Source: Verrucomicrobiota bacterium
GTDB lineage: Bacteria > Verrucomicrobiota > Verrucomicrobiia > Verrucomicrobiales > Verrucomicrobiaceae
Reading direction: 5' to 3'
Assembly: GCA_017301975.1 (NCBI GenBank)
Contig: JAFLEI010000001.1
Location: forward strand, 124,001 to 188,000
DNA length: 64,000 nucleotides
Position 1 is the first letter of the stretch. Each line of letters begins with the position of its first letter. Position numbers and translations under genes: made by a program. Below, piece by piece: positions 1 through 64,000 of this stretch. The notes beneath the pieces are model-generated. The model had not been told where the DNA came from. It saw only the letters and a program-made list of their open reading frames with translations, and did no database searches.

Positions 1-793
1 CGACGATGCTGGGGCAAAGCTCGGCTGCCTTGATGCTGCTGCAGAACCAGAGTTCCCGGCCGTCCGCAGGATCAAAGCCGCGGAGCTTGCCGTTCGAGTT
101 CACGACGAGTTCGTCATGCCCATTGACCTTGACGAGGGCCGGCGTGTTCCAGGACGCGGGAAAGCCGCTGACGCTCCACACGGTCTTTCCGGTTTTGCGA
201 TCAAGCGCGAGAAGCTGGTTGCTTTCGTGTGCCGCATTCACAATGAGCAGATCTCCATAAAGAATGGGCGAAGAGCCGACACCCCAATCGTGCGCCTTTT
301 CACCGACGCTGACATTCCAGACGGGTTTGCCATCGACGGTGTAGGCAAACACGCCGGCGTTTCCCATGAAAAAGAACACGCTTTTGCCGTCCGTGACAGC
401 CGAGCTCGATGCGTAGCCGTGCGTGGTGATGTAGGTGCCGGTGAAGGGTTTGTTCGGCAAATCCGTCGTTATCTCATGATTCCAAAGAATCTTGCCGGAC
501 TGTCTGTCCAGGCACAATGCGTGGCGTTTCAGGTTCTTCATGTCGCCAGGATTCTTCACGTCGATCCCGTAGCCGCTGTAACAGGTGAGGAAGACCTTGC
601 CGCTGCTGATGACCGGGCTCGATGAACCTGGCCCCGGCAGTTTCGTGCGCCAGACGAGATTCTCCTTCTCACTCCACGTCAGCGGCAGATGGGTGTCCGT
701 GGTGACGCCGTCGGCGGTGACACCTCGAAACTGCGGCCAGTCAGAGGCGTGAATGGAAACAATAGCTGCGGCGAGGAAAATGAGCGGCTTCAT
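1..793 (-). CDS. Secreted PQQ-binding-like beta-propeller repeat protein, N-terminal part
   Basis: Reverse-strand reading from the ATG at 793 stays open to the window edge, so about 264 N-terminal residues are visible and the C-terminus is missing. The protein begins with a signal peptide (MKPLIFLAAAIVSIHA) followed by SDWPQFRG, a hallmark opening of secreted PQQ-propeller proteins in Planctomycetes and Verrucomicrobia. Repeated blade motifs are visible: LVWRTKLPG, GKILWNHEI, GKPVWNVSV, GKTVWSVSG and GRELWFCSS. These resemble BamB/quinoprotein dehydrogenase blades. Whether it binds PQQ or is only a structural or assembly propeller cannot be told from this part. It lies 139 bp downstream of the sulfatase on the same strand and may be co-transcribed with it. 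Confidence 0.85.
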   Translation of the reverse strand, partial: MKPLIFLAAAIVSIHASDWPQFRGVTADGVTTDTHLPLTWSEKENLVWRTKLPGPGSSSPVISSGKVFLTCYSGYGIDVKNPGDMKNLKRHALCLDRQSGKILWNHEITTDLPNKPFTGTYITTHGYASSSAVTDGKSVFFFMGNAGVFAYTVDGKPVWNVSVGEKAHDWGVGSSPILYGDLLIVNAAHESNQLLALDRKTGKTVWSVSGFPASWNTPALVKVNGHDELVVNSNGKLRGFDPADGRELWFCSSIKAAELCPSIV

Positions 794-932
794 GGATGAC
801 AGCAAACGCCACCAGACAGCACCTCATTGCATGTAGGCAGGTATCGAGCGCATTGAAGGCGGTCATCTGGCCTTGTCGTAAACACAACAGAAGCGGGCAA
901 GAATCCAGCCGCACGGGGGGGATGATGCCGGA

Positions 933-2300
933 TCATAAATCCGGATCACCCTGCTCTCGCCGCCAGGTCTCCAGCCGGGCTTTCAAGTCGTTCCTTGTCG
1001 TCTTGTGAGCAGGATCTCCGCTAAGGTCGTGCATCTCGCCGGGGTCAGACTGAAGATCGAAGAGCTGTTCGCGGCCAGCCTTGGGGTAGAGCACGTATTT
1101 CCAGCGCTCATCGCAGATCATGCGCTGGGTATCCGTGAAAGCACCGGTGACAAAATCATGCACCCGCCCGGTTTGATGCCGCAGCAGCGGCGCAAGACTC
1201 TTTGACTGCACAGTGGCAGGGACCGCAATGCCCCCGAGATCACAAAGCGTGGGGAAAAGGTCGCTCAGGTTCACCAGTGCGGCGCAGCGCTCGTTTTTCG
1301 GCAGGCCAGGCCCGCAGATGATCAGCGGGCTGCGGATGCTGTGCTCATACTCGTTCTGTTTGCCTAGCAGGCCATGGCTGCCGAGTGCGAGTCCTTGATC
1401 GCTGGTGAAGATGATGATCGTCTCATCAGACGCTGGCAGCGCATCTAGGATGCGTCCGAGCTGCGCATCGAGATCCGTGATCATGGCGTAGTAAATGGCC
1501 AGCTCCTCACGCACCTCGCTTGCAATGCGCGGCGTCGGCAGCAACAGCTCATCGCGCCCGCTGAGGTTGCCATGATCAAAGGGATGCTGCGGCGCAAAGT
1601 TGGCTGGCAGCGGCATTTTCGCCGCTTCATAGCGGTCCTTCATGCCCGCCGGCCACTGACGCGGATCATGCGGGAAGGCGAAGTTTACATGCAGAAACAG
1701 CGGTTTTCCTTTCGGTGCCGTTTGAATGGCACGAATGGCTCCATCAACGATGTTCCGGCTGTTGTCCGGCTGAAGGCCGACGCCTTTGCCAGGTTCTGCC
1801 TGGTTGTTTTCATCCTTGAAGGTCCAGCCGCGATACCCCGTGAGCGGGCGGCCCCGGTCATCAATGTCCGGTTGTGCCACGCCCTTGCCGCCGCCGCTGG
1901 AGTAGAGCCCGCTCGTGGTCGTGTAGCCGCGCTGTTTAGGGTGGCCGTCGTTGTGCCATTTGCCGGTGTAGCAGGTGTGGTAGCCAGCCTTCTGCAGCGT
2001 GCCGCCCAGCGTCGCCAGGGCGGGATCAATCGCTCCTCCGGGATACTTGGGCAGCGCCCTGAAGGCTGGGTTGCCGGTCAGGATCTGCGCCCGGCTCACA
2101 TGGCAGATGGGATACCCCGCATACGCACGGGAAAAAGCTGTGCCACGGGCGGCGAGCCGGTCCAGATTCGGTGTGTCGATCACGGCATTCCCCAGCGCAT
2201 GAATCGTGTCCGGCCGCTGGTCATCGGCAACGATGAGCAAAATGTTCGGCGCAGCGTGGAGGCAGGTGCCGAGTGTCAGAATGATGAGCAGCGTGCGCAT
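933..2300 (-). CDS. Secreted sulfatase (alkaline phosphatase superfamily)
   Basis: A protein of about 455 residues starts at the ATG at 2300 with a signal peptide (MRTLLIILTLGTCLHA), then APNILLIVADDQRPD, whose Asp pair (about residues 26-27) is the usual metal site of formylglycine sulfatases. The active-site segment is ICHVSRAQILTG with Cys66. The usual C-x-P-x-R motif therefore has Val in place of Pro. FTSDQGLALGSHG in the second half supplies further metal ligands. It would hydrolyse sulfate esters, probably of polysaccharides, outside the cytoplasm after formylglycine maturation of Cys66. A TTG 18 bases upstream is an alternative start, but the ATG places the signal peptide correctly. 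plsC ends 31 bp upstream on the same strand. Confidence 0.88.
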   Translation of the reverse strand: MRTLLIILTLGTCLHAAPNILLIVADDQRPDTIHALGNAVIDTPNLDRLAARGTAFSRAYAGYPICHVSRAQILTGNPAFRALPKYPGGAIDPALATLGGTLQKAGYHTCYTGKWHNDGHPKQRGYTTTSGLYSSGGGKGVAQPDIDDRGRPLTGYRGWTFKDENNQAEPGKGVGLQPDNSRNIVDGAIRAIQTAPKGKPLFLHVNFAFPHDPRQWPAGMKDRYEAAKMPLPANFAPQHPFDHGNLSGRDELLLPTPRIASEVREELAIYYAMITDLDAQLGRILDALPASDETIIIFTSDQGLALGSHGLLGKQNEYEHSIRSPLIICGPGLPKNERCAALVNLSDLFPTLCDLGGIAVPATVQSKSLAPLLRHQTGRVHDFVTGAFTDTQRMICDERWKYVLYPKAGREQLFDLQSDPGEMHDLSGDPAHKTTRNDLKARLETWRREQGDPDL

Positions 2301-2331
2301 GGAAGCATAACGCTGCAAATCTTGGCTCCCA

Positions 2332-3162
2332 TCATGCTTTCAGGCGGTTGCCCAGAGCTGCCTGAAACACCTCGTGAAGGCGCTTGGTGAACTCCGCCGC
2401 ACTTTCATCCGGCGGGCTTGCCAGCGGTTCGCCCAGTGTGATGCGCATGCGGATTTTTTTGTCCGGCAGATGCCACAGCGGCCAGCCCTTGGAGAGGTAG
2501 TCGCTGTTCGTTTCGATAAACACCGGCCACACCGGTGCGCTCGACTGCGTCGCGATGATGCCCAGACCGCCCTGCAAAGTATTGATGCAGTTTTCCACTT
2601 TACGCGTCCGTGTGCCTTCAGGGAAGAACAACAGCCGGTCGCCCTGGCGCAGCGCCTCGATGGAATTTTGCAGCATCTTATGCGCGGGTTTGTTGGGAAT
2701 GAAGCCCGCCAGCTTGGATGCGCCCCGCAGAAACGGATTGTGCATCAATGACGCCTTCAAAATGCAGCGCAGGCCGTGAATCTTGGAGAGGATGAAGACG
2801 GCATCCCAAAGCGCCGGATGGTTGGGCGCGATGATCAGCCCGCCTTTGACATCCTTCAGCGCCTCGAAACCGATGTATTCGCACTCATACACACCGCACA
2901 AGCGCAGGAAGGTGAGGAAGGCTTGGAAGGCCAGGCTCAGCAGCCATTGGCCCAGAGAGCGGGATTTTTCCACCGGCAGCACCGGTACCAGCACAGCTCC
3001 TGCCAGCACAAACAGAATGCCACCGACGGCCCAATAAATCATGCTCAGCAGCAGCACGACCACATGCCACACATGGATGAGCACACGGCAGAACCTCGGC
3101 GCAGGAGCGCATCTTGGTGTTTGCTCTGTGAGTGAATCGTGAATAAGACCGCAGCATGCCAT
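2332..3162 (-). CDS. plsC: 1-acyl-sn-glycerol-3-phosphate acyltransferase-like protein (PlsC family)
   Basis: This is a PlsC/LPLAT-family membrane acyltransferase that would move an acyl chain onto a lysophospholipid or related acceptor. The catalytic HX4D motif is in NHPALWDAV (His115, Asp120), and FFPEGTRTRK is the conserved acceptor-binding block. A hydrophobic segment (VVVLLLSMIYWAVGGILFVLAGAVLVPVL, split here only by its position at about residues 33-62) precedes the catalytic domain. The ATG at 3162 overlaps the divergent FabZ-like gene by 7 bp. A GTG at about 3081, just before the membrane segment, may be the true start. Its neighbour is also a lipid-type enzyme, so both may serve envelope lipid synthesis. 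Confidence 0.82.
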   Translation of the reverse strand: MACCGLIHDSLTEQTPRCAPAPRFCRVLIHVWHVVVLLLSMIYWAVGGILFVLAGAVLVPVLPVEKSRSLGQWLLSLAFQAFLTFLRLCGVYECEYIGFEALKDVKGGLIIAPNHPALWDAVFILSKIHGLRCILKASLMHNPFLRGASKLAGFIPNKPAHKMLQNSIEALRQGDRLLFFPEGTRTRKVENCINTLQGGLGIIATQSSAPVWPVFIETNSDYLSKGWPLWHLPDKKIRMRITLGEPLASPPDESAAEFTKRLHEVFQAALGNRLKA

Positions 3163-3596
3163 CTTCTGCCGACCTAATTCAAGCGCTTTCCTCCCTGCCG
3201 CACGGTTCTGAGTTTCGTTTTATTGACGAACTTGTTGAGCTGAATCCGGGGGTGTCTGCCAAAGCGGTTTGGAAGCTCAAGGGGGAGGAGGAGTTTCTCC
3301 GGGGCCATTTTCCCGGTGCCCCGCTCATGCCCGGGGTGCTGATGATCGAGGCGCTGGCCCAGTTGGGCGGCATTCTCATTCAAACCCGCCCGGGTGAGGC
3401 CCCGCTCAAAAACATGCGCCTCACCGCAGTGCGCCAGATCAAAATTCTCGGCAGCATCACCCCCGGTCAGTCGCTGCACCTCACGGGCACACTGCAGGGC
3501 ATGCTAGGCACCCTCGGGCAGGTGAGTGGTGAAATCCGCGATGATGCGGGCGAGATCATCCTCACGGGGGCTGTTACCCTCGCCGGAGAGAACTGA
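3156..3596 (+). CDS. FabZ/FabA-like 3-hydroxyacyl-ACP dehydratase (hot-dog fold)
   Basis: This 146-residue protein has the full FabZ signature. LPHGSEFRFIDELVEL is the N-terminal helix and strand. GHFPGAPLMPGVLMIEALAQ contains the expected catalytic His (51) and Glu (65). FabZ would dehydrate 3-hydroxyacyl-ACP in the fatty-acid cycle. Because the gene sits alone beside a PlsC-type acyltransferase rather than with lpxA/lpxC, it could instead be a secondary hot-dog dehydratase for a special lipid. Its stop codon directly abuts the stop of the convergent histidine kinase gene, with no intergenic base between them. Confidence 0.88.
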   Translation: MPSSADLIQALSSLPHGSEFRFIDELVELNPGVSAKAVWKLKGEEEFLRGHFPGAPLMPGVLMIEALAQLGGILIQTRPGEAPLKNMRLTAVRQIKILGSITPGQSLHLTGTLQGMLGTLGQVSGEIRDDAGEIILTGAVTLAGEN

Positions 3597-5801
3597 TTAC
3601 TTGGGCAGCCGCAGCATGAAGCACGCGCCGTCCTTGTGCGTCGCATCCAGCGTGATCGCTCCGCCCAGCGCCGTGGCCAGTCGGCGGCACAGCGCCAGAC
3701 CCAGGCCCACGCCAGGAGCGGAGTGCGCGGCTTGATCGGCGCTTTTGTGAAAGGGGTGGAAAATCCGCCGCCTCTCGCTGCGGGAGATGCCGCCTCCGTG
3801 GTCCCGTACGCGCAGCATGGCAAACTTGCCGCTCGTGTCCGCCTCCACATGGATCACCGGCTCTGCGGAGCGCGGGGCCGCGTATTTGCAGGCGTTGTCC
3901 ACGAGGTTGAATAGGATCTGCTCCACCGCTCCGGCGTCCACATGCAGCTCAGTTTTGCGGTCTGTTTCCGTGGCTTGCACACGCACCGTCATGCCGCAGT
4001 CATCCGCACGCTGCTGCAGGCGCGGCAGGATGCGGTCCAGCAGCTCGCCGATCGTGATGTTCTCGGCCCGCGCCTGCGCACTGCCACGTTCAAGTCGGGC
4101 ATAAGCGAGCACATTTTCGACGAGGTGGCTCAATCGGCTCGCTTCTCCGGTCAAGGTATCAAGATAGGTCTTCCGCTGCGCTTCATCGGTCACCATGCCG
4201 TCCGCCAGCATTTCGGAGTAGAGACGAAACGTGGTCAGTGGTGTGCGCAGTTCATGCGTCACGGCGGAAACGAAATCGGCCCGGCGCTCGCTCAGGGCCA
4301 CGGTGCCAAACAGCACGATCCCCACCGCCACAGCCGCCAGCAGGACACAGGTCAGGGCGATGCCCAAGGATCTCCGCAGCGGCGTCCAGAACGGCAGGGG
4401 GGGGAGCTGGATCGCACCCGGGATCAGCCTCACCGGCAGCGCGGCAAAGCGCAGCGGATCGTCATTCGGCCGTGTGCCTGCGGAGGCATTCGCTGCGGGC
4501 TCCAGTTTCGCATCAGGGAACAAATCCGTGATCTCACGCAGCAGAGATTCGCGCAGTGCGGGCCAGTCCAGCCACACCCCCTGGACCATGCGCACTCCAT
4601 CCACGAACGCCTCACGGGTCAGCATAAGGTTGCTGCCGAGCCACACTCCGTGGAAAGGTCGCGAGCTGTTCGAGGTTGAGGCGTTTTTGGGTGGCGGCGG
4701 CACAGCGGAAGATTGATTGCTCAAGGCCACGGCAGCACCATCCGCTTTCGGCTCCATAGGCATCGGCGTTGGAGCCGCCGCAGGGGCCAGATCCCGTGCT
4801 TGCTGCCGAGCCGCCGCTTGCTTGTCATCCATCGCCTTTGCCGCCGGTTCTGAGGAGGCAACGAGGCTGGATCCATTGCTGCTGGCTGCCGGTTTCGCGG
4901 ATTCTTTTTTCAACGGCTTCGCCGGTGCTGGCTTGGCCTCGGCCATTTTTTCCTTGGAATAAACCATCGTGCCGGATCCTTCCTTCAGCTTGATCTGCGG
5001 CTGCTGTTTGATCGCCTCCTCGGCCTGCAGGTTGACGGCACGGTTGCGTGAGACGTTCTCCGTGGTGCTCAGCATCATCTGCTGGGTCGCCACCTGGCCC
5101 TGCTGCGCATTCCAGGCCGGATTGCGCGGCTGATTGGCATCTTTGGCCTCGGCTGCTTTTGAATCGTCAATGTCAAAGCGGGCCACGCAGGCCATCTCCG
5201 CAAGAAGCTGGCGGTTGAGCGCGGTGCTTGGCGCAGGAGCTGGCGGAGCCGCACGTCTGCTGTTCCAGACCGAGGACTCGCGTCGTTGTGGGGGCGTGGT
5301 CATCTGCACCGGCTTGGCGAGCAGTTCGCGCAGACCGCTCAAGCGTTGTTCACTGCGCGTGAGATCATCCGCATTGATGAACTGCGCCAGCGCCAGCGTA
5401 CGCTCGTCGTTTTGCGGCACCTGCGGGGACAAAACCTGGCCGCGTGTGTCCATCTGGAAATACAGGAGCACATGCTCAGGCACTTCTGAGAGCAGCGGCG
5501 ATGGCACCAGAACCTCGCCCTTCGCCACGTTGTCGTAGGCTTTGTTGATCAGGCCTTCCGGTGAATGGAAGGGCCGGAAATCATAGGGAGGGCGAGCATT
5601 CTCGCGGATCATGAGGGCGCTCGCCTGGAAATCGAGCCGCCACAGCGCCAGTCTCACGCGCTCCTGCTGGTCGGCCTCACGTGCCGCCGTTTCCCGTTCA
5701 CGCTCCAGGGCCAGCGTATGCCAGCTCACCCACGCCATCGCCGCGAGCAGCAGCCCGAGGCAGGCGATAAAGGTGATCCAGATGTGCAGCGGTTTGCGCA
5801 T
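3597..5801 (-). CDS. Sensor histidine kinase with large low-complexity extracytoplasmic region
   Basis: A 734-residue membrane kinase. The first membrane helix is at about residues 7-25, and the second (IALTCVLLAAVAVGIVLFGT) starts near 481. The H-box is SAVTHELRTPLTTF with phospho-acceptor His about 516, followed by the N-box LFNLVDNACKYA and the G-boxes VRDHGGGIS and PGVGLGLALCRRLA. The roughly 450 residues between the helices are unusual. They are rich in Ala, Pro, Lys and Gln at about residues 185-385, with no recognisable sensor fold. It would phosphorylate the OmpR-type regulator encoded at 6065-6751. An 83-residue membrane protein gene lies between the two. Confidence 0.93.
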   Translation of the reverse strand: MRKPLHIWITFIACLGLLLAAMAWVSWHTLALERERETAAREADQQERVRLALWRLDFQASALMIRENARPPYDFRPFHSPEGLINKAYDNVAKGEVLVPSPLLSEVPEHVLLYFQMDTRGQVLSPQVPQNDERTLALAQFINADDLTRSEQRLSGLRELLAKPVQMTTPPQRRESSVWNSRRAAPPAPAPSTALNRQLLAEMACVARFDIDDSKAAEAKDANQPRNPAWNAQQGQVATQQMMLSTTENVSRNRAVNLQAEEAIKQQPQIKLKEGSGTMVYSKEKMAEAKPAPAKPLKKESAKPAASSNGSSLVASSEPAAKAMDDKQAAARQQARDLAPAAAPTPMPMEPKADGAAVALSNQSSAVPPPPKNASTSNSSRPFHGVWLGSNLMLTREAFVDGVRMVQGVWLDWPALRESLLREITDLFPDAKLEPAANASAGTRPNDDPLRFAALPVRLIPGAIQLPPLPFWTPLRRSLGIALTCVLLAAVAVGIVLFGTVALSERRADFVSAVTHELRTPLTTFRLYSEMLADGMVTDEAQRKTYLDTLTGEASRLSHLVENVLAYARLERGSAQARAENITIGELLDRILPRLQQRADDCGMTVRVQATETDRKTELHVDAGAVEQILFNLVDNACKYAAPRSAEPVIHVEADTSGKFAMLRVRDHGGGISRSERRRIFHPFHKSADQAAHSAPGVGLGLALCRRLATALGGAITLDATHKDGACFMLRLPK

Positions 5802-5808
5802 AATTTCT

Positions 5809-6060
5809 TCAAGATGCTGAATTCAATACGCCCCAGGCCAGCCATGCAGCCAGAGTGATCACAGAGCCGGCGGTGGCGATTCCTCCCAGCGGGCAACAGG
5901 AACTCATGCCCAGAACGAACGCAGTGACCTGACAGGCCAGCCATGCTCCATGCCATCCCCATGCGAAGAAGACCCATCCGCCCAGCAGGAGCGCCATCGC
6001 TGCTGCTGCGAAGATTCTCAGGGTGGCGGAACTGCCGAAGAAGTTGGAGTGCAGGTTCAT
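5809..6060 (-). CDS. Small hydrophobic membrane protein between response regulator and kinase
   Basis: An 83-residue protein with two or three hydrophobic stretches: LRIFAAAAMALLLGGWVFFAW, then LACQVTAFVLGM and GSVITLAAWLAWGV. There is a Cys pair in SSCCPLGG. It starts 4 bp after the regulator stop and ends 7 bp before the kinase start, so it is almost certainly co-translated with them. I do not recognise the family. Its position suggests an accessory membrane component of the two-component system, such as a kinase modulator. This is inference from context only. Confidence 0.7.
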   Translation of the reverse strand: MNLHSNFFGSSATLRIFAAAAMALLLGGWVFFAWGWHGAWLACQVTAFVLGMSSCCPLGGIATAGSVITLAAWLAWGVLNSAS

Positions 6061-6064
6061 GGGT

Positions 6065-6751
6065 TCAGGCGAGCTGATAACCTTTGGCGCGTACGGTGAC
6101 GATTACACGCGGCGACTCGGCGTCATCTCGCAGCTTGTGGCGTAGATTGGCAATGTGCATGTCCACGGTGCGTGTTTCCGTCTGCTGGTTCTCGATGTGC
6201 CAGACGCGTTGCAGCAGCTCCTCCCGTGAAACGGGCCTGCCGCGGTTCAGCGCAAGATAGCGCAGCACCTCACGCTCGCGCTCGGAAAGCTCTGCACTCT
6301 CTCCGTTGCCAAAACTTGCCACGCTCTTCCCAAAATCGATCGTCGCGGCGGAGAGCGTCAGCGTCTCACTCACGGGCTGGCGTTCGGGCGCGCGGCGCAG
6401 CACCGCATCCACGCGGGCGAGCAGCTCGCGGACGCTGAACGGCTTCACCACATAATCATCGGCACCCAGCCGCAGGCCGCGAACACGGTCATTTTCCTCG
6501 CCACGTGCCGAGAGGATGATCACCGGTGTGCCGGGTCGCTCACGTCGCAGGGCTTTCAGGATGTCAAAGCCGCTCGCATGAGGCAGCACCAGATCCAGCA
6601 GCATGAGGTCGAAGGTCGAACTCAGGGCCAGCTTCATGCCCTTCTCGCCATCGCTCGCCTCCAGTGTCGTATGACCGGCGAACTTGAGCGCATCCAGGAC
6701 GCCGCGACGGATCGCGGCGTCGTCTTCAACAACAAGGATGGTGGAAGGCAT
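6065..6751 (-). CDS. OmpR/PhoB-family response regulator
   Basis: A 228-residue regulator. The receiver domain opens with ILVVEDD, the phospho-acceptor is Asp53 in LLDLVLP, and the conserved Lys103 is in VVKPFS. The C-terminal winged helix (about residues 130-228) contains LSEREREVLRYLALNRGRPVSREELLQ, split here at its domain boundary, and TRTVDMHIANLRHKL, both typical of the OmpR type. It would bind DNA when phosphorylated by the kinase at 3597-5801. It begins 16 bp after the vWA gene, so it appears to sit in the middle of a five-gene leftward operon. Confidence 0.95.
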   Translation of the reverse strand: MPSTILVVEDDAAIRRGVLDALKFAGHTTLEASDGEKGMKLALSSTFDLMLLDLVLPHASGFDILKALRRERPGTPVIILSARGEENDRVRGLRLGADDYVVKPFSVRELLARVDAVLRRAPERQPVSETLTLSAATIDFGKSVASFGNGESAELSEREREVLRYLALNRGRPVSREELLQRVWHIENQQTETRTVDMHIANLRHKLRDDAESPRVIVTVRAKGYQLA

Positions 6752-6767
6752 GACGAAGTTTAAAGGT

Positions 6768-7931
6768 TCATTTCTCCCACGCGATGCCTTTTTTCTCCGC
6801 CTGGGACCGCAGGGCCTTGGTCATGGCGGTGTCGAGGGTGTCGGTCTTGGCGGACTCTTTGCGCTGCGTTGCCACGTAGGCATCACGCTCCTTGTTCAAG
6901 GCCAGCACCTGCTTCTGGATCTCCGCGCGTTCGGCGGTTTTCTTTTCAAGGTAGGCCTTGCGCTCTTCTACGCTCATTTTCTTCATCTCCTCAGGAAGAT
7001 CTGCCTCCTTGACCTTTGAGATGTCGAAGTCCTTCTGCTTACTGGCATCCACGAGATCCCAGCCGGTGTTGCTGTAGTTGGCGCTGGCTTTGCTGACAAT
7101 GCGCTGCACCTGGGCGCCGGATTCGGCCTTTGCGGCGGCATTGCCATCTTGTGCCACCTGACGCGCTTTGGCCATGGGTGCTTCCTTCCCGTAGGAGATG
7201 TAGGTCTTGTTCAGCTCCTCGTTGAGTTTCACGATTTCCTTGTCCTGCGGTGCCTCGATGTGAACGATGGCCTGGTTCTGGTCGATCACGAGGTATTTGC
7301 CGTCCGCGAGCAGAGCCCCCTGGTTCCAGTGCTCAGCGATCCCCTGGGATTCGCTGCCGCAGTGGATCGTGTTCACAATGATGCCCTTGGCGATGGCATT
7401 CTGGCAGCTCTTTTTGGAATCCACCGGGCCCTGGGTGAAGGGTTCGTTTCCGGCGATGAAGACCGCCTTGTACACCTTCGGATTCGCATCCCAGGCAAGG
7501 TCCTTCGTCGCGCGCTCAATCACCGCACCGCAGTATTCATCACCGCCATCTGTCGTGAGGGCGAAGAGATCTTCGGACACTTTGTCGAGATCTCGGGTGA
7601 GCGGCTGAATCTGGCGAATCCAGTTCTCTTCCGCCCGTAGCGAAGATTTGCCATATTCATACAGCGCCACCTGCACGACGGGTGTTTTGCCGTCCTGCTT
7701 GGCGGTGATGAATTCATTCACCAGCTTCCAAAGCTGGGTTTTCGCCTGCTCAATGAGGCCGCTCATGCTGCTGCTGGTGTCCAGCAGCACGGCGATCTGC
7801 ACCAGCGGGGTGTCAGCAGCGGGTGTTTCGACCTTGGCGATCTCCGCCACGGGGGCGGGCGGTTGAATCTCTTTGGCAATGGCGAGGCACGCGGTCAAAG
7901 CCGTGGCGATGAGGATATGTTTTGTTTTCAT
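6768..7931 (-). CDS. Secreted von Willebrand factor A-domain protein
   Basis: A 387-residue protein with an N-terminal signal peptide (MKTKHILIATALTACLAIA). A vWA domain follows, whose metal-ion-dependent adhesion site reads LLDTSSSMSG (about residues 53-62). The C-terminal third is charged and probably coiled coil, with runs such as EEMKKMSVEERKAYLEKK. It likely acts in the periplasm or at the surface through metal-dependent protein contacts. It lies between a VIT+vWA protein (32 bp upstream) and the response regulator (16 bp downstream), so it may be part of the same sensing or surface module. Confidence 0.87.
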   Translation of the reverse strand: MKTKHILIATALTACLAIAKEIQPPAPVAEIAKVETPAADTPLVQIAVLLDTSSSMSGLIEQAKTQLWKLVNEFITAKQDGKTPVVQVALYEYGKSSLRAEENWIRQIQPLTRDLDKVSEDLFALTTDGGDEYCGAVIERATKDLAWDANPKVYKAVFIAGNEPFTQGPVDSKKSCQNAIAKGIIVNTIHCGSESQGIAEHWNQGALLADGKYLVIDQNQAIVHIEAPQDKEIVKLNEELNKTYISYGKEAPMAKARQVAQDGNAAAKAESGAQVQRIVSKASANYSNTGWDLVDASKQKDFDISKVKEADLPEEMKKMSVEERKAYLEKKTAERAEIQKQVLALNKERDAYVATQRKESAKTDTLDTAMTKALRSQAEKKGIAWEK

Positions 7932-7963
7932 GGATGTGTTTGTGGTTGAGTTGGTGGGAAATT

Positions 7964-10108
7964 TCAGCGGATGAGGACCAGATGGCCGCGATGCTGCAGC
8001 AGCAGCTCGCCACGCAAGGCCAGCAGGCTCTGGCGGTTGTCGGCGGCGAGTTCATCGACAAGGATGCCAAACTCTGCGCTGCCGATCTCAATGATGCGCT
8101 CAGGTGCGCGTTCGGCCTTGGCGGCGCTGGCGTCCGTCCAGCGGTTGCCTTTGTTGAAGAGGGCTCCGGCCTGACACTGCTGCACGCTGGTGATCTCGAC
8201 GGCCTGCATCTTGGCATCGAGGAAGCGATTACGGACGTTGAGCTGCTTGGATTCAGCGGCTTTCTTCAAATTGCCTTCCTGGGAGACGGAGCCGACACCA
8301 CTGCGCATCTTCATCGCCCTGTCGCTGTAGTTGTCATAGGCCTTGCTGGCATTGGCAGGCGCGGCGGCGAGCGAGATGCCTTCTTCAGCCAGGAAGGCGG
8401 TGTATTCCGTGAGAATGCCGAACTGCGTTGATAGGCGCACAATTTCATTCACCAGCTCCGTCGTTCCACCCGTTGCGCCATCGGCACCGAGATCACGGAT
8501 CGCCTCGCTGAGCACTGCGATTTTGTTGCTGGCCCAAAGCCGGGCCACAAAGGCGTTGGCGGTGCTGGCCTTGTCGAGGTTGAAGGTGAAATCGAACTTC
8601 CGTTCTCCCCCGGCAGCAGCGCCCGTGAGCTGGAAATGCAGTGGTGCTTCGCCACGGTAGGTGCCGGACAGAAGAATCTGCTCGCCCTCAAATACATCTG
8701 GGAGGGGAGAGGGAATGAGATCGCTCACACGGCTTGGATCATCCACCCGGACGGCCGGTCTCGTGAGCAGCGGACCACGCAGACGGTCAAAAACACGGCC
8801 CACTTTGACCTCCACATTCTCCTTCGGCAGCACAAACTCTGCGCTGCCCCGGGTTTCACGGGCGATGCGGGAGAGCAGCGGCGTGTTCACATCCACTCCG
8901 ACACCAAAGGTGAACACACGGCGCTGATGCGGATTCCCTTTGGCTACGGCTTCCCGGATCGCCTTTTCCGAGGTCTGGCCGATGGTGGGCAGACCGTCGG
9001 TCAGGAAGAGCACAATGGGGAGCATGCCTTCGAGCGGTTTCTGCCGCAGCGCCTCGACCACGGAGTCATGGATGTTTGTGCCACCGCTCACCCGTAGCGC
9101 GCTGATGTAGTTGCGGGCCTGCCTCGTGGTCTGGGCGTTTTTGATCACCGGCTGCGCCGCAAACATCTCCACTGCCTCATTATAAACGATGAGGTTGAAG
9201 CTCTCGCCGTCGTTCAGACCTTCGATCACCTGCAAGGCGGCCGCTTTGACCTGATCGAGCTTGGGGCCTGCCATGCTGCCGCTGCGATCAATGACGAGGG
9301 TGACCTCCCGTAGGATGGGCTTCGCATCCGACTGGGGCTTCGGCGGGGCGATCATCACCAGGAAATAGCCGCCGCCGATCTTGGGATCTGGGTAGGCGAG
9401 CAGCGAGGCGGTCATTTCATCCTTCGTTTCACGCAGCAGCGACACCCGGAAAGCTCCTGGGTCCTTGGTTTCACAAGAGAGGGTGGCGGTGTGGCCATCC
9501 GGCCGTTTGGCCGAGATCTCGTGGCTTGCAGAGTAGAGCGAGGCGATGCGTGAGGTGGATTTGACGCGCATGGAGAGCTTCCAAGGCACCGCATATTCCA
9601 CCGCTTCCGAGCGTGGCAGGACGTAATCGAGCCGCGCGCCATCGGCCTCCAGAAGTTGCTCATAGGTCACACGCACTTTCTGCGTGCCATTGGCCGGGAC
9701 GGGGAAGACGCTCGATTTCACGACCGCGTTGCCGACGAACTCCAGCAGCGCCGGATCGCGCGTCTGTGCCACGATGCTGTCGTAGATGCGCCGGGCTTCC
9801 TCACGCGGCAGCAGTTTGGCAGTTCCCTCAGAATTGCCTCCCTCGAAGGCAAAGGCTTTCAGAACCGCCCCGCTCGGCACCGGGACGAGCAGTTCGGACT
9901 CCTGCGGGCGGCCGGTCGGATTGCGCAGGGCGATGTCGAGGGTCGTCGTGGCGATTTGATCCGCGATGTCGATGCGGGCATCCACCTGGGTCACCTGTAC
10001 CGGCTGTGAGTGAATGATGCGCGAACTGGGGGAAATCCAGGCACGCGGGTGGAAATCCTGCGCAATCAGGGGCGTGGCGAGGAAAAGGGCATAAAGAAAC
10101 GTCTTCAT
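7964..10108 (-). CDS. Secreted VIT and vWA domain protein (inter-alpha-trypsin inhibitor heavy-chain-like)
   Basis: From the ATG at 10108 the protein has a signal peptide (MKTFLYALFLATPLIAQ) and about 714 residues. A VIT domain comes first, with features such as LRNPTGRPQESELLVPVP and EARRIYDSIVAQTRDPALLE. A vWA domain follows, whose MIDAS is VIDRSGSMAG. VIT+vWA proteins are known surface or secreted adhesion-type proteins. The longer upstream reading lacks a sensible signal peptide and contains Arg/His-rich text, so I reject it. It heads the apparent operon vIT/vWA - vWA - response regulator - small membrane protein - kinase. Confidence 0.87.
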   Translation of the reverse strand: MKTFLYALFLATPLIAQDFHPRAWISPSSRIIHSQPVQVTQVDARIDIADQIATTTLDIALRNPTGRPQESELLVPVPSGAVLKAFAFEGGNSEGTAKLLPREEARRIYDSIVAQTRDPALLEFVGNAVVKSSVFPVPANGTQKVRVTYEQLLEADGARLDYVLPRSEAVEYAVPWKLSMRVKSTSRIASLYSASHEISAKRPDGHTATLSCETKDPGAFRVSLLRETKDEMTASLLAYPDPKIGGGYFLVMIAPPKPQSDAKPILREVTLVIDRSGSMAGPKLDQVKAAALQVIEGLNDGESFNLIVYNEAVEMFAAQPVIKNAQTTRQARNYISALRVSGGTNIHDSVVEALRQKPLEGMLPIVLFLTDGLPTIGQTSEKAIREAVAKGNPHQRRVFTFGVGVDVNTPLLSRIARETRGSAEFVLPKENVEVKVGRVFDRLRGPLLTRPAVRVDDPSRVSDLIPSPLPDVFEGEQILLSGTYRGEAPLHFQLTGAAAGGERKFDFTFNLDKASTANAFVARLWASNKIAVLSEAIRDLGADGATGGTTELVNEIVRLSTQFGILTEYTAFLAEEGISLAAAPANASKAYDNYSDRAMKMRSGVGSVSQEGNLKKAAESKQLNVRNRFLDAKMQAVEITSVQQCQAGALFNKGNRWTDASAAKAERAPERIIEIGSAEFGILVDELAADNRQSLLALRGELLLQHRGHLVLIR

Positions 10109-10266
10109 GCCGCCAAAGTGATTCAGGCGGCTGGCGGCGTCTGTAAACGCCCTGTAAAGGGCCGGAAAACGCCCTGACTGGCCCTGGACCGGGCGGTGAA
10201 TCGGGCTGCTCAACTGGAACTCCCCCTTGCCAAGCCGGGAAGTCCCCCCATATTCGCGCCCCTTTT

Positions 10267-10884
10267 ATGGACATCTTCATTGGAATTCTTACCGTAGTGG
10301 AAGTCATCGTCTGCCTTCTGCTCATTCTCGTCGTGCTTATGCAGCGCCCCCGTCAGGAAGGCCTTGGTGCCTCCTTCGGCGACGCCGCCGCCAGCCAGGT
10401 CTGGGGTGCCCAGACGACGAACGTGCTGCAGAAGTTCACGGTCTATTTGGCCATCATTCTTTTTGCCCTGACCATCCTTCTGGCGGTGCTTGTGAGCCGT
10501 CACCAGACGGGCTCCAAGGCTCCATCCCTCTTTGGCGATGCCAAGCCTGAAGCGGCTGCTCCAGCGGTCGCCGCCCCTACGGCTGATGAACAGGCCAAGG
10601 CCAAGGTGCTGGAGAAAATCCAGGAAGCTGTGAAAAAGGATGCGGCCAAGACGGCTGAACCAGCCAAGGCAGCCGAGGCTCCGAAAGCCGAAGCCAAGAA
10701 AGACGCCCCTGCAGCGCCCGCTCCGGTGAAGACCGAGCCAGCCAAGGCTCCTGAAGCACCGAAGGCCGCTGCACCAGCGCCGACGCCGGCTCCGGCGGTC
10801 ACGCCAGCTCCTGCTCCCGCAGCTGCGACGACCCCGGCCGCGACGCCTGCACCAGCACCCGCTCCTGCGGATCAGCCGAAGTAA
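10267..10884 (+). CDS. secG: Preprotein translocase subunit SecG with long Ala/Pro/Lys tail
   Basis: The first 80 residues are a clear SecG. The first membrane helix is at about 3-23, then MQRPRQEGLGASFGD with the conserved cytoplasmic loop, then a second helix (FTVYLAIILFALTILLAVLV). SecG is the small accessory subunit of the SecYEG channel in the inner membrane. Ordinary SecG is roughly 75-110 residues. This one is 205, because about 120 residues of Ala/Pro/Lys/Glu-rich low-complexity sequence follow the second helix. A strong intrinsic terminator lies 28 bases after the stop. The gene diverges from the VIT/vWA operon. Confidence 0.92.
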   Translation: MDIFIGILTVVEVIVCLLLILVVLMQRPRQEGLGASFGDAAASQVWGAQTTNVLQKFTVYLAIILFALTILLAVLVSRHQTGSKAPSLFGDAKPEAAAPAVAAPTADEQAKAKVLEKIQEAVKKDAAKTAEPAKAAEAPKAEAKKDAPAAPAPVKTEPAKAPEAPKAAAPAPTPAPAVTPAPAPAAATTPAATPAPAPAPADQPK

Positions 10885-10911
10885 GCGACGACCTGCTTTG
10901 AATTTCCCACG

Positions 10912-10945
10912 AAGGGCACGACTTGCGTCGTGCCCTTTGTTTTTC
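10912..10945 (+). terminator. Rho-independent terminator after secG
   Basis: A perfect 11-bp stem (AAGGGCACGAC at 10912-10922 pairing with 10927-10937) with a TTGC loop is followed by a T-rich run (TTTGTTTTT). This fits termination of secG before the next gene at 11037. Confidence 0.88.
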
Positions 10946-11036
10946 CGTGCGGGGATGGCATGTGCATTTCCGATAGTGTGCCGTGCGAAAACGGGCTTCA
11001 CATCATGCGTTGGTTCTGCCTACCATCGAACCCACC

Positions 11037-14000
11037 ATGAAACGTTTCCTTTTCTGTCTCGCGCTTGCTGCGTCTTGCATCATTCCGCACTCGTCATTCG
11101 CGGCGGAGCCGCTGCGGGTGTTTATCCGGTCGGGGCCGAAGTCCCACGGTCCGGGGGCGCATGATCATCCTTCCTTTCTGCGGGACTGGGTGCCGTTGCT
11201 GAATGAACGTGGTGCGAAGGCGACTGGAGGTGATTCATTTCCCACCAAGGAGCAGCTGGATGCAACGGATGTCCTAGTTCTGCATCTGGACAGCGGTGGT
11301 GACATCAAGATCGGGCAGGAGCGGAAGGACTTGGTGGAGTATTTGCAACGCGGGGGCGGCATCGTGACGATCCATGCGGCCTCGGTTTCCAAGGATCATG
11401 ACTGGTTCAAGGGGATCATTGGCGGGTCATGGCACCATGGGCAGACGAAATGGCGGGAGGGGCCGATGCATTTGTACTTCACGGATCATGAGAATTCGAT
11501 CACGAAAGATGTGTCGAATTTCGCAATGGATGACGAAATTTACTACGACATGGATGTATTGCCTGAGTGCCGCATTCTAGCCGGAGCCTACACCCCGAAA
11601 CCCGCCGGGGCGCGAAATGAAAAGTCCGCCAAACGGGCAGCGGAAATCACGAAGGGGGGCAAAGAGGTCAGTATTTATGACATCCAGCCGCAGGTCTGGA
11701 CTTATGAGAAGGACAACTACCGGTCCTTTGTCAGCATTCCGGGGCACTACTATGCGAACTTCAGCCGGCCGAATTTCCGGGCGCTGCTGCTGAGGGGGAT
11801 CGCGTGGGCGGGGAAGAGGGCGAATGTGGATGAGCTGTGCAAGCCGGAGGAGCTGGGGGACAATCTGCGCTATGTGGAAGGCGGTCCGACGCGGCCGGAG
11901 AAGGCGGCGGAGAAGCTGGAGGTGCATCCGGAGTTTGACATCTCGCTGGTGGCCAGCGAGCCGCTGATCAACAAAGTCATGAATGTGGACTGGGACGAGA
12001 AGGGGCGGCTGTGGGTGTGTGAGACGCCGGAGTATCCGAACGGGCGGCGTGAGCTGAATGTGGAGAAGTGGAAGGACAGCGGTTCGTGGACGAAGAAGTA
12101 TGACCGTGATCCGATTGACCGGATTTCGATTTTGTCTGACACGAACGGCGACGGGGTGATGGACAAGAAGCATGTGTTTGCGGACAAGCTGGAGCTGGTG
12201 ACGAGCTTCTGCTTCTACAAGAAGGGCGTCATCGCCTGTGCGGCACCGGACATCTGGTATCTTGAGGATACGGACGGCGATGACACGGCTGACAAGCGGA
12301 CGAAGCTTTACACGGGGCTTGGCACGGGAGACACACATGCGGTGATCAACAACCTGCGCTGGGGTTTGGATGGTTGGGTGTATGCCACGCATGGCTACAG
12401 CTCCGGGCATGTGACCTCGCCGGATGGGAAGCAGGATTTTGGCACGGACGGCAGTGGGGTGGTGAGGTTCAAGCCGGATGGCAGCGCGTTTGAGCAGTAT
12501 GCCTCACGCGGCGGAAACACCTGGGGACTGAACATCACCACGGACGGGCAGGTGTTCTTCACGCAGCCGACGAGCGGGAATCATTTCCTGCATGTGGTGC
12601 TGCCGGAGTATGTGCTGGCGAAGGGCAAGCTGCCCGGGGTGATGGGCACGAACGGCATGCTGCCGAAGGAGCCGACGTATCCGCTGATGTCGTGGCCGGA
12701 GCAGGCGTATGTGCAGATCGATCAGGTGGGGAGCTATACGGCTGCGGCGGGGTGCGCCATTTATGAAGGCGGGGCGTGGCCGGCGAAGTGGAACTACAGC
12801 TACTTCTGCACGGAGCCGACGCTGAACATCGTCAGTCATTTTGTCGTTGAGAAGGATGGGGTGACCTACAAGGCGCATCGTGAAGCGGGGCGTGAGAAGA
12901 CGGAGTTCATTCGCAGCAAGGATTTGTGGTTCCGGCCGATTGAGAACCGTGTGGGGCCGGATGGAGCGTTGTATGTGGTGGATTTTTATAATCAGGCGGT
13001 GATTCACAATGACACGCGTGGGCCAATCCATGGTCCGGCGAATGCGGCGGTGAGGCCTGATCGCGATCACTATTTTGGACGCATCTGGAAGGTGCAGCAC
13101 AAGCAGGCGAAGAAGGTGGAGGTGGTGAAGGTGGACAAGAAAGATACGCAGGCGCTGACCGAGGTCATCAAGACCAGTGCCAACGGTCCGCAGAAGGCGC
13201 AGGCATGGCGCTTGATCAACGAGCAGCAAAAGAGTGGCGATGTGGTGGCCGAGCTGCTGAAGAACGGTTCCGTTTCGCATCAGACCACAGCGGCTGTGGC
13301 CGTGTATGAAAAGTTCAGCGCCGGGCTCTCATACGGATATCCCAAATACAATGATGAAGAGAAGCAAAGGATTGAGGCAGTGCACCGCGACATCATCGCC
13401 GCATTTACCCAGGCAGGTGATGATTGGACCCGCTCTGCCATCGTGGCTGCAGCCTCGGAGAAGCGTACCGTCGAGTGCATCGCTTGGGCTTTGCAGCATT
13501 CGGGCGCTGAAGCGGGGAGCTTTGTGCAGGCGATACTGAGCGCTGCGCTGACGCCGAGCACCGAGAAGTCGCAACCGGCCAAGAATCTTATCTATGCCTG
13601 CGCTCATGCTCCGGCCAAGGCAGACGCACTGAAGCTGATCGTGCTGCGTGGTATCGCACAGTCCTCGGAGACTCCTCCCTTCGATGCGGATTCCTTCAAA
13701 ATCCTGATGGCGCAACCTGCGCTGGCAGCCGTTACGCTCCCGGTGGTGGTCAAATGGGACAAGGCTGGGGTGCTGGCTGCTGAGGTGAAGGCGCAGATTG
13801 CGAGTCTGACGGCGAAGCTGGAGGACAAGGCGGCTGCTATGGGGGATCGCATTACGGCTGCGAAGTCGCTGATTGGCATCGGTGGTGAGGCGAGTGCGCT
13901 GGTGGTGGGGGCTTTGGCGCGTCCGGATTCGCCTGTGGCGCTGCAGGGGGCGATCATTGGGGCGATGGATGAGAAGGGGAGTGTCACGGAGCTGGTGGGG

Positions 14001-16052
14001 AATTTGAACGGACTGAAGCCTGAGCTGCGGACGCAGGCTTTTGATGCGATCTTGAAGAGGCCTGAGGCTGCGCTGGCGCTGCTGGGTGCGATTCAAGGGG
14101 GGAAGATTGATCCGAAGGAGATTGGGCCGGGGAATATTGCGAGGCTGCGGACGCATCCGAACAAGCAGGTGGCGAAGCAGGCGAATGCGATGATCGACAA
14201 GCTGAACCCGAATGCGAAGGCGAAGAACGAACTGCTGGCGCAACTGACGCCGGAGGTGGAGAAGCCGGGGGATGCGGTGAAGGGCAAGATGATGTTCACT
14301 GCTGCGTGTGCGGTTTGTCACAAGCTGGGAGATGTGGGGCTGCGTGATGTGGGACCGCAGCTCACGGGGATGGGAGCGCATGGTCCGGCGGAACTGCTGG
14401 TGCATATCGTGGATCCGAACCGTGAGGTGGATCCGAGCTTCTGGGCCTGGAACATCACGACGAAGAAGGGCGAGACGCAGGCGGGTGTGATCATCACGGA
14501 AAACCAGGCGAGCCTGACGCTGCGCAATCAGGTGGGTGATTTTGAGATCAAGAAGGACGACATCGCCACGCGGGAAAACACGCGACGGAGCCTGATGCCG
14601 GATGGGTTGGATGCGCTGGGTGCGGAGACGTTGCGGGACATCCTGGCTTTCATCTGTGGCGGGGAGCAGAAGTTTCGCGTGATTGATCTGCGCACCGCCT
14701 ACAACGCGGACAGCCGCGCCGGCATCTTCGCGAAGGAAGATGCGAAGGACCAAACGGTGACGCTGCACAAGTTTGGAAATGTCACTGTGAACGGCGTGCC
14801 GTTTTTCGTGATGGACCCCGAGAAATCGCAATCGGGCGCGAGCCTGATCGCGCTCAAAGGGGGGGGCAAAGGCACGGTGGCGGAGAACTTCCCTGAGAAG
14901 GTCGAGATCGCGACGAGCGCCACCGCTGCGAGCCTGCATTTCCTCGGCGGCGTTGCTGGCTGGGGCTGGCCTTTCGGTGGGGACAAGGCCCTTGGGCAGC
15001 CGGCGATGACGGTGCAGGTTGAATTCGCTGACGGCGACAAGGAAAGCATCGTGCTCAAAAATGGCGAGCACTTCGCCGATTACATCGGCAAAGCAGAAGT
15101 GCCGCTGAGTGATGATGCGGGCGACTTCACAAGGCGCGGTCAGCTGCGTTATTTTGCGATCAACTTGAAAAAGAAGGGGTCGTTGAAGAAGATCACGCTG
15201 GAGACGAGCGGCAGCATCGTCACGCCCTGCACGGTGGCGATCACGGCGAGCGCCGAGCCTGCGAAACTTGGAGCGGCGGCGGCCAAGCCTAAAACGAACG
15301 GGGACGTTCGTTCTACGTCGGAAGGCGGACCCAAGGAAGGTGGCAAAGGGGATGGGCCGCTGGTGGCTGTGACGCCGGTGAAGTGGGAGGCTGGGAAGAC
15401 GAAGGTGCTGGTGATTGGGGGTGGGTCATCGCACAACTTTGCGAAGTTCTTTGGCGAGACGGATGTGGCGACGCTGAAGGCGGCGGGGTTTACGGTGCAT
15501 TACACGGAGGATCGCGATCAGGCTGCGGCTGAACTGGCGAATGCGGATGTGGCGGTGATCAGCGTGAACCGGAAGTTTTTCGACACGGCGGTGTATCGCA
15601 AGGCGCTGATGGATTTTGCGGCGGCGGGCAAGGGGATCATCATGCTGCATCCTGGCACGTGGTATGGGTTTGCGGGATGGCCTGAGCTGAATGCGCAGAT
15701 CGTGGGCGGTGGTGCGCGCGGGCATGACAAGATTCATCCGTTTGATGTGAAGGCGGTGAAGGCGGAGCATGCCATCATGGCGGGCGTGCCTGCGAGCTTC
15801 ACGGTGGAGGACGAGCTGTACTATGTGAATGCGGAGCCTGAGAAGATTCCTGCGGGGACGGCGAAGATCACCGTTTTGGCGGAGACGAGCCCGAGCGACA
15901 AGTACAAGGCGGGGCATCCGAGCGTGTGGATCACGGAGCATCCGAAGGCGCGGGTGGCGGGAATCGCGCTGGGGCATGATGCGCGGGTGCATGACCTGAA
16001 GCCGTATCAGCAGATTCTGACGAATGCGGTGAAGTGGGCGAGCGGGAAATAA
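11037..16052 (+). CDS. Giant ThuA - PVC-type membrane-bound dehydrogenase - HEAT - cytochrome c - ThuA protein
   Basis: From the ATG at 11037, which gives the signal peptide MKRFLFCLALAASCIIPHSSFA, the protein has about 1671 residues. An N-terminal ThuA-like domain (about 24-265) precedes a propeller of the Pirellula/Verrucomicrobium membrane-bound dehydrogenase type (about 290-690, with VDWDEKGRLWVCETPEYP and WGLDGWVYATHGY). A helical HEAT-like stretch comes next, then a cytochrome c domain with haem motif CAVCH near residue 1090. A beta-rich segment and a second ThuA-like domain (from about 1452, KTKVLVIGGGSSHNF) finish the protein. It probably oxidises a sugar or glycoside in the periplasm and passes electrons to haem. 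Two ThuA modules in one chain is unusual. A GTG at 10983 is a weaker start. Confidence 0.88.
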   Translation: MKRFLFCLALAASCIIPHSSFAAEPLRVFIRSGPKSHGPGAHDHPSFLRDWVPLLNERGAKATGGDSFPTKEQLDATDVLVLHLDSGGDIKIGQERKDLVEYLQRGGGIVTIHAASVSKDHDWFKGIIGGSWHHGQTKWREGPMHLYFTDHENSITKDVSNFAMDDEIYYDMDVLPECRILAGAYTPKPAGARNEKSAKRAAEITKGGKEVSIYDIQPQVWTYEKDNYRSFVSIPGHYYANFSRPNFRALLLRGIAWAGKRANVDELCKPEELGDNLRYVEGGPTRPEKAAEKLEVHPEFDISLVASEPLINKVMNVDWDEKGRLWVCETPEYPNGRRELNVEKWKDSGSWTKKYDRDPIDRISILSDTNGDGVMDKKHVFADKLELVTSFCFYKKGVIACAAPDIWYLEDTDGDDTADKRTKLYTGLGTGDTHAVINNLRWGLDGWVYATHGYSSGHVTSPDGKQDFGTDGSGVVRFKPDGSAFEQYASRGGNTWGLNITTDGQVFFTQPTSGNHFLHVVLPEYVLAKGKLPGVMGTNGMLPKEPTYPLMSWPEQAYVQIDQVGSYTAAAGCAIYEGGAWPAKWNYSYFCTEPTLNIVSHFVVEKDGVTYKAHREAGREKTEFIRSKDLWFRPIENRVGPDGALYVVDFYNQAVIHNDTRGPIHGPANAAVRPDRDHYFGRIWKVQHKQAKKVEVVKVDKKDTQALTEVIKTSANGPQKAQAWRLINEQQKSGDVVAELLKNGSVSHQTTAAVAVYEKFSAGLSYGYPKYNDEEKQRIEAVHRDIIAAFTQAGDDWTRSAIVAAASEKRTVECIAWALQHSGAEAGSFVQAILSAALTPSTEKSQPAKNLIYACAHAPAKADALKLIVLRGIAQSSETPPFDADSFKILMAQPALAAVTLPVVVKWDKAGVLAAEVKAQIASLTAKLEDKAAAMGDRITAAKSLIGIGGEASALVVGALARPDSPVALQGAIIGAMDEKGSVTELVGNLNGLKPELRTQAFDAILKRPEAALALLGAIQGGKIDPKEIGPGNIARLRTHPNKQVAKQANAMIDKLNPNAKAKNELLAQLTPEVEKPGDAVKGKMMFTAACAVCHKLGDVGLRDVGPQLTGMGAHGPAELLVHIVDPNREVDPSFWAWNITTKKGETQAGVIITENQASLTLRNQVGDFEIKKDDIATRENTRRSLMPDGLDALGAETLRDILAFICGGEQKFRVIDLRTAYNADSRAGIFAKEDAKDQTVTLHKFGNVTVNGVPFFVMDPEKSQSGASLIALKGGGKGTVAENFPEKVEIATSATAASLHFLGGVAGWGWPFGGDKALGQPAMTVQVEFADGDKESIVLKNGEHFADYIGKAEVPLSDDAGDFTRRGQLRYFAINLKKKGSLKKITLETSGSIVTPCTVAITASAEPAKLGAAAAKPKTNGDVRSTSEGGPKEGGKGDGPLVAVTPVKWEAGKTKVLVIGGGSSHNFAKFFGETDVATLKAAGFTVHYTEDRDQAAAELANADVAVISVNRKFFDTAVYRKALMDFAAAGKGIIMLHPGTWYGFAGWPELNAQIVGGGARGHDKIHPFDVKAVKAEHAIMAGVPASFTVEDELYYVNAEPEKIPAGTAKITVLAETSPSDKYKAGHPSVWITEHPKARVAGIALGHDARVHDLKPYQQILTNAVKWASGK

Positions 16053-16057
16053 GCTTT

Positions 16058-16468
16058 ATGCCCTCCAGCATTATCCAGCAGGTGCCACTGAGGCTGATCA
16101 CGGTGAAGGCGAAGTCCTTTCCTGACGGCATCAGCGGGGCCTGGGAGGAGATCAAGTCGAAACGCTCGATCAAGGGGCGCAAGAGCTATGGCCTGATTTG
16201 CGCGACGGAGGCTGGGATGGAGTGCCATGCCGGTCTGGTGTCAGATGGAGAGCTGGAGGAGCGAGTGACGGGGCTGGCGGTGGTGGAGGTGGCGGGCGGG
16301 CCGTGCGCGCGGATCAAGCTGGAGAACTGGCGGCAGCAGACGGAGCAGATCGGCGTGTTGTTTGCGCAGATGGCGGCGGAGCATGAGGTGGATCCGTCAC
16401 GGCCAGCAATGGAGTTTTACCGTGGTTTTGCGGAGCTGCATTTGCTGCTGCCGGTGAAGCAGGCGTGA
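16058..16468 (+). CDS. GyrI-like/AraC effector-binding-type small protein
   Basis: A protein of about 136 residues starts at the ATG at 16058, 5 bases after the preceding stop. It resembles the GyrI-like small-molecule-binding fold (SHS2 repeats) found free-standing or at the C-terminus of AraC and MerR regulators. Its layout has a strand with VPLRLITVKAKSF, a helix with GISGAWEEIKS, a central YGLICATEAGMECHAGL and a C-terminal EFYRGFAELHLLLPV. No DNA-binding domain is present. The ligand is unknown. The family call rests on pattern similarity, so it is moderately certain. Confidence 0.6.
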   Translation: MPSSIIQQVPLRLITVKAKSFPDGISGAWEEIKSKRSIKGRKSYGLICATEAGMECHAGLVSDGELEERVTGLAVVEVAGGPCARIKLENWRQQTEQIGVLFAQMAAEHEVDPSRPAMEFYRGFAELHLLLPVKQA

Positions 16469-16484
16469 GAGAAGTGGAGATGCG

Positions 16485-16591
16485 ACGGTTTGTGTCACCG
16501 CTACGCGGTTCAACTGGATTTCAGAGGTGTGGGGCGCGCGATTCCGTGGGTTGGCACCCAAGGCTACCGTTATGCCAGCGCTACGCGCTTT
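16485..16591. repeat. Dispersed palindromic element, family C, copy 1
   Basis: This roughly 107-bp non-coding element has a second copy at 36471-36576. Both contain a hairpin ACCGC-TAC-GCGGT. Both also have a central stem whose bases differ but still pair (TGGGT/ACCCA here, GGGGG/CCCCC in copy 2), and a last stem AGCGC-TAC-GCGCT here against AGCCC-TAC-GGGCT there. Preserved pairing despite changed bases points to selection on, or inheritance of, the folded form. The rest of 16469-16965 shows no gene that I can support. Confidence 0.75.
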
Positions 16592-16965
16592 CGGGCCTGC
16601 CGTGCCGGGGCGATGTGGGGGCGGGAGCGGAGTGGCGAAAGGAGCGACATCCATGCTACGATTCACCGTCGATCAGATTTTTCAGATATTCGGCAAAGTT
16701 GGGAAACTGGTATTCAAAATTTCCCGCATATGAGAGTATTTCGGGCTCGCTGCCGTCATCATCGTCGGGCGGCCAAGAAACCCTTGTCGGCTCCCGGCTT
16801 CTAGCATTTTGTGGTATGAGCGGGCAGGCTGGCACGGCTAAAGCGGTAGCTGCGTTTCCTCCTTCGCTCTGCGAGCTACGGAGGACAAGCTGTGCCTCAC
16901 TCCGCGACCGCACTCCAAATGGGGGCGGCTGCTTCGGCGTGGTTGATATGGCGATTCTGCTTCGA

Positions 16966-18072
16966 TCAGACCTTGAGGAAGAGCTGGCGTTTGTGGAGCC
17001 ACTGGGCGGTGGCGAGCATGAGGGCGAAGGTCAGGGCGGAGGGGAGCCAGTCGTAGGGTGGAGGTGGTGCAGTGGCGAGGCGCTCGCTGATGGTGCGGAA
17101 GAAGCCGAAGCCGGAGGCGAGGTAGAGGGCGATGGGGTTGGCGCCGACCCAGAGGAAGGGGGCGAGGCCGCGGCGGAAGCCGAGGACATCGACGATGAAG
17201 TAGAAGAGGCCGAGGAGGAGGGTGCTCCAGCCTCCGGCGACGAGGACGAAGCTGGAGGTCCAGATCTTTTTGATGACGGGGAAGAATGGGTGCCAGGCCC
17301 AGCCGAGGGCGAGAAGGAGGAGGCCGGCGGTGATGAGGGCGGCGACTTTGCGCGGCGGTGATGCCGCACCTGTGAGCCATTTTCCAGCCAGGAGGCCGAG
17401 GAGTGCGGTGGCGATGGCGGGGAGGGTGCTGAGGATGCCTTCGGGATCGTGGTTGCCGTCGTATTTGCGGCCGGGCAGCCAGATGCTGTCGAGGTGGTTG
17501 GTGAGGTTCATGCCTTCGGCAAAGTTTCCTGCGCCGATGCCGGGGACGGGAACGAAGCGCAGCAGCAGGAAGTAGCCGATGAGGAGGGTGGCGGCGGTGA
17601 TGGTGAGGCCACGTGCGCCGAGCCACAAGGAGAGGAGGCCGGCTGAGGCTGAGGCGATGCCGATGCGCTGAAGGACGCCGAGCCAGCGGATTTGATCCCA
17701 GCCGTTTTTTACTCCGCCGGAGAAAATGATGCCGAGGACGACCAGGATGGCGGCACGTGCGAGGAGGTGGCGAATGGTCGCGGCCCGGCCCTCACGCGCC
17801 AGACGTCGTGGCAGTGCGATGGCGAGGGAGACGCCGGCGAGAAAGAGGAAGAGAGGGAAGATGAGGTCATAGAAACGGAAGCCGGCCCAGTCCACATGCT
17901 TGAACTGAGTGGCGATGCTGGTGACGGCCTCGGATTGAGGGAAGGCGCGATTGAGGATCTGGGAGACGAGCGTGGAAAGACCGAGAATCCAGCACATGTC
18001 GAAACCGCGCAGGGCGTCCAAGGAGAGCAGGCGTGTCGAGGAAGCGGTGGGTGGGAGCGGGGCGGGGGACAT
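16966..18072 (-). CDS. Heparan-alpha-glucosaminide N-acetyltransferase-like membrane protein (NagX/DUF5009 type)
   Basis: A 368-residue polytopic membrane protein with about ten hydrophobic helices. RLLSLDALRGFDMCWILG near residues 13-30 and FYDLIFPLFLFLAGVSLAIA are conserved signatures of the HGSNAT/NagX/YeiB-like acyltransferase group. Others are LGVLQRIGIA and NLTNHLDSIWLPGRKYDGNH, the latter close to the NagX pattern. Family members transfer acetyl groups across the membrane to sugars such as glucosamine. Together with two sulfatases in the window it fits glycan turnover, but the substrate is not shown by the sequence. Confidence 0.85.
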   Translation of the reverse strand: MSPAPLPPTASSTRLLSLDALRGFDMCWILGLSTLVSQILNRAFPQSEAVTSIATQFKHVDWAGFRFYDLIFPLFLFLAGVSLAIALPRRLAREGRAATIRHLLARAAILVVLGIIFSGGVKNGWDQIRWLGVLQRIGIASASAGLLSLWLGARGLTITAATLLIGYFLLLRFVPVPGIGAGNFAEGMNLTNHLDSIWLPGRKYDGNHDPEGILSTLPAIATALLGLLAGKWLTGAASPPRKVAALITAGLLLLALGWAWHPFFPVIKKIWTSSFVLVAGGWSTLLLGLFYFIVDVLGFRRGLAPFLWVGANPIALYLASGFGFFRTISERLATAPPPPYDWLPSALTFALMLATAQWLHKRQLFLKV

Positions 18073-18095
18073 GGGGGAGGCGACTGTTTAAAGCT

Positions 18096-18392
18096 CTATT
18101 TGGAAACCACCCGCAAAAGGCGCCACCCGTCCCATACGCCCAACCACACGAATGCTACTATCGCCGACATCAAGAAGAGGAAATTAGCGGTCTTGGTCTT
18201 TCCTCGTGAAGCGCGGAACTGCTTCAGAAATTCCGAAATGACAAACGGGCCACCCACGAGGATGCAAATCGAAAGCAAAAGAGAAAAGCTCATTCCTGAA
18301 AAAGATTGTTTAGAGGCGGGCGCGTCAGGAAGTCGATTCAATTGGGCGATGCCGGTGGCGACGGGCTGGCTTATATCGTCTGTCGTTGCCAT
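18096..18392 (-). CDS. Small membrane protein of unknown function
   Basis: A 98-residue reading with two plausible membrane helices (MSFSLLLSICILVGGPFVI and FLFLMSAIVAFVWLGVWDGW) separated by a basic loop (KQFRASRGKTKTA). It starts with ATG and ends 23 bp before the acyltransferase start, so the two could be co-transcribed. I do not recognise the family. Its base composition is less GC-rich than its neighbours. Confidence 0.55.
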   Translation of the reverse strand: MATTDDISQPVATGIAQLNRLPDAPASKQSFSGMSFSLLLSICILVGGPFVISEFLKQFRASRGKTKTANFLFLMSAIVAFVWLGVWDGWRLLRVVSK

Positions 18393-18435
18393 TCGCTTTC
18401 CATTTCAGCTTTGGAAAGTCGAGTTTTGTCATCGA

Positions 18436-18545
18436 CTGAGATGGTGCTGCAGGGACGGCGCACCTTTTTGGATGGTCTGCGGGTGTGGCAGACCCGAAAA
18501 GTGGGACGCGCGCAACGCGTCTCTACCAGCGCTGGGGTTGCTCGG
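18436..18545. repeat. Dispersed intergenic repeat, family A, copy 1
   Basis: This roughly 110-bp segment is closely matched by 21453-21562. The shared core includes GATGGTGCTGCAG, GCGCACCTTTTT, CTGCGGGTG and CAGACCCGAAAAGTGGGACG. It is not coding in either place. With family B directly downstream, it fills most of the 18393-18764 gap. Confidence 0.75.
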
Positions 18546-18588
18546 CGGTAGGGGGAATTTCGGGAATCAGTTTCGCAAGACGCCATGG

Positions 18589-18715
18589 TTCTACATGGTC
18601 AAGCGTCTGGGGCGAGGCGGAGCGTTCCCTTGTTCCACAGGAACAAGGCTACTTTGCTGCGCTGAGGCGTCAGCGGAAAGCAGCCTGCCTGACGATCAAG
18701 TCTAACGATGTAGAA
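18589..18715. repeat. Palindromic MITE/REP-like element, family B, copy 1
   Basis: A 127-bp element is bounded by inverted ends TTCTACAT and ATGTAGAA. Inside are a perfect 9-bp hairpin (CCTTGTTCC-ACA-GGAACAAGG, 18628-18648) and an inner inverted pair CGTCAG...CTGACG. A second copy lies at 25941-26065 with the same hairpin and nearly the same ends. No protein is encoded. Confidence 0.8.
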
Positions 18716-18764
18716 ATAGAGCCATTTTGAGCTGGCGATTGGCTCGATGCCTTGGGGGGAAATG

Positions 18765-18791
18765 AAAAAGGGCAGGTCCGAGGACCTGCCC
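18765..18791 (-). terminator. Rho-independent terminator of the FKBP gene
   Basis: Read on the reverse strand, GGGCAGGTCC pairs with GGACCTGCCC around a two-base turn and is followed by TTTTT. It lies about 30 bases after the stop codon of the FKBP isomerase. Confidence 0.88.
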
Positions 18792-18819
18792 TGATGGGAT
18801 TCAATGATGAAGGAAGCGA

Positions 18820-19695
18820 TTACTTCACGATGCCGAGGAGCTCGACTTCGAAGATGAGGGGGACGCCGGGGCCGATTTCGCCGCTGGGGCTGCCGGCTTC
18901 GCCATAGGCGAGATCGGCAGGGATGAAGAGGCGCCATTTGGAGCCGACGGGCATGAGCTGGAGGGCTTCCGTCCAGCCTTTGATGACCTGCTGGAGACCG
19001 AAGGAGGCGGGCATGCCGCGCTCGACAGAGCTGTCGAAGACGGTGCCGTTGACGAGGGTGCCGTGGTAGTGAACGCTGACGGTGTCGGTGATGGCGGGCT
19101 TGGGGCCGGAGCCTTCCTTGATGATTTCATACTGGAGGCCGCTCTTGGTGGTGGTGACGCCTTTGCGCTTGCCGTTTTCGGCGAGGAATTTCACGCCCTC
19201 CTGCTTGGCGGCTTCGATTTTCTGCTTCACGGCGGCCTGCTCGGCGCGCTGTTCAGGGGTCATGTTGGCTTCAGCCTTGGCCTTCATGAAGATCTCGAAA
19301 GAGGCCATGGCGGCTGTGAGCTCTTCTTCGGTGTAGGCAGGCTTGTCGGTGCCTGGCTTCACGGTTTGGGTGATGCCTGCGATGAGCTTTTCCACATCGA
19401 TCGGGATGCCTTCGCTGGCGAACTGCTGGCCGAGGCCGGTGCCCATGGAGTAGCTGGAGCTTTTCTTGGAGGTGAGGGCATCCTTGACGCCTTCGGCGAA
19501 TTCCTTGATGTCAATCTTCTCCTGCTGGCGGAGGATGGAGGCGCCGACGTTTTTGCCGATGAAGTAGCTGACTTTGTCCATGGGCAGGCCGGAAGTGGCC
19601 GGAGCTTCGGCCGGCTGTGCGGGCTTGACTTCCTGGGCGTGGATGAGGGATGCAGCCGTAAGTGCGGCGCAAAGCAGGGCGGTGGTGGGTTTCAT
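18820..19695 (-). CDS. Periplasmic FKBP-type peptidyl-prolyl cis-trans isomerase (FkpA/Mip-like)
   Basis: From the ATG at 19695 the protein has a signal peptide (MKPTTALLCAALTAASLIHA) and about 291 residues. An N-terminal helical dimerisation region with DKVSYFIGKNVGASI and the FkpA/Mip-type long helix (about residues 40-165) precedes the FKBP domain. The latter contains VSVHYHGTLVNGTVFDSS, QVIKGWTEALQLMPVGSKW and LIFEVELLGI. It would catalyse proline isomerisation and chaperone envelope proteins. It diverges from ilvC. An upstream in-frame start at 19728 would bury the signal peptide, so I reject it. Confidence 0.93.
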   Translation of the reverse strand: MKPTTALLCAALTAASLIHAQEVKPAQPAEAPATSGLPMDKVSYFIGKNVGASILRQQEKIDIKEFAEGVKDALTSKKSSSYSMGTGLGQQFASEGIPIDVEKLIAGITQTVKPGTDKPAYTEEELTAAMASFEIFMKAKAEANMTPEQRAEQAAVKQKIEAAKQEGVKFLAENGKRKGVTTTKSGLQYEIIKEGSGPKPAITDTVSVHYHGTLVNGTVFDSSVERGMPASFGLQQVIKGWTEALQLMPVGSKWRLFIPADLAYGEAGSPSGEIGPGVPLIFEVELLGIVK

Positions 19696-19749
19696 ATTGG
19701 AGGGGCGGAGACTACCCAGTGCCCCCATGCGGTCAATGACAGCCTTGGC

Positions 19750-19780
19750 GGGGCGGGAAAAAGCCGTTTGACCCCGCCCC
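19750..19780. promoter_or_regulatory. GC-rich hairpin in the fkpA-ilvC divergent region
   Basis: GGGGCGGG at 19750-19757 can pair with CCCGCCCC at 19773-19780 around a loop of about 15 bases, 42 bases before ilvC. It could be a leader structure or chance pairing in GC-rich DNA. No leader peptide or T-box features were seen. Confidence 0.3.
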
Positions 19781-19821
19781 CCCTATGAAGCACTGTCGCC
19801 GCCCTTCTAACCAGAACTTAT

Positions 19822-20850
<1,029 letters not shown>

Positions 20851-20898
20851 GAGTGGCGGAGGGCGGCTTCGATTTTGAGGCTGACCCGAAGAATCAAG

Positions 20899-20932
20899 AA
20901 GCGCGGACTGGAAACGGTCCGCGCTTTTTTTT
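20899..20932 (+). terminator. Rho-independent terminator after ilvC
   Basis: AAGCGCGGAC at 20899-20908 pairs perfectly with GTCCGCGCTT at 20917-20926 and is followed by a run of Ts. A degenerate second copy lies 264 bp downstream. Confidence 0.92.
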
Positions 20933-20989
20933 GGGCTTGATGGGGTGGAGTGGTGGATGTGGGACGGGGATTGGAGCGCGGTCTGAACG

Positions 20990-21153
20990 CGGCGCGAATG
21001 CGAGGCGGAGCGTTATGCAGACGCTGCTGGTGGGCGTGGTGTGTGGCGGGGTGATGGGTTTGCTTTCCGGTGATTGACGTCCGGGACCAGGGTAGCCTCG
21101 CTGAGGCTCGGCAACCCTTCGCTATGATACGCAGCCCCTTTGGGGCTGGTGAA
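20990..21153. repeat. Dispersed palindromic element, family D, copy 1
   Basis: The element contains CGCTGCTGGTGGGCG, GGGTTTGCTTTCCGGT, the hairpin GCCTC-GCT-GAGGC and AGCCCC-TTT-GGGGCT. Related copies are at 25498-25635 and 54983-55130. It is non-coding. Confidence 0.65.
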
Positions 21154-21155
21154 AA

Positions 21156-21207
21156 AATCAAGAAGCGCGGGCTGGAAACGGTGCGCGCTTTGTTTGGGTT
21201 GATGGGG
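21156..21207 (+). repeat. Degenerate duplicate of the ilvC terminator region
   Basis: Bases 21156-21219 repeat 20892-20955 at a 264-bp offset, including the terminator stem (now AAGCGCGGGC against GTGCGCGCTT) and the following TTGATGGGGTGGAGTGGTGG. The stem is weakened and the T run is interrupted by G, so it probably no longer terminates well. Confidence 0.8.
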
Positions 21208-21208
21208 T

Positions 21209-21296
21209 GGAGTGGTGGAGTGGTGGAGTGGTGGAGTGGTGGAGTGGTGGAGTGGTGGAGTGGTGGAGTGGTGGAGTGGTGGAGTGGTGGAGTGGT
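21209..21296. repeat. Tandem repeat, 11 perfect copies of an 8-bp unit
   Basis: Eleven uninterrupted copies of GGAGTGGT span 88 bp. The same unit occurs once after the original ilvC terminator, so the array probably grew by slippage after the duplication. It is intergenic and should be length-variable between strains. Confidence 0.95.
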
Positions 21297-21452
21297 GGCT
21301 TGTTACGCTTGGGGCGCGACATGGCTTTTTTTGAACCGGATTTCTGGTAGGGCGTGTGGGGAGGCAGGGTGGCTGGTGAGCTTTGAGAGGTGTGGGGATG
21401 TTCGGTTTGCTGCAGAGGGGCGGAGAGGCAGAGGGGGCGGAGATGTTGAGGT

Positions 21453-21562
21453 GAGATGGTGCTGCAGAAGGCTGTGAGGAGGGCGCACCTTTTTAGATGG
21501 CCTGCGGGTGGTGCAGACCCGAAAAGTGGGACGCGTGCAACGTGTCCCTGCGGGGTTGGAGT
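21453..21562. repeat. Dispersed intergenic repeat, family A, copy 2
   Basis: This matches 18436-18545 over most of its length with small indels, and includes CAGACCCGAAAAGTGGGACG. The rest of 20851-21712 holds the terminator, element D, the duplicated terminator and the tandem array. I see no gene in it. Confidence 0.75.
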
Positions 21563-21712
21563 TGCGCGGCGGGAAGGGGGGGCGGAAGGCGGATTCGCAA
21601 ATGCTATCGGCAGTAGATAGTGCTGACCGGGACTTGGCAAGTCCCGCTCCTTGGGGCGCTGGCGGCTCTTCGAGGGGTATTTGGCCCGAAGGGTTTTCAA
21701 TAGATCGTGGTA

Positions 21713-23344
21713 TCAGGTGCCGGCCTGGACGATCTTGGAGTGGCCGAGTTTGTTTTCGGGGGTCTTGAAGGCCATGGCGATGGTGAAGGTCACGAGGGTC
21801 CCGAAGAGGATGCGCCAGGGGAACTCGATCTCGACCATCCAATCTGGGCGAGGGATGCCACCCTGGATGCCGAGGGAGGCCATGAGGCCTTTGTCGAGGC
21901 CGCTGAGGTAGCCGACGACGATGAAGCCGGCGAGCATGGCGAGGCCGTTGCCGAAGTCGTTGCCACGAGTGTTGGTGAAGAGGCCGACCATGAAGACACC
22001 GAGCAGGGAGCCGTAGGTGTAGCCGAAGACGCCGAGGATGATGGGGATGATGCGGAGGGAGGGATTGTGCGCCTTCACCCAGGCGGTGCCGAGTGCGACG
22101 GAGATGAGCAGCACGGCGAAGAGAACGGTGCCGAAACGCAAGATGCGGACCTTGCCTTTTTCGGTATCGGGCTCGCCAAACCAGCGGAAGTGGAAGTCGC
22201 GCACGTAGCTGGTGGCGAGGGAGTTTAATGCGGTGCTGAGCGAGCCCATGGCGGTGGCGAGGACGCCGGCGACGACGAGGCCGCGAAGGCCGGTGGGCAT
22301 GGAGGTGAGGATGAAAAACGGGAAGACCTGGCTGCTGTCGGGTGTTCCTTTGGCATTCTTTGGCAGCAGGATTTCGGGATGCTGCTGGTAAAAGACGAAG
22401 AGGAGGATGCCGATGCTGAGCACCATGAAATTGACGGGGATGTCTGCGATGCCGGAAAGAATGGTGGCGAAGCCGCTCTGGCGTTTGTTTTTGGCGGTGA
22501 GCATGCGCTGCACCATGTCCTGGTCTGTACCATGGGTGGCGAGGGTGACGAAGGTGGAGCCGAGAAAGGCCGTCCACATGGTGTATTCGGTTTCGAGGAT
22601 GCCTTTGATCCAGCCCCAGGCGCCGGAGTAATGCGGGTCCGGCCTGCCCCAGTCGATGATGGCGGGCTTTAAAATGGCGGCGTTTAAGGCGGGCCAGCCG
22701 CCCGTGTGCGCAAGGAGATGCCAGAGGGCGAAGCCGAGGGCGGAAAAGAGGATGACGACCTGGATGACATCCGTCCAGATCACGGCGCGAATGCCGCCGA
22801 GGGCGGTGTAAATGGAGGTGAGGACGGTGATGGCAACCAGCGCGGCGGCATAGAGCCAGAACTCGTGCATGGGCGTGATGGCGGGATTGATGAAGACCTT
22901 CCAGCCGAGGACGAGCAGGACGGTGGGCACCCAGAGACGCGAGCCGCTGGCGAGGAGGCGCGTGACGAGGAAGACGGCGGAGGCGCGGCGGCGGGTCTTG
23001 GGGCCGAAGCGTGCCTCCAGGAATTCATACACGCTGACGACGCCGTGGCGGTAGTAGGCCGGGATGAAAACGGCGCTGACCACCACGCGGGCGAGCAGGT
23101 AGCCGGCCATGAGCTGGATGTAGGTGTAGTTGCGCAGGGCATAGCCTTCGCCAGGAGCGCCGAAGAATGTGCCGGCGCTGATCTCTGCGGCGAGGATGGA
23201 GGCGAGGACTGCCCACCACGCGATCTGGCGATCGCCCAAGGTGAAGCCTTCCATGCTGCCGCTTTTGCTACGCTGCGACAGACCGATGCCAATGATCAGG
23301 GCGAAGTAACCGAGGATGACGATTGCGTCGAGTAGGTAAGGCAT
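21713..23344 (-). CDS. Sodium:solute symporter (SSS family)
   Basis: From the ATG at 23344 this is a 543-residue polytopic protein with about 13 hydrophobic helices. SSS features include the first helix ILGYFALIIGIGLSQRSKS, TLGDRQIAWWAVLASILAAE, the GTFFGAPGEGY segment, TALGGIRAVIWTDVIQ and FGYTYGSLLGVFMVG. Family members couple Na+ entry to uptake of sugars, sialic acid, proline, pantothenate or similar solutes. The substrate cannot be assigned here. The in-frame region upstream of 23344 looks non-coding. Immediately after the stop lies a motif shared with 55154-55174. Confidence 0.92.
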   Translation of the reverse strand: MPYLLDAIVILGYFALIIGIGLSQRSKSGSMEGFTLGDRQIAWWAVLASILAAEISAGTFFGAPGEGYALRNYTYIQLMAGYLLARVVVSAVFIPAYYRHGVVSVYEFLEARFGPKTRRRASAVFLVTRLLASGSRLWVPTVLLVLGWKVFINPAITPMHEFWLYAAALVAITVLTSIYTALGGIRAVIWTDVIQVVILFSALGFALWHLLAHTGGWPALNAAILKPAIIDWGRPDPHYSGAWGWIKGILETEYTMWTAFLGSTFVTLATHGTDQDMVQRMLTAKNKRQSGFATILSGIADIPVNFMVLSIGILLFVFYQQHPEILLPKNAKGTPDSSQVFPFFILTSMPTGLRGLVVAGVLATAMGSLSTALNSLATSYVRDFHFRWFGEPDTEKGKVRILRFGTVLFAVLLISVALGTAWVKAHNPSLRIIPIILGVFGYTYGSLLGVFMVGLFTNTRGNDFGNGLAMLAGFIVVGYLSGLDKGLMASLGIQGGIPRPDWMVEIEFPWRILFGTLVTFTIAMAFKTPENKLGHSKIVQAGT

Positions 23345-23435
23345 GGCGTGTGTGGTGTGAAGTCTCGCTGCAAAGCACCACACACGTCAAGAGAACAGCC
23401 GGGGGCTGCGGAAACTAACTCCGGGCGGGGAACCG

Positions 23436-23753
23436 CTACTTGGAGACGACGTTGGTCTCGAGCTTTGGCAAGGCGCGTACGATGACGCGTTCTTCGACGG
23501 AAGTGCCGCGAGGTGAGACGATGGTGATTTCCTCATACACCTTGCCGATGTCCTTGTTGGTGAGAGGATGATGGATGAGCCTGCGCGTGGCGACGGTGGT
23601 GTCTCCATAAGCTTTGACCGAGACGTTTCCGGTTGGTGTGGGAGCGGGAACACGAACGGTGTCAGCCTGGATACCAGCGCGCGGTGCGGAGCACTGGGTG
23701 AGCAGGAGCGAGGCGAGGGCAGAGAAACTGAGGGTGGTGAGGAGGGCTTTCAT
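23436..23753 (-). CDS. Small lipoprotein of unknown function
   Basis: A 105-residue protein with a lipoprotein signal peptide (MKALLTTLSFSALASLLLTQC). The lipobox is LLTQ-C with Cys21, followed by SAP. The mature part has a Pro/Thr-rich linker and a short beta-rich region (VSVKAYGDTTVATRRLIHH). I do not recognise the family. It lies 91 bp upstream of the symporter on the same strand. Confidence 0.7.
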   Translation of the reverse strand: MKALLTTLSFSALASLLLTQCSAPRAGIQADTVRVPAPTPTGNVSVKAYGDTTVATRRLIHHPLTNKDIGKVYEEITIVSPRGTSVEERVIVRALPKLETNVVSK

Positions 23754-23920
23754 GATTGGATGGGGTCTTGAATTAGCAAGCTGAGGCGGGATTGGACGCG
23801 GGTGCGCAAAAGGCGTTCAAAGTTTGGGACGTCATCGATTGACCTGATTTGTGAGTAGGTGCGAATGAGCGGTATTTAGGTTGCCTCGCTGCGGTGAGCT
23901 ACGCATTGTCCTTTATAGCC

Positions 23921-24838
23921 ATGCCTCAAATGTGCTTATTCTGGAGGGTATTTCTTGCGGGCCTGCCTGCATGGGTCTGTGCGCAGCCGCCGCCGGCGGA
24001 TGTGTCATTCGAGAAGGGAAGGCTGCTGGCACTGCATCAGCATTACCAAAGCGTGGCTGCGCTGTCCGCCCAAGGACGGCTGGTGGAAGCGGAGGCGGAA
24101 CTGCGGGTGATCGTGACGACCTGCAAGGAGGTGTTTGGCAAGGAGCATCCGGACACGCTGACGAGTCGGAGTGATCTGGCAGCGACGCTGGCTGAGGAAG
24201 GCAAGTATGCCGAGGCGGAGAAAGAAAACCGCGCGGTGCTGGGCATTCGCCAGCAGGTGCTCGGGAAGGAGCATCCTGACACTTTGCTGAGCCGCAATAA
24301 TCTTGCAGCGACATTGCAGGAGCAGGGTAAGAACGCGGAGGCGGTGCGTGAATATCGGGCGGTGCTGGCGGCGCGGGAACGTGTGCTGGGCGCGGAACAC
24401 CTGGACACGCTGGACAGCCGCAACAATCTGGCGACGGCGCTGAATGAACTGGGCCGGCATGCGGAGGCCGAGAAGGAACACCGGGCGGTGATTGCGCTAC
24501 GTGAGCGATTGCTGGGTGTGAAGCATCCGAAGACGCTGGCGAGCCGGAACAACCTGGCGGCGGTGCTGCAGGAGCAGGAGCGGCATGGTGAAGCGGAGCA
24601 GGAGCATCGCAAGGTGCTGGCGCTGCGTGAGAAAGTGCTGGGCGCGAAGCATGCGGATGTGTTCATGAGCTGTTTCAATCTGGCTTTGTGCCTGGAAGCG
24701 CAGGCGAAATATGATGAGGCGCTGGCTTTGATGCAGCGCGCGCGGGCTGGCTTTCAAAAGGGGCTGGGGGAAGGGCATCCCTACACCCAAGCCGCAGAGG
24801 ATTGCCAAAAGCGGATCGCGGCTGAGATCAAAAAATAA
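23921..24838 (+). CDS. Secreted kinesin-light-chain-type TPR protein
   Basis: From the ATG at 23921 the product has about 305 residues, with a signal-like segment (CLFWRVFLAGLPAWVCAQ). Five to six 42-residue repeats follow, of the type V-LGKEHPDTL-SRNNLAA-L-E-GK-AEAE-E-R-VL. This is the TPR_10/TPR_12 pattern of kinesin light chains. Such repeats form a superhelical protein-binding surface. The upstream GTG at 23894 is in frame but would hide the signal peptide. No enzymatic domain is attached, so its partner is unknown. Confidence 0.82.
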   Translation: MPQMCLFWRVFLAGLPAWVCAQPPPADVSFEKGRLLALHQHYQSVAALSAQGRLVEAEAELRVIVTTCKEVFGKEHPDTLTSRSDLAATLAEEGKYAEAEKENRAVLGIRQQVLGKEHPDTLLSRNNLAATLQEQGKNAEAVREYRAVLAARERVLGAEHLDTLDSRNNLATALNELGRHAEAEKEHRAVIALRERLLGVKHPKTLASRNNLAAVLQEQERHGEAEQEHRKVLALREKVLGAKHADVFMSCFNLALCLEAQAKYDEALALMQRARAGFQKGLGEGHPYTQAAEDCQKRIAAEIKK

Positions 24839-24910
24839 ATGGCTCTGCCGGGGGCATTCTGCTGCAAAAGCTCTCGCGCCCTGAGGTGTACTCGTTAACA
24901 TCGGCCCCGA

Positions 24911-25489
24911 ATGTCTGCCGTCACCTTCGTCAAAGAACTGCGTCATAACTGGAAGACCATCGGAGCGGTGGCGCCCTCAAGCACGGCGCTGGCGGAGCGC
25001 ATGATGGAGTCTGCGGGCGTGTGGAAATCCAAACGGATTCTTGAGCTTGGCCCGGGAACGGGTGCGTTTACGGGAGCCATCGCCGATGCCATGCCGCATG
25101 ATGCGGACTACGTGGGCATTGAGCTGATCGACACCTTTGTGCAGCAGCTGAGGCCGAGGTTTCCGAAGATGCGCTTTGAGTGCGCCGGAGCGCAGGAGTT
25201 TGATTTCAGCCAGGTGCTCCCGGAGGGGGAGAAGTTTGACACGATCGTGAGCGGGCTGCCCTGGACGGCTTTTCCGCGCGGGCTGCAGGAGGCGATTTTG
25301 AACAATGTGCTGCCGCATCTGGCACCGGGCGGGTGCTTTGCCACCTTTGCCTACTGGGGCTTTCACAAGCTGCCGGGCGGGCGGCAGTTTCGTGCGCTGC
25401 TGCATGAGATGACGCATGGCGTGGAGACGAGCCGCATCGTGTGGGGTAATGTGCCTCCGGCGTTTGTGTATCTGGCGCGGAAGCACTGA
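24911..25489 (+). CDS. SAM-dependent methyltransferase, PmtA-like (phospholipid N-methyltransferase type)
   Basis: A 192-residue class I methyltransferase. The N-terminal FVKELRHNWKTIGAVAPSS is the signature of the PmtA/short phosphatidylethanolamine N-methyltransferase group, and motif I is ILELGPGTGAFTGAI. Motif IV SGLPWTAFP resembles the rRNA-adenine/PmtA pattern. A plausible role is methylation of phosphatidylethanolamine at the membrane surface, but related proteins of this size are not all lipid enzymes. It stands alone, with a repeat-rich gap downstream. Confidence 0.82.
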   Translation: MSAVTFVKELRHNWKTIGAVAPSSTALAERMMESAGVWKSKRILELGPGTGAFTGAIADAMPHDADYVGIELIDTFVQQLRPRFPKMRFECAGAQEFDFSQVLPEGEKFDTIVSGLPWTAFPRGLQEAILNNVLPHLAPGGCFATFAYWGFHKLPGGRQFRALLHEMTHGVETSRIVWGNVPPAFVYLARKH

Positions 25490-25497
25490 GGTGCTGC

Positions 25498-25635
25498 GGG
25501 ATGGCGAGGCAGTCGCTGCTGGTGGGCGCGTTGTGCGGCGAAGGCGGTGGATTTGCTTCCCGGTCATGAAGGCCTAGAACCCTGGGCGATGCCCAGGGCT
25601 ACGATAGGCCGCACCTTTGGTGCTCAGGAGCGGGC
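25498..25635. repeat. Dispersed palindromic element, family D, copy 2
   Basis: It contains CGCTGCTGGTGGGCG and GGATTTGCTTCCCGGT, a perfect stem CCCTGGGC-GAT-GCCCAGGG and GGCTACGATAGGCCGCACC. It starts 9 bases after the methyltransferase stop and resembles the elements at 20990 and 54983. Confidence 0.7.
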
Positions 25636-25940
25636 AATCATTGGGGAACGGCCTTGCTGAGAGTGGTTTAATATCTTTTATCGTTTTCATTCCGCTTCAT
25701 AGCGGCGAACGCGCAGGAGCGAACCTCCCGCCGCCTTGAGGGCAAGGTAGTGGCCAAAACATCCATTGGCGGAGAGGTAGGATGAGAGGGGATGCGAGCG
25801 AAGCTTATGAGTTCTCCCCTCACCCCTGCCCTCTCTCCGAAGACAACATTTGTTGTTTATCGTTATTCAGCGGCGGGGAGAGGGAGAGCCGCGGTGCCCT
25901 CTTAAATTGATCGGTTACGACATCGTTTAAGATGCTTTAG
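25636..25940. other. Non-coding gap with low-complexity and palindromic segments
   Basis: I see no supported gene between the family D and family B elements. The stretch holds a pyrimidine-rich block (CTCCCCTCACCCCTGCCCTC) facing a purine-rich block (GGCGGGGAGAGGGAGAG) about 55 bases later. These could pair and enclose ACAACATTTGTTGT, itself an inverted repeat. Confidence 0.5.
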
Positions 25941-26065
25941 TTCTACCTTGTTAAGAGTCTGGGGCGAGGCGGAGCGATCCTTGTTCCACAGGAACAAGGC
26001 TACTTTGCTGCGCTGAGACGTCAGCCGAAAGCAGTCTGCCTGACGACAAATCTGACCATGTAGGA
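25941..26065. repeat. Palindromic MITE/REP-like element, family B, copy 2
   Basis: A 125-bp near-copy of 18589-18715. The hairpin CCTTGTTCCACAGGAACAAGG is identical in base-paired content, and the ends TTCTAC...GTAGGA are slightly diverged. It lies 41 bp from the stop codon of the downstream sulfatase gene. Confidence 0.8.
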
Positions 26066-26106
26066 CTAGCGTCATCACGCAGCCCCCTTTTTAACTGCGC
26101 GCTGTC

Positions 26107-27537
26107 CTATTCCGCCTTCTTCTTTTTGCCGCCGCCTTTGCCTTTCTTTTTCGGAGCAGAAGTGGACTGAGCATCGTTTTTCGTGGGCATGGGGGCTTTG
26201 GTGGCTTCGCGCCAGGCGATCATTTTGGCGCGGAGTTCCTTGGTCTTTTCGGGATTCGCGGTGGCGAGGTTTTTCTGCTCGCCGATGTCGTCTTTGAGGT
26301 TGTACAATTCGAGGCGTCCGTCTTCGAAGAACTCCATGAGCTTCCAGTCGCCTTCTTGGATGAGGCCGACGGGGGTGGTGCGCCAGGTGTTTTCGCCTGC
26401 GCCGAGGTAGCCGGGGAAGTGCTGGTAAATGGCGTCGCGTTTTAGATGGGCGGAGGCGTCGTGGAAGAGGGGGACGAGGCTTTCTCCATCGAGGGGCTGA
26501 TTGGCAGGTGGGGTGGCTTTGCCGATATCCGCGAAGGTGGGATAGAGATCGACGTGGATGGTGGGGACATCGACGGAAGAACCGGGCTTGGTGACGCCGG
26601 GCCAGCGGATGATGAAGGGGACGCGGGTGCCGCCTTCGTAGAGGCTGCCTTTGCCGCTGCGGAGCGGTGCGTTGTCGGTGATGTCTCCGCCTTTTTTGAG
26701 GCCTTCGCGGGCGTAGCCGCCGACGCCGCCGTTGTCGCTGGCGAAAATGAGGACCGTGTTGTCGGCGAGTTTGAGTTCGTCGAGGGCGACCATGACGCGG
26801 CCGACGCTTTCGTCCACGCTGGCGATCATGGCGGCGTACACCGGGCTGTGATGACCGCCGACGGGGGGCTTGTCCTTGAAGCGGGCGGTGATTTCGTCCT
26901 TGGCATCGTGCGGTGAATGGACGCCGAAGTGGGGGAGGTAGAGGAAGAAGGGGGCGTCTTTGTGGCGCTGGATGAAATCGACGGCTTTGTCGGTGAGGAA
27001 ATCGGCGAGGTATTCGCCCTTGGGGTATTCGACCGGTGGCTGAGTTTTGAAGTCGAAGTGTTTGCCCATGGAGACGATGGCTTCGTCAAAGCCGCGCTGT
27101 CCGGGATGGTAGGCGTCTTTTTCTCCGAGGTGCCATTTGCCGAACATGCCGGTGGCGTATCCGGCCTGCTTCATGGTTTGAGCGATGGTGATTTTATCCA
27201 GCGGGAGCTGTTGGGCGTTGTCCACCGGGCGGAGGGGGCGGGACTCCCATCCAAAGCGGTCGATGCCGCCGACGGTGTACACGCCGGTGCGTGGGGCGTA
27301 CTGGCCGCTCATGAGGGCGGCGCGGGTGGGCTGGCAGTTTTGGCAGTGGTGATGGCTGGTGAGCTTCATGCCCTGCTGCGCGAGTTTGTCGATGTTCGGC
27401 GTCTCGTAGTATTTGGAGCCAAAGCAGGCGACGTCTGTGTAGCCGAGGTCATCGGCCAGGATGAAGACGATGTTGGGCGCGCGATCTGCGGCGTGCAGGG
27501 GGAGGGTGAGGAGGAGCAGGCAGAGCAGGTGCTTCAT
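26107..27537 (-). CDS. Secreted arylsulfatase-type sulfatase
   Basis: From the ATG at 27537 this is a 476-residue protein with signal peptide MKHLLCLLLLTLPLHAADRA. It has the sulfatase N-terminus PNIVFILADDLGYTDVACFG (Asp29-Asp30 metal ligands). The formylglycine motif NCQPTRAALMSGQ has Cys68 in a canonical C-x-P-T-R, and KWHLGEKD, FASDNGGVGG and the C-terminal W-K-L-M segment fit. The last residues form a lysine-rich tail (PKKKGKGGGKKKKAE) that is unusual and may bind polyanions or the cell surface. It would remove sulfate from glycans outside the cytoplasm. Confidence 0.93.
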   Translation of the reverse strand: MKHLLCLLLLTLPLHAADRAPNIVFILADDLGYTDVACFGSKYYETPNIDKLAQQGMKLTSHHHCQNCQPTRAALMSGQYAPRTGVYTVGGIDRFGWESRPLRPVDNAQQLPLDKITIAQTMKQAGYATGMFGKWHLGEKDAYHPGQRGFDEAIVSMGKHFDFKTQPPVEYPKGEYLADFLTDKAVDFIQRHKDAPFFLYLPHFGVHSPHDAKDEITARFKDKPPVGGHHSPVYAAMIASVDESVGRVMVALDELKLADNTVLIFASDNGGVGGYAREGLKKGGDITDNAPLRSGKGSLYEGGTRVPFIIRWPGVTKPGSSVDVPTIHVDLYPTFADIGKATPPANQPLDGESLVPLFHDASAHLKRDAIYQHFPGYLGAGENTWRTTPVGLIQEGDWKLMEFFEDGRLELYNLKDDIGEQKNLATANPEKTKELRAKMIAWREATKAPMPTKNDAQSTSAPKKKGKGGGKKKKAE

Positions 27538-27620
27538 GGGCCCCTGAACGGCAGCGGCAGGCGCGAGATTGCATGATTTCAGCATCGACAGCCGCAAACG
27601 AAGCCGCTTTGATCGGGCGC

Positions 27621-28445
27621 ATGTCCCGGCTTTTCCTGATTCTTCCCTTTCTGAGCGTCGTTAGCTTTGCCGCTGATGTGGCCATCAAGCCTGGTGTGCG
27701 TTCGCCGATCACCTTCCAGGTTTCGCCGCAGGTGTCTGACAATGCGCAGATCAAGATGCGGATGCATGCGATGGAAACGCCGCCGCCCTACGACGTGAGC
27801 CTGGAGAAGTTCGACATCATCGTGCCGAAGAAGTACAAGAAGGGCGATCCGCATGGGCTCTTCATCTGGGTGAGTCCGAGTCCCGCGCCTTCGATCTCAC
27901 CGGAATGGGAGGCTGTGCTGGCTGAGAAGAAACTCATCTTTGTGGGTGCACACAATTCAGGCAACAACCGCGAAGTTTTTGCCCGCATGCGCATGGCCGT
28001 GGATGCGAACGACAACATGCGTGAGCTCTACGACATCGATGACAAGCGTGTCTATGTCTCGGGATTCTCGGGTGGTGCGCGAGTCGCCAGCATGCTGGGA
28101 GTGACGTATGCGGACATGTTCACCGGCGCGATTGCCTTCATGGGGGTGAATTTTTACACCGACATTGTCACCCTGGACAAAACAGAGGTCTTTGAGGCGC
28201 GGTATATTCCGCATGAGGAGATTGCCGCGCTGGCGAAGGACCAGTGCCGTTATGTGCTCGTGACGGGAGAGAAGGATTTCAATCTCAAGAACACGAGCGC
28301 GGTGTTTGAAAACGGCTTTAAGAAAGAGGGGTTCAAAGCGGTGGAGCTGATGAATGTGCCGGGGCAGGGCCACCAGCCGCCGAAGGCGGAATGGCTCAAG
28401 AAGGCGATTGAGTTTCTGGATGCGGGGAAGACGGTGAAGAAGTGA
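27621..28445 (+). CDS. Secreted alpha/beta-hydrolase (esterase/PHB-depolymerase-like)
   Basis: From the ATG at 27621 the protein has about 274 residues with signal peptide MSRLFLILPFLSVVSFA. The nucleophile elbow is YVSGFSGGARVASMLG (G-x-S-G-G), preceded by FIWVSPSPAP and an oxyanion-type region. A late GQGHQPPK supplies a possible catalytic His. Family relatives are annotated as esterases or peptidases of the PHB-depolymerase group. The substrate is unknown. Its stop codon touches the stop of the serpin remnant on the other strand (TGATCA). Confidence 0.78.
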   Translation: MSRLFLILPFLSVVSFAADVAIKPGVRSPITFQVSPQVSDNAQIKMRMHAMETPPPYDVSLEKFDIIVPKKYKKGDPHGLFIWVSPSPAPSISPEWEAVLAEKKLIFVGAHNSGNNREVFARMRMAVDANDNMRELYDIDDKRVYVSGFSGGARVASMLGVTYADMFTGAIAFMGVNFYTDIVTLDKTEVFEARYIPHEEIAALAKDQCRYVLVTGEKDFNLKNTSAVFENGFKKEGFKAVELMNVPGQGHQPPKAEWLKKAIEFLDAGKTVKK

Positions 28446-28545
28446 TCAGCGTGGGTCGTTCACGCGGCCCAGGAAGAGGCAGGCTCCGCTTACCGTGTGC
28501 TGGATGGCGAAGAGGAAGGGGCGGTCGGCTTTGATCTCGACAGGG
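28446..28545 (-). pseudogene. Serpin C-terminal remnant
   Basis: Read on the reverse strand, the last 33 codons before the TGA at 28446-28448 give IPVEIKADRPFLFAI, then QHTVSGACLFLGRVNDPR. This is the classic C-terminal block of serpins: the ADRPFLF-I-H breach/strand region and the LFLGRV-DP end. A TGA stop precedes it in frame at about 28546, and the remainder of a serpin (about 350 residues) is absent. The gene was therefore truncated, most simply when the three-gene island at 28569-31958 arrived. Confidence 0.82.
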
Positions 28546-28568
28546 ATTCAAACTTGGCTTCCAGCAGT

Positions 28569-29504
28569 CTACTCGATCAACACAATGTCTCTGGCCGGAT
28601 CAAGCTTGAAGTCCGTAGTCCCGGGCTGGTAACGCGCGATCTCTTGTTCCCATCGTTTTTTCTCCATGAGCATAATCGGGGTGGTTTCGTTGGGCTCGCC
28701 CTCATCCCAGCCATGATCAATTTGAATCCCACCACGGTCGGTCAGCAGATAGCGCGGGTGCATTTTCTCCCGACCTCTGGTCCACAGATGCACTTTCAGA
28801 CTCCACCCCGTCCTGAGCAAGGGACTAAGTTTCTTCTTCATTTCATCGAGGGTGAAACTGGGTTGATCGAAATCATTCGGAGTCTTTTCATCAGGGTTGC
28901 GCACATGCAGTTCAACTTCGCGGACCACCGAACCCTCGGTATGCAGCCGGTCGAGCATGGCTTCCAACACATCGCAAAATCGTGTTTTGCGAGGGTTGAA
29001 GTGCGGCTCCACGAGCTTCACGACCTTTGAATCACGCAGCAGAGGCCAGACACTGTCCACAATCACGTTGGATCGCCGCTGGATGGTGCGCTGCGTCTCA
29101 GTACTGAATTTCGGATCGCGCACATACTCATGCTCCTCATCTGCGCGGATAGCGTTCGCCGCCTCGATCTCTTGATCAGACAAGATGGCGTCGAATGCCT
29201 TCTGATTGTCTTCAGCGTTCAGATGCCAGTCTTTGTTCCCATCGTATGCCAACTTGCAGGACACCATGCGTGAGTCCGGAGCACCCATGGGGGCCTCCAG
29301 CCACCTTCGCAGGCTCTGGGCCTTCACAGGCCCGAGCTCTCCACTGGCTTCCAGGCGGTTCACTTCTTCCCGCACATGGCCGCGCCACTTTTTGGGGAAG
29401 GCTGAGATCACACGGCCTTTCTCCACACCAAAGGCGTCTCGCAGCAAAAGATGATGCGGCCACTGGGCAAATAATCTCGGGTCGAGCGCTATCTCCTTGA
29501 TCAT
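28569..29504 (-). CDS. Phospholipase-D/MIT_C-like effector candidate of the ATPase operon
   Basis: A 311-residue protein that I do not recognise as a whole. The C-terminal region has WSLKVHLWTRGREKMHPRY, then LLTDRGGIQIDHGWDEGE. This resembles the phospholipase-D-fold MIT_C pattern, in which an H-x-R/K is followed by a D-R-G-G strand turn. The N-terminal half is helical and charged, with WRGHVREEVNRLEASGEL. The gene starts 9 bp after the ATPase stop. I infer it may be a nuclease or lipase effector controlled by the ATPase. The fold call is tentative. Confidence 0.6.
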   Translation of the reverse strand: MIKEIALDPRLFAQWPHHLLLRDAFGVEKGRVISAFPKKWRGHVREEVNRLEASGELGPVKAQSLRRWLEAPMGAPDSRMVSCKLAYDGNKDWHLNAEDNQKAFDAILSDQEIEAANAIRADEEHEYVRDPKFSTETQRTIQRRSNVIVDSVWPLLRDSKVVKLVEPHFNPRKTRFCDVLEAMLDRLHTEGSVVREVELHVRNPDEKTPNDFDQPSFTLDEMKKKLSPLLRTGWSLKVHLWTRGREKMHPRYLLTDRGGIQIDHGWDEGEPNETTPIMLMEKKRWEQEIARYQPGTTDFKLDPARDIVLIE

Positions 29505-29513
29505 GGGAGAGTG

Positions 29514-31325
29514 TTAAAAAAGTTCAGCACTGCGTTCCGCAAAAAAGCCACCAGGCCACGGAACAGCGAAGTCACCATCAGCAGTCACCGGAAGTTCGAT
29601 TACTTCACTTCCGTTTTCTCCCGGTTGCACATAAAGCACTGCCACATCTTCCGGTCGAATTGGCGTCTTGCCATCTTGAAGCGTGTTGTCGTTGGTTTCA
29701 CGAATCCGGCGCATTACACGCAGGATCAAATGCTCGCTGTGGGTTTCGATGAGGAAACGATTCCCCCGTTCCTTCGCCGACTGGATGAAAAGGTCCGCCA
29801 GTTCAGTTTGCAGGGCTGGATGAATGTGAAGTTCTGGCTGTTCGATTGCGATCAGACGGTTCTCTGAACCAAAAGCCGACGTCACAAGTGGCATCATCTG
29901 GCTGAAGCCAATACCCATGTTTGATGGCGATACACCCTTAGTGGACGTCAAACCATAGAAGTGAACTTTGGCTGAGTCGAACCCCCCCCCCGTTTTTGTT
30001 CGATTTCTTTGTCGGACTGTTTCCAGCTTGCCCCGTAAGTAGGTCAAGGTTTGATTCAGTCCGCCGAGCAAAAATGATTCAATTTCATCTACGTCTGAAT
30101 TATCTTGAAGAGATTTGTAATGAGCCAGTCCGAGCTGCCAGCAGTCATTATAGACTGCATCGTGAGCATTTTGACGTGCCACGGATTTCCGTTCGTCTTT
30201 ATCCTCGTATTCATCTTCAAGGTTTTGCTCCATGTCAAAAGCCACAGGTTCAATGACTGATTCATAGAACTGCTCATCGGAGTTCAGTTTGGCTTCGAAA
30301 GCTGTTTCGACTAGCTGATCTATATTGGGCACTTCCGAAAGAGATTGAAGCAGTTCTTTAAGTGTTGAGTCAGGGAACAGCCGTTCCAACTCGAGCCGAT
30401 ACTTGGTTTTGAAAATGTCGCTTGCCAGCCAGACATTCACCTTGGCGAGCAGTTCGGGCTCTGCTGCGAGGCTCCACCACTCCGCTACACCCGGCTCTTC
30501 AAGTTGTGCTTTAGTGATAACATCACAAATGGGTCGAATAGGCCCATGATAGATGAGTTTGGTCAGCGCATCTCTCACAGAGTCATCGACCATCTTAATT
30601 TGCGTGGTCATCGTCAAATTGATTGAATCGACGGCAGTTTTGATTTTCCTCATCCATGCGGCACCTAGCTCGGTGGACTTTCCTTGTCGGTGCTGCTCTT
30701 CGAGTACACTCAATAAATCTATTTCATCTTCCTTGCTGTCCTCAGCCCTATAGTGGTCTGCATCCGCCCCTGGTAGAGCCATATTCTTTTGAAGGGCTAA
30801 CCGGTTCTTGATCGTTCTATGAACCAGATCATCAAGCCTGTGTTCGGTGTCCGATTCCAACTTTGCAGAATCCATGATTTGGCTAAGCTCATCGCTCAGG
30901 TTTTTGATCCTAAGATGTTTCGAACTAAGATTGCCAGAATAGGTTACCACCTCGGACTGATTCTGCTTCAACGACAAAGCTACCGTTTCAAGGCCACCAC
31001 TGGATGAATTCTCTCTCCATGCTAGGCCGAGTTCGAAAATTTTCTCCTCTGCTTTGCCATCCAGGTGCACGGTGAATCCAAAGGAAATGGGATTCGTGTT
31101 TCCATTTCGAACAATGTCGGCATAGGGGCCAGGATGGCGTTCGCCAGCGGCATCACTTTTGGATAGCCTGCCATTTAATATGGCATGCTGCGCGACTAGC
31201 AGGGATCGCAGGAGCGAAGATTTGCCGGCGCTGTTCGGACCAAAAATCAAGGTGAGGGGCTTTAGTGGCACACGTTGAGGTGTGCTGAATGCTTGATAAT
31301 TGCCGATGGAGAATTCGGTAAGCAT
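29514..31325 (-). CDS. AAA-type ATPase, OLD/RecF-like with DUF3696-type C-terminus
   Basis: A 603-residue ATPase. The Walker A motif is LIFGPNSAGKSSLLRSLL (about residues 27-44). The ABC-like signature region is SNMGIGFSQMMPL, Walker B is LIAIEQPELHIHP, and the switch is LIETHSEHLILR. The end, WPGGFFAERSAELF, matches the DUF3696 ending found in defence-associated ATPases. A large helical insertion lies at about residues 120-430. Base composition is markedly lower in GC than its surroundings (21 of 60 bases at 30061-30120), suggesting transfer. It is tightly packed between two unknown genes. Confidence 0.85.
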   Translation of the reverse strand: MLTEFSIGNYQAFSTPQRVPLKPLTLIFGPNSAGKSSLLRSLLVAQHAILNGRLSKSDAAGERHPGPYADIVRNGNTNPISFGFTVHLDGKAEEKIFELGLAWRENSSSGGLETVALSLKQNQSEVVTYSGNLSSKHLRIKNLSDELSQIMDSAKLESDTEHRLDDLVHRTIKNRLALQKNMALPGADADHYRAEDSKEDEIDLLSVLEEQHRQGKSTELGAAWMRKIKTAVDSINLTMTTQIKMVDDSVRDALTKLIYHGPIRPICDVITKAQLEEPGVAEWWSLAAEPELLAKVNVWLASDIFKTKYRLELERLFPDSTLKELLQSLSEVPNIDQLVETAFEAKLNSDEQFYESVIEPVAFDMEQNLEDEYEDKDERKSVARQNAHDAVYNDCWQLGLAHYKSLQDNSDVDEIESFLLGGLNQTLTYLRGKLETVRQRNRTKTGGGFDSAKVHFYGLTSTKGVSPSNMGIGFSQMMPLVTSAFGSENRLIAIEQPELHIHPALQTELADLFIQSAKERGNRFLIETHSEHLILRVMRRIRETNDNTLQDGKTPIRPEDVAVLYVQPGENGSEVIELPVTADGDFAVPWPGGFFAERSAELF

Positions 31326-31337
31326 GTGATGCAGCGG

Positions 31338-31958
31338 TTAAGATTTCACGGTTTGCTTTTTCAGGATTTCGACATGGACGGAACTGGGCGGCAAGCCTAG
31401 CAGTGCTTTGATTTCGTTGATTTGCTCCGCCTTGTGTTCCGTGGATGTGTTCGTATTCACGAACCAGCCCGTACTGCCAATGCGGTGATGGCTGTATGCC
31501 TCTCCCTGTTTCGGATTCATGAAGTCGCGCAGCGGAGTTTGTGAAACGAGAGCATTCTTCAAAACACGAATGGCTTGAATTCGTGGCAGCACATCCGAGC
31601 CGAGAACTTCGATGAGTGTTTGGATAAAGCGAACCAGAGAAGTGGCTGCTTGGGGCTCATCAATGAACATCTCCGGACGGTCATGACCTGCGGTACGCCA
31701 GTTGATCGTGATGCGAAGGCGGGTTTGCGGCTCTTTGGTTTGCTCAGCTTTCGTGAGCGCGTCCAAAGCGTTTATCTGCTGCTGCCAGTCGCGACGGGCT
31801 GTGATCAGGCTGTCCAAGACACTGCTAAGCGGTTTCAGCGCCGCAGTGATCGCTGAGACTTTGGCCATATCACCAGCAATGGCTGCTGTTGCGATGGCCT
31901 GCCGGGCCGCCGCGTCTGCGGACTGGGTTTGGGTCTTCCAAGTTTGAATGTCGCTCAT
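31338..31958 (-). CDS. Unknown first gene of the ATPase operon
   Basis: A 206-residue protein with an Ala/Gln-rich helical N-terminus (QTQSADAAARQAIATAA) that probably forms a coiled coil to about residue 95. A mixed alpha/beta C-terminal domain follows, with LRITINWRTAGHD and GSTGWFVNTNTSTEHKAEQI. I recognise no family. It ends 12 bp before the ATPase start, so the three genes appear to form one transcript. It could be a sensor or adaptor subunit. This is inferred from position only. Confidence 0.68.
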   Translation of the reverse strand: MSDIQTWKTQTQSADAAARQAIATAAIAGDMAKVSAITAALKPLSSVLDSLITARRDWQQQINALDALTKAEQTKEPQTRLRITINWRTAGHDRPEMFIDEPQAATSLVRFIQTLIEVLGSDVLPRIQAIRVLKNALVSQTPLRDFMNPKQGEAYSHHRIGSTGWFVNTNTSTEHKAEQINEIKALLGLPPSSVHVEILKKQTVKS

Positions 31959-32010
31959 TTGATGGTGAGAGGTTTAACAGCGCGGCGGACAAATTGCCAG
32001 CAGCACGATT

Positions 32011-32036
32011 TCATGTAGCATGATTACACAGTCATG
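32011..32036. promoter_or_regulatory. Inverted-repeat operator candidate between the ATPase operon and the LysR gene
   Basis: TCATG-tag-CATGA (32011-32023) is followed eight bases later by TCATG (32032-32036). This gives two overlapping dyads in the 75-bp divergent promoter region and overlaps the LysR start codon. Such arrangements fit a LysR-type autoregulatory site. Confidence 0.5.
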
Positions 32037-32951
32037 TTCAAACATCTAGCCAACCAGTCCGGCCTATCCCTCGAACGTCTCGCCTCACTTTGCGAGGTGG
32101 CGGAAGCGGGGAGCATCGGGCAAGCTTCGCGCGGGGATGTGAACAAGCAGAGCCAGCTCAGCCGACAGATCGCTGAGCTCGAGGCAGTGTTTGGCGTGGA
32201 GCTGCTGGCGCGTCAGAGCAGGCCCTTCCGCCTGACGGCTCAGGGGAAGGAGCTGGCACAGGTGTCCCGGCAGTTTTTCCAGTCGGTGGATGATCTGCAA
32301 AAGCAGGCGGGCGGTGAGGCGCAGCGAGTGGTGGTCGGCGCGGGTGAAACGCTGATCCAGTGGCTGCTGTTTCCGGCCTGTGAAGCGATGCAGAAGCAAA
32401 CCACTGGAATCGTCTTCGCCTTCAAAAATCTGGACAGTGCAAGGCTGGTGGATGGTCTGCAAAAAGGCGAGGTAGATTTTGCGCTGATCCGTAAGGAAGA
32501 AGTGCCGCCGAGCCTGATGCATGCGGGTGACTGGCTATATTCGCATGTCGCCTTCGTGCCGAAGGCGCTGTCACGCATCACCACCGAATTAAAGATAGAA
32601 GAATTGGCGAGGCTGCCCTGGGCGGTACTGGAGGGGCAAGGACACTTTCGGCAGTTCTTGGAGAGCAAGGCGCGTGCGCAAGGCATCAAGCTTAATGCCG
32701 CGCTGGAGTGCTCCTCTTACACGCAAGTGGCAATGGCGATCCAGACCGGGCGCTATGCAGGTTTTTTGCCAGCGTTCGCCATGGACGCGGCCTTTGCCCC
32801 AGGTTCCGCCATTCTCCAGCGCCAGACTGAAAAGGGATTGCGGTATGAGCGCAAGCTGACGCTGGCATGGCGCGAGGCCACGACAAGGGCCAGGCCGATT
32901 GTGGAAAAACTGATCCCTGCCATAAGAACGCAGCTTGGGAAAATTCTATGA
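32034..32951 (+). CDS. LysR-family transcriptional regulator
   Basis: A 305-residue LysR-type protein. The N-terminal winged helix has LERLASLCEVAEAGSIGQAS, then SQLSRQIAELEAVFGVELLARQSRPFRLTAQGKEL. The C-terminal effector domain (about residues 95-300) includes VGAGETLIQWLLFPACEAM and VDFALIRKEEVPP. It diverges from the three-gene ATPase operon across 75 bp. LysR regulators commonly control the divergent neighbour, so it may regulate that operon. The effector is unknown. Confidence 0.9.
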   Translation: MFKHLANQSGLSLERLASLCEVAEAGSIGQASRGDVNKQSQLSRQIAELEAVFGVELLARQSRPFRLTAQGKELAQVSRQFFQSVDDLQKQAGGEAQRVVVGAGETLIQWLLFPACEAMQKQTTGIVFAFKNLDSARLVDGLQKGEVDFALIRKEEVPPSLMHAGDWLYSHVAFVPKALSRITTELKIEELARLPWAVLEGQGHFRQFLESKARAQGIKLNAALECSSYTQVAMAIQTGRYAGFLPAFAMDAAFAPGSAILQRQTEKGLRYERKLTLAWREATTRARPIVEKLIPAIRTQLGKIL

Positions 32952-33012
32952 AACGGCTCAAGCGCTGCTGAGCGAATTGATGTTTGTCTTTGAATAACCA
33001 AGGCTGGCCCGC

Positions 33013-34497
33013 TCAGTCCTTTCGCTTCAGCTGCGGGAAGAGGATGACGTCGCGGATGCTTTCGGCGCCGGTGAGCATCATGATGAGGCGGTCGATGCCG
33101 ATGCCGATGCCGCCGGCGGGGGGCATGCCGTGTTCAAGGGCGAGGATGAACTCTTCGTCGATCTTCTGAGTCTCTTCACCGGCCTGGTGCTCCAGGCGCT
33201 CGCGCTGGACGATGGGGTTGTTCAGTTCGGAGTAACCGGGGCTGATTTCCTGGCCGTTGATGATGAGTTCGTAGACGTCGACGATGGAGTCGTCGGAGGA
33301 GTTCTGCTTGGCGAGAGGGACGAGTTCTTTCGGGCAGTGGGTGACGTAGAGGGGATCGAACTGCTTGGCTTCGATGAGGCGTTCGAAGACGTGCTGGGTG
33401 ACTTCGTAGTCTTCGAAGTTGGCTCCGATTTCGACGCCGAGTTCCTTGGCGCGGGCTTTGCGCTCTTCGGGGGTGTATTCATACCACTTGGGATCGACGC
33501 CTTTGAGGAGGTCGGTGTAGCGGGCACGGCGCCATGGGCGGGAGAGGTCGATGGACTTAGTAACGGCGCCTTCTTCGTCCTTGTGCTCGATCTTGAGACC
33601 GCCGCAGAAGTTTTCGGCGAGGTGGCAGATCATGCCTTCGACGAGGTCGGCCATTTTTTCGAAGTCGGCGTAAGCCCAGTAGGCTTCGAGCATGGTGAAC
33701 TCGGGATTGTGACGGCGGCTGAGGCCTTCGTTGCGGAAGTTGCGGTTGAGTTCAAAGATCTGCGTGAAGCCGGCAACGAGCAGGCGCTTCAAGTAGAGCT
33801 CCGGCGCGATGCGGAGGAACATCTGCTGGTTCAGCGCGTGGAAGAAGGTTTCGAAGGGCTTGGCTGCGGCGCCGCCGGGGACGTCCTGCATCATGGGGGT
33901 TTCGACTTCGAGGAAGCCGCGTTCCTGCATGTAGCTGCGGATGGCGGCGACCATCTTGCTGCGGGTCACGAAAATCTCGCGGCTGCGGTCATTGGAAATG
34001 AGGTCGAGGTAGCGCTGACGGTACTTGATCTCCTTGTCGGTGACGCCGTGCCATTTGTCGGGCAGGGGGCGCAGGGCCTTGGAGAGGGGGGTGAGCTTTT
34101 TGACGTGGATCGAATTTTCGCCGCGCTTGGTGACGAAGGTGAAACCTTCCACGCCGACGAAGTCGCCGATGTCGATGAGCTGATTGAACTGGACGTAGGC
34201 TTCGTCGCCGACGTCGCCTTTGCTGAGGTAGCACTGCATGCGGCCGGTGATGTCGCCGATGTCAAAGAAGGTGGCCTTGCCCATTTCACGACGAGAGAGG
34301 ACGCGGCCTGCGACGCTGACCTGAAGCTCTTCAAACTGGGACTTCATCTGCTCTTTCAGAGCGCCGGGCTGATGCGTGGTGTCGAAGCGACCGCCGAAGG
34401 GATCGAGGCCGGCCTTCACCAGTCCGTCGAGCTTTTCGCGGCGGAATTGGAGGAGTTCGGACTCGGAATGTTCTGGGGCTGCGGGCGTCGGTTGCAT
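33013..34497 (-). CDS. lysS: Lysyl-tRNA synthetase, class II
   Basis: From the ATG at 34497 the protein has 494 residues. The N-terminal OB-fold anticodon-binding domain (VSVAGRVLSRREMGKATFFDI) precedes the class II catalytic core. Motif 2 is FRNEGLSRRHNPEFTMLEAYWAY and motif 3 is GGIGIGIDRLIMMLTGAESIRD, each split here only by description. GNAPG-type upstream sequence in the longer reading is not conserved, so the shorter start is preferred. It charges tRNA-Lys with lysine and is essential housekeeping, which helps fix the right edge of the accessory island. Confidence 0.97.
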   Translation of the reverse strand: MQPTPAAPEHSESELLQFRREKLDGLVKAGLDPFGGRFDTTHQPGALKEQMKSQFEELQVSVAGRVLSRREMGKATFFDIGDITGRMQCYLSKGDVGDEAYVQFNQLIDIGDFVGVEGFTFVTKRGENSIHVKKLTPLSKALRPLPDKWHGVTDKEIKYRQRYLDLISNDRSREIFVTRSKMVAAIRSYMQERGFLEVETPMMQDVPGGAAAKPFETFFHALNQQMFLRIAPELYLKRLLVAGFTQIFELNRNFRNEGLSRRHNPEFTMLEAYWAYADFEKMADLVEGMICHLAENFCGGLKIEHKDEEGAVTKSIDLSRPWRRARYTDLLKGVDPKWYEYTPEERKARAKELGVEIGANFEDYEVTQHVFERLIEAKQFDPLYVTHCPKELVPLAKQNSSDDSIVDVYELIINGQEISPGYSELNNPIVQRERLEHQAGEETQKIDEEFILALEHGMPPAGGIGIGIDRLIMMLTGAESIRDVILFPQLKRKD

Positions 34498-34648
34498 GGT
34501 CGTACGGATGAGTGGGCCGTGTTCATAGCCGTTTCCGGGCGCATTGCCACTGCAAAAGCCGCTCTTGGAGCCCCGGGGGGGAGAAGCGCGCATCCCTCAC
34601 ATGGCTGGGCAATTGCCAATCCATTGAGGACCGCTATCATCCAAGCGC

Positions 34649-35470
34649 ATGAAGCTGTTGATCACGTTGTCTCTCGTCCTGGTGGTTTTTTCCGGTGCGC
34701 TGGCTGCCCAGGAGATTCAAAAATTTGCCACGGACATCACGAACATCACGTGGGATCTGCGTGGCACCGCGAATCTCAAGCATCTGCGATTTGACGGCAA
34801 AAAATTCTGGTCTCTCAATCAAGATGGAGAGCCGCAGAGCGCATTTGAGCACAGCTTGATCGATGAGGGTGTCTTTCGCTTTGATTATGGCAAATCGCGG
34901 ACAGGCTGGTATTTGGTGACGGATGATCTGAAGCAAGTCATGTCGGCTTATGTGGTCCAAGAGATCACTTTCAAACCGGAGAAAAGCGGCGAGGCCAAAG
35001 CCGTGAAGGATTTTCCCCAGGACATCAAGAGTGTGGTCTGGGTCGGTGAGCGGGACAATCTTCCCGCCAAGCTGCGCTGGAACGGGACCACTCTTGAGGT
35101 GGGAGTGAAGGATCCGCACTGGCAGGTGAATTTTGTGCAGCCGGTCATCGCCAACCGGCGGACCTTGGAGTTTCAACTTGGTAACAAGACGACGGTCTGG
35201 CTCGTCTTCTCAGCCGATGGCTCCAAGGCTTGGTGGCTGACGATCACGGATGTTTTTGGTGGACATCGTTCCGGACTTTACACCGCTGACACCCAAGCCC
35301 CCGGGCTCAACCCGCGGCTCAATGATCTGGCCAATCATGCCGAGGATCTGATGAAAGCAGACCACCCGATGACCGCAGCGACACTGGTGCGGGAAATGGA
35401 ACGCAAATGTGGTGGTGATGCAGAGCTGCTGGGGCAACTGCAAGCGCGCTTCGAGTCTCTGAAGCGGTAG
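34649..35470 (+). CDS. Secreted protein of unknown function, tandem paralogue 1
   Basis: A 273-residue protein with signal peptide MKLLITLSLVLVVFSGALA. Its conserved opening is FATDITNITWDLRGTANLKH, and the middle has DFPQDIKSVVWVGERD and KLRWNGTTLEVGV. The end is helical, with LNDLANHAEDLMKAD. The next gene (35623-36468) shares all of these blocks, so the pair arose by tandem duplication. WDLRGT and LKHLRFDG suggest a beta-sandwich of lipocalin-like character, but I do not recognise the family. Confidence 0.75.
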   Translation: MKLLITLSLVLVVFSGALAAQEIQKFATDITNITWDLRGTANLKHLRFDGKKFWSLNQDGEPQSAFEHSLIDEGVFRFDYGKSRTGWYLVTDDLKQVMSAYVVQEITFKPEKSGEAKAVKDFPQDIKSVVWVGERDNLPAKLRWNGTTLEVGVKDPHWQVNFVQPVIANRRTLEFQLGNKTTVWLVFSADGSKAWWLTITDVFGGHRSGLYTADTQAPGLNPRLNDLANHAEDLMKADHPMTAATLVREMERKCGGDAELLGQLQARFESLKR

Positions 35471-35622
35471 GAGATTTTGAGGGACGCTCTCACGTTTCTG
35501 ACTTCGCGTCATGAACGGGAAGGGCTGCGGGATGGACTTGAGCGATCCGCGCGCTGTCACTGCCAATGTCGCTGTGGCTTGGAGATTGCCAAAGTCCGTC
35601 TAGAATGCCAGAATCGGAACTC

Positions 35623-36468
35623 ATGAGAGCGCTGCATTCCGTTTTTCTTTTTCTCTTCGTTTCCGCCAGTCTTGCCCAAGGGCAGCAAAAGGAATGGCCT
35701 GAGGTGGAGAAATTTGCCGCCTCGATCACGAACGTACTGTGGGATCTCCGTGGCACGAATTCGCTCAAGCACCTGCGATACGATGGTGAGAGCATTTTCC
35801 CGGTGACGGGGAATGGCATGAATCAGAATCCCTACAAGGAGCATGCCTTTGTGGATGCGGGTGTGTTCCAGCTTGTTTTCAGCGACACCCGGGCTGCGTG
35901 GTATTTTGTGAGTGATGACTTGAAGCTCATCACACCGGTCAACATCACTGAGATGGTGGAGTTCAAGGCCGAAGCGGGGACGGTGATCAAACCGGTGAAA
36001 AATTTTCCGCAGGACATTCAAAACGTCGTCTGGGTGGGCAGGAATGAGAAGGCGGAACTCAAGCTGCGCTGGAACGGGAAGGAGCTCGAAGTGGGGGCGA
36101 AGCAGGATTCGTGGATCGTGCAGAAGGTGGATGCCGTGGTGGCGAACCGGCGTGTGCTGGAAGCAGGCGGCGAAGGCAATGTTTTATTCTGGCTGGCCGT
36201 TTCCGAAGATGGCTCCGAAGCGACCTGGCTGACGGTTGACAGCATTTTTGGAGGGCATGCGCATGCGAATCCTGGCAAGGCAGCCCAGACTGCTGCAACC
36301 ACCGGTCTGTCTCCTCAGCTCAATGATCTGGCCAACCACGCGGAGGACCTGATGAATGCGGGGGATAAGATGCGTGCCGCGACGCTTCTGCGTGAACTGG
36401 AACGCAAAAGCGCGGGCAACAAGGAGGTGCTCAAAAAGCTGCAGGTCCGCTTCAAGGCGCTGAAGTGA
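35623..36468 (+). CDS. Secreted protein of unknown function, tandem paralogue 2
   Basis: From the ATG at 35623 the protein has 281 residues with signal peptide MRALHSVFLFLFVSASLAQG. It repeats the first paralogue's blocks: FAASITNVLWDLRGTNSLKH, NFPQDIQNVVWVGRNE, KLRWNGKELEVGA and the helical LNDLANHAEDLMNAG. An ATG at 35605 is an alternative start. A family C palindromic element begins three bases after the stop. Confidence 0.75.
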   Translation: MRALHSVFLFLFVSASLAQGQQKEWPEVEKFAASITNVLWDLRGTNSLKHLRYDGESIFPVTGNGMNQNPYKEHAFVDAGVFQLVFSDTRAAWYFVSDDLKLITPVNITEMVEFKAEAGTVIKPVKNFPQDIQNVVWVGRNEKAELKLRWNGKELEVGAKQDSWIVQKVDAVVANRRVLEAGGEGNVLFWLAVSEDGSEATWLTVDSIFGGHAHANPGKAAQTAATTGLSPQLNDLANHAEDLMNAGDKMRAATLLRELERKSAGNKEVLKKLQVRFKALK

Positions 36469-36470
36469 AA

Positions 36471-36576
36471 GCGGTTTTGTGTCACCGCTACGCGGTTCCA
36501 CGGGAGGAGTGCGGAGCGTTGGCGGTTACCGGGGGTTTGCACCCCCGGCTACTGTTGTGTCAGCCCTACGGGCTTT
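36471..36576. repeat. Dispersed palindromic element, family C, copy 2
   Basis: It matches 16485-16591. Hairpins ACCGC-TAC-GCGGT, CCGGGGG-TTTGCA-CCCCCGG and AGCCC-TAC-GGGCT are all present. Stems that differ from copy 1 keep base pairing. Confidence 0.75.
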
Positions 36577-36654
36577 AGGAGATGCGTGGCGGAGATGAGA
36601 TGTTGAATCTTGCTCCACCGGGTCGATGAGCCATGCCTCCATGCTGCGGTGGCT

Positions 36655-37560
36655 TTACTGAGCAGGATAGAACGGGAAGAGCTGTTTGATCTCGGCGGGG
36701 CTGGGGCGGCGGCCGTATTCGCAGACTTCGAAGGTCTCGGCGTATTTCACGGCGCTGCCTTTTTCTTCGCCGTAAAGCTTGATGAGGAGGGGGCGGTATT
36801 TTTCGGCCTCGCTGCTTTGGCGGGCGCCCCAGCGGCGTTTGAGCCAGGCGCGGCGGGCGGTTTCATCCGTGGCAGGCGGGACATCTTTTTCGACGTATTC
36901 GGCGGAGCCGCTGGCACCACCTTCGTAGGCCTGGGAGGTGAGCTCGTGGAGGCCGTCGAGCTTTTGCTCGAAGGAGTCATCGACGCTGACGGCGATGTCA
37001 GGGGTGAATGGGTAGGGCTTTTGGAAGCCGTCGCTGGAGTAGAGGAAGACGGGGTTCTTTTTCAGCGGGGGCACATCCGGGCAGATGAAGGGGACGGTGA
37101 CCATGAAGGCGGCGTCTTGAAGAAGGACGCCGACATAGCGGTGGTCGGGATGGTAGTCCCAGGGGCGGTGGGCGATGACGATGTCGGCCTTCCACTCGCG
37201 GATGACGCGGGTGATGAGCTTACGGTTTTCCAGCGAGGGCAGGAGCTCGCCATCGTGGATGTCGAGGACCTGGGAGGTGACGCCGAGTTTTTGGGCGCAG
37301 GCTTTGACTTCGGCGGCGCGGCGCAGGGCGAGAGGGCCGCCGGCTTCTTTCCAGTGGCCGATGTCGCCATTGGTGACGGACACCAATTTGACGTGATGAC
37401 CCAGGCGTGCCCATTTGACGGCGGTGCCTGCAGTTTTGTACTCGGCATCATCGGGATGAGCGCCGAAGACGACGATGCGGAGCTTTCCATCGTCCTTGTC
37501 CTCCGCGTGGAGGTGAAGGGTGACGAGGCAGATGGCTAAAGTGAGGAGTGAGCGAATCAT
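36655..37560 (-). CDS. Secreted PIG-L family deacetylase
   Basis: A 301-residue protein with signal peptide MIRSLLTLAICLVTLHLHA. The zinc-binding motif is VVFGAHPDDAEY, with the partner motif HRPWDYHPDHRYVG. These define the PIG-L/LmbE N-acetylglucosamine deacetylase fold. Substrates of secreted members in this phylum are probably N-acetyl sugars, but this is not shown by the sequence. The MFS transporter lies 40 bp upstream on the same strand and could share a transcript. Confidence 0.9.
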   Translation of the reverse strand: MIRSLLTLAICLVTLHLHAEDKDDGKLRIVVFGAHPDDAEYKTAGTAVKWARLGHHVKLVSVTNGDIGHWKEAGGPLALRRAAEVKACAQKLGVTSQVLDIHDGELLPSLENRKLITRVIREWKADIVIAHRPWDYHPDHRYVGVLLQDAAFMVTVPFICPDVPPLKKNPVFLYSSDGFQKPYPFTPDIAVSVDDSFEQKLDGLHELTSQAYEGGASGSAEYVEKDVPPATDETARRAWLKRRWGARQSSEAEKYRPLLIKLYGEEKGSAVKYAETFEVCEYGRRPSPAEIKQLFPFYPAQ

Positions 37561-37600
37561 GGCGACAGGAGTACGCCGCCATGAGACATGCTCTCTCGGC

Positions 37601-39088
37601 TCAAGCTTCCTCGGCCTTCGGTTCCGGGAGCAGGAAGCCGATGAGGAAACTGAGCACGACGATGACGGTGGCGACGATGCCTGCGGCTTTGGCGACGTGC
37701 GAAGGCAGCATGGGGCCGGAGCCTGCGAGCATGGGGGCGACGAGATTGGTGGTGACGAAGGCCATGCTGGTGCCGATCATGCGACCGCCGACATTGGTGG
37801 CGAAACTGCCGCCGGTGCCGCGGAGGTGCATGGGGAAGACTTTGGGCAGGTATTCGCCGAAGTAGCTGAACTGGGCGACGGTGAGCAGGCCGCAGACGCC
37901 ATAGGCCCAAAGAAAGGCGCTGCCGCCCTGCTCGAAGTAATAGAAGTAGGTGAGAGGCAGGATGATGAGGGCGGGAATCTGGAAGATCTTCAGCAAGGCG
38001 ACGCGGCTGATGCCGACGATGAGCAGGATGGCGAGGGAGATTCGTCCCACGAGACCGCCCATTTCCTGACTGAACTGGACGGTGTTGGCCATTTCCTTGA
38101 CCTTGTCATTGAGAGGCTTTTGCTGGCCGAAGTTGGCCTTGATCTGGGCGACGAGATCTTTGCGGGCGGGATCTGTGGGTGACAGGGCATTGAGCTGCTT
38201 GTTGAGGTCTTCACCGGCTTTGCGCAGGGGAGCGAGAGCCTTGGCCTCGGTGCGGAGTTCGGGGAGGCCTGGTGTCACGCGGGCGACGGTGACCTGCAAT
38301 GCGCCGAAGGCGATGCCGTAGGCGCAGGCAGACAATGCGGCGGTGACGAGGGTGACACGGCGAAGTTCGGGTGCAAAGAGCGCGGCGAAGCTGGGGCGCT
38401 TGAGGGTGCCGGCGGCCTTGCGGTCCTGCCAGACTTTCGATTCAGGCACAAAGGGAAGGAGGAGTGCGATGGGGATGGCGGGAAGGATGCCGGTCATGAG
38501 CAGGTAGCGCCAGGTGGAGGGATCATTGGAGCCGAGTCCGGCGGGCAGGCCGATGTGAGGCAGGTCCGCGCCGTGGCTGGTGATCCAGACGCTGACCATG
38601 GTGACGAACACGCCGCCGAGCGAGGCAAAGGCCTGCGTGATGCCCATCCACTTTTCCTTCTGCTTCTTGTCTGAGAAGACTTCCGCCATCCAGGTGATGG
38701 CGGCGACGAACTCGACGCAGACGCCGATGAAGGTGGTGCTGCGGAAGAAGACGAACATGCCCAGGGAGGTGGAGTAGGCGGCGCAGAAGGGGGAGAAGGA
38801 GTAGAGGAAGATGGATGCGGCCATGATCTTCTTGCGGCCGAATTGATCGACGAGCCAGCCGCCGAGGAGGCCAAACACGCCGCCGCATAGGGCTGCGATC
38901 CAGAGGAGATTGCCCACCCAAGAGGTGACGATGGGGTTGTTCATCGGGAGCTTGAGCAGTTCGGCGATGGCCGGGGCCGCCACGAGTGGGGTCATCAACA
39001 GCTCATAGGTGTCGAACAGGAAGCCGATGCTGGCGATGATGATGATGAGCCAGTGAGTGGTGGTGATTTTGGGTGCGGGAGAGGACAT
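37601..39088 (-). CDS. MFS transporter with helical loop insertion
   Basis: A 495-residue transporter with about 12 hydrophobic helices. Hallmarks are HWLIIIIASIGFLFDTYELL in helix 1, GGWLVDQFGRKKIM in the helix 2-3 loop, and GEYLPKVFPMHLRGTGGSF near the helix 10-11 region. The sugar/metabolite:H+ type is most similar. A charged insert of about 75 residues (LRTEAKALAPLRKAGEDLNK through NDKVKEMANT) lies in the central cytoplasmic loop, where MFS proteins normally have a shorter linker. The substrate is unknown. Confidence 0.9.
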   Translation of the reverse strand: MSSPAPKITTTHWLIIIIASIGFLFDTYELLMTPLVAAPAIAELLKLPMNNPIVTSWVGNLLWIAALCGGVFGLLGGWLVDQFGRKKIMAASIFLYSFSPFCAAYSTSLGMFVFFRSTTFIGVCVEFVAAITWMAEVFSDKKQKEKWMGITQAFASLGGVFVTMVSVWITSHGADLPHIGLPAGLGSNDPSTWRYLLMTGILPAIPIALLLPFVPESKVWQDRKAAGTLKRPSFAALFAPELRRVTLVTAALSACAYGIAFGALQVTVARVTPGLPELRTEAKALAPLRKAGEDLNKQLNALSPTDPARKDLVAQIKANFGQQKPLNDKVKEMANTVQFSQEMGGLVGRISLAILLIVGISRVALLKIFQIPALIILPLTYFYYFEQGGSAFLWAYGVCGLLTVAQFSYFGEYLPKVFPMHLRGTGGSFATNVGGRMIGTSMAFVTTNLVAPMLAGSGPMLPSHVAKAAGIVATVIVVLSFLIGFLLPEPKAEEA

Positions 39089-39199
39089 GGCGGGGCGATG
39101 CTGTCAGGAGATGGGAGGCAAGTCAACGGGCGGCGTGGGTGGAATTCATCAACGGGATGAGGGTTGCCGGAAAGTCCTACATGTGTCGTATTTTGAGAT

Positions 39200-39220
39200 C
39201 GACAAATCCGACATTTGTCG
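39200..39220. promoter_or_regulatory. Perfect inverted-repeat operator before blaI-like gene
   Basis: CGACAAAT-CCGAC-ATTTGTCG is an inverted repeat with 8-bp arms and a 5-bp spacer, 15 bp before the ATG. A related half-site ATGTGTCG lies at 39181-39188. It is placed where a BlaI/MecI-type repressor would bind to autoregulate. Confidence 0.7.
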
Positions 39221-39235
39221 GCAAGCTCTCGAAAT

Positions 39236-39640
39236 ATGGCTAAAAAATCACTCCCGCCGCTCTCGGCCGCCGAGCAGGCGCTGATGGACATTCTTTGGAA
39301 AAAGCATCCGGCCAGCGTGCTGGAACTGCTGGAGGCGGTAAACCAGGGGCGAAGTGAACCGGTGACGCGGAACACGCTGCAGACGCAACTGACGCGACTG
39401 GAGGCGAAGGGGTGGATCACGCGGGATGACTCCAGCCGAAGCCATGCCTATGAGCCTGCGGTGGCGGAGCAGAAGGGACGGACCAGTGTGCTGGCGGATC
39501 TGAAGCAGCGGTTTTTTGGCGGAAGCAATCTGGCACTGGTGCGCTGCCTGGTGGAGAGCGGGGACATCAGCGAGGAGGAGCTGGCGGAACTGAGGAAGCT
39601 GGTGCGTCACAGCAGCGCGAAGAAAGGAGAGGAGTCATGA
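39236..39640 (+). CDS. BlaI/MecI/CopY-family transcriptional repressor
   Basis: From the ATG at 39236 the protein has 134 residues. The winged helix has LSAAEQALMDILWKKHPASV, and VTRNTLQTQLTRLEAKGWI is the recognition region. The C-terminal helix with SEEELAELRKLVRHSS is the dimerisation part. In BlaI, cleavage there by a BlaR1-type protease relieves repression. The stop overlaps the next start (ATGA), so the two are translationally coupled. A strong AAGGAGAGG site precedes the downstream gene. Confidence 0.93.
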   Translation: MAKKSLPPLSAAEQALMDILWKKHPASVLELLEAVNQGRSEPVTRNTLQTQLTRLEAKGWITRDDSSRSHAYEPAVAEQKGRTSVLADLKQRFFGGSNLALVRCLVESGDISEEELAELRKLVRHSSAKKGEES

Positions 39641-42273
39641 ATGCGGATACGATCGCCTGTTTTAATTATGCCCTGCACAGTCTGGTGATCGGGGCGGCGG
39701 CGTGGCTGCTGGTGCGGTTCGTGATTCGCGACGCGCTGCGGCGGTGCATTCTGGCGAATCTGGCGGTGCTGATGTGTTTGTACACGCCTTTTAACATAGG
39801 CATGCAGGATTTGCTGCCGCAGCCGAAGGAGGCGGTGCCGGTGTGGACGCCGATCCGCGAGACGCTCAAGGCGGACTGGCGTGTGAGCGTGGCGCCGGTG
39901 AGTGTGCCAGAGGTGAATGTGGTAAGTCAGGAGAGGCGCTGGGATGTGAATGATGGGGTGAGGGGGATGCGGTGGCTGGCGTGGGGTGTAACGGCGGTCT
40001 TGCTCCTGAGGCTGCTGGTGCAATGCGTCGGGGTGCAGCGGTGGGTGTGGGGGCTGCGCGAGCCCACTCAGTCGGAGATAAGCGAGCTGCCAAGGGGCGT
40101 GTCCAACGAACGCATCAGCGTGTTTGGGGGCGAAGGCACGCCTTGTGTTGCCGGCTGGTTTTTGCCGGTGATCGCTGTTCCGGCCTCGGCTTTTGAGACG
40201 CTCACACGCCGCGAGTGGTGCTGGCTGCTGAGGCATGAGGCGGAGCATCTGCGCATGCATGACACGGTGGTGGTGCTGCTGCAGAACATCGTGCGCGCAT
40301 GCCTGTGGTGGAACCCTTTTGTGCATGTGCTGATGGAGGACTATGCGAGGTCCCGTGAGGAGATGAGTGATAATGCCGCTGTGGGTGAGGAGAGGGAGCG
40401 CATGGCTTATGCTGACTTTCTGCTGGCGTGGGCGGCAAGGCCGGGGCCGCAGCAGGCGTGTGTGATGCCGATTGCGTATTCGCGTCCGGCCCGGCGGCTG
40501 AAGGCAAGGCTGGTGGCGCTGATGGAGGCGCGCGGGGTGCGGAAGAAGGTAGGGGCGCTGTTTGTGCTGGCGCTGCTGGCTTTCACCTTCATCGCGCCGC
40601 TGATCGCGGCGTCGTTTGGGATTGCCACTGCGGGGGCGCAGGAACCGGTGAAGGCCAAGGCGGACGATGGAGCCATGCACACGCGGACGTACAGAGTGGC
40701 GCCGGATTTTCTGAACGCGGAAGTGGAGCCAGCAGATCCTTTTGCGGGAGGGAAGGCTGCTCCTGCACCCGCGGCTCTGGTGAAGAAAACTGCGCGTGGG
40801 CTGCTGGAGGGGGAAGGTGTGCGGTTTCCACCGGGGGCATCCGCCATCTACAATCCGGCGATTTCTCAGCTTATCGTGCGTCATCATAAGGCAGCGCTGG
40901 ATCAGATTGACGTGATCGTGGACCGGAGGAACAAGCGGCTGCCCCAGGTGTACGTGCAGTGCAAACTGATCCAGGCAGACAACCACTTCGGTACTCATGG
41001 GGGTCTTTTGAAGGCGGATGAGGTCGCAGCGCTGTGGCAGGGGATTTTGCAGAATAAGAGCATCGGCGTGGCAACTCTGCCGAGCGTCGCGATGAAGCTG
41101 GGGGTGGGGGCGGGAGTCGAGATGGTGCGTGAGGTGCTGCCGGACAAGCTGCCAGAAAACAAAGGGGAGAGTGTGCTCAAATGGGTCGGGCCGAGCATCA
41201 AGCTTGTCGCGAATCCGGCGTCGAACGGCAAAGCATTGGTGGCGGCGAGAGTGGATCTGGGCGTCGATCCCGATGGTACTCATCCCTGGCTGTCACAAAA
41301 GGGGGAGAAGCCGGACTGGAACCGTGTGCAAATCTATACATCGGGTGCTCAGGTGGAACTGGCGAGCGGTGAGACCCTCGTGATGCATCTGCAGACTGCG
41401 AAGAAAGCTGTCACGGTGCTGATCACTGCGGAAGCACTGAGTCCGAATGGCCAGAAGGCGATCAATTTTGAATCGATCGCGACGGTGTTGCCATCCAGCA
41501 CGGGGAACGACCTGCCGGACAAAGCTGCGAATGAATGGAGCCAGCGCGTTTACCGCGTTCCTCCGGGCTTTCCAAATGACAGGCCGCCGATGGAGGTGTT
41601 CCAGGCTGCTGGCATTTCATTTGAAAAGAATGCCTCGGCAATGCTGAGAGATGGGAAGCTCATTGTGCGCAATACCACGCCGAATCTGGAGCTTATCGAG
41701 GTGTTGCTCGCGCATCTCCCCGTGGTTGCGGTAAACAAGCGTGTGCTCGTCTTTGTGAAGGCGGTCGAGATGAAGGGGAATCTTTTGGAGCTGATGAAAG
41801 AGTGGGTGCCGCCGCTGCCTGATGCTCCCAAGCCAGACGTGGTCACGGACCCGACGCTATTGCTCCCTGCAGCGTCGCCACCAGAGGGAGAGGTTTTGCG
41901 ACAGTCCACTATCGCGAGAATCTTATCAACGTCTCAGTTTGAGACAGTGATGAAGAAGCTCGCAGTCACCCCTATGAAGCTCGAAATTTTGAGGCCAGAT
42001 GGCAAATCGAAGAAGTACCTGCTGCCGGACACGATGGGTGGTCTGGAGGCGACGGTGGAATCAAAGATAGGTGCAGATGGGAACACGATTGAACTCATCA
42101 TCACGGTTGATGGGGTGAACAGATCCATTTCCACTGGGGTGACCATATGGGATGGGCAGACAATCATCCTGGGCGCGCAGCCCTCGGATCATTTGACAAG
42201 GTGTCTGTTCATTACCGCGCATATGGTGTCAGACATCCCCGTGCCTATGGTGGAAGAAGAGAAGAAAAAGTGA
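39637..42273 (+). CDS. BlaR1-like M56 metallopeptidase fused to secretin-like domains
   Basis: An 878-residue membrane protein. Four hydrophobic segments in the first 340 residues surround the zinc-protease motif LLRHEAEHLRMHD (H-E-A-E-H). After the last helix (LFVLALLAFTFIAPLIAASF), more than 500 residues are extracytoplasmic. Instead of a penicillin-binding domain, this part contains blocks like IYNPAISQLIVRHHKAALDQ, then LPQVYVQCKLIQADN, and a second IVRNTTPNLELIEVLLAHL block. These resemble bacterial secretin N-domains. It likely senses an envelope signal and cleaves the coupled BlaI-type repressor. Confidence 0.85.
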   Translation: MNADTIACFNYALHSLVIGAAAWLLVRFVIRDALRRCILANLAVLMCLYTPFNIGMQDLLPQPKEAVPVWTPIRETLKADWRVSVAPVSVPEVNVVSQERRWDVNDGVRGMRWLAWGVTAVLLLRLLVQCVGVQRWVWGLREPTQSEISELPRGVSNERISVFGGEGTPCVAGWFLPVIAVPASAFETLTRREWCWLLRHEAEHLRMHDTVVVLLQNIVRACLWWNPFVHVLMEDYARSREEMSDNAAVGEERERMAYADFLLAWAARPGPQQACVMPIAYSRPARRLKARLVALMEARGVRKKVGALFVLALLAFTFIAPLIAASFGIATAGAQEPVKAKADDGAMHTRTYRVAPDFLNAEVEPADPFAGGKAAPAPAALVKKTARGLLEGEGVRFPPGASAIYNPAISQLIVRHHKAALDQIDVIVDRRNKRLPQVYVQCKLIQADNHFGTHGGLLKADEVAALWQGILQNKSIGVATLPSVAMKLGVGAGVEMVREVLPDKLPENKGESVLKWVGPSIKLVANPASNGKALVAARVDLGVDPDGTHPWLSQKGEKPDWNRVQIYTSGAQVELASGETLVMHLQTAKKAVTVLITAEALSPNGQKAINFESIATVLPSSTGNDLPDKAANEWSQRVYRVPPGFPNDRPPMEVFQAAGISFEKNASAMLRDGKLIVRNTTPNLELIEVLLAHLPVVAVNKRVLVFVKAVEMKGNLLELMKEWVPPLPDAPKPDVVTDPTLLLPAASPPEGEVLRQSTIARILSTSQFETVMKKLAVTPMKLEILRPDGKSKKYLLPDTMGGLEATVESKIGADGNTIELIITVDGVNRSISTGVTIWDGQTIILGAQPSDHLTRCLFITAHMVSDIPVPMVEEEKKK

Positions 42274-42319
42274 AATCAGGTTTTGCCGCCGATGTGCGCC
42301 GCCTTCATCATGCGGCACC

Positions 42320-43345
42320 ATGATGCATGACCTCACCTCCGCGCCTGCCACTGATCCGACCAGCATTTATCGTTATCGCGACTGCCTGTATGGGGCGGAC
42401 ATGGTGACGGCGGCGCTGAGTGTGGATTTCTTCACGTGGCTGTCGGCGAATCCGTCTTCGCTGGCAGGTGTGTGTGAGCACTTTGGTTTCACGGAGCGGC
42501 CGGCGGATACGATGATGACGTTGTTTGCGGCGAATGGCTGGGTGGTGAATGTGGGCGGGGTGTTTCAGACGACGGAGGTGACAGGTGAGTTTTTGTGCGC
42601 GGGGCCGGTGTGGGATGTGAGGCCGTACTTTGCCTCGCTGCATGACAGGCCCATCGCGCGGGATTTTTTGGAGGTGCTGAGGACGGACAAGCCGGCGGGG
42701 TGGAGCGGGGACAAGGCGGCGTTTGACTGGCACAAGGCGATGGAGCAGGAGGACTTTGCGCGGAAGTTTACGGCGGCGATGGACTGCCGTGGGGTGGTGC
42801 TTTCGCAGGCACTGGCGAAGAAGCTGGATCTTACGGGTCGCAGCTGCGTGCTGGACATTGGTGCGGGTTCGGGCGTTTACGGTTGTGCGATCACGGCGCA
42901 GCACACGCACATGAAGGCCATTGCATTTGATCAGGCACCGGTGGACCGCATCGCGGGCAAGTTGATCGAGGAACGAGGGTGTGCAGAGCGTGTGAGCGTG
43001 GCGACGGGCAACATGTTTGAGGGCATGCCTGCGGGGTGTGACGTGCATCTTTTTTCCAACGTGTTGCACGACTGGGGCGTGCCGGAAGTGAAGAAGCTGC
43101 TGGCTGTTTCACACGCTGCGCTGCCTGAGGGAGGGCTGCTGATCATTCATGATGCATTCATCAATGCGGACAAGACGGGGCCGCTGCATGTGGCGGAGTA
43201 TTCATGCCTGCTGATGCATGCCACGCAGGGAAAATGCTACAGCACGGGGGAGTATGCGGAGATGCTGGATGAAGCGGGATTCACGCCGGGCGAGTATCAT
43301 GACACGATCATCGCGCGTGGATTCATGACGGCGATTCGACGTTAA
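42320..43345 (+). CDS. SAM-dependent O-methyltransferase-type protein
   Basis: A 341-residue protein. The N-terminal helical dimerisation domain of the plant-type O-methyltransferase family (YGADMVTAALSVDFFTWLSA) is followed by a class I core. Motif I is VLDIGAGSGVYGCAI, and LFSNVLHDWGVPEVKKLL is the conserved catalytic-His region. GGLLIIHDAFINAD follows. Such enzymes methylate hydroxyl groups of small aromatic or polyketide substrates. The substrate is unknown. It starts 46 bp after the BlaR1-like gene. Confidence 0.85.
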   Translation: MMHDLTSAPATDPTSIYRYRDCLYGADMVTAALSVDFFTWLSANPSSLAGVCEHFGFTERPADTMMTLFAANGWVVNVGGVFQTTEVTGEFLCAGPVWDVRPYFASLHDRPIARDFLEVLRTDKPAGWSGDKAAFDWHKAMEQEDFARKFTAAMDCRGVVLSQALAKKLDLTGRSCVLDIGAGSGVYGCAITAQHTHMKAIAFDQAPVDRIAGKLIEERGCAERVSVATGNMFEGMPAGCDVHLFSNVLHDWGVPEVKKLLAVSHAALPEGGLLIIHDAFINADKTGPLHVAEYSCLLMHATQGKCYSTGEYAEMLDEAGFTPGEYHDTIIARGFMTAIRR

Positions 43346-43397
43346 AAATTAAATTGTGCAAAGAAACCTACTTGTCGTATCGTCTCAGTGTTCGCTT

Positions 43398-43919
43398 ATG
43401 AAATTCTTCACGCTGCTTTCTATCCTCGCCCTCGCCGCATCTGTTCGCGCTCAGACCACCATCACCATGACCGGAGTGCACAACTGCTGCGGCAGCTGCG
43501 CGAAGGGAATCACCAAAGCCGGATCGATCGGCGAAGGTGTCACAATTGATGTGCCTGAAAAGAGCACGACGGTGACCATCACCTCGAAGAAGAAGGGTGA
43601 TGCCATGAAAGCGGCGGAGGCGATCATTGCCGCAGGCTACTTCGGCAAGATTGAAGGCGGTGAACCTTCCAAGTCCGCGAGCAAGTCAACAGCGAGCACG
43701 AAACCGGAAGCGAAGATGACCAAGGCCACTGTGTCCGGTGTGCACCTCTGCTGCAAGAAGTGCGAGACCGCCGCCACCAATGCGGTGAAGACCGTTCCTG
43801 GCATCACGAAGAGCGACATCGTCGCAAAGGCCACTTCATTCACTGTCGAAGGCGAGTTCACCAAATCCGAGCTGGCAGCCGCCCTCAATGACGCAGGCTT
43901 TGCCGGCGACATCAAATAA
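43398..43919 (+). CDS. Secreted double HMA-like cysteine-motif protein
   Basis: From the ATG at 43398 the protein has 173 residues with signal peptide MKFFTLLSILALAASVRAQ. Two repeats each carry GVH-x-CC-x-x-C: GVHNCCGSCAKGITKA and GVHLCCKKCETAATNA. Both are followed by a ferredoxin-like alpha/beta pattern, as in heavy-metal-associated domains, but with an extra Cys. A Lys/Ser/Thr linker joins them. It may bind copper or another soft metal in the periplasm. A terminator follows 24 bases after the stop. Confidence 0.8.
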   Translation: MKFFTLLSILALAASVRAQTTITMTGVHNCCGSCAKGITKAGSIGEGVTIDVPEKSTTVTITSKKKGDAMKAAEAIIAAGYFGKIEGGEPSKSASKSTASTKPEAKMTKATVSGVHLCCKKCETAATNAVKTVPGITKSDIVAKATSFTVEGEFTKSELAAALNDAGFAGDIK

Positions 43920-43943
43920 CTACCGCAACCAACAACGAGCGGG

Positions 43944-43979
43944 GCCGGGGTCTGCGAAAGCGGCCCCGGCTTTCTTTTT
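43944..43979 (+). terminator. Rho-independent terminator after the HMA-like gene
   Basis: GCCGGGG (43944-43950) pairs with CCCCGGC (43964-43970) around a GC-GAAA-GC inner turn and is followed by TTTCTTTTT. Confidence 0.8.
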
Positions 43980-43991
43980 GCCTCGCGGCTA

Positions 43992-45086
43992 CTAGCAGGC
44001 GGCGCGTAAAATGCCGACCAGGTCCTCGTGACTGAGGGCCACGGGGTTTGCTTTCATGCTGCTGGCGGCGGCGGCTTTGAGGGCGATTTCTTCGAGGTCG
44101 GTGTCTTGAATGCCCCAGTGGCTGAGCTTGGGAATGTGGAGACGGGCGGTGAGGGCGTGGAGATATGAGACGGCATCTCCGCCTAGCATTGCGTCTATTT
44201 GATTGAACTTGGTGCGGTCTTGGACGCGTGTGGAGTTGGCTTCCCAGACGGGGGCGAGGAGGGCGGCGCAGACGGCACCGTGGGGGGCGTGAAACATGCC
44301 GCCGATGGGGGCGGCGAAGCCGTGGACGGCTCCGAGGCCGGCATTGGCGAGAGCGATGCCGCTGTTGAGCGCACAGAGGGCCATGTCTTCGCGGGCTTCG
44401 AGGTCGTGGCCGTTTTGGACGGCGCGTTCGAGGGAGCGGATGGCGCGCTGGATGCCATCGAGGCAGAGGGCGTCGGTCATCGGCTGGGCGCGGGAGCAGA
44501 CGAAGGCTTCGAGGCACTGGGTGAGCGCATCCATGCCGCTGGCGGCGGTGACGGATGGCGGGACATCGACGGCGAGTTCAGGATCGATCAGGGCAATGCG
44601 CGGCAGCATGGAGATGTGGCGCAGGCTGGCTTTGACGCGGTGCTCGGTGCTGGCGATGACGGCGTTGCGCGTGGCTTCGGCTCCGGTGCCTGCGGTGGTG
44701 GGGACGGCGATGTAGGGCAGGGGGGCGGCTTCCAACGGTTTGCCCTCTCCGATGACTTCGATGTAGCGCATCAAGTCGCCGGGCTGGGTGGCCATGGCGG
44801 CGATGGCTTTGCCGGCATCGACGACGCTGCCGCCGCCGATGGCGACGATGACATCGGCGTTTTGCTGTTTGGCGAGAGCGACGCCGGTGGTGATGTCTTC
44901 AATGGTGGGTTCGCCGCTGATGGAGTGGACGCCGACGTGAGGCAGGCGCTCTGTCCATTGCTGAGGGCGGCTGCCGGTGATGAGGAGGGTGCGCTGGCCG
45001 AAGCTGAGGCAGAGATCGGGGAGCTCGCGGAAGACGCCGCGGCCGAAGATGATGCGCTGGGCTGTGGCGAATTCGAAGCGGTTCAT
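43992..45086 (-). CDS. Iron-containing alcohol dehydrogenase
   Basis: A 364-residue group III dehydrogenase. The N-terminal Rossmann-type domain has FGRGVFRELPDLC and the NAD-binding GGGSVVDAGKAIAAM. The metal-binding helical domain has GMDALTQCLEAFVC and FAAPIGGMFHAPHGAVCAALL, whose His residues ligate Fe2+. It would interconvert an alcohol and an aldehyde. Specific substrates are not evident. It ends the leftward pair with the RlmD-like gene, which stops 13 bp upstream. Confidence 0.92.
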   Translation of the reverse strand: MNRFEFATAQRIIFGRGVFRELPDLCLSFGQRTLLITGSRPQQWTERLPHVGVHSISGEPTIEDITTGVALAKQQNADVIVAIGGGSVVDAGKAIAAMATQPGDLMRYIEVIGEGKPLEAAPLPYIAVPTTAGTGAEATRNAVIASTEHRVKASLRHISMLPRIALIDPELAVDVPPSVTAASGMDALTQCLEAFVCSRAQPMTDALCLDGIQRAIRSLERAVQNGHDLEAREDMALCALNSGIALANAGLGAVHGFAAPIGGMFHAPHGAVCAALLAPVWEANSTRVQDRTKFNQIDAMLGGDAVSYLHALTARLHIPKLSHWGIQDTDLEEIALKAAAASSMKANPVALSHEDLVGILRAAC

Positions 45087-45099
45087 CGGCGCAGCGAGT

Positions 45100-46404
45100 T
45101 CATTCCGTGGCGATGTCAGGCTGTGGCGCGGAATCGTGATTCTGTGGCGGGGCGTTCTCGGTATCGGAATTCCGAGCTACAACAGAGCTGGGATCGCGGC
45201 TGAGGGTCATGACGCATTCGAGGTGCTTGGTCTGCGGGAAGAGATCGAAGGGCTGGACGGTGCCGAGTTTGAAACCGGCTTCGGTGAAGAGCACGAGATC
45301 GCGCATCTGCGTGGCGGGATTGCAGGAGATGTAAACGACGCCTTTGGGATTGAAGGCGAAGAGCTGCTGCAAGAACTCGGGGCTGCTGCCGGCGCGAGGT
45401 GGGTCGATGATCACCACGGTGTCGGCTCCGGCATGAGGTACGTCTTTGAACACGTGCTGGGCATCGGCGGCGATGAAGCGGCAGTTGGTGAGGGAATTGA
45501 TCTCGGCGTTGTGCGCGGCTTTTTTGACGGCGGTTTCGGAGATTTCGACGCCGATGACATTTTCGAAGTTGCGGGCGGCGCTGATGGCGAAGAGGCCGCT
45601 GCCGCAGTAGGCATCCACGAGATGCTTTGCGCCGGTGGCTTTGGCTTCGTCGATGGCGTGGCGGACGAACTTGGGCAGGATGAAGGGATTGTTCTGGAAG
45701 AAGTCACCGGCCTGGAACTCGAAGCGGACGCCGTCCACGTCTTCAACGGCGATTTCATCGGGCCGGGTGAGGACGCCGTTGCTGGCGGCGCGCATGAGCA
45801 GGGTTGCGCCGTTTTTGAATTCGGCGGAGTTCGCACGGGCGCGCTCGCGCACATTAGCGAGCTGAGCGTTGAGCTCGGGCATGGCGATGGGGCATTGCTC
45901 GACATCGACCATGGCATTGCGGGTGCGGGCACGGAGGAAGCCGATGGCACCGATGCCGCCCTCCTTGGGGCGCTGAAAATGCGGGGTGATTTTGGAGCGG
46001 TAGCCGTACTGCACGGGTGAGGGGATGACCGGGCGGACGGGGTGCTCGATCTTGGCCATGTGCTTGAGCAGCTCGGCGACCTGACGCTGCTTGGAGAGCA
46101 ACTGCTCCTCATAGGAGAGGTGCTGGTACTGGCAGCCGCCGCACTGGCTGAACAAGGGGCACTGTGGTGTGACGCGGTGCGGTGAGGGCTCGATGACTGA
46201 GACGAAATCGGCCTCACTGTAGTTCTTGTGATTGCGGAAGACGCGGCACTTCACGAGCTCCCCGGCGAGGGTGAAGGGAACGAAGACGACCCAGCCGTCC
46301 ACGCGGGCGACTCCCGCCCCTTCGTTGGTGAGACTTTCGATGCGGACGTCCAGCTCCTGGTGATAGGCGAAGGGATGGGGATTGAATTTGCGCGGCGGTT
46401 GCAT
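45100..46404 (-). CDS. RlmD/TrmA-type RNA (uracil-5-)-methyltransferase
   Basis: A 434-residue enzyme. A TRAM domain at the N-terminus (VRIESLTNEGAGVARVDGW) precedes a cysteine cluster CPLFSQCGGCQ plus a fourth Cys in VEQCPIAMPEL, the [4Fe-4S] site typical of RlmD. The methyltransferase core has VDAYCGSGLFAISAA, then IDPPRAG, and the catalytic SCNPATQMRDL. It would methylate uridine in rRNA or tRNA. The C-terminal tail after ECVMTLSRD is a short disordered extension. RlmD and TrmA assignments are not separated. Confidence 0.92.
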   Translation of the reverse strand: MQPPRKFNPHPFAYHQELDVRIESLTNEGAGVARVDGWVVFVPFTLAGELVKCRVFRNHKNYSEADFVSVIEPSPHRVTPQCPLFSQCGGCQYQHLSYEEQLLSKQRQVAELLKHMAKIEHPVRPVIPSPVQYGYRSKITPHFQRPKEGGIGAIGFLRARTRNAMVDVEQCPIAMPELNAQLANVRERARANSAEFKNGATLLMRAASNGVLTRPDEIAVEDVDGVRFEFQAGDFFQNNPFILPKFVRHAIDEAKATGAKHLVDAYCGSGLFAISAARNFENVIGVEISETAVKKAAHNAEINSLTNCRFIAADAQHVFKDVPHAGADTVVIIDPPRAGSSPEFLQQLFAFNPKGVVYISCNPATQMRDLVLFTEAGFKLGTVQPFDLFPQTKHLECVMTLSRDPSSVVARNSDTENAPPQNHDSAPQPDIATE

Positions 46405-46412
46405 GCGTCGCG

Positions 46413-47105
46413 TCAGGGTTTGGCCGGATTGTTCATTTTCATGTAGGTGCGGCCAATGACTTTGGCGCTTGTGGGATCCAATGTCTCGACCCGCAGCTCT
46501 TTCAAGGCATTGATGCCATTCACTTTTTGTATTTTGGTGACTTCGTAGCGTTTGATGATCTTGCTGCTGCGGTCATAGGCGGCCATTTTGGCGGCGCCAC
46601 CGCTGGCCTGATGCACCCAGATGTCCACGGCGTAGTAGGGGCCTTCTCTGCCGGGGTTGATGACGCGGACGATCCAGCATTTTTGGCCGCTGACACGGCC
46701 TTCGCCCATGAGCTGGGGGCGCGGCCAGTAGAGAAAGCGGAGGGAGAGATCCTCGTAGTTGAAGTCCATGCCACGGACATTGCTGCCAAGCTGGCTTGCG
46801 GGAACTTTGCGGGAGGAGCCCTTGCGGAGCTGATAAAGAGTGGCGGGGGTGGTGGTGAGATCCAGGCGGATGGTCTCGGGGGGCGGATTGGTGAACTGAA
46901 AAAGAATGTTCTGTCCTCCCATGGTGAGGTCCAGCGGCTCGGTGCGGCCGGTGGCATCGTCGCGCAGCTCTCCTTGCAGCTTTTGATTCTGTCCGGCGTA
47001 GCTCTGGCGGACGAGGTCCAGGATTTCGTCAGCCGATTTTGGCTGCGCCGCGGCGGCAGTCAGGGACGACGTGAGCAGAAGTGCTGCGACAATGGAGAGC
47101 TTCAT
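46413..47105 (-). CDS. LolA-like secreted protein, tandem paralogue 1
   Basis: A 230-residue protein with signal peptide MKLSIVAALLLTSSLTAAAA. ELRDDATGRTEPLDLTM, FNYEDLSLRFLYWPRPQLMG and GQKCWIVRVINPG fit the outer-membrane lipoprotein-sorting-protein family (COG2834-like LolA fold). It likely binds a lipid or lipoprotein in the periplasm. The next gene upstream shares its blocks nearly one for one. It starts 66 bp after the upstream paralogue stop and ends 8 bp before the RlmD-like start. Confidence 0.82.
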   Translation of the reverse strand: MKLSIVAALLLTSSLTAAAAQPKSADEILDLVRQSYAGQNQKLQGELRDDATGRTEPLDLTMGGQNILFQFTNPPPETIRLDLTTTPATLYQLRKGSSRKVPASQLGSNVRGMDFNYEDLSLRFLYWPRPQLMGEGRVSGQKCWIVRVINPGREGPYYAVDIWVHQASGGAAKMAAYDRSSKIIKRYEVTKIQKVNGINALKELRVETLDPTSAKVIGRTYMKMNNPAKP

Positions 47106-47171
47106 GGTGGTGGGTGCGGCGGGGACGACGGGAGGCGCGGCCTGTGTCTCCTTTCCGCATGGGTGATGTGG

Positions 47172-47864
47172 TTATTTCTTCACAGGATCATCAAGCGTCA
47201 TGTAGGTGCGGCCTTTGACTTCGCCATTCAATGGATTGAGGGATTCGATCCGCAGTTCTTTCAGGGTCGTGGCGCCCTCCACTTTCTGCACCTTGGTGAC
47301 CTGGTATTTTTTCACGATTTTGCTGTTGCGATCAAAGGCGGCCATCTTGGCCGCGCCGCCGCTGCCCTGATGGACCCAGAGGTCCACGACGTAGTAGGGG
47401 CCCTGGCTGCTGGGATTGGTGACACGAACGATCCAGCATTTCTGGCCGCTGACGCGGTCTTCGCCCATGAGCTGGGGGCGGGGCCAGTAGAGGAAGGCGA
47501 GGGAGAGGTCTTCGTAGTTGAACTCCATGCCGCGGACTTTGTCTCCATGCTGGCTGTTGGGCACGACGGATGAGCCGCCCTGGCGGACCTGATAGAGCGT
47601 GGCGGGGGAGGTGTTGAGATCGAGGTGAACGATTTCAGGTGGCGGATTTTTGAAGAGGAAGCGCATGACGCGGTCTTCCATGGTGAGCGTCATGGGCTCG
47701 GTGCGGCCGGTGGCGTCGTCACGGAGCTGGCCGTTCATTTTGTAGTTTTGCAGGGCGTAGCTGTTCTGGACGATGCGAATGATCTGTTCGGCGGTTTTCG
47801 GCTGGGCATCCTCGGCACACAGCATGGGCGCAAGCAGCAGCGGGAGCAGGAAGAGACGTTTCAT
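47172..47864 (-). CDS. LolA-like secreted protein, tandem paralogue 2
   Basis: From the ATG at 47864 the protein has 230 residues and signal peptide MKRLFLLPLLLAPMLCA. It shares QLRDDATGRTEPMTLTM, FNYEDLSLAFLYWPRPQLMG and GQKCWIVRVTNPS with its neighbour, showing tandem duplication. The longer reading from 47921 overlaps the divergent glycosyltransferase start and has no signal peptide, so I reject it. The family role is lipid or lipoprotein handling in the periplasm. Confidence 0.82.
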   Translation of the reverse strand: MKRLFLLPLLLAPMLCAEDAQPKTAEQIIRIVQNSYALQNYKMNGQLRDDATGRTEPMTLTMEDRVMRFLFKNPPPEIVHLDLNTSPATLYQVRQGGSSVVPNSQHGDKVRGMEFNYEDLSLAFLYWPRPQLMGEDRVSGQKCWIVRVTNPSSQGPYYVVDLWVHQGSGGAAKMAAFDRNSKIVKKYQVTKVQKVEGATTLKELRIESLNPLNGEVKGRTYMTLDDPVKK

Positions 47865-47920
47865 AAGAGTGGGGTGGATGGGAGACGACACTTTGACATG
47901 CGGGCGGCGTCCTCTATTCA

Positions 47921-49408
47921 ATGCGCTCTACCATCATGCAGCGCCAGCGCTTTCTCTTTGCCGCCCTGGGCCTGCTCACGCTCTGGCGCTGGGCTCTGCT
48001 GCCGACGCTGGAACTCGCGCCGGAGGAGGCGCTGGCGGTTTTCCGGGTGAAACAGGGCGAGTGGGCGGGTTTTTTTGAGATGGGGCCGCTGGTGCCGGTG
48101 TTTGCCAGGCTGGGCATGCTGATAGGTGGAGCAGGTGAATTTGGGGTGAGGCTCTTCGCGCCGCTGCTGGCGCTGGGGGCATCGCTGCTGGTGTGGAGGC
48201 TGGGGCGTGAGCTGTTTGATGAGCAGATCGCGGGCTGGGCGGTGGTGATTGTGAATGTGCTGCCGGCTTTCAATGTCGCGGCCATGACGCTGACTCCAGG
48301 ATTGTTCGTCTGCGTGCTGGTGCCGGCGGTGGCGCTGTGTGTGCGCAGCGCGATGAGGCAGGCAGATCCGAAGCATCGGGCATGGTGGGCTGCCGGGGCG
48401 TGCGTGGCGGGTACGGCGCTGGCGCAGCCGCCCGGCATCGCCACGATGGGGGCGGTGGTGTGCGTTTTTGTTTTGTGCAGGCAGCAGCGGCATCATCTGC
48501 GTAGTTCGGGAGTCAGAGTGATCCTGGCTGCATGGTCGATGGTGGTGCTGGGCTGGCTGATCTGGCAGGGAGGACATGGCTGGCCGGACTTTGCCGCAGG
48601 GCGCTGGCTGCCTGAATGGAGGATGATGCCGAATCTGCTGCGGTGGATCGTGCTGGCCTCACCTCTGATGCTGGGGCTTATGGTGCTGGCGGTGAGTGCG
48701 GGATTTTCGAGCGGCATGCTGCAAACGCAGCGGAGCCTGCCCCTGGCGATGCTGCTGCCGCTGGCGGGGATCGATTTTTTATATGGCCCGCATGAGAGCT
48801 GGCCGGATACGGGCGGCGTGGTGTGGATGCTTTTCGGGGCGGTGCTACTCGCGCATCGCAGCACGGTGGCGCGCACGGTGGTGATCGAGCAGAAGGTGAG
48901 CGTGCGCACCGTCACCCTGGTGCTGGCCGCGCTGCAGAGCGCCTTTTTGCTGCAAACGGACCTGCCACGGACGCTGGGCCTGACGTGGCCCTTTTCAACG
49001 AGGCCCAGCGCCGAGACTGGAAGCAGCCATGCCTTCACGGCTGATCCGTCGAAGACGCTGCGTGGGTGGCGGGAGAGCGCGCGTGTGGTCTCCGGTGTGC
49101 TGGAGCAGGCGGGCGGGACCGGGGCGTGGTTTGTGCTCGCGGGTGATTGGCAGCTCGCGGTGGAGCTTGATTTTTACCTCGGCGAGGCCGGAGCGGTGAA
49201 ATCACCGGCGAGTGATCTGCGCGCCTATGCCGGACGCAATGCGCTGTTTGTCACCGAGGAGAGAGATGCGAGTGGCATGCCTGAGGTGCTCAAGAACCGG
49301 TTTCAGCGCACTGAACTGCTCACGGTGGCCCGGGTCATGCATGCCGGGAATGAGGTGCGCTGGCTGAAAATCTTCTCTTGCCACGATTATCGTCCGCCCG
49401 ACTCTTGA
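47921..49408 (+). CDS. GT39/ArnT-like membrane glycosyltransferase
   Basis: A 495-residue polytopic protein with about ten hydrophobic helices. The first external loop contains LELAPEEALAVF, the acidic motif expected in GT39/ArnT-type enzymes, followed by an amphipathic helix and FEMGPLVPVFARLG. It would use a polyprenyl-phosphate sugar donor. The following gene is a DPM1/ArnC-like GT2, which typically makes that donor, so the two form a functional pair. An ATG at 47936 is an alternative start. Confidence 0.8.
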   Translation: MRSTIMQRQRFLFAALGLLTLWRWALLPTLELAPEEALAVFRVKQGEWAGFFEMGPLVPVFARLGMLIGGAGEFGVRLFAPLLALGASLLVWRLGRELFDEQIAGWAVVIVNVLPAFNVAAMTLTPGLFVCVLVPAVALCVRSAMRQADPKHRAWWAAGACVAGTALAQPPGIATMGAVVCVFVLCRQQRHHLRSSGVRVILAAWSMVVLGWLIWQGGHGWPDFAAGRWLPEWRMMPNLLRWIVLASPLMLGLMVLAVSAGFSSGMLQTQRSLPLAMLLPLAGIDFLYGPHESWPDTGGVVWMLFGAVLLAHRSTVARTVVIEQKVSVRTVTLVLAALQSAFLLQTDLPRTLGLTWPFSTRPSAETGSSHAFTADPSKTLRGWRESARVVSGVLEQAGGTGAWFVLAGDWQLAVELDFYLGEAGAVKSPASDLRAYAGRNALFVTEERDASGMPEVLKNRFQRTELLTVARVMHAGNEVRWLKIFSCHDYRPPDS

Positions 49409-49426
49409 CGCCCTTTTAGCCCGCCC

Positions 49427-50143
49427 ATGCCCTCGTCTCCCGCCATCTCTGTCGTCGTGCCCCTTTATAATGAGGAGGACAATGTCGTGGAGATGCAGCA
49501 GCAGATCGACACGGTGCTGAAGGGACGCGATTACGAACTGGTGCTGGTGGACGATGGATCGAAGGATCAGACCCTGGTGCGTGTGCAGCGTTCGGAGCGG
49601 GTGCGCGTGATCGTGTTTGAAAAAAACAGCGGGCAGAGCGCGGCGATGCATGCGGGCATCAATGCGGCGCTGGGGGATGTGATTGTTACTTTGGACGGCG
49701 ATCTGCAAAACGACCCTGCGGATATCCCCGCGATGATCGCGAAGCTGGATGAAGGCGGTGGCTATGATCTGGTGTGCGGCTACCGTGCGAAGCGCAAGGA
49801 CACGACTTTCAAGCGTCTGCAGAGCCGCATCGCCAATTTTGTGAGATCCCGCTTTGTGGGGGATCATGTGAGGGACACGGGCTGCACGCTGAAGGTGATG
49901 CGCCGGGACTGCCGCGAGGCGCTGCTGCTCTTCAATGGGATGCACCGATTTATTCCTGCGCTGATCCGCAACATGGGCTGGCGCGTGACCGAAATGCCGG
50001 TGAACCACCGCCCGCGCATCCATGGCGTGAGCAAGTATGGCTTTGGCAACCGGGCGCTGCGAGCGACGATGGACATGTTTGGCGTGAGGTGGTTGAACAG
50101 CCGGCGCACCCGCTATGTCATTCGTGAGGAGCGGCGCGGCTGA
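49427..50143 (+). CDS. GT2 family glycosyltransferase (DPM1/ArnC-like)
   Basis: A 238-residue GT2 enzyme. The N-terminal nucleotide-binding part has ISVVVPLYNEEDNVVEM and VLVDDGSKDQT. The DXD-like metal site is VTLDGDLQNDPADIP. The DTGCTLKVMRRDC and VNHRPRIHGVSKYG segments are the conserved ones of dolichol/undecaprenyl-phosphate sugar transferases. It lacks the C-terminal membrane helices found in many ArnC proteins. It lies 18 bp after the GT39-like gene, so it likely supplies the lipid-linked sugar. Confidence 0.93.
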   Translation: MPSSPAISVVVPLYNEEDNVVEMQQQIDTVLKGRDYELVLVDDGSKDQTLVRVQRSERVRVIVFEKNSGQSAAMHAGINAALGDVIVTLDGDLQNDPADIPAMIAKLDEGGGYDLVCGYRAKRKDTTFKRLQSRIANFVRSRFVGDHVRDTGCTLKVMRRDCREALLLFNGMHRFIPALIRNMGWRVTEMPVNHRPRIHGVSKYGFGNRALRATMDMFGVRWLNSRRTRYVIREERRG

Positions 50144-50203
50144 TGCGTTTCTGTTGTTGACGAGACAACCGCTTAGCAGCCATGCTGTGACACAGCACCA
50201 AGG

Positions 50204-51178
50204 ATGAACCTACGCGAACAACTGCGACTACTGCTGCCCGAAATCCTGCCGCATGATCCTGCGGACTCGATCAAGGGCACCGAACTCATCCGACTTGTGC
50301 GCTTGCGCCTCGGTGACGGATACAGCGACGCCACGCTGCGCTACCATTTTTCCATTCTCAGCTACGATCCCACGTCGCCCATCGCGAAGGTGGACCAGGG
50401 GCAGGGATACTACCAGCGGCAGAAGAAAACGCTGGGCGGTAGCAATGGCGTGACGCGCCAGGGGTTGTTCGACAGCGAGCTGGGCGAGAGTGATCAGTGC
50501 TGGTCGCGCTACCTGCGGATGGTGGCCATCTATGAGCGGCTGTGCCTGCAGCGCTCGCGTTATCCGTTTCTGCTGAATCGCAACAGCAGCGGCACGCCGA
50601 GCATGGAGGGTGAATGGGACATCCCTGACCTTGTGGTGGCGGACTGGGATCTCGACACGGGCAGTGATGATGCTCCGCGATTTGATGCGGCGATGCTGGA
50701 CCTACGCCGTCATCTGGGAGGCCCGGAAGTGGGGCTGGCGGGGGTGCAGCTCAAGCTGAGCGTGGCGCCGGACACTTTTAGCGCGGACTTTTTTCAGGCG
50801 CTGAGCGCCACGCGGTGGACGCTGCAGAGCGAGATCGTGATCGCGGAAGGGCTGAATGATGAGGCGCTGGTGGATGCGCTGCGCAGCCTGGGGCATCAGT
50901 TTGGCGTGGGCATCAGCAGCCTGGGGATTCCGCTGACGGTGCTGGATGATCTGCCGTCTGCGAAGGAACTGCGTGCGATGAGCGCGGCGGAGTTTGAGGC
51001 GGTGCATAATCTGCTGCGCATTCAGAAGATCACGCTGCCGACGTCCCGACCGACGCTGGACTGGGCAGCGCTGAACACGCTGCGGAAGAAGCATGATTCT
51101 GTGGCTGATCTGGTGCGATGGCTGTCTGAGTGCCTGGCGAAGCGGCAGCCGGAGTGGGTGGGCGGGGTGGTGAGGTGA
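50204..51178 (+). CDS. Predicted winged-helix plus PD-(D/E)xK-like nuclease protein (COG2958-like)
   Basis: A 324-residue protein. The N-terminal region (about residues 20-75) has a winged-helix-like pattern: IKGTELIRLVRLRLGDGYSD, then LRYHFSILSYDPTSPIAKV. The middle contains IPDLVVADWD and, later, AGVQLKLSV, then FFQALSATRWTLQSEIVIAE. A D...(E/Q)-x-K arrangement like this is the pattern of restriction-endonuclease-fold proteins in the COG2958 group. This is inference from motif order, not a confirmed fold. It follows the glycosyltransferases but looks functionally unrelated to them. Confidence 0.55.
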   Translation: MNLREQLRLLLPEILPHDPADSIKGTELIRLVRLRLGDGYSDATLRYHFSILSYDPTSPIAKVDQGQGYYQRQKKTLGGSNGVTRQGLFDSELGESDQCWSRYLRMVAIYERLCLQRSRYPFLLNRNSSGTPSMEGEWDIPDLVVADWDLDTGSDDAPRFDAAMLDLRRHLGGPEVGLAGVQLKLSVAPDTFSADFFQALSATRWTLQSEIVIAEGLNDEALVDALRSLGHQFGVGISSLGIPLTVLDDLPSAKELRAMSAAEFEAVHNLLRIQKITLPTSRPTLDWAALNTLRKKHDSVADLVRWLSECLAKRQPEWVGGVVR

Positions 51179-51193
51179 TGGCAGGACACAGCC

Positions 51194-51502
51194 ATGCATA
51201 ACGCCAAGGAAGAACTGCTTAACGTTCTCAAAGAGACGAGGGAACTTCTGGTGCTTCCAGACAATGACTTTGCTTGGTCAAGATGGGATGACACCGCAGA
51301 GGCGTTGTCCGAGTTTGATCGGCTGGTGGCGAACATCGAATCAGATCGCCGCTTTGATCTTTTGGATCTTGCCGTTTTATATGCTCCCACAGGTTCTATT
51401 CAAGAAGTCAGCCTCAGTAGCGGATGGGGACGGGAATTCTGCGATGTAGCAGCACGATTTGACGCGGCATTAGCGGCCTATCGGCAGGATCTTCAAATCT
51501 GA
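51194..51502 (+). CDS. Small protein of unknown function
   Basis: A 102-residue acidic protein that starts 15 bp after the preceding stop. The end contains LAVLYAPTGSIQEVSLSSGW and REFCDVAARFDAAL, a pattern I have seen only in unnamed small proteins. There is no signal peptide, no membrane helix and no metal motif. It could be a partner or immunity-like protein of the preceding gene, given the spacing. This is speculation. Confidence 0.55.
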   Translation: MHNAKEELLNVLKETRELLVLPDNDFAWSRWDDTAEALSEFDRLVANIESDRRFDLLDLAVLYAPTGSIQEVSLSSGWGREFCDVAARFDAALAAYRQDLQI

Positions 51503-51586
51503 ATCTACGAATCGTCATTTCGGCAGGAAGACTGCTGAACGAGTGGGAGAAATGATTTCATTTTAATCTACGTTGTCTGGAGCAGC

Positions 51587-52672
51587 ATGAACCGTCGCGC
51601 CTTTCTCACCTCCGCAGCTGCTTTAGCCGCTGCCCTGCCGGCTTCGGCTGCCCTGCAGGGGAAGAAGATGGGGATTGTGATTCATTCGTATGGGAAGCGG
51701 TGGCAGGGGAAGTATTCGAACCTGAAGTATCCGCCGTTTGAGCATGCGCTGGATGTGCTGGACCATGTGCGGGATCTTGGGGTGGGATCGTTGCAGACGA
51801 TGGTGGGCGGGTGGACGAGCGAGTTTGCGGGCAAGGTGAGGGCTACTTGCGAATCTTACAGCATGAAGCTGGAGGGCAGCATCGCGCTGCCGAAGAATGA
51901 GAATGATGTGGGGCGGTTTGAGCAGGAGGTGCGGATCGCCAAGGAGGCAGGGGCGGTGATTTTTCGATCTGCGACGGGTGGGAGGCGGTATGAGCTTTTT
52001 TCCAGCCTGGAGGATTTCAAGCACTGGAAGGACGGGGCATTGAAGTCGATGCAACTCGCGGAGCCTGTGGCGCGGCGGCAGAAGGTGAAAATTGGCATTG
52101 AGAATCACAAGGATTTTCATGCGGCGGAGCTTGCCGAGGTGCTGGGGCGACTGAGCAGCCCGCACCTGGGTGCGTGTGTCGATACGGGCAACAGCATCGC
52201 GCTGCTGGAAGATCCGATGGTGGTGGTGGAGACGCTGGCGCCCTATGCGGTGACCACGCACATCAAGGACATGGCGGTGCAGGAGACGGCGACGGGGTTT
52301 CTGCTTTCCGAGGTGCCGCTGGGCGAGGGGATTCTGGATCTGCCGAAGATGTTTGCGTTGTTTGAGAAGTACAACCCGGAGGTGAACTACCTGCTGGAGA
52401 TGATCACGCGGGATCCGCTGGACATTCCGTGTCTCAAACCGGGGTACTGGGCCACCTTTCCGGAGAAGCCCGGCACGGAACTGGCGAGGACGCTGACGAT
52501 GGTTCGCGAGCGGAGGGCGGAGAAGATGCCCAAAACCACGGGGCTGCATCTGGAGGCGGCGCTGGAGTTTGAGGAGACCAACATTGTGAAGTGTCTGCGT
52601 GTGGCGGGGGACAAGTATGGGTTTACGCCGTCGCTGAAGCCGAAAGCGGCGGCGAAGAAGGATGAGCATTGA
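51587..52672 (+). CDS. Tat-exported sugar phosphate isomerase/epimerase (xylose isomerase-like TIM barrel)
   Basis: A 361-residue protein. The start MNRRAFLTSAAALAAALPAS is a twin-arginine-type export signal. The AP-endonuclease/xylose-isomerase-like TIM barrel (about residues 27-300) has KIGIENHKDFHAAELAEVLG, GACVDTGNSIALLEDP and HIKDMAVQE, whose Glu, Asp and His residues are expected metal ligands. Such proteins in this phylum are usually assigned to sugar or inositol metabolism. The substrate is unknown. Three phased 10-bp repeats follow the stop. Confidence 0.87.
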   Translation: MNRRAFLTSAAALAAALPASAALQGKKMGIVIHSYGKRWQGKYSNLKYPPFEHALDVLDHVRDLGVGSLQTMVGGWTSEFAGKVRATCESYSMKLEGSIALPKNENDVGRFEQEVRIAKEAGAVIFRSATGGRRYELFSSLEDFKHWKDGALKSMQLAEPVARRQKVKIGIENHKDFHAAELAEVLGRLSSPHLGACVDTGNSIALLEDPMVVVETLAPYAVTTHIKDMAVQETATGFLLSEVPLGEGILDLPKMFALFEKYNPEVNYLLEMITRDPLDIPCLKPGYWATFPEKPGTELARTLTMVRERRAEKMPKTTGLHLEAALEFEETNIVKCLRVAGDKYGFTPSLKPKAAAKKDEH

Positions 52673-52679
52673 GGGGGGC

Positions 52680-52709
52680 CGCAAAGAGGCGCAAAAAGAC
52701 GCAAAAATA
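52680..52709. repeat. Three phased 10-bp direct repeats
   Basis: CGCAAAGAGG, CGCAAAAAGA and CGCAAAAATA are contiguous, giving A-tracts at one helical turn spacing, about 80 bp before recQ. This may be curved DNA or a protein site, or decayed repeat DNA. Confidence 0.6.
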
Positions 52710-52791
52710 GGAGGGGAGTATGGATCTTCTTTTTGGTTAATTTTTGTGGGTTCTTGCGGCTCATCCTCCCTGCGTGCATGATGCGTGGTCC

Positions 52792-54945
52792 GTGTCCGAA
52801 CTCCTTCCAACCGCAGCCTCCACTCCGATTCACGACGCCAAGATGGCGTTGCAGAAGTATTTTGGTTTTCGTGAGTTTTTGGATGGTCAAGAAACGGTGA
52901 TGGCGAGCATCCTGAGCGGGCGTGACACGATGGTGATCATGCCCACGGGGGGCGGGAAATCTTTGTGCTATCAGCTCCCGGCGATGGTGATGGACGGGGT
53001 GACGGTGGTGGTGAGTCCGCTGATTGCCTTGATGAAGGACCAGGTGGATGCGCTGGGGCGGCGTGGTATTCCGGCGACGCTGATCAACAGCTCAATCTCG
53101 CTGGGGGAGCAGCAGGAGCGGATCGACGCGCTGCGACGTGGAGACTACAAGCTGGTGTATGTGGCGCCCGAGCGGTTTCGCAGCCGGATGTTTACGAATG
53201 CTCTGCGACAGGTGCAGATCGCGCTGGTGGCGGTGGATGAAGCGCACTGCCTTTCGCAATGGGGACATGATTTTAGGCCTGACTACATGCGGCTGGGCGA
53301 GGCGCTGGCACAACTGGACCGGCCGCAGGTCGTGGCCTTGACGGCGACGGCCACGCCGGAGGTGCGGGAGGATATTTTGCAGACGCTTGCGCTGCGTGAT
53401 CCGTTTGTGACGATCCGTGGGTTTGAGCGACCGAACCTGAGCCTGAACATCGCGCATACGAAATCGAACACGGACAAGTATGAGCGGCTGAGGAAGATCA
53501 TCGCGCAGTTCAAGACGGGGATCATTTACTGCTCCACGCGCAAGCGGGTGGAGGAGGTGGGGGAGGAGCTGCGTTCGTGGAAGCTGAAGGTGATCGAGTA
53601 CCATGGCGGGTTGGATGACAAGGAGCGTGAGTCGCGGCAGACGAAGTTCATCACAAAGAAGGCCGATGTGGCGGTGGCGACGAACGCGTTTGGCATGGGC
53701 ATTGATCGCTCTGACGTGCGGTTTGTGGTGCATTTTGATGTGCCCGGAAGCGTGGAGGCCTATTACCAGGAGGCTGGCCGTGCGGGACGTGATGGCGAGC
53801 CTTCGCAGTGCGATCTGTTCTTTAATTTTGCCGACACGAAGACGCAGGAGTTTTTCATCGATGGGAACAACCCGAGCGTGGACATCATCCGGAATGTGTA
53901 TCAGACGCTGCTGAATGCGGCGGACTCGAACCACGAGGTGCAGGCTTCGATTGATGACATCACGGAGCGTGCAGGTGCGAAGAACAGCATGGCGATCGGC
54001 TCGGCGCTGAGTTTCCTGAACCGGAATGACTACATCGAGCGGTTTGACATTCCTGGCAAACGCATCCGTGGCACGCGGCTGCTGCAGCCGAACGTGCTGA
54101 CACGTGATTTGAAATTTGATGTGGAGGCGCTGCGGGAGAAGGACCGACGTGACCGCTCGAAGCTCAAGGCGATGGTGGAGCTGTGCTACGATGACAAGGC
54201 CTGCCGACAGGAGCAGATTTTGCGCTACTTTGGTGAGACCGAGAGCACGCCCTGCGGGAGCTGTGACGTGTGCCGGGCGGAGGGCGTGCAGCCGCCGCGG
54301 GAAGGAGGGGCGGATGAGGTCACGATGCTACGCCAGGCGCTGAGCGGGATTGCGCGAATGTCCATCAAACACGCGGACGGCACCTGGGAGGGGCGCTTTG
54401 GGAAAGGGCGCATCATTCAGATGCTGGTGGGCAGCAAGTCGAAGGAGATCGTGGACGCGGGGCATGACCAGCTCACGACCTATGGTCTGCTCAAGGATGT
54501 GGGGACGCATGCGCTGCATCCGCTGTTTGCTGAAATCGAGAAGCTAGGGCTCATCGAAACCAGCGGCGGTGAGTATCCGAAGGTCACGCTGACCGCACGT
54601 GGCGCGGAGGTGATGAAAAAAGGCCTGAACGTGAAGATGCGCTGGCCTTCGATGCACGCGCCAACGACGAAGCCGAAGGGCAAGACGGCGATGAATGAAG
54701 AGCTCGCTGTACGTGAGCTTGGCTTTGACGATGTGTTGTTTGAGAAGCTGAAGCGGCATCGTTCGACTCTGGCGGAATCCGAAGGGGTTCCGCCGTACGT
54801 GATCTTTAACAATCAGACGCTGGAGTTCATGACGCGACTGAAGCCGAAGACGATTGAGGCGGGTCTCAAGATTCGCGGGGTGGGTGAGAAGAAGGCGAAG
54901 GAGTATCTGCCGGACTTCATCCAGATCATCAAGAAGCACGGGTGA
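52792..54945 (+). CDS. recQ: ATP-dependent DNA helicase RecQ
   Basis: From the GTG at 52792 the protein has about 717 residues. The DEAD-type core has [11 protein letters not shown], Walker [16 protein letters not shown] and Walker [18 protein letters not shown]. The C-terminal helicase lobe ([20 protein letters not shown]) leads to the RQC zinc site [17 protein letters not shown] and CGSCDVC. An HRDC domain closes the protein ([17 protein letters not shown] and [15 protein letters not shown]). It unwinds DNA 3' to 5' in recombination repair. An in-frame ATG at 52843 and a TTG at 52744 are alternative starts. Confidence 0.96.
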
Positions 54946-54982
54946 GTCTGCTTTGCGGCCAAGAGCGTGCGGCGGGGCGCGG

Positions 54983-55130
54983 TGCAGCCGCTGCTGGCGC
55001 CCGGCCTGGCTTGGAGGTGTGCTGGGTTTGCTGGTCCGGAGCTGGATACCATACCCAGGGCTTGCTCGTGCCTCGCAGCGCCCTGGGCTGAATCCGTCGC
55101 CCCTTCAGGGCTGGTGGGAATCGGGGTGGT
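54983..55130. repeat. Dispersed palindromic element, family D, copy 3
   Basis: It shares CAGCCGCTGCTGG, TGGGTTTGCTGGTCCGG, CCCAGGGC...GCGCCCTGGG pairing and CGCCCCTTCAGGGCTGGTG with the copies at 20990 and 25498. It fills most of the gap after recQ. The bases from 55154 to the stop at 55175 match those after the symporter stop at 21713. Confidence 0.65.
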
Positions 55131-55174
55131 GGTGGCGAAGAGGGGGGAGGACCACTTTTCAATGGATCGTGGTA

Positions 55175-55627
55175 TTAATACTCCCGCATCACGGGGCGCT
55201 TCAGGATGCGTGCTTTTTGAATGATGTCCGCCGGATGTTCGGGGGTGCCGCGGTCCATGAAGTTTTCGATGCTGCGAGAGGCATCGAGGATGGAACGGAC
55301 CTGGCCGCCGACGGTGGGGGCGGGATTGAGGTAATCGTCGATGCCGGTGACAGCTTTGTACACGACGGACATTTCGACCACGAAGATGTCGTCCAGGCGG
55401 TAGAATTCGCTGCCGGTGAGGAGGCCTGAGCCGGTTTGGCCGGTGGGGGATGCCGGGGAGGCGGGGCGGAGAGTTTTATAAAGGCGTGCGCGGCTGACGG
55501 GGAATTCGAGGCTGCGCAGACGGCGTTCATAAACCTGACGGCGGCTGTATTCATCGCGCGGCAGGGAGCTGCAGCCTCCGGCGGTGAAGATGAGGAGGAG
55601 AAGCAGTAAGGCGTGACGGAGGTTCAT
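55175..55627 (-). CDS. Lipoprotein of unknown function
   Basis: A 150-residue lipoprotein with signal MNLRHALLLLLLIFTAGGC and lipobox AGG-C. The mature part has basic helices (DEYSRRQVYERRLRSLEF) and an FVVEMSVVYKAVTGIDDYLN region. I do not recognise the family. It ends the leftward group PelA-like - TPR - lipoprotein, with 43 bp before it. A pelC-type lipoprotein would be the analogous component in a Pel system, but the sequence gives no support beyond position. Confidence 0.75.
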   Translation of the reverse strand: MNLRHALLLLLLIFTAGGCSSLPRDEYSRRQVYERRLRSLEFPVSRARLYKTLRPASPASPTGQTGSGLLTGSEFYRLDDIFVVEMSVVYKAVTGIDDYLNPAPTVGGQVRSILDASRSIENFMDRGTPEHPADIIQKARILKRPVMREY

Positions 55628-55670
55628 GCGCAGAACGTGACTCCACCACGCGGCGAATCAACTGCGGCCT

Positions 55671-57356
55671 TTATTCGGCCTTTGCCGCCGTGTTGAAGGG
55701 CGTGGCTTCGCTGATGCCGGACAGGGCTGTGAGCCATTGGTGGAATGCAGTGCCTATGGGAAGCCTTGTGACTGCTTCTGTCAATGCCATCTGGGCGGCT
55801 TCGCCATCAGGGTGCTGGAGTGTGGTGATGGCGAGAGAGAGGACATCGCTGACGGCGGGATGGGGTGAAGACTCGACGAGGAGCTGCTGCGCACGATGGG
55901 CGGTGGGGATGTCATCCTGCTGGAGGGCGAGAGAGGCGATGAGGCGCAGCGTGGCGGCATCGGGCTGACCGGCGGGAATGGACTGAAGGGTGCGCAGGGC
56001 CTGGGAAGGCTGCGCGGCGGAGACCTGCAATCTGGTGAGCTGTTGCAACGCGGTGACGTCATCGGGGAAGCGTTTGAGAAAGGATTCCCAGAGCGCCGGG
56101 GCGGTGGATTCTCCGCGCAGCATGATGTCGAGCTGTGTGAGCAGGCGCCAGCCGGGGCGGTCAGCGGGTGATGACTGAAGGTGGGAGAGGAGCAGCGCAC
56201 GAGCTGCTGCGGGTGCATCGCCCTCTGTCAGTGCCTGCGCCAGTTGCACCGGGGAGAAGCGGGCCTGCAGGCTGGAAAGCACTTCGGCGAGCTCTTTTCC
56301 ACGGCCCATCTGGGTGGCGAGTGCGTGCAAGCGGGCCAGCACATGGGTTTCACCGATGGCGGCGAGACGGAGGTAGAGGTCGCAGGCGATGCTGGTCTGA
56401 TGATTGAGATCGGCGATGCTAGCGCCTTCGTTCAACCAGCGGCGATACTCGGGATCGATGGCCGTTGCGGAAGCGAGCTCTTTTAGCGAGCGCTGATGCT
56501 CGGCACAGGTGCGGAGCCGGCGCTCGATCCAGGGGAGGAGTTCGGCTGATTCTCCTGCGGCCCGGGTGGCAAGCAGCGCGCGCCGCATGAGGTTTGGCGG
56601 GATGGCGTCTGCGGGCTTCAAGGCACGCAGAGAATCGAGCGTGACACGGGAGGCCTCTGCATGGCGGCTGCCTTCGAGCAGGAGAGAGATCTGGAGATCG
56701 AGGGCGGTTTCGCGTTCGGTGTCATCGAGTCGTGGCGGAGTTGCGCTGAGCCATTCATTCACGACACGCAGGGCCGCCGTCGGTCGCCTGATGATGCGGG
56801 CTGCTTCGGTGAGGTTGAGCACATTTTGCCAGGTGGCGGCGGGAGATTCGCATGCGCGCTCATGAATTTCGATGGCGAGGATGCGTTCGCCGGTGGCCAT
56901 GGCCTGAGAGGCGAGAAGTTCGAGGGCTTCGATTTTGTGGGTTCCTTCGATACGGTCGCCTGAGGCGGAGACGAGGAGCCGGCTGTCGTCTATGAGCGGG
57001 GCGTCGGCACGCGTGAGTTCGACAAACAGGAGCGCTGTGTTCAGCGGGCTGGGAGTATGGAGCGGGCCGTGCTGGACAGTGAGCTGACGAAGCCGCTGCT
57101 CGGGCGACGCCTTCTGCCAGGTGTGCAGTGCTTCCAATTCCTGATCCGGGAGCATGCCGAGCTGAAACATGGCAGGCAACTGGAGGTGCTTGGGAACCTG
57201 GGCCAGGCTGGAGGCGATGGTGGTGCGGGTGGATGCCAGCAACGGGTTTTCCTTGGGGGAAGACGGATCGTTTGCAAGCAGGCGCCAGCCCCAGGCCACG
57301 GCGAGCATGGTGTAGGAAAAAATGAGGAGGGCGGCCTGGCGGGTGCTGCGTGACAT
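55671..57356 (-). CDS. Membrane-anchored TPR protein paired with the PelA-like gene
   Basis: A 561-residue protein with an N-terminal anchor or signal (AALLIFSYTMLAVAWGWRLL) and a long all-helical region of degenerate TPR repeats. Examples are IEALELLASQAMATGERILA and LRVVNEWLSATPPRLDDTER, and FLKRFPDDVTALQQLTRLQV later. It resembles the TPR part of PelB or PelE, but the large outer-membrane beta-barrel of PelB is absent. The start is 24 bp after the PelA-like stop. It likely scaffolds the same envelope complex. This is an inference. Confidence 0.65.
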   Translation of the reverse strand: MSRSTRQAALLIFSYTMLAVAWGWRLLANDPSSPKENPLLASTRTTIASSLAQVPKHLQLPAMFQLGMLPDQELEALHTWQKASPEQRLRQLTVQHGPLHTPSPLNTALLFVELTRADAPLIDDSRLLVSASGDRIEGTHKIEALELLASQAMATGERILAIEIHERACESPAATWQNVLNLTEAARIIRRPTAALRVVNEWLSATPPRLDDTERETALDLQISLLLEGSRHAEASRVTLDSLRALKPADAIPPNLMRRALLATRAAGESAELLPWIERRLRTCAEHQRSLKELASATAIDPEYRRWLNEGASIADLNHQTSIACDLYLRLAAIGETHVLARLHALATQMGRGKELAEVLSSLQARFSPVQLAQALTEGDAPAAARALLLSHLQSSPADRPGWRLLTQLDIMLRGESTAPALWESFLKRFPDDVTALQQLTRLQVSAAQPSQALRTLQSIPAGQPDAATLRLIASLALQQDDIPTAHRAQQLLVESSPHPAVSDVLSLAITTLQHPDGEAAQMALTEAVTRLPIGTAFHQWLTALSGISEATPFNTAAKAE

Positions 57357-57380
57357 GAGGGCTCGGGAAAATGGTGAGGA

Positions 57381-60092
57381 TCAGCGCATGACCGCGTGTG
57401 TGGCGGGCGGCAGGGACTGGAGGGAGACGGTGGAACGGCAGGCGACTTCGAGGTGGACGAAGCCCTGAGCGTCTGCGCTGGCGGTGTAAGGGCGGCCGTT
57501 TTCGAGATAGGCGCACTGGCCACGCGGCTCGAAACCACCGAGCACGATTGCCACGGGACGGAGATCGAAGACCTGAAAGGTGGCGCGGCCAGCGGTGAGC
57601 TCGAAGAACGAAACGGACGTGCTGCATTCCGCGAGGTGGATGTGTTGCGCCGGTTTGTTTTTGGTGAGCACGAGTTCGGTGCGCGGGCGGCCCATGGTGT
57701 GGATGTAGAGCTGGCCCTGATGGACGTTGTAGCCAGAAACTCCCTGGCAGCGTGCCATGTCAGGTAGCCCGGCTGCGGCGGGCAGGCGCAGGGTGCGGCA
57801 GTCTCCTGCATTGAGGATGATCCAATGATCGGCAGCGGCACGCAGGATGCGGGTGTGCCGCGCATCGCGCACGGTTGCGGCATAGGCTGCTGCGGTCATG
57901 GCGTGCAGCGGCTCCGCGGCGCAGGAGGCGAAGGTTTTTTCGAGTGATGCGATGCCTGCCGCGGTGCGCACATCGGCGAAGCTGCAGCGAAGGGCGAGCG
58001 GTTCCATGCGGAGGGGCGAGCGGGAGCCTGAGGGACTGGAGATGGGATCAAAGCCGGAGGCCGCTGGAAGGCTCTCGATCTTCAGAGCGCGGCAGTAGTC
58101 CAGAGCCTCAGGAGAGGGGGCGGCGCTGGCAGGCCAGAGCATGAGGCTGACGTTCTTGCCCAATGGGAGCAGGCGGCGGTGGATGTAGCTCATGGAGCCG
58201 GCGATCTCGCGCTCCATGTCGTGACGGGCGGAATGGGCGTGATCGTTGAGCTTGCTGGTGATGCCGATGCCGGCGGTCCACTGGGCGGGACGCGAGAACG
58301 AATTGGAAGCCGCCTGCACCTGCACCATTTCAAAGATGCTGCGGGCGACGTGTTCAAGCCTTTCAGCCTGGCCGGACTTCTGCCCGGGCAGCCAGGCACG
58401 CACTTCGGCTTCACAAACGGAAACAGTGACGGGCAGCAGATTGCGACCGATGATGCGATCCCGCATGACCTCGGAACAAAGCGGGAAACCGGGGAGGGTG
58501 GAAGGGGTGGAGAAGCCGGTGCTGTCGATGTGGCTGTAAAACACACGGCGACCGGTGCGTGTGGTGGTATCTGGCACCGGAGTGCTGCGGTCTGTGCCGA
58601 GCCATTGAGCGAGGAAGGCGGGAAGATCGAGCTGTGAGGAGGCGGCCTGAGCGGCGGGATCGATCCATGCCGCGCCCCAGCTGGTGAGGAAGGCCTGATC
58701 GAAGCGGTGACCGGAGCCCATGGCATCCTGGCCATACAGGCCCAGCACGATGTGAGAATCAGCGGGAGCGGTGAGATCGAGGAAACCGAGCGAGCGGGCG
58801 GTGATTTTGGTGTTCACGCGCAGCAGGGAGGAATCCATGGCGACGACGTTTGTTTTGACGAGGCGCGTGGCGGGTCTGGCGCTGCCATTGAGGCCGAGAT
58901 GCTGCAGAGCGAGGCGGCGTGCGGCGTCGTCCGTCCATGGCATGCCGGTGAGGAGAAGAGGGATTTTCCGGGCGCGCAGGGAGGGCAGCCAGGAGGCGAG
59001 AGCGGTCTGCTGTTCGGCATTGAGGACGAGGCTGGAATCCAGGATGACGGCGGAGAAATCGTGCTCGGCGGGCAGGAAAGCCGCACCACTTGCATTGCGA
59101 AAATCGAGTTCGCAGCCCAGCCATTCCAGGGACTGACGGAGGAGGCGTGAGGTGAGGGTGGATGCGGCGGGCGCGGATTTTTCGCCGACGTGTTTTTCAT
59201 CCCAGCCGTGGAGCACCAGCACGCGGCGGGAGACTTCTTCCAAAGGGCCGAGATTGACTCCGTTCAGCGCCGGAGTGGTGATGAAAGGCAGGGCACCCAA
59301 GGCGGTGAGACGCTGAGCGGACTCGCGGCAGGCGGTGCGGTCATCGGCAGAGCCATACTCCACGGCGAAGACGTGCATGCCCTGCATCTGAACGGTGCGG
59401 ATGAGACGTGTGAGGCGCTGAGTTTCCACGATGGGAGTCCAGTCGGCGACGCCGTTTCTGCCTTCGCGGGTGTAAACGCCGAGGGCGAGGAAACCATTGG
59501 CGACGTGAACGGCCTCAACACCGAGACCCAGACGGAGATCGAGCAGGAGATGCTTGTCGGGATAACGCTGATGCAGGGTGGCGGCGAGCGAAAGAACGGC
59601 GGAGCGTGCTGCTGGAGTGGTTGCCTCTTTGCCGAAGGTGAGGACGAAACCGTCGAATCCTTTCTTGGCCGCTGGATCGGCGAGGGCTTCGATCACCCAG
59701 GGGATCCATTGGGGGTCGGTGGGATCAACGATGCGGGTATGCTGATCGGAAGACGAAGGCGTGGAGGCAACCTGACGTTCCACGGTCTTCATGGCGGCCC
59801 GTGTTCCGGTGTGGAAGTGGGCGACGTCGAGCAGTGCGAAGTAATGATTTCCCAGCGCATGACCGGGTTCCATGTCGAGCTCCGCTTTGGGATTCAAAAT
59901 GGAAAGGTCGAAGGCGGCGAGAGAGCGGGGATCTGGGCGCGGAGATTGATCGACGAACAGGCTGCGATAAGAGGGCAGATCTGCCGCCAAGCCCGTGAGT
60001 GACATCAGCCCCAAGAGTCCCACGATCCGAAATTTCGACAGCATGCCGGAGGAGGAGCGCGTGAACCGGGAGGTGAGTGATGCGGGATGCAT
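57381..60092 (-). CDS. PelA-like polysaccharide hydrolase/deacetylase homologue with altered active site
   Basis: From the ATG at 60092 the protein has 903 residues; the ATG at 60044 is an alternative. A signal segment (FRIVGLLGLMSLTGLAA) precedes a TIM-barrel region (about 60-300, with KGFDGFVLTFGKEA and DLRLGLGVEAVHVANGFLAL) like GH114. A Rossmann-like part and a deacetylase-like domain follow (RRVFYSHIDSTGF near 518, then HAHSARHDMEREIAGSMSYI). PelA has HIDGDGF. Here the second Asp, a metal ligand, is Thr, so deacetylase activity may be lost or altered. It may process an exopolysaccharide. Confidence 0.72.
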   Translation of the reverse strand: MHPASLTSRFTRSSSGMLSKFRIVGLLGLMSLTGLAADLPSYRSLFVDQSPRPDPRSLAAFDLSILNPKAELDMEPGHALGNHYFALLDVAHFHTGTRAAMKTVERQVASTPSSSDQHTRIVDPTDPQWIPWVIEALADPAAKKGFDGFVLTFGKEATTPAARSAVLSLAATLHQRYPDKHLLLDLRLGLGVEAVHVANGFLALGVYTREGRNGVADWTPIVETQRLTRLIRTVQMQGMHVFAVEYGSADDRTACRESAQRLTALGALPFITTPALNGVNLGPLEEVSRRVLVLHGWDEKHVGEKSAPAASTLTSRLLRQSLEWLGCELDFRNASGAAFLPAEHDFSAVILDSSLVLNAEQQTALASWLPSLRARKIPLLLTGMPWTDDAARRLALQHLGLNGSARPATRLVKTNVVAMDSSLLRVNTKITARSLGFLDLTAPADSHIVLGLYGQDAMGSGHRFDQAFLTSWGAAWIDPAAQAASSQLDLPAFLAQWLGTDRSTPVPDTTTRTGRRVFYSHIDSTGFSTPSTLPGFPLCSEVMRDRIIGRNLLPVTVSVCEAEVRAWLPGQKSGQAERLEHVARSIFEMVQVQAASNSFSRPAQWTAGIGITSKLNDHAHSARHDMEREIAGSMSYIHRRLLPLGKNVSLMLWPASAAPSPEALDYCRALKIESLPAASGFDPISSPSGSRSPLRMEPLALRCSFADVRTAAGIASLEKTFASCAAEPLHAMTAAAYAATVRDARHTRILRAAADHWIILNAGDCRTLRLPAAAGLPDMARCQGVSGYNVHQGQLYIHTMGRPRTELVLTKNKPAQHIHLAECSTSVSFFELTAGRATFQVFDLRPVAIVLGGFEPRGQCAYLENGRPYTASADAQGFVHLEVACRSTVSLQSLPPATHAVMR

Positions 60093-60185
60093 GACAGGGT
60101 GCGTTGGGCTTTCAGAACTGCGAACGCTGTCACGGTAGAGTTTCAATAATTGTACGCAATGCGCTAAACATTGGTTTACAAACAA

Positions 60186-60340
60186 CTTACCTCCCTGACA
60201 GAACTCAAAAATGTGTGGCCAAACTCGCTGTCATGGTAATCGTGACAGGCGTCATGAATGGATCTCCTATTCGCACGTTTGCCGAAGGTCTTTTGATCGA
60301 CTAGCCTTGGGGAAAACTCACGTGGCTGGCTTCTCGTGAG
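60186..60340. other. AT-rich divergent gap before the PelA-like operon
   Basis: This is one of the few AT-rich stretches outside the 28-32 kb island. It probably carries the promoter of the PelA-like operon and whatever drives the cupin. I see no confident -35/-10 pair with correct spacing. Confidence 0.4.
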
Positions 60341-60616
60341 ATGGGGAATTCAAGCACGATGACCCTGGGGCATGTGATCATCCCGGCGGATCAAACGAAC
60401 CCGCGCCATCGACACCCGAATTGTGATGAAATTCTGCACCTGCTCAAGGGGCGGCTGGAGCACAGCTTGGGGGATCAGAAGTTTGTGCTGAATCCCGGGG
60501 ACACGATCTCGATTCCTGCGGGGCAGTGGCACAATGCGAGGGCGCTGGATGGGGCAGATGCGGAGATGGTGATCTGCTTTTCTTCGGCGGACCGGGAGAC
60601 GGAGTTTGAGGGGTGA
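60341..60616 (+). CDS. Small cupin protein, probably truncated at its N-terminus
   Basis: A 91-residue cupin. Motif 1 is HRHPNCDEILHLLKGRLEHS and motif 2 is PGDTISIPAGQWHNA, the metal-binding His/Glu/His set of a small beta-barrel. Upstream of the ATG the frame continues as GKLTWLASRE with no start codon back to a TAG at 60302. That text looks like the family's preceding strand, so the gene has probably lost its original start and N-terminal portion. If expressed, it would be an abbreviated cupin of unknown function. Confidence 0.65.
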   Translation: MGNSSTMTLGHVIIPADQTNPRHRHPNCDEILHLLKGRLEHSLGDQKFVLNPGDTISIPAGQWHNARALDGADAEMVICFSSADRETEFEG

Positions 60617-60617
60617 C

Positions 60618-61013
60618 TCAGTCGGGGACGTTACATAGTCCATAGGTCTTCTCGTCATTCAATTCATCTCCTCCGAGATTCCACCGGCAGTATTTTGTGA
60701 TCTGGAAACCACACTCGGCCACAATGTCTCGGATACGGTTTCCTCGAAAGGCACTGAAAGAGACCAGCGCATATCCATTTCCTTTTCGGACCACGACTTT
60801 GAGAGTGGGCACAGGCCATTGGTAAAAACGCATCTCGACGACCTGATCCGGGCGGAATGACATTTTTGTTCCCAAAGCCTGAATCTCCATTCTTCCGGGT
60901 CCCCAACGAAGTTTGCCGAAAGGCCACTGACCGGAGTGGTCTCTTTTAGGCCTCCAGATCCGGGTCGAACCTCTCCAGGATGAGGTGAATTCTAATGAAT
61001 CCATGAGGGTCAC
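60618..61013 (-). CDS. Unknown protein translationally coupled to the DUF1553 gene
   Basis: A 131-residue reading whose GTG start overlaps the preceding stop (GTGA). An ATG three codons in is an alternative start. Segments such as QVVEMRFYQWPVPTLKVVVR and GNRIRDIVAECGFQITKYCRW suggest a small mixed alpha/beta cytoplasmic protein. There is no signal peptide. Its base composition is lower in GC than the upstream gene. I do not recognise the family. Confidence 0.55.
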   Translation of the reverse strand: MTLMDSLEFTSSWRGSTRIWRPKRDHSGQWPFGKLRWGPGRMEIQALGTKMSFRPDQVVEMRFYQWPVPTLKVVVRKGNGYALVSFSAFRGNRIRDIVAECGFQITKYCRWNLGGDELNDEKTYGLCNVPD

Positions 61014-64000
61014 CCCTTGGTCACCACTTCGTCGAGGTTGAGGACGAGGTTGGCGATCATGGTCCAGGCGGCGAGTTCGGCGGGGTTGAGTTTTTCGTCG
61101 GGCTTGGATTCGCCGTAGGTGATGGCTTTTTTGGCTTCCTCGGGCTTGGCGGTGTAGGCGGCGAGCTGCTTCGTGAAGTCCTGACGGATGATCTCGGCTT
61201 CCTGGGCGCTGGGGTAGCGGCCGGTGGCGGTGCGGAAGAGGGCGGTGATGCGTGCGTCGGTGCTGGCGTGGGTTTGCATGACGTGCTGGGCGAAGTTGCG
61301 TGAGGCTTCGAAGAACTGGATGTCGTTCATGAGGGTGAGGGCCTGAAGCGGGGTATTGCTGCGCTCGCGGCGCAGGCAGTAGCTCTCACGGTTCGGGGCG
61401 TCGAAGGAGGTCATGTTGGGCGGCGGGGCAGTGCGCTTCCAGAAGGTGTAGAGGCTGCGGCGGTAGAGGGACTCACCGTGATCCTGGATGTAGTTCCGGG
61501 TGTTGCTGCCGCCGAAGCCGACGGGCTCCCAGATGTTCTCGGGCTGGTAGGGTTTCACGCCTTTGCCGCCGATTTTGGGGCTGAGCAGGCCGGAGACATA
61601 CAAGGCCTGATCACGCACGGCTTCGGCATCGAGACGGAAGCGGGGGCCGCGAGCGAGCAGGCGGTTTTCGGGGTCTTTTTGCATCGCGAGGTCGGAGCAT
61701 TGCGCGCTCTGCCGGTAGGTGTTGGAGGTGACGAGCATGCGCACGAAGGCCTTCATGTCCCAGCCGCTCTCGCGGAAGGTGACGGCGAGCCAGTCGAGCA
61801 GTTCAGGGTGGCTGGGGGGCTCGCCCTGTGAGCCGAAGTCGTTGCTGGTCTTGACGAGGCCGGTGCCGAAGAACTGCTGCCAGAGGCGGTTGACCTGCAC
61901 ACGAGCAGTGAGCGGGTGCTGCGGGCTGACGAGCCATTTGGCGAGATCAAGGCGAGTGTAGTCTGGCTGTGAGGGGAGAGGTGGGAAAATGGCCGGGGTG
62001 CCGCGTGTGACCTTGTCCTTGGGCTTGTCATACTGCCCGCGATCCATGACGAAGCTTTCGCGTTTTTCGGGGAGGTCGGCCATGATGAAGGTGGCGGGGA
62101 TGACATCATCCAGCGTCTTCTTTTTGGACTCCAGGGCGAGCTTCTCGGCGCGGGCTCCTTCCACGAGGCTGCGGGCGCCTTGGTATTCGTTTTCAAACCA
62201 CCATTCCTTGAGGCGTGTGGCGTCTTTTTCGGGCCATTCGGCGGGCTTTTTGCCACGCACGAGAGTTTGCAAATCGTTGGGAAGTTCGGCGACGCGCTTG
62301 CCCTGATTTTTTTCGATCCATTTGCTCCAGGACCATTGGGGGTCTTTGGCGGGATCGACACGTGAGGTCATGGCGAGACGGTCCCAGTAAACGGTGCCGC
62401 CGAACTGGGTGAAGGCGTAGCCACTGACTTTGATGCCGGGCTTGAGGCCGAGTTTTTCGGCAGGGACTTCGAGCTTCACCCACTCGCCTGCTTTGGGCAG
62501 TTCACCCATCTGGACTTTTTCAGGGGTGCGCACCTGACCGAAGGGGATGGCGCCTTCCTGGCCCCAGACGGCGCGGTGGTTCCAGCCGGCGGTGTGGAAC
62601 TGGAGCATGATGGCCTTGGGAGGATTGGCGGGGTCGATGTAGCACTGAACGCTGATCTTTCCATTGGGTGGGATTTCATACTTCGCGCCACTGGCGAAGA
62701 AGTCTTGGGCTACACCTGTGGCGGTGCGCTTGAGCGCGGCGTTGCCGCTGAAGACGGGGCCTTTGTCCTTGGTGATGAGCTGCGTGGGCTCGCCGGAGAA
62801 ATCCGCCTTCACGGGGAAGGCATCTTCAAACCAGACGAGCTCGCTGGTCTGGATGGGAGGAGCGGGAGTCTGAGTGGAGGGGTCGGTGTAGTTCAGAGTT
62901 TGGATGGCGGCGCGGATTTTGGTCTGCGCGGCAACGAGGTTTTGCTCCAGTTCGGCGAGCTGTTTTTTCTGCTCGGCGGAGCTCAGGCGGAGGATGGGCG
63001 GGGTGAGGAGGATGTTGCCGTCCATGGCGGGATCGGCGGTGCTGTTGAAGAAGGCGTAGAGGGAGTAAAACTCCTTCTGTGAGATAGGGTCGAACTTGTG
63101 ATCATGGCACACGGCGCAGCCTGCGGTGAGGCCCATCCAGACGGCGACGGTGGAGTCCGCGCGATCCACGGCATAGCGGAAAATGAACTCTTCATTGATG
63201 CTGCCGCCTTCGCTGGTGGTGACGTTGCAGCGGTTGAAACCGGAAGCGATTTGCTGATCGACCGTGGAATTGGGCAGGAGATCCCCGGCAAGCTGCCAGA
63301 TGGTGAACTGATCGTAGGGCAGGTTGGCATTGAAGGCACGCACGACCCAGTCGCGGTAGGGCCACATGCTGCGCTCGTTGTCGAGGTGGAGGCCGTGGGT
63401 GTCTGCATAGCGCGCGGCATCCAGCCAGAAGCGGCCCATGTGCTCGCCGTAGCGTTCGGACTTCAGGAGGCGAGCGACGACTTTTTCATACGCATCAGGT
63501 GCGGTGTCGGCGATGAAGGCGTCGATTTCAGCGAGAGTGGGTGGCAGGCCGGTCAGATCGAGCGTGACGCGGCGGATGAGGGTTTCCTTGGAGGCTAAGG
63601 GCGAAGGGGGCAGGCCTTCTTTGGCCAAGCGGTCCTGGATGAAGGCGTCGATGCCGTTTTGGACGGGTCCTTTGACGGAAGGCGGGGTTGCTTTAACGGG
63701 GGCTTCGAAGGCCCAGTGCTTTTTGAACTCGGCACCTTCCTTGATCCAGCGTTGAAGAATTTCCGCCTGGGCGGGGGTGATGTGCTTGTTTGAGTCGGGC
63801 GGTGGCATCACCTCGTCTTCGTCCTTGGTGAGGATGCGCTGGATGACGGAGCTTGCCTCCGGGCTGCCGGGCTTGATGGGGAACACACCTTCGATGGCCT
63901 TGTAGGCGACTTCGGGGATGTCGAGGCGCAAGTCGGCCTTGCGCTTCTTGGCGTCGAAGCCGTGGCAGGCGAAGCAGTTGTCGCTGAGGATCGGCCGGAT
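61010..64000 (-). CDS. PSD1 cytochrome c / DUF1549 / DUF1553 protein, C-terminal and central part
   Basis: The reverse reading is open to the window edge, so at least 996 residues are visible and the N-terminus lies outside. Near the edge is the haem motif DNCFACHGFDAKKRKADLRL of planctomycete-type cytochrome c, so the 63931 TTG is not the true start. Then follow DUF1549 (LIRRVTLDLTGLPPTLAEID and YGEHMGRFWLDAARYADTHG) and DUF1553 (LARGPRFRLDAEAVRDQALY, then RRSLYTFWKRTAPPP). In this phylum such proteins often pair with DUF1501 proteins and are thought to act in periplasmic polysaccharide breakdown. The exact reaction is unknown. Confidence 0.92.
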   Translation of the reverse strand: MRPILSDNCFACHGFDAKKRKADLRLDIPEVAYKAIEGVFPIKPGSPEASSVIQRILTKDEDEVMPPPDSNKHITPAQAEILQRWIKEGAEFKKHWAFEAPVKATPPSVKGPVQNGIDAFIQDRLAKEGLPPSPLASKETLIRRVTLDLTGLPPTLAEIDAFIADTAPDAYEKVVARLLKSERYGEHMGRFWLDAARYADTHGLHLDNERSMWPYRDWVVRAFNANLPYDQFTIWQLAGDLLPNSTVDQQIASGFNRCNVTTSEGGSINEEFIFRYAVDRADSTVAVWMGLTAGCAVCHDHKFDPISQKEFYSLYAFFNSTADPAMDGNILLTPPILRLSSAEQKKQLAELEQNLVAAQTKIRAAIQTLNYTDPSTQTPAPPIQTSELVWFEDAFPVKADFSGEPTQLITKDKGPVFSGNAALKRTATGVAQDFFASGAKYEIPPNGKISVQCYIDPANPPKAIMLQFHTAGWNHRAVWGQEGAIPFGQVRTPEKVQMGELPKAGEWVKLEVPAEKLGLKPGIKVSGYAFTQFGGTVYWDRLAMTSRVDPAKDPQWSWSKWIEKNQGKRVAELPNDLQTLVRGKKPAEWPEKDATRLKEWWFENEYQGARSLVEGARAEKLALESKKKTLDDVIPATFIMADLPEKRESFVMDRGQYDKPKDKVTRGTPAIFPPLPSQPDYTRLDLAKWLVSPQHPLTARVQVNRLWQQFFGTGLVKTSNDFGSQGEPPSHPELLDWLAVTFRESGWDMKAFVRMLVTSNTYRQSAQCSDLAMQKDPENRLLARGPRFRLDAEAVRDQALYVSGLLSPKIGGKGVKPYQPENIWEPVGFGGSNTRNYIQDHGESLYRRSLYTFWKRTAPPPNMTSFDAPNRESYCLRRERSNTPLQALTLMNDIQFFEASRNFAQHVMQTHASTDARITALFRTATGRYPSAQEAEIIRQDFTKQLAAYTAKPEEAKKAITYGESKPDEKLNPAELAAWTMIANLVLNLDEVVTKG

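Follow-up and report, generated by a model that had tools for sequence, protein, structure and literature searches.

A serpin remnant marks the edge of a four-gene block in a Prosthecobacter-type genome

Three described systems lie close to the locus analysed here. Bacterial secreted inhibitory serpins (PF00079) carry a hinge motif that is associated with working serpin inhibitors (PMC8233489). For type VI effector arrays and Rhs loci, gene displacement that leaves 3' remnants has been proposed (PMC5361080). Finally, the Menshen system, which contains the ATPase NsnB, has a DUF262 component (PMC10952713). We analysed a 64,000-nucleotide stretch of a Verrucomicrobiota bacterium (contig JAFLEI010000001.1, positions 124,001 to 188,000; hereafter the window), in which a piece of a serpin gene borders a block of four genes that includes an ATPase (ATPase603).

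The serpin piece corresponds to the canonical C-terminal segment of the secreted inhibitory serpins, but it keeps only the last 33 codons and has lost the hinge and the reactive loop, so that it cannot act as an inhibitor. As in the type VI and Rhs loci, a horizontally acquired module appears to have displaced a resident gene, the 3' part of which remains; here, however, the displaced gene is a serpin rather than an effector, and we saw no homologous anchor tract. We use this nearest published parallel as an analogy. In comparisons with the Menshen NsnB, PDC-M55A and AriA/OLD-type ATPases of PADLOC, the best matches of ATPase603 were NsnB (7.5e-41, over part of the protein) and PDC-M55A (1.6e-38). 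Despite the NsnB-like ATPase, we rejected membership in Menshen, since none of the four genes of the block encodes DUF262; the block also differs by an added LysR-family regulator. Membership in the OLD-family nucleases was also rejected, because ATPase603 has no match to the C-terminal TOPRIM domain.

The serpin remnant

In minus-strand translation, the remnant reads V*IPVEIKADRPFLFAIQHTVSGACLFLGRVNDPR*, with its codons at 28449-28547 and its TGA at 28446-28448 (Table 1). The first-pass annotation had described it as the C-terminus of a serpin, preceded by a stop and deprived of the rest of the gene, and each part of this description was borne out. The fragment matched positions 338-370 of PF00079 in Pfam (31.4 bits, E 5.5e-7), above the curated cut-off of the family, and residues 365-397 of PAI-1 in a phmmer search of PDB sequences (E 1.2e-6), which listed many further serpins. 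The C-terminal signature FxADRPFLFxI...GRVxxP is present. With the intact serpin of a relative (G021) as the tblastn query, residues 393-424 aligned to 28544-28449 with 81% identity (E 5e-13), and no further part of that serpin was detected in the window. The full-length fold of about 370 residues, including the reactive-centre loop, is thus absent, as only positions 338-370 are represented, and the remnant is the sole serpin match of Pfam in the 6.9-Mb genome.

A TGA closes the reading frame directly ahead of the remnant, which contains no ATG, GTG or TTG up to a GTG five codons ahead of its stop. In an alignment of serpin 3' ends, the nearest tails were those of G021 and G034, each sharing 87 of 102 bases with the remnant. 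The differing codons (synonymous/non-synonymous) were 5/6 between the remnant and G021, 4/7 between the remnant and G034, and 7/3 between G021 and G034. The changes on the side of the remnant are therefore mostly non-synonymous, as expected once function was lost; with about 11 codons behind it, this excess does not reach significance by itself. Taken together, the remnant is a non-functional serpin scar and a real match rather than a chance one.

Table 1 Features of the esterase/asnS locus in the window.
Feature	Position	Strand	Description
Esterase-like gene	27573..28445	plus	Conserved left flank; stop directly abuts the serpin stop
Serpin 3' remnant	28446..28547	minus	Last 33 codons and TGA; untranslated
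Left junction	28545..28548		End of serpin homology; last shared codon is a CCN proline (3'-end alignment, tblastn)
ORF311	28569..29504	minus	Partner of the ATPase; no Pfam, PADLOC or NCBIfam family
ATPase603	29514..31325	minus	AAA_15/AAA_21 ATPase with DUF3696-like C-terminus
ORF206	31338..31958	minus	41% identity to the gene occupying this position in G015 and G054
LysR-family regulator	32034..32951	plus	Divergent from the ATPase operon
Right junction	33013..33015	minus	Coincides with the asnS stop codon, where blastn homology to the relatives restarts
asnS	33013..34593	minus	Asparaginyl-tRNA synthetase gene; conserved right flank

The ancestral locus and the edges of the block

In same-genus relatives, the gene order is sulfatase (minus), esterase (plus), serpin (minus) and asnS (minus), with the serpin stop abutting the esterase stop and a gap of about 35 bp between the serpin and asnS upstream of it. 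A full-length serpin occupies this site in G021, G048, G030, G045, G051, G023 and G024, the esterase being on a different contig in G048 and G021, and a 15-kb insert separating the serpin from asnS in G024. At the N-terminus, the intact orthologous serpins have a putative signal sequence, and they contain the inhibitory hinge E-K-G-T-E-A-A-A-A. The first-pass annotation had regarded bacterial serpins as not widespread, which does not hold in this family, where 33 of 68 genomes carry them. In a tree based on rpoB, asnS, esterase and sulfatase, the closest relatives of the window's genome are G037 and then G041 (support 90-92).

Several other features of these loci were observed. The serpin of G037 (L085:8062-9291) is diverged from its neighbours, with 62% identity to that of G021. 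In G024, the gene next to the intact serpin encodes a 3014-a.a. protein (L103:7242-16286) that contains a subtilase as well as DUF11 and fn3 domains, and the two may form a protease-inhibitor neighbourhood. Beyond asnS, the window contains a tandem pair of related uncharacterised genes (34649-35470 and 35638-36465, about 47% identical), and a copy of the former is found in G037, while more distant ones adjoin asnS in other relatives.

Comparison with the relatives that keep an intact serpin, as the first-pass annotation had proposed, placed the left edge of the block at the truncation point. On the right, blastn homology to the relatives restarts at 33012-33025, and at 33017 in the closest ones; the sequence just before the asnS stop varies between genomes. 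Consequently, 4.46 kb (28549 to about 33012) stand in place of all of the serpin but its last 33 codons. The "ATPase island" of the first-pass annotation is therefore not the ATPase alone but four genes including the LysR regulator, reaching to the asnS stop. Its reported distance of 24 bp from the serpin break was accurate, except that the gene met there is ORF311, with the ATPase lying behind it. The left and the right flank keep synteny with one and the same pair of closest relatives, G037 and G041, making a chimeric contig or assembly unlikely.

Searches at the edges returned no integrase or transposase, and no repeat pairs the two edges. Since the window contains no tRNA, no edge repeat and no second copy of the asnS 3' end, an insertion-sequence, tRNA or direct-repeat origin was rejected. 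Identity to the relatives is even along asnS and esterase, with no donor-like tract in asnS, and the import of a homologous tract with asnS was rejected. As we also found no copy of the module adjoining asnS elsewhere, a homology-facilitated route is unproven.

Composition and distribution of the block

In ATPase603, AAA_15 extends up to residue 534 and is followed by a DUF3696-like part to residue 597. The ORF311 proteins keep H-x-R-Y and [DE]-[PR]-x-F motifs across three phyla; a profile search of PDB sequences gave no match, and the predicted structure was too poor to use (mean pLDDT 50). Neither ORF206 nor ORF311 had a convincing PADLOC family match. The LysR regulator of the block is about 70% identical to the LysR proteins beside related ATPases in G015, G054, G036, G040 and G055.

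The identical four-gene order recurs in G015 at an unrelated place, between an EamA transporter and a cytochrome-c/HEAT protein. In G054, the ATPase, ORF206 and LysR are present and ORF311 is absent, and G036, G040 and G055 have ATPase variants with 70-74% identical LysR proteins. A species-genome scan found close relatives of the ATPase only in two Verrucomicrobiaceae MAGs, one of them labelled Prosthecobacter debontii. Viral contigs hold no relative of the block, and a viral origin was rejected on this basis. The GC content is 0.47 inside the ATPase as compared with about 0.60 in the flanks. This low GC, together with the presence of the block elsewhere in relatives, indicates that the block is foreign to the esterase/asnS site and, as judged from its distribution and composition, mobile.

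Azotobacter and Methylocella plasmids carry diverged relatives of the ATPase-ORF311 pair immediately after restriction-modification genes, and such relatives are also found on a Deinococcus plasmid. Given the association with restriction-modification genes on two plasmids, the pair most likely represents a mobile module of the defence type, and the block is probably an anti-phage module by the same association. More tentatively, and with somewhat less than an even chance of being right, the DUF3696-type ATPase, ORF311, ORF206 and dedicated divergent LysR may constitute an undescribed mobile defence system with a two-gene core common to Verrucomicrobiota, Pseudomonadota and Deinococcota, and the esterase/asnS gap may be a cargo site where the block competes with the serpin.

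Probable course of the replacement and its meaning

We consider it highly probable that the scar at 28446-28547 arose when the four-gene block replaced the serpin in the esterase > < serpin < asnS locus. In the ancestor, the serpin was probably read behind asnS, given their close spacing. The block, comprising the ORF206-ATPase-ORF311 operon and the divergent LysR gene, would then have taken over the convergent esterase/asnS gap, replacing about 1.2 kb that comprised the serpin from codon 1 to about codon 390 together with the spacer as far as the asnS stop. A break within the serpin, just past the reactive-centre region, would explain why the last 33 codons were left. From the edges, which lack an integrase, a transposase and a direct repeat, we infer an illegitimate or one-sided homology-facilitated exchange. 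Located between the 3' ends of two genes, the site tolerates such turnover.

The first-pass annotation had read the truncation as the mark of the island's arrival. The edge of the block does coincide with the break, but serpins have also been lost from this site where no island is present. In G041 and G047, a serpin tail of 8 codons is followed by shared non-coding sequence without a module, demonstrating that truncation needs no island and leaving the order of events unproven. In addition, the site has no serpin in G042, G033, G059, G055, G027 and G022, the serpin is broken by an internal TGA in G037 and by a frameshift near the N-terminus in G034, and serpin presence or absence at the site needs at least 8 changes on the tree. 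Since serpins were recurrently lost without the module, the remnant alone is no proof that the module destroyed the serpin. All of these losses lend a substantial, though minority, chance to a course in two steps, in which an ordinary deletion left a serpin tail and the module inserted later into the decayed spacer. However, the stop of the module's last gene and the serpin break are only 24 bp apart, and nothing else remains between them; the tail in the window is longer than that of G041 and G047 and hence not derived from their deletion. The short distance makes a single replacement the simplest account, in which the island likely caused the truncation. As a separate observation, G041 and G047 are non-sisters on the tree and have the same 8-codon tail and palindrome-rich non-coding DNA (L086:11137-11606, L087:7830-8039), suggesting exchange of the locus between species.

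A route that we regard as improbable is site-specific integration into the 3' end of asnS and a subsequent deletion into the serpin. Inserts in G021 (77 and 27 bp; L094:1633-1709 and 289-315) and G024 (57 bp; L103:7116-7172) are flanked by partial direct copies of this end, as expected from elements that make use of the 3' end of a gene, which hints that some lineages have had a point of insertion here. The window, in contrast, has no second asnS copy and no repeat on the serpin side, and an integrase is found neither in its block nor in the examined genes of the G024 insert. It is also barely conceivable that the remnant persists as a functional small peptide: its residues stay near the serpin consensus, but the upstream TGA, the lack of a start before the last few codons and the excess of amino-acid changes against both G021 and G034 speak against it. 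Replacement of the serpin by the four-gene block thus remains our preferred reading.

On its own, the scar dates nothing; it is an ordinary displacement scar in a Prosthecobacter-type bacterium, with a moderately interesting neighbour. It yields exact edges for a candidate defence module and, together with the relatives, defines a small genomic site with repeated loss of a secreted protease inhibitor and the arrival of other cargo. In this genus, serpins are dispensable accessory genes.
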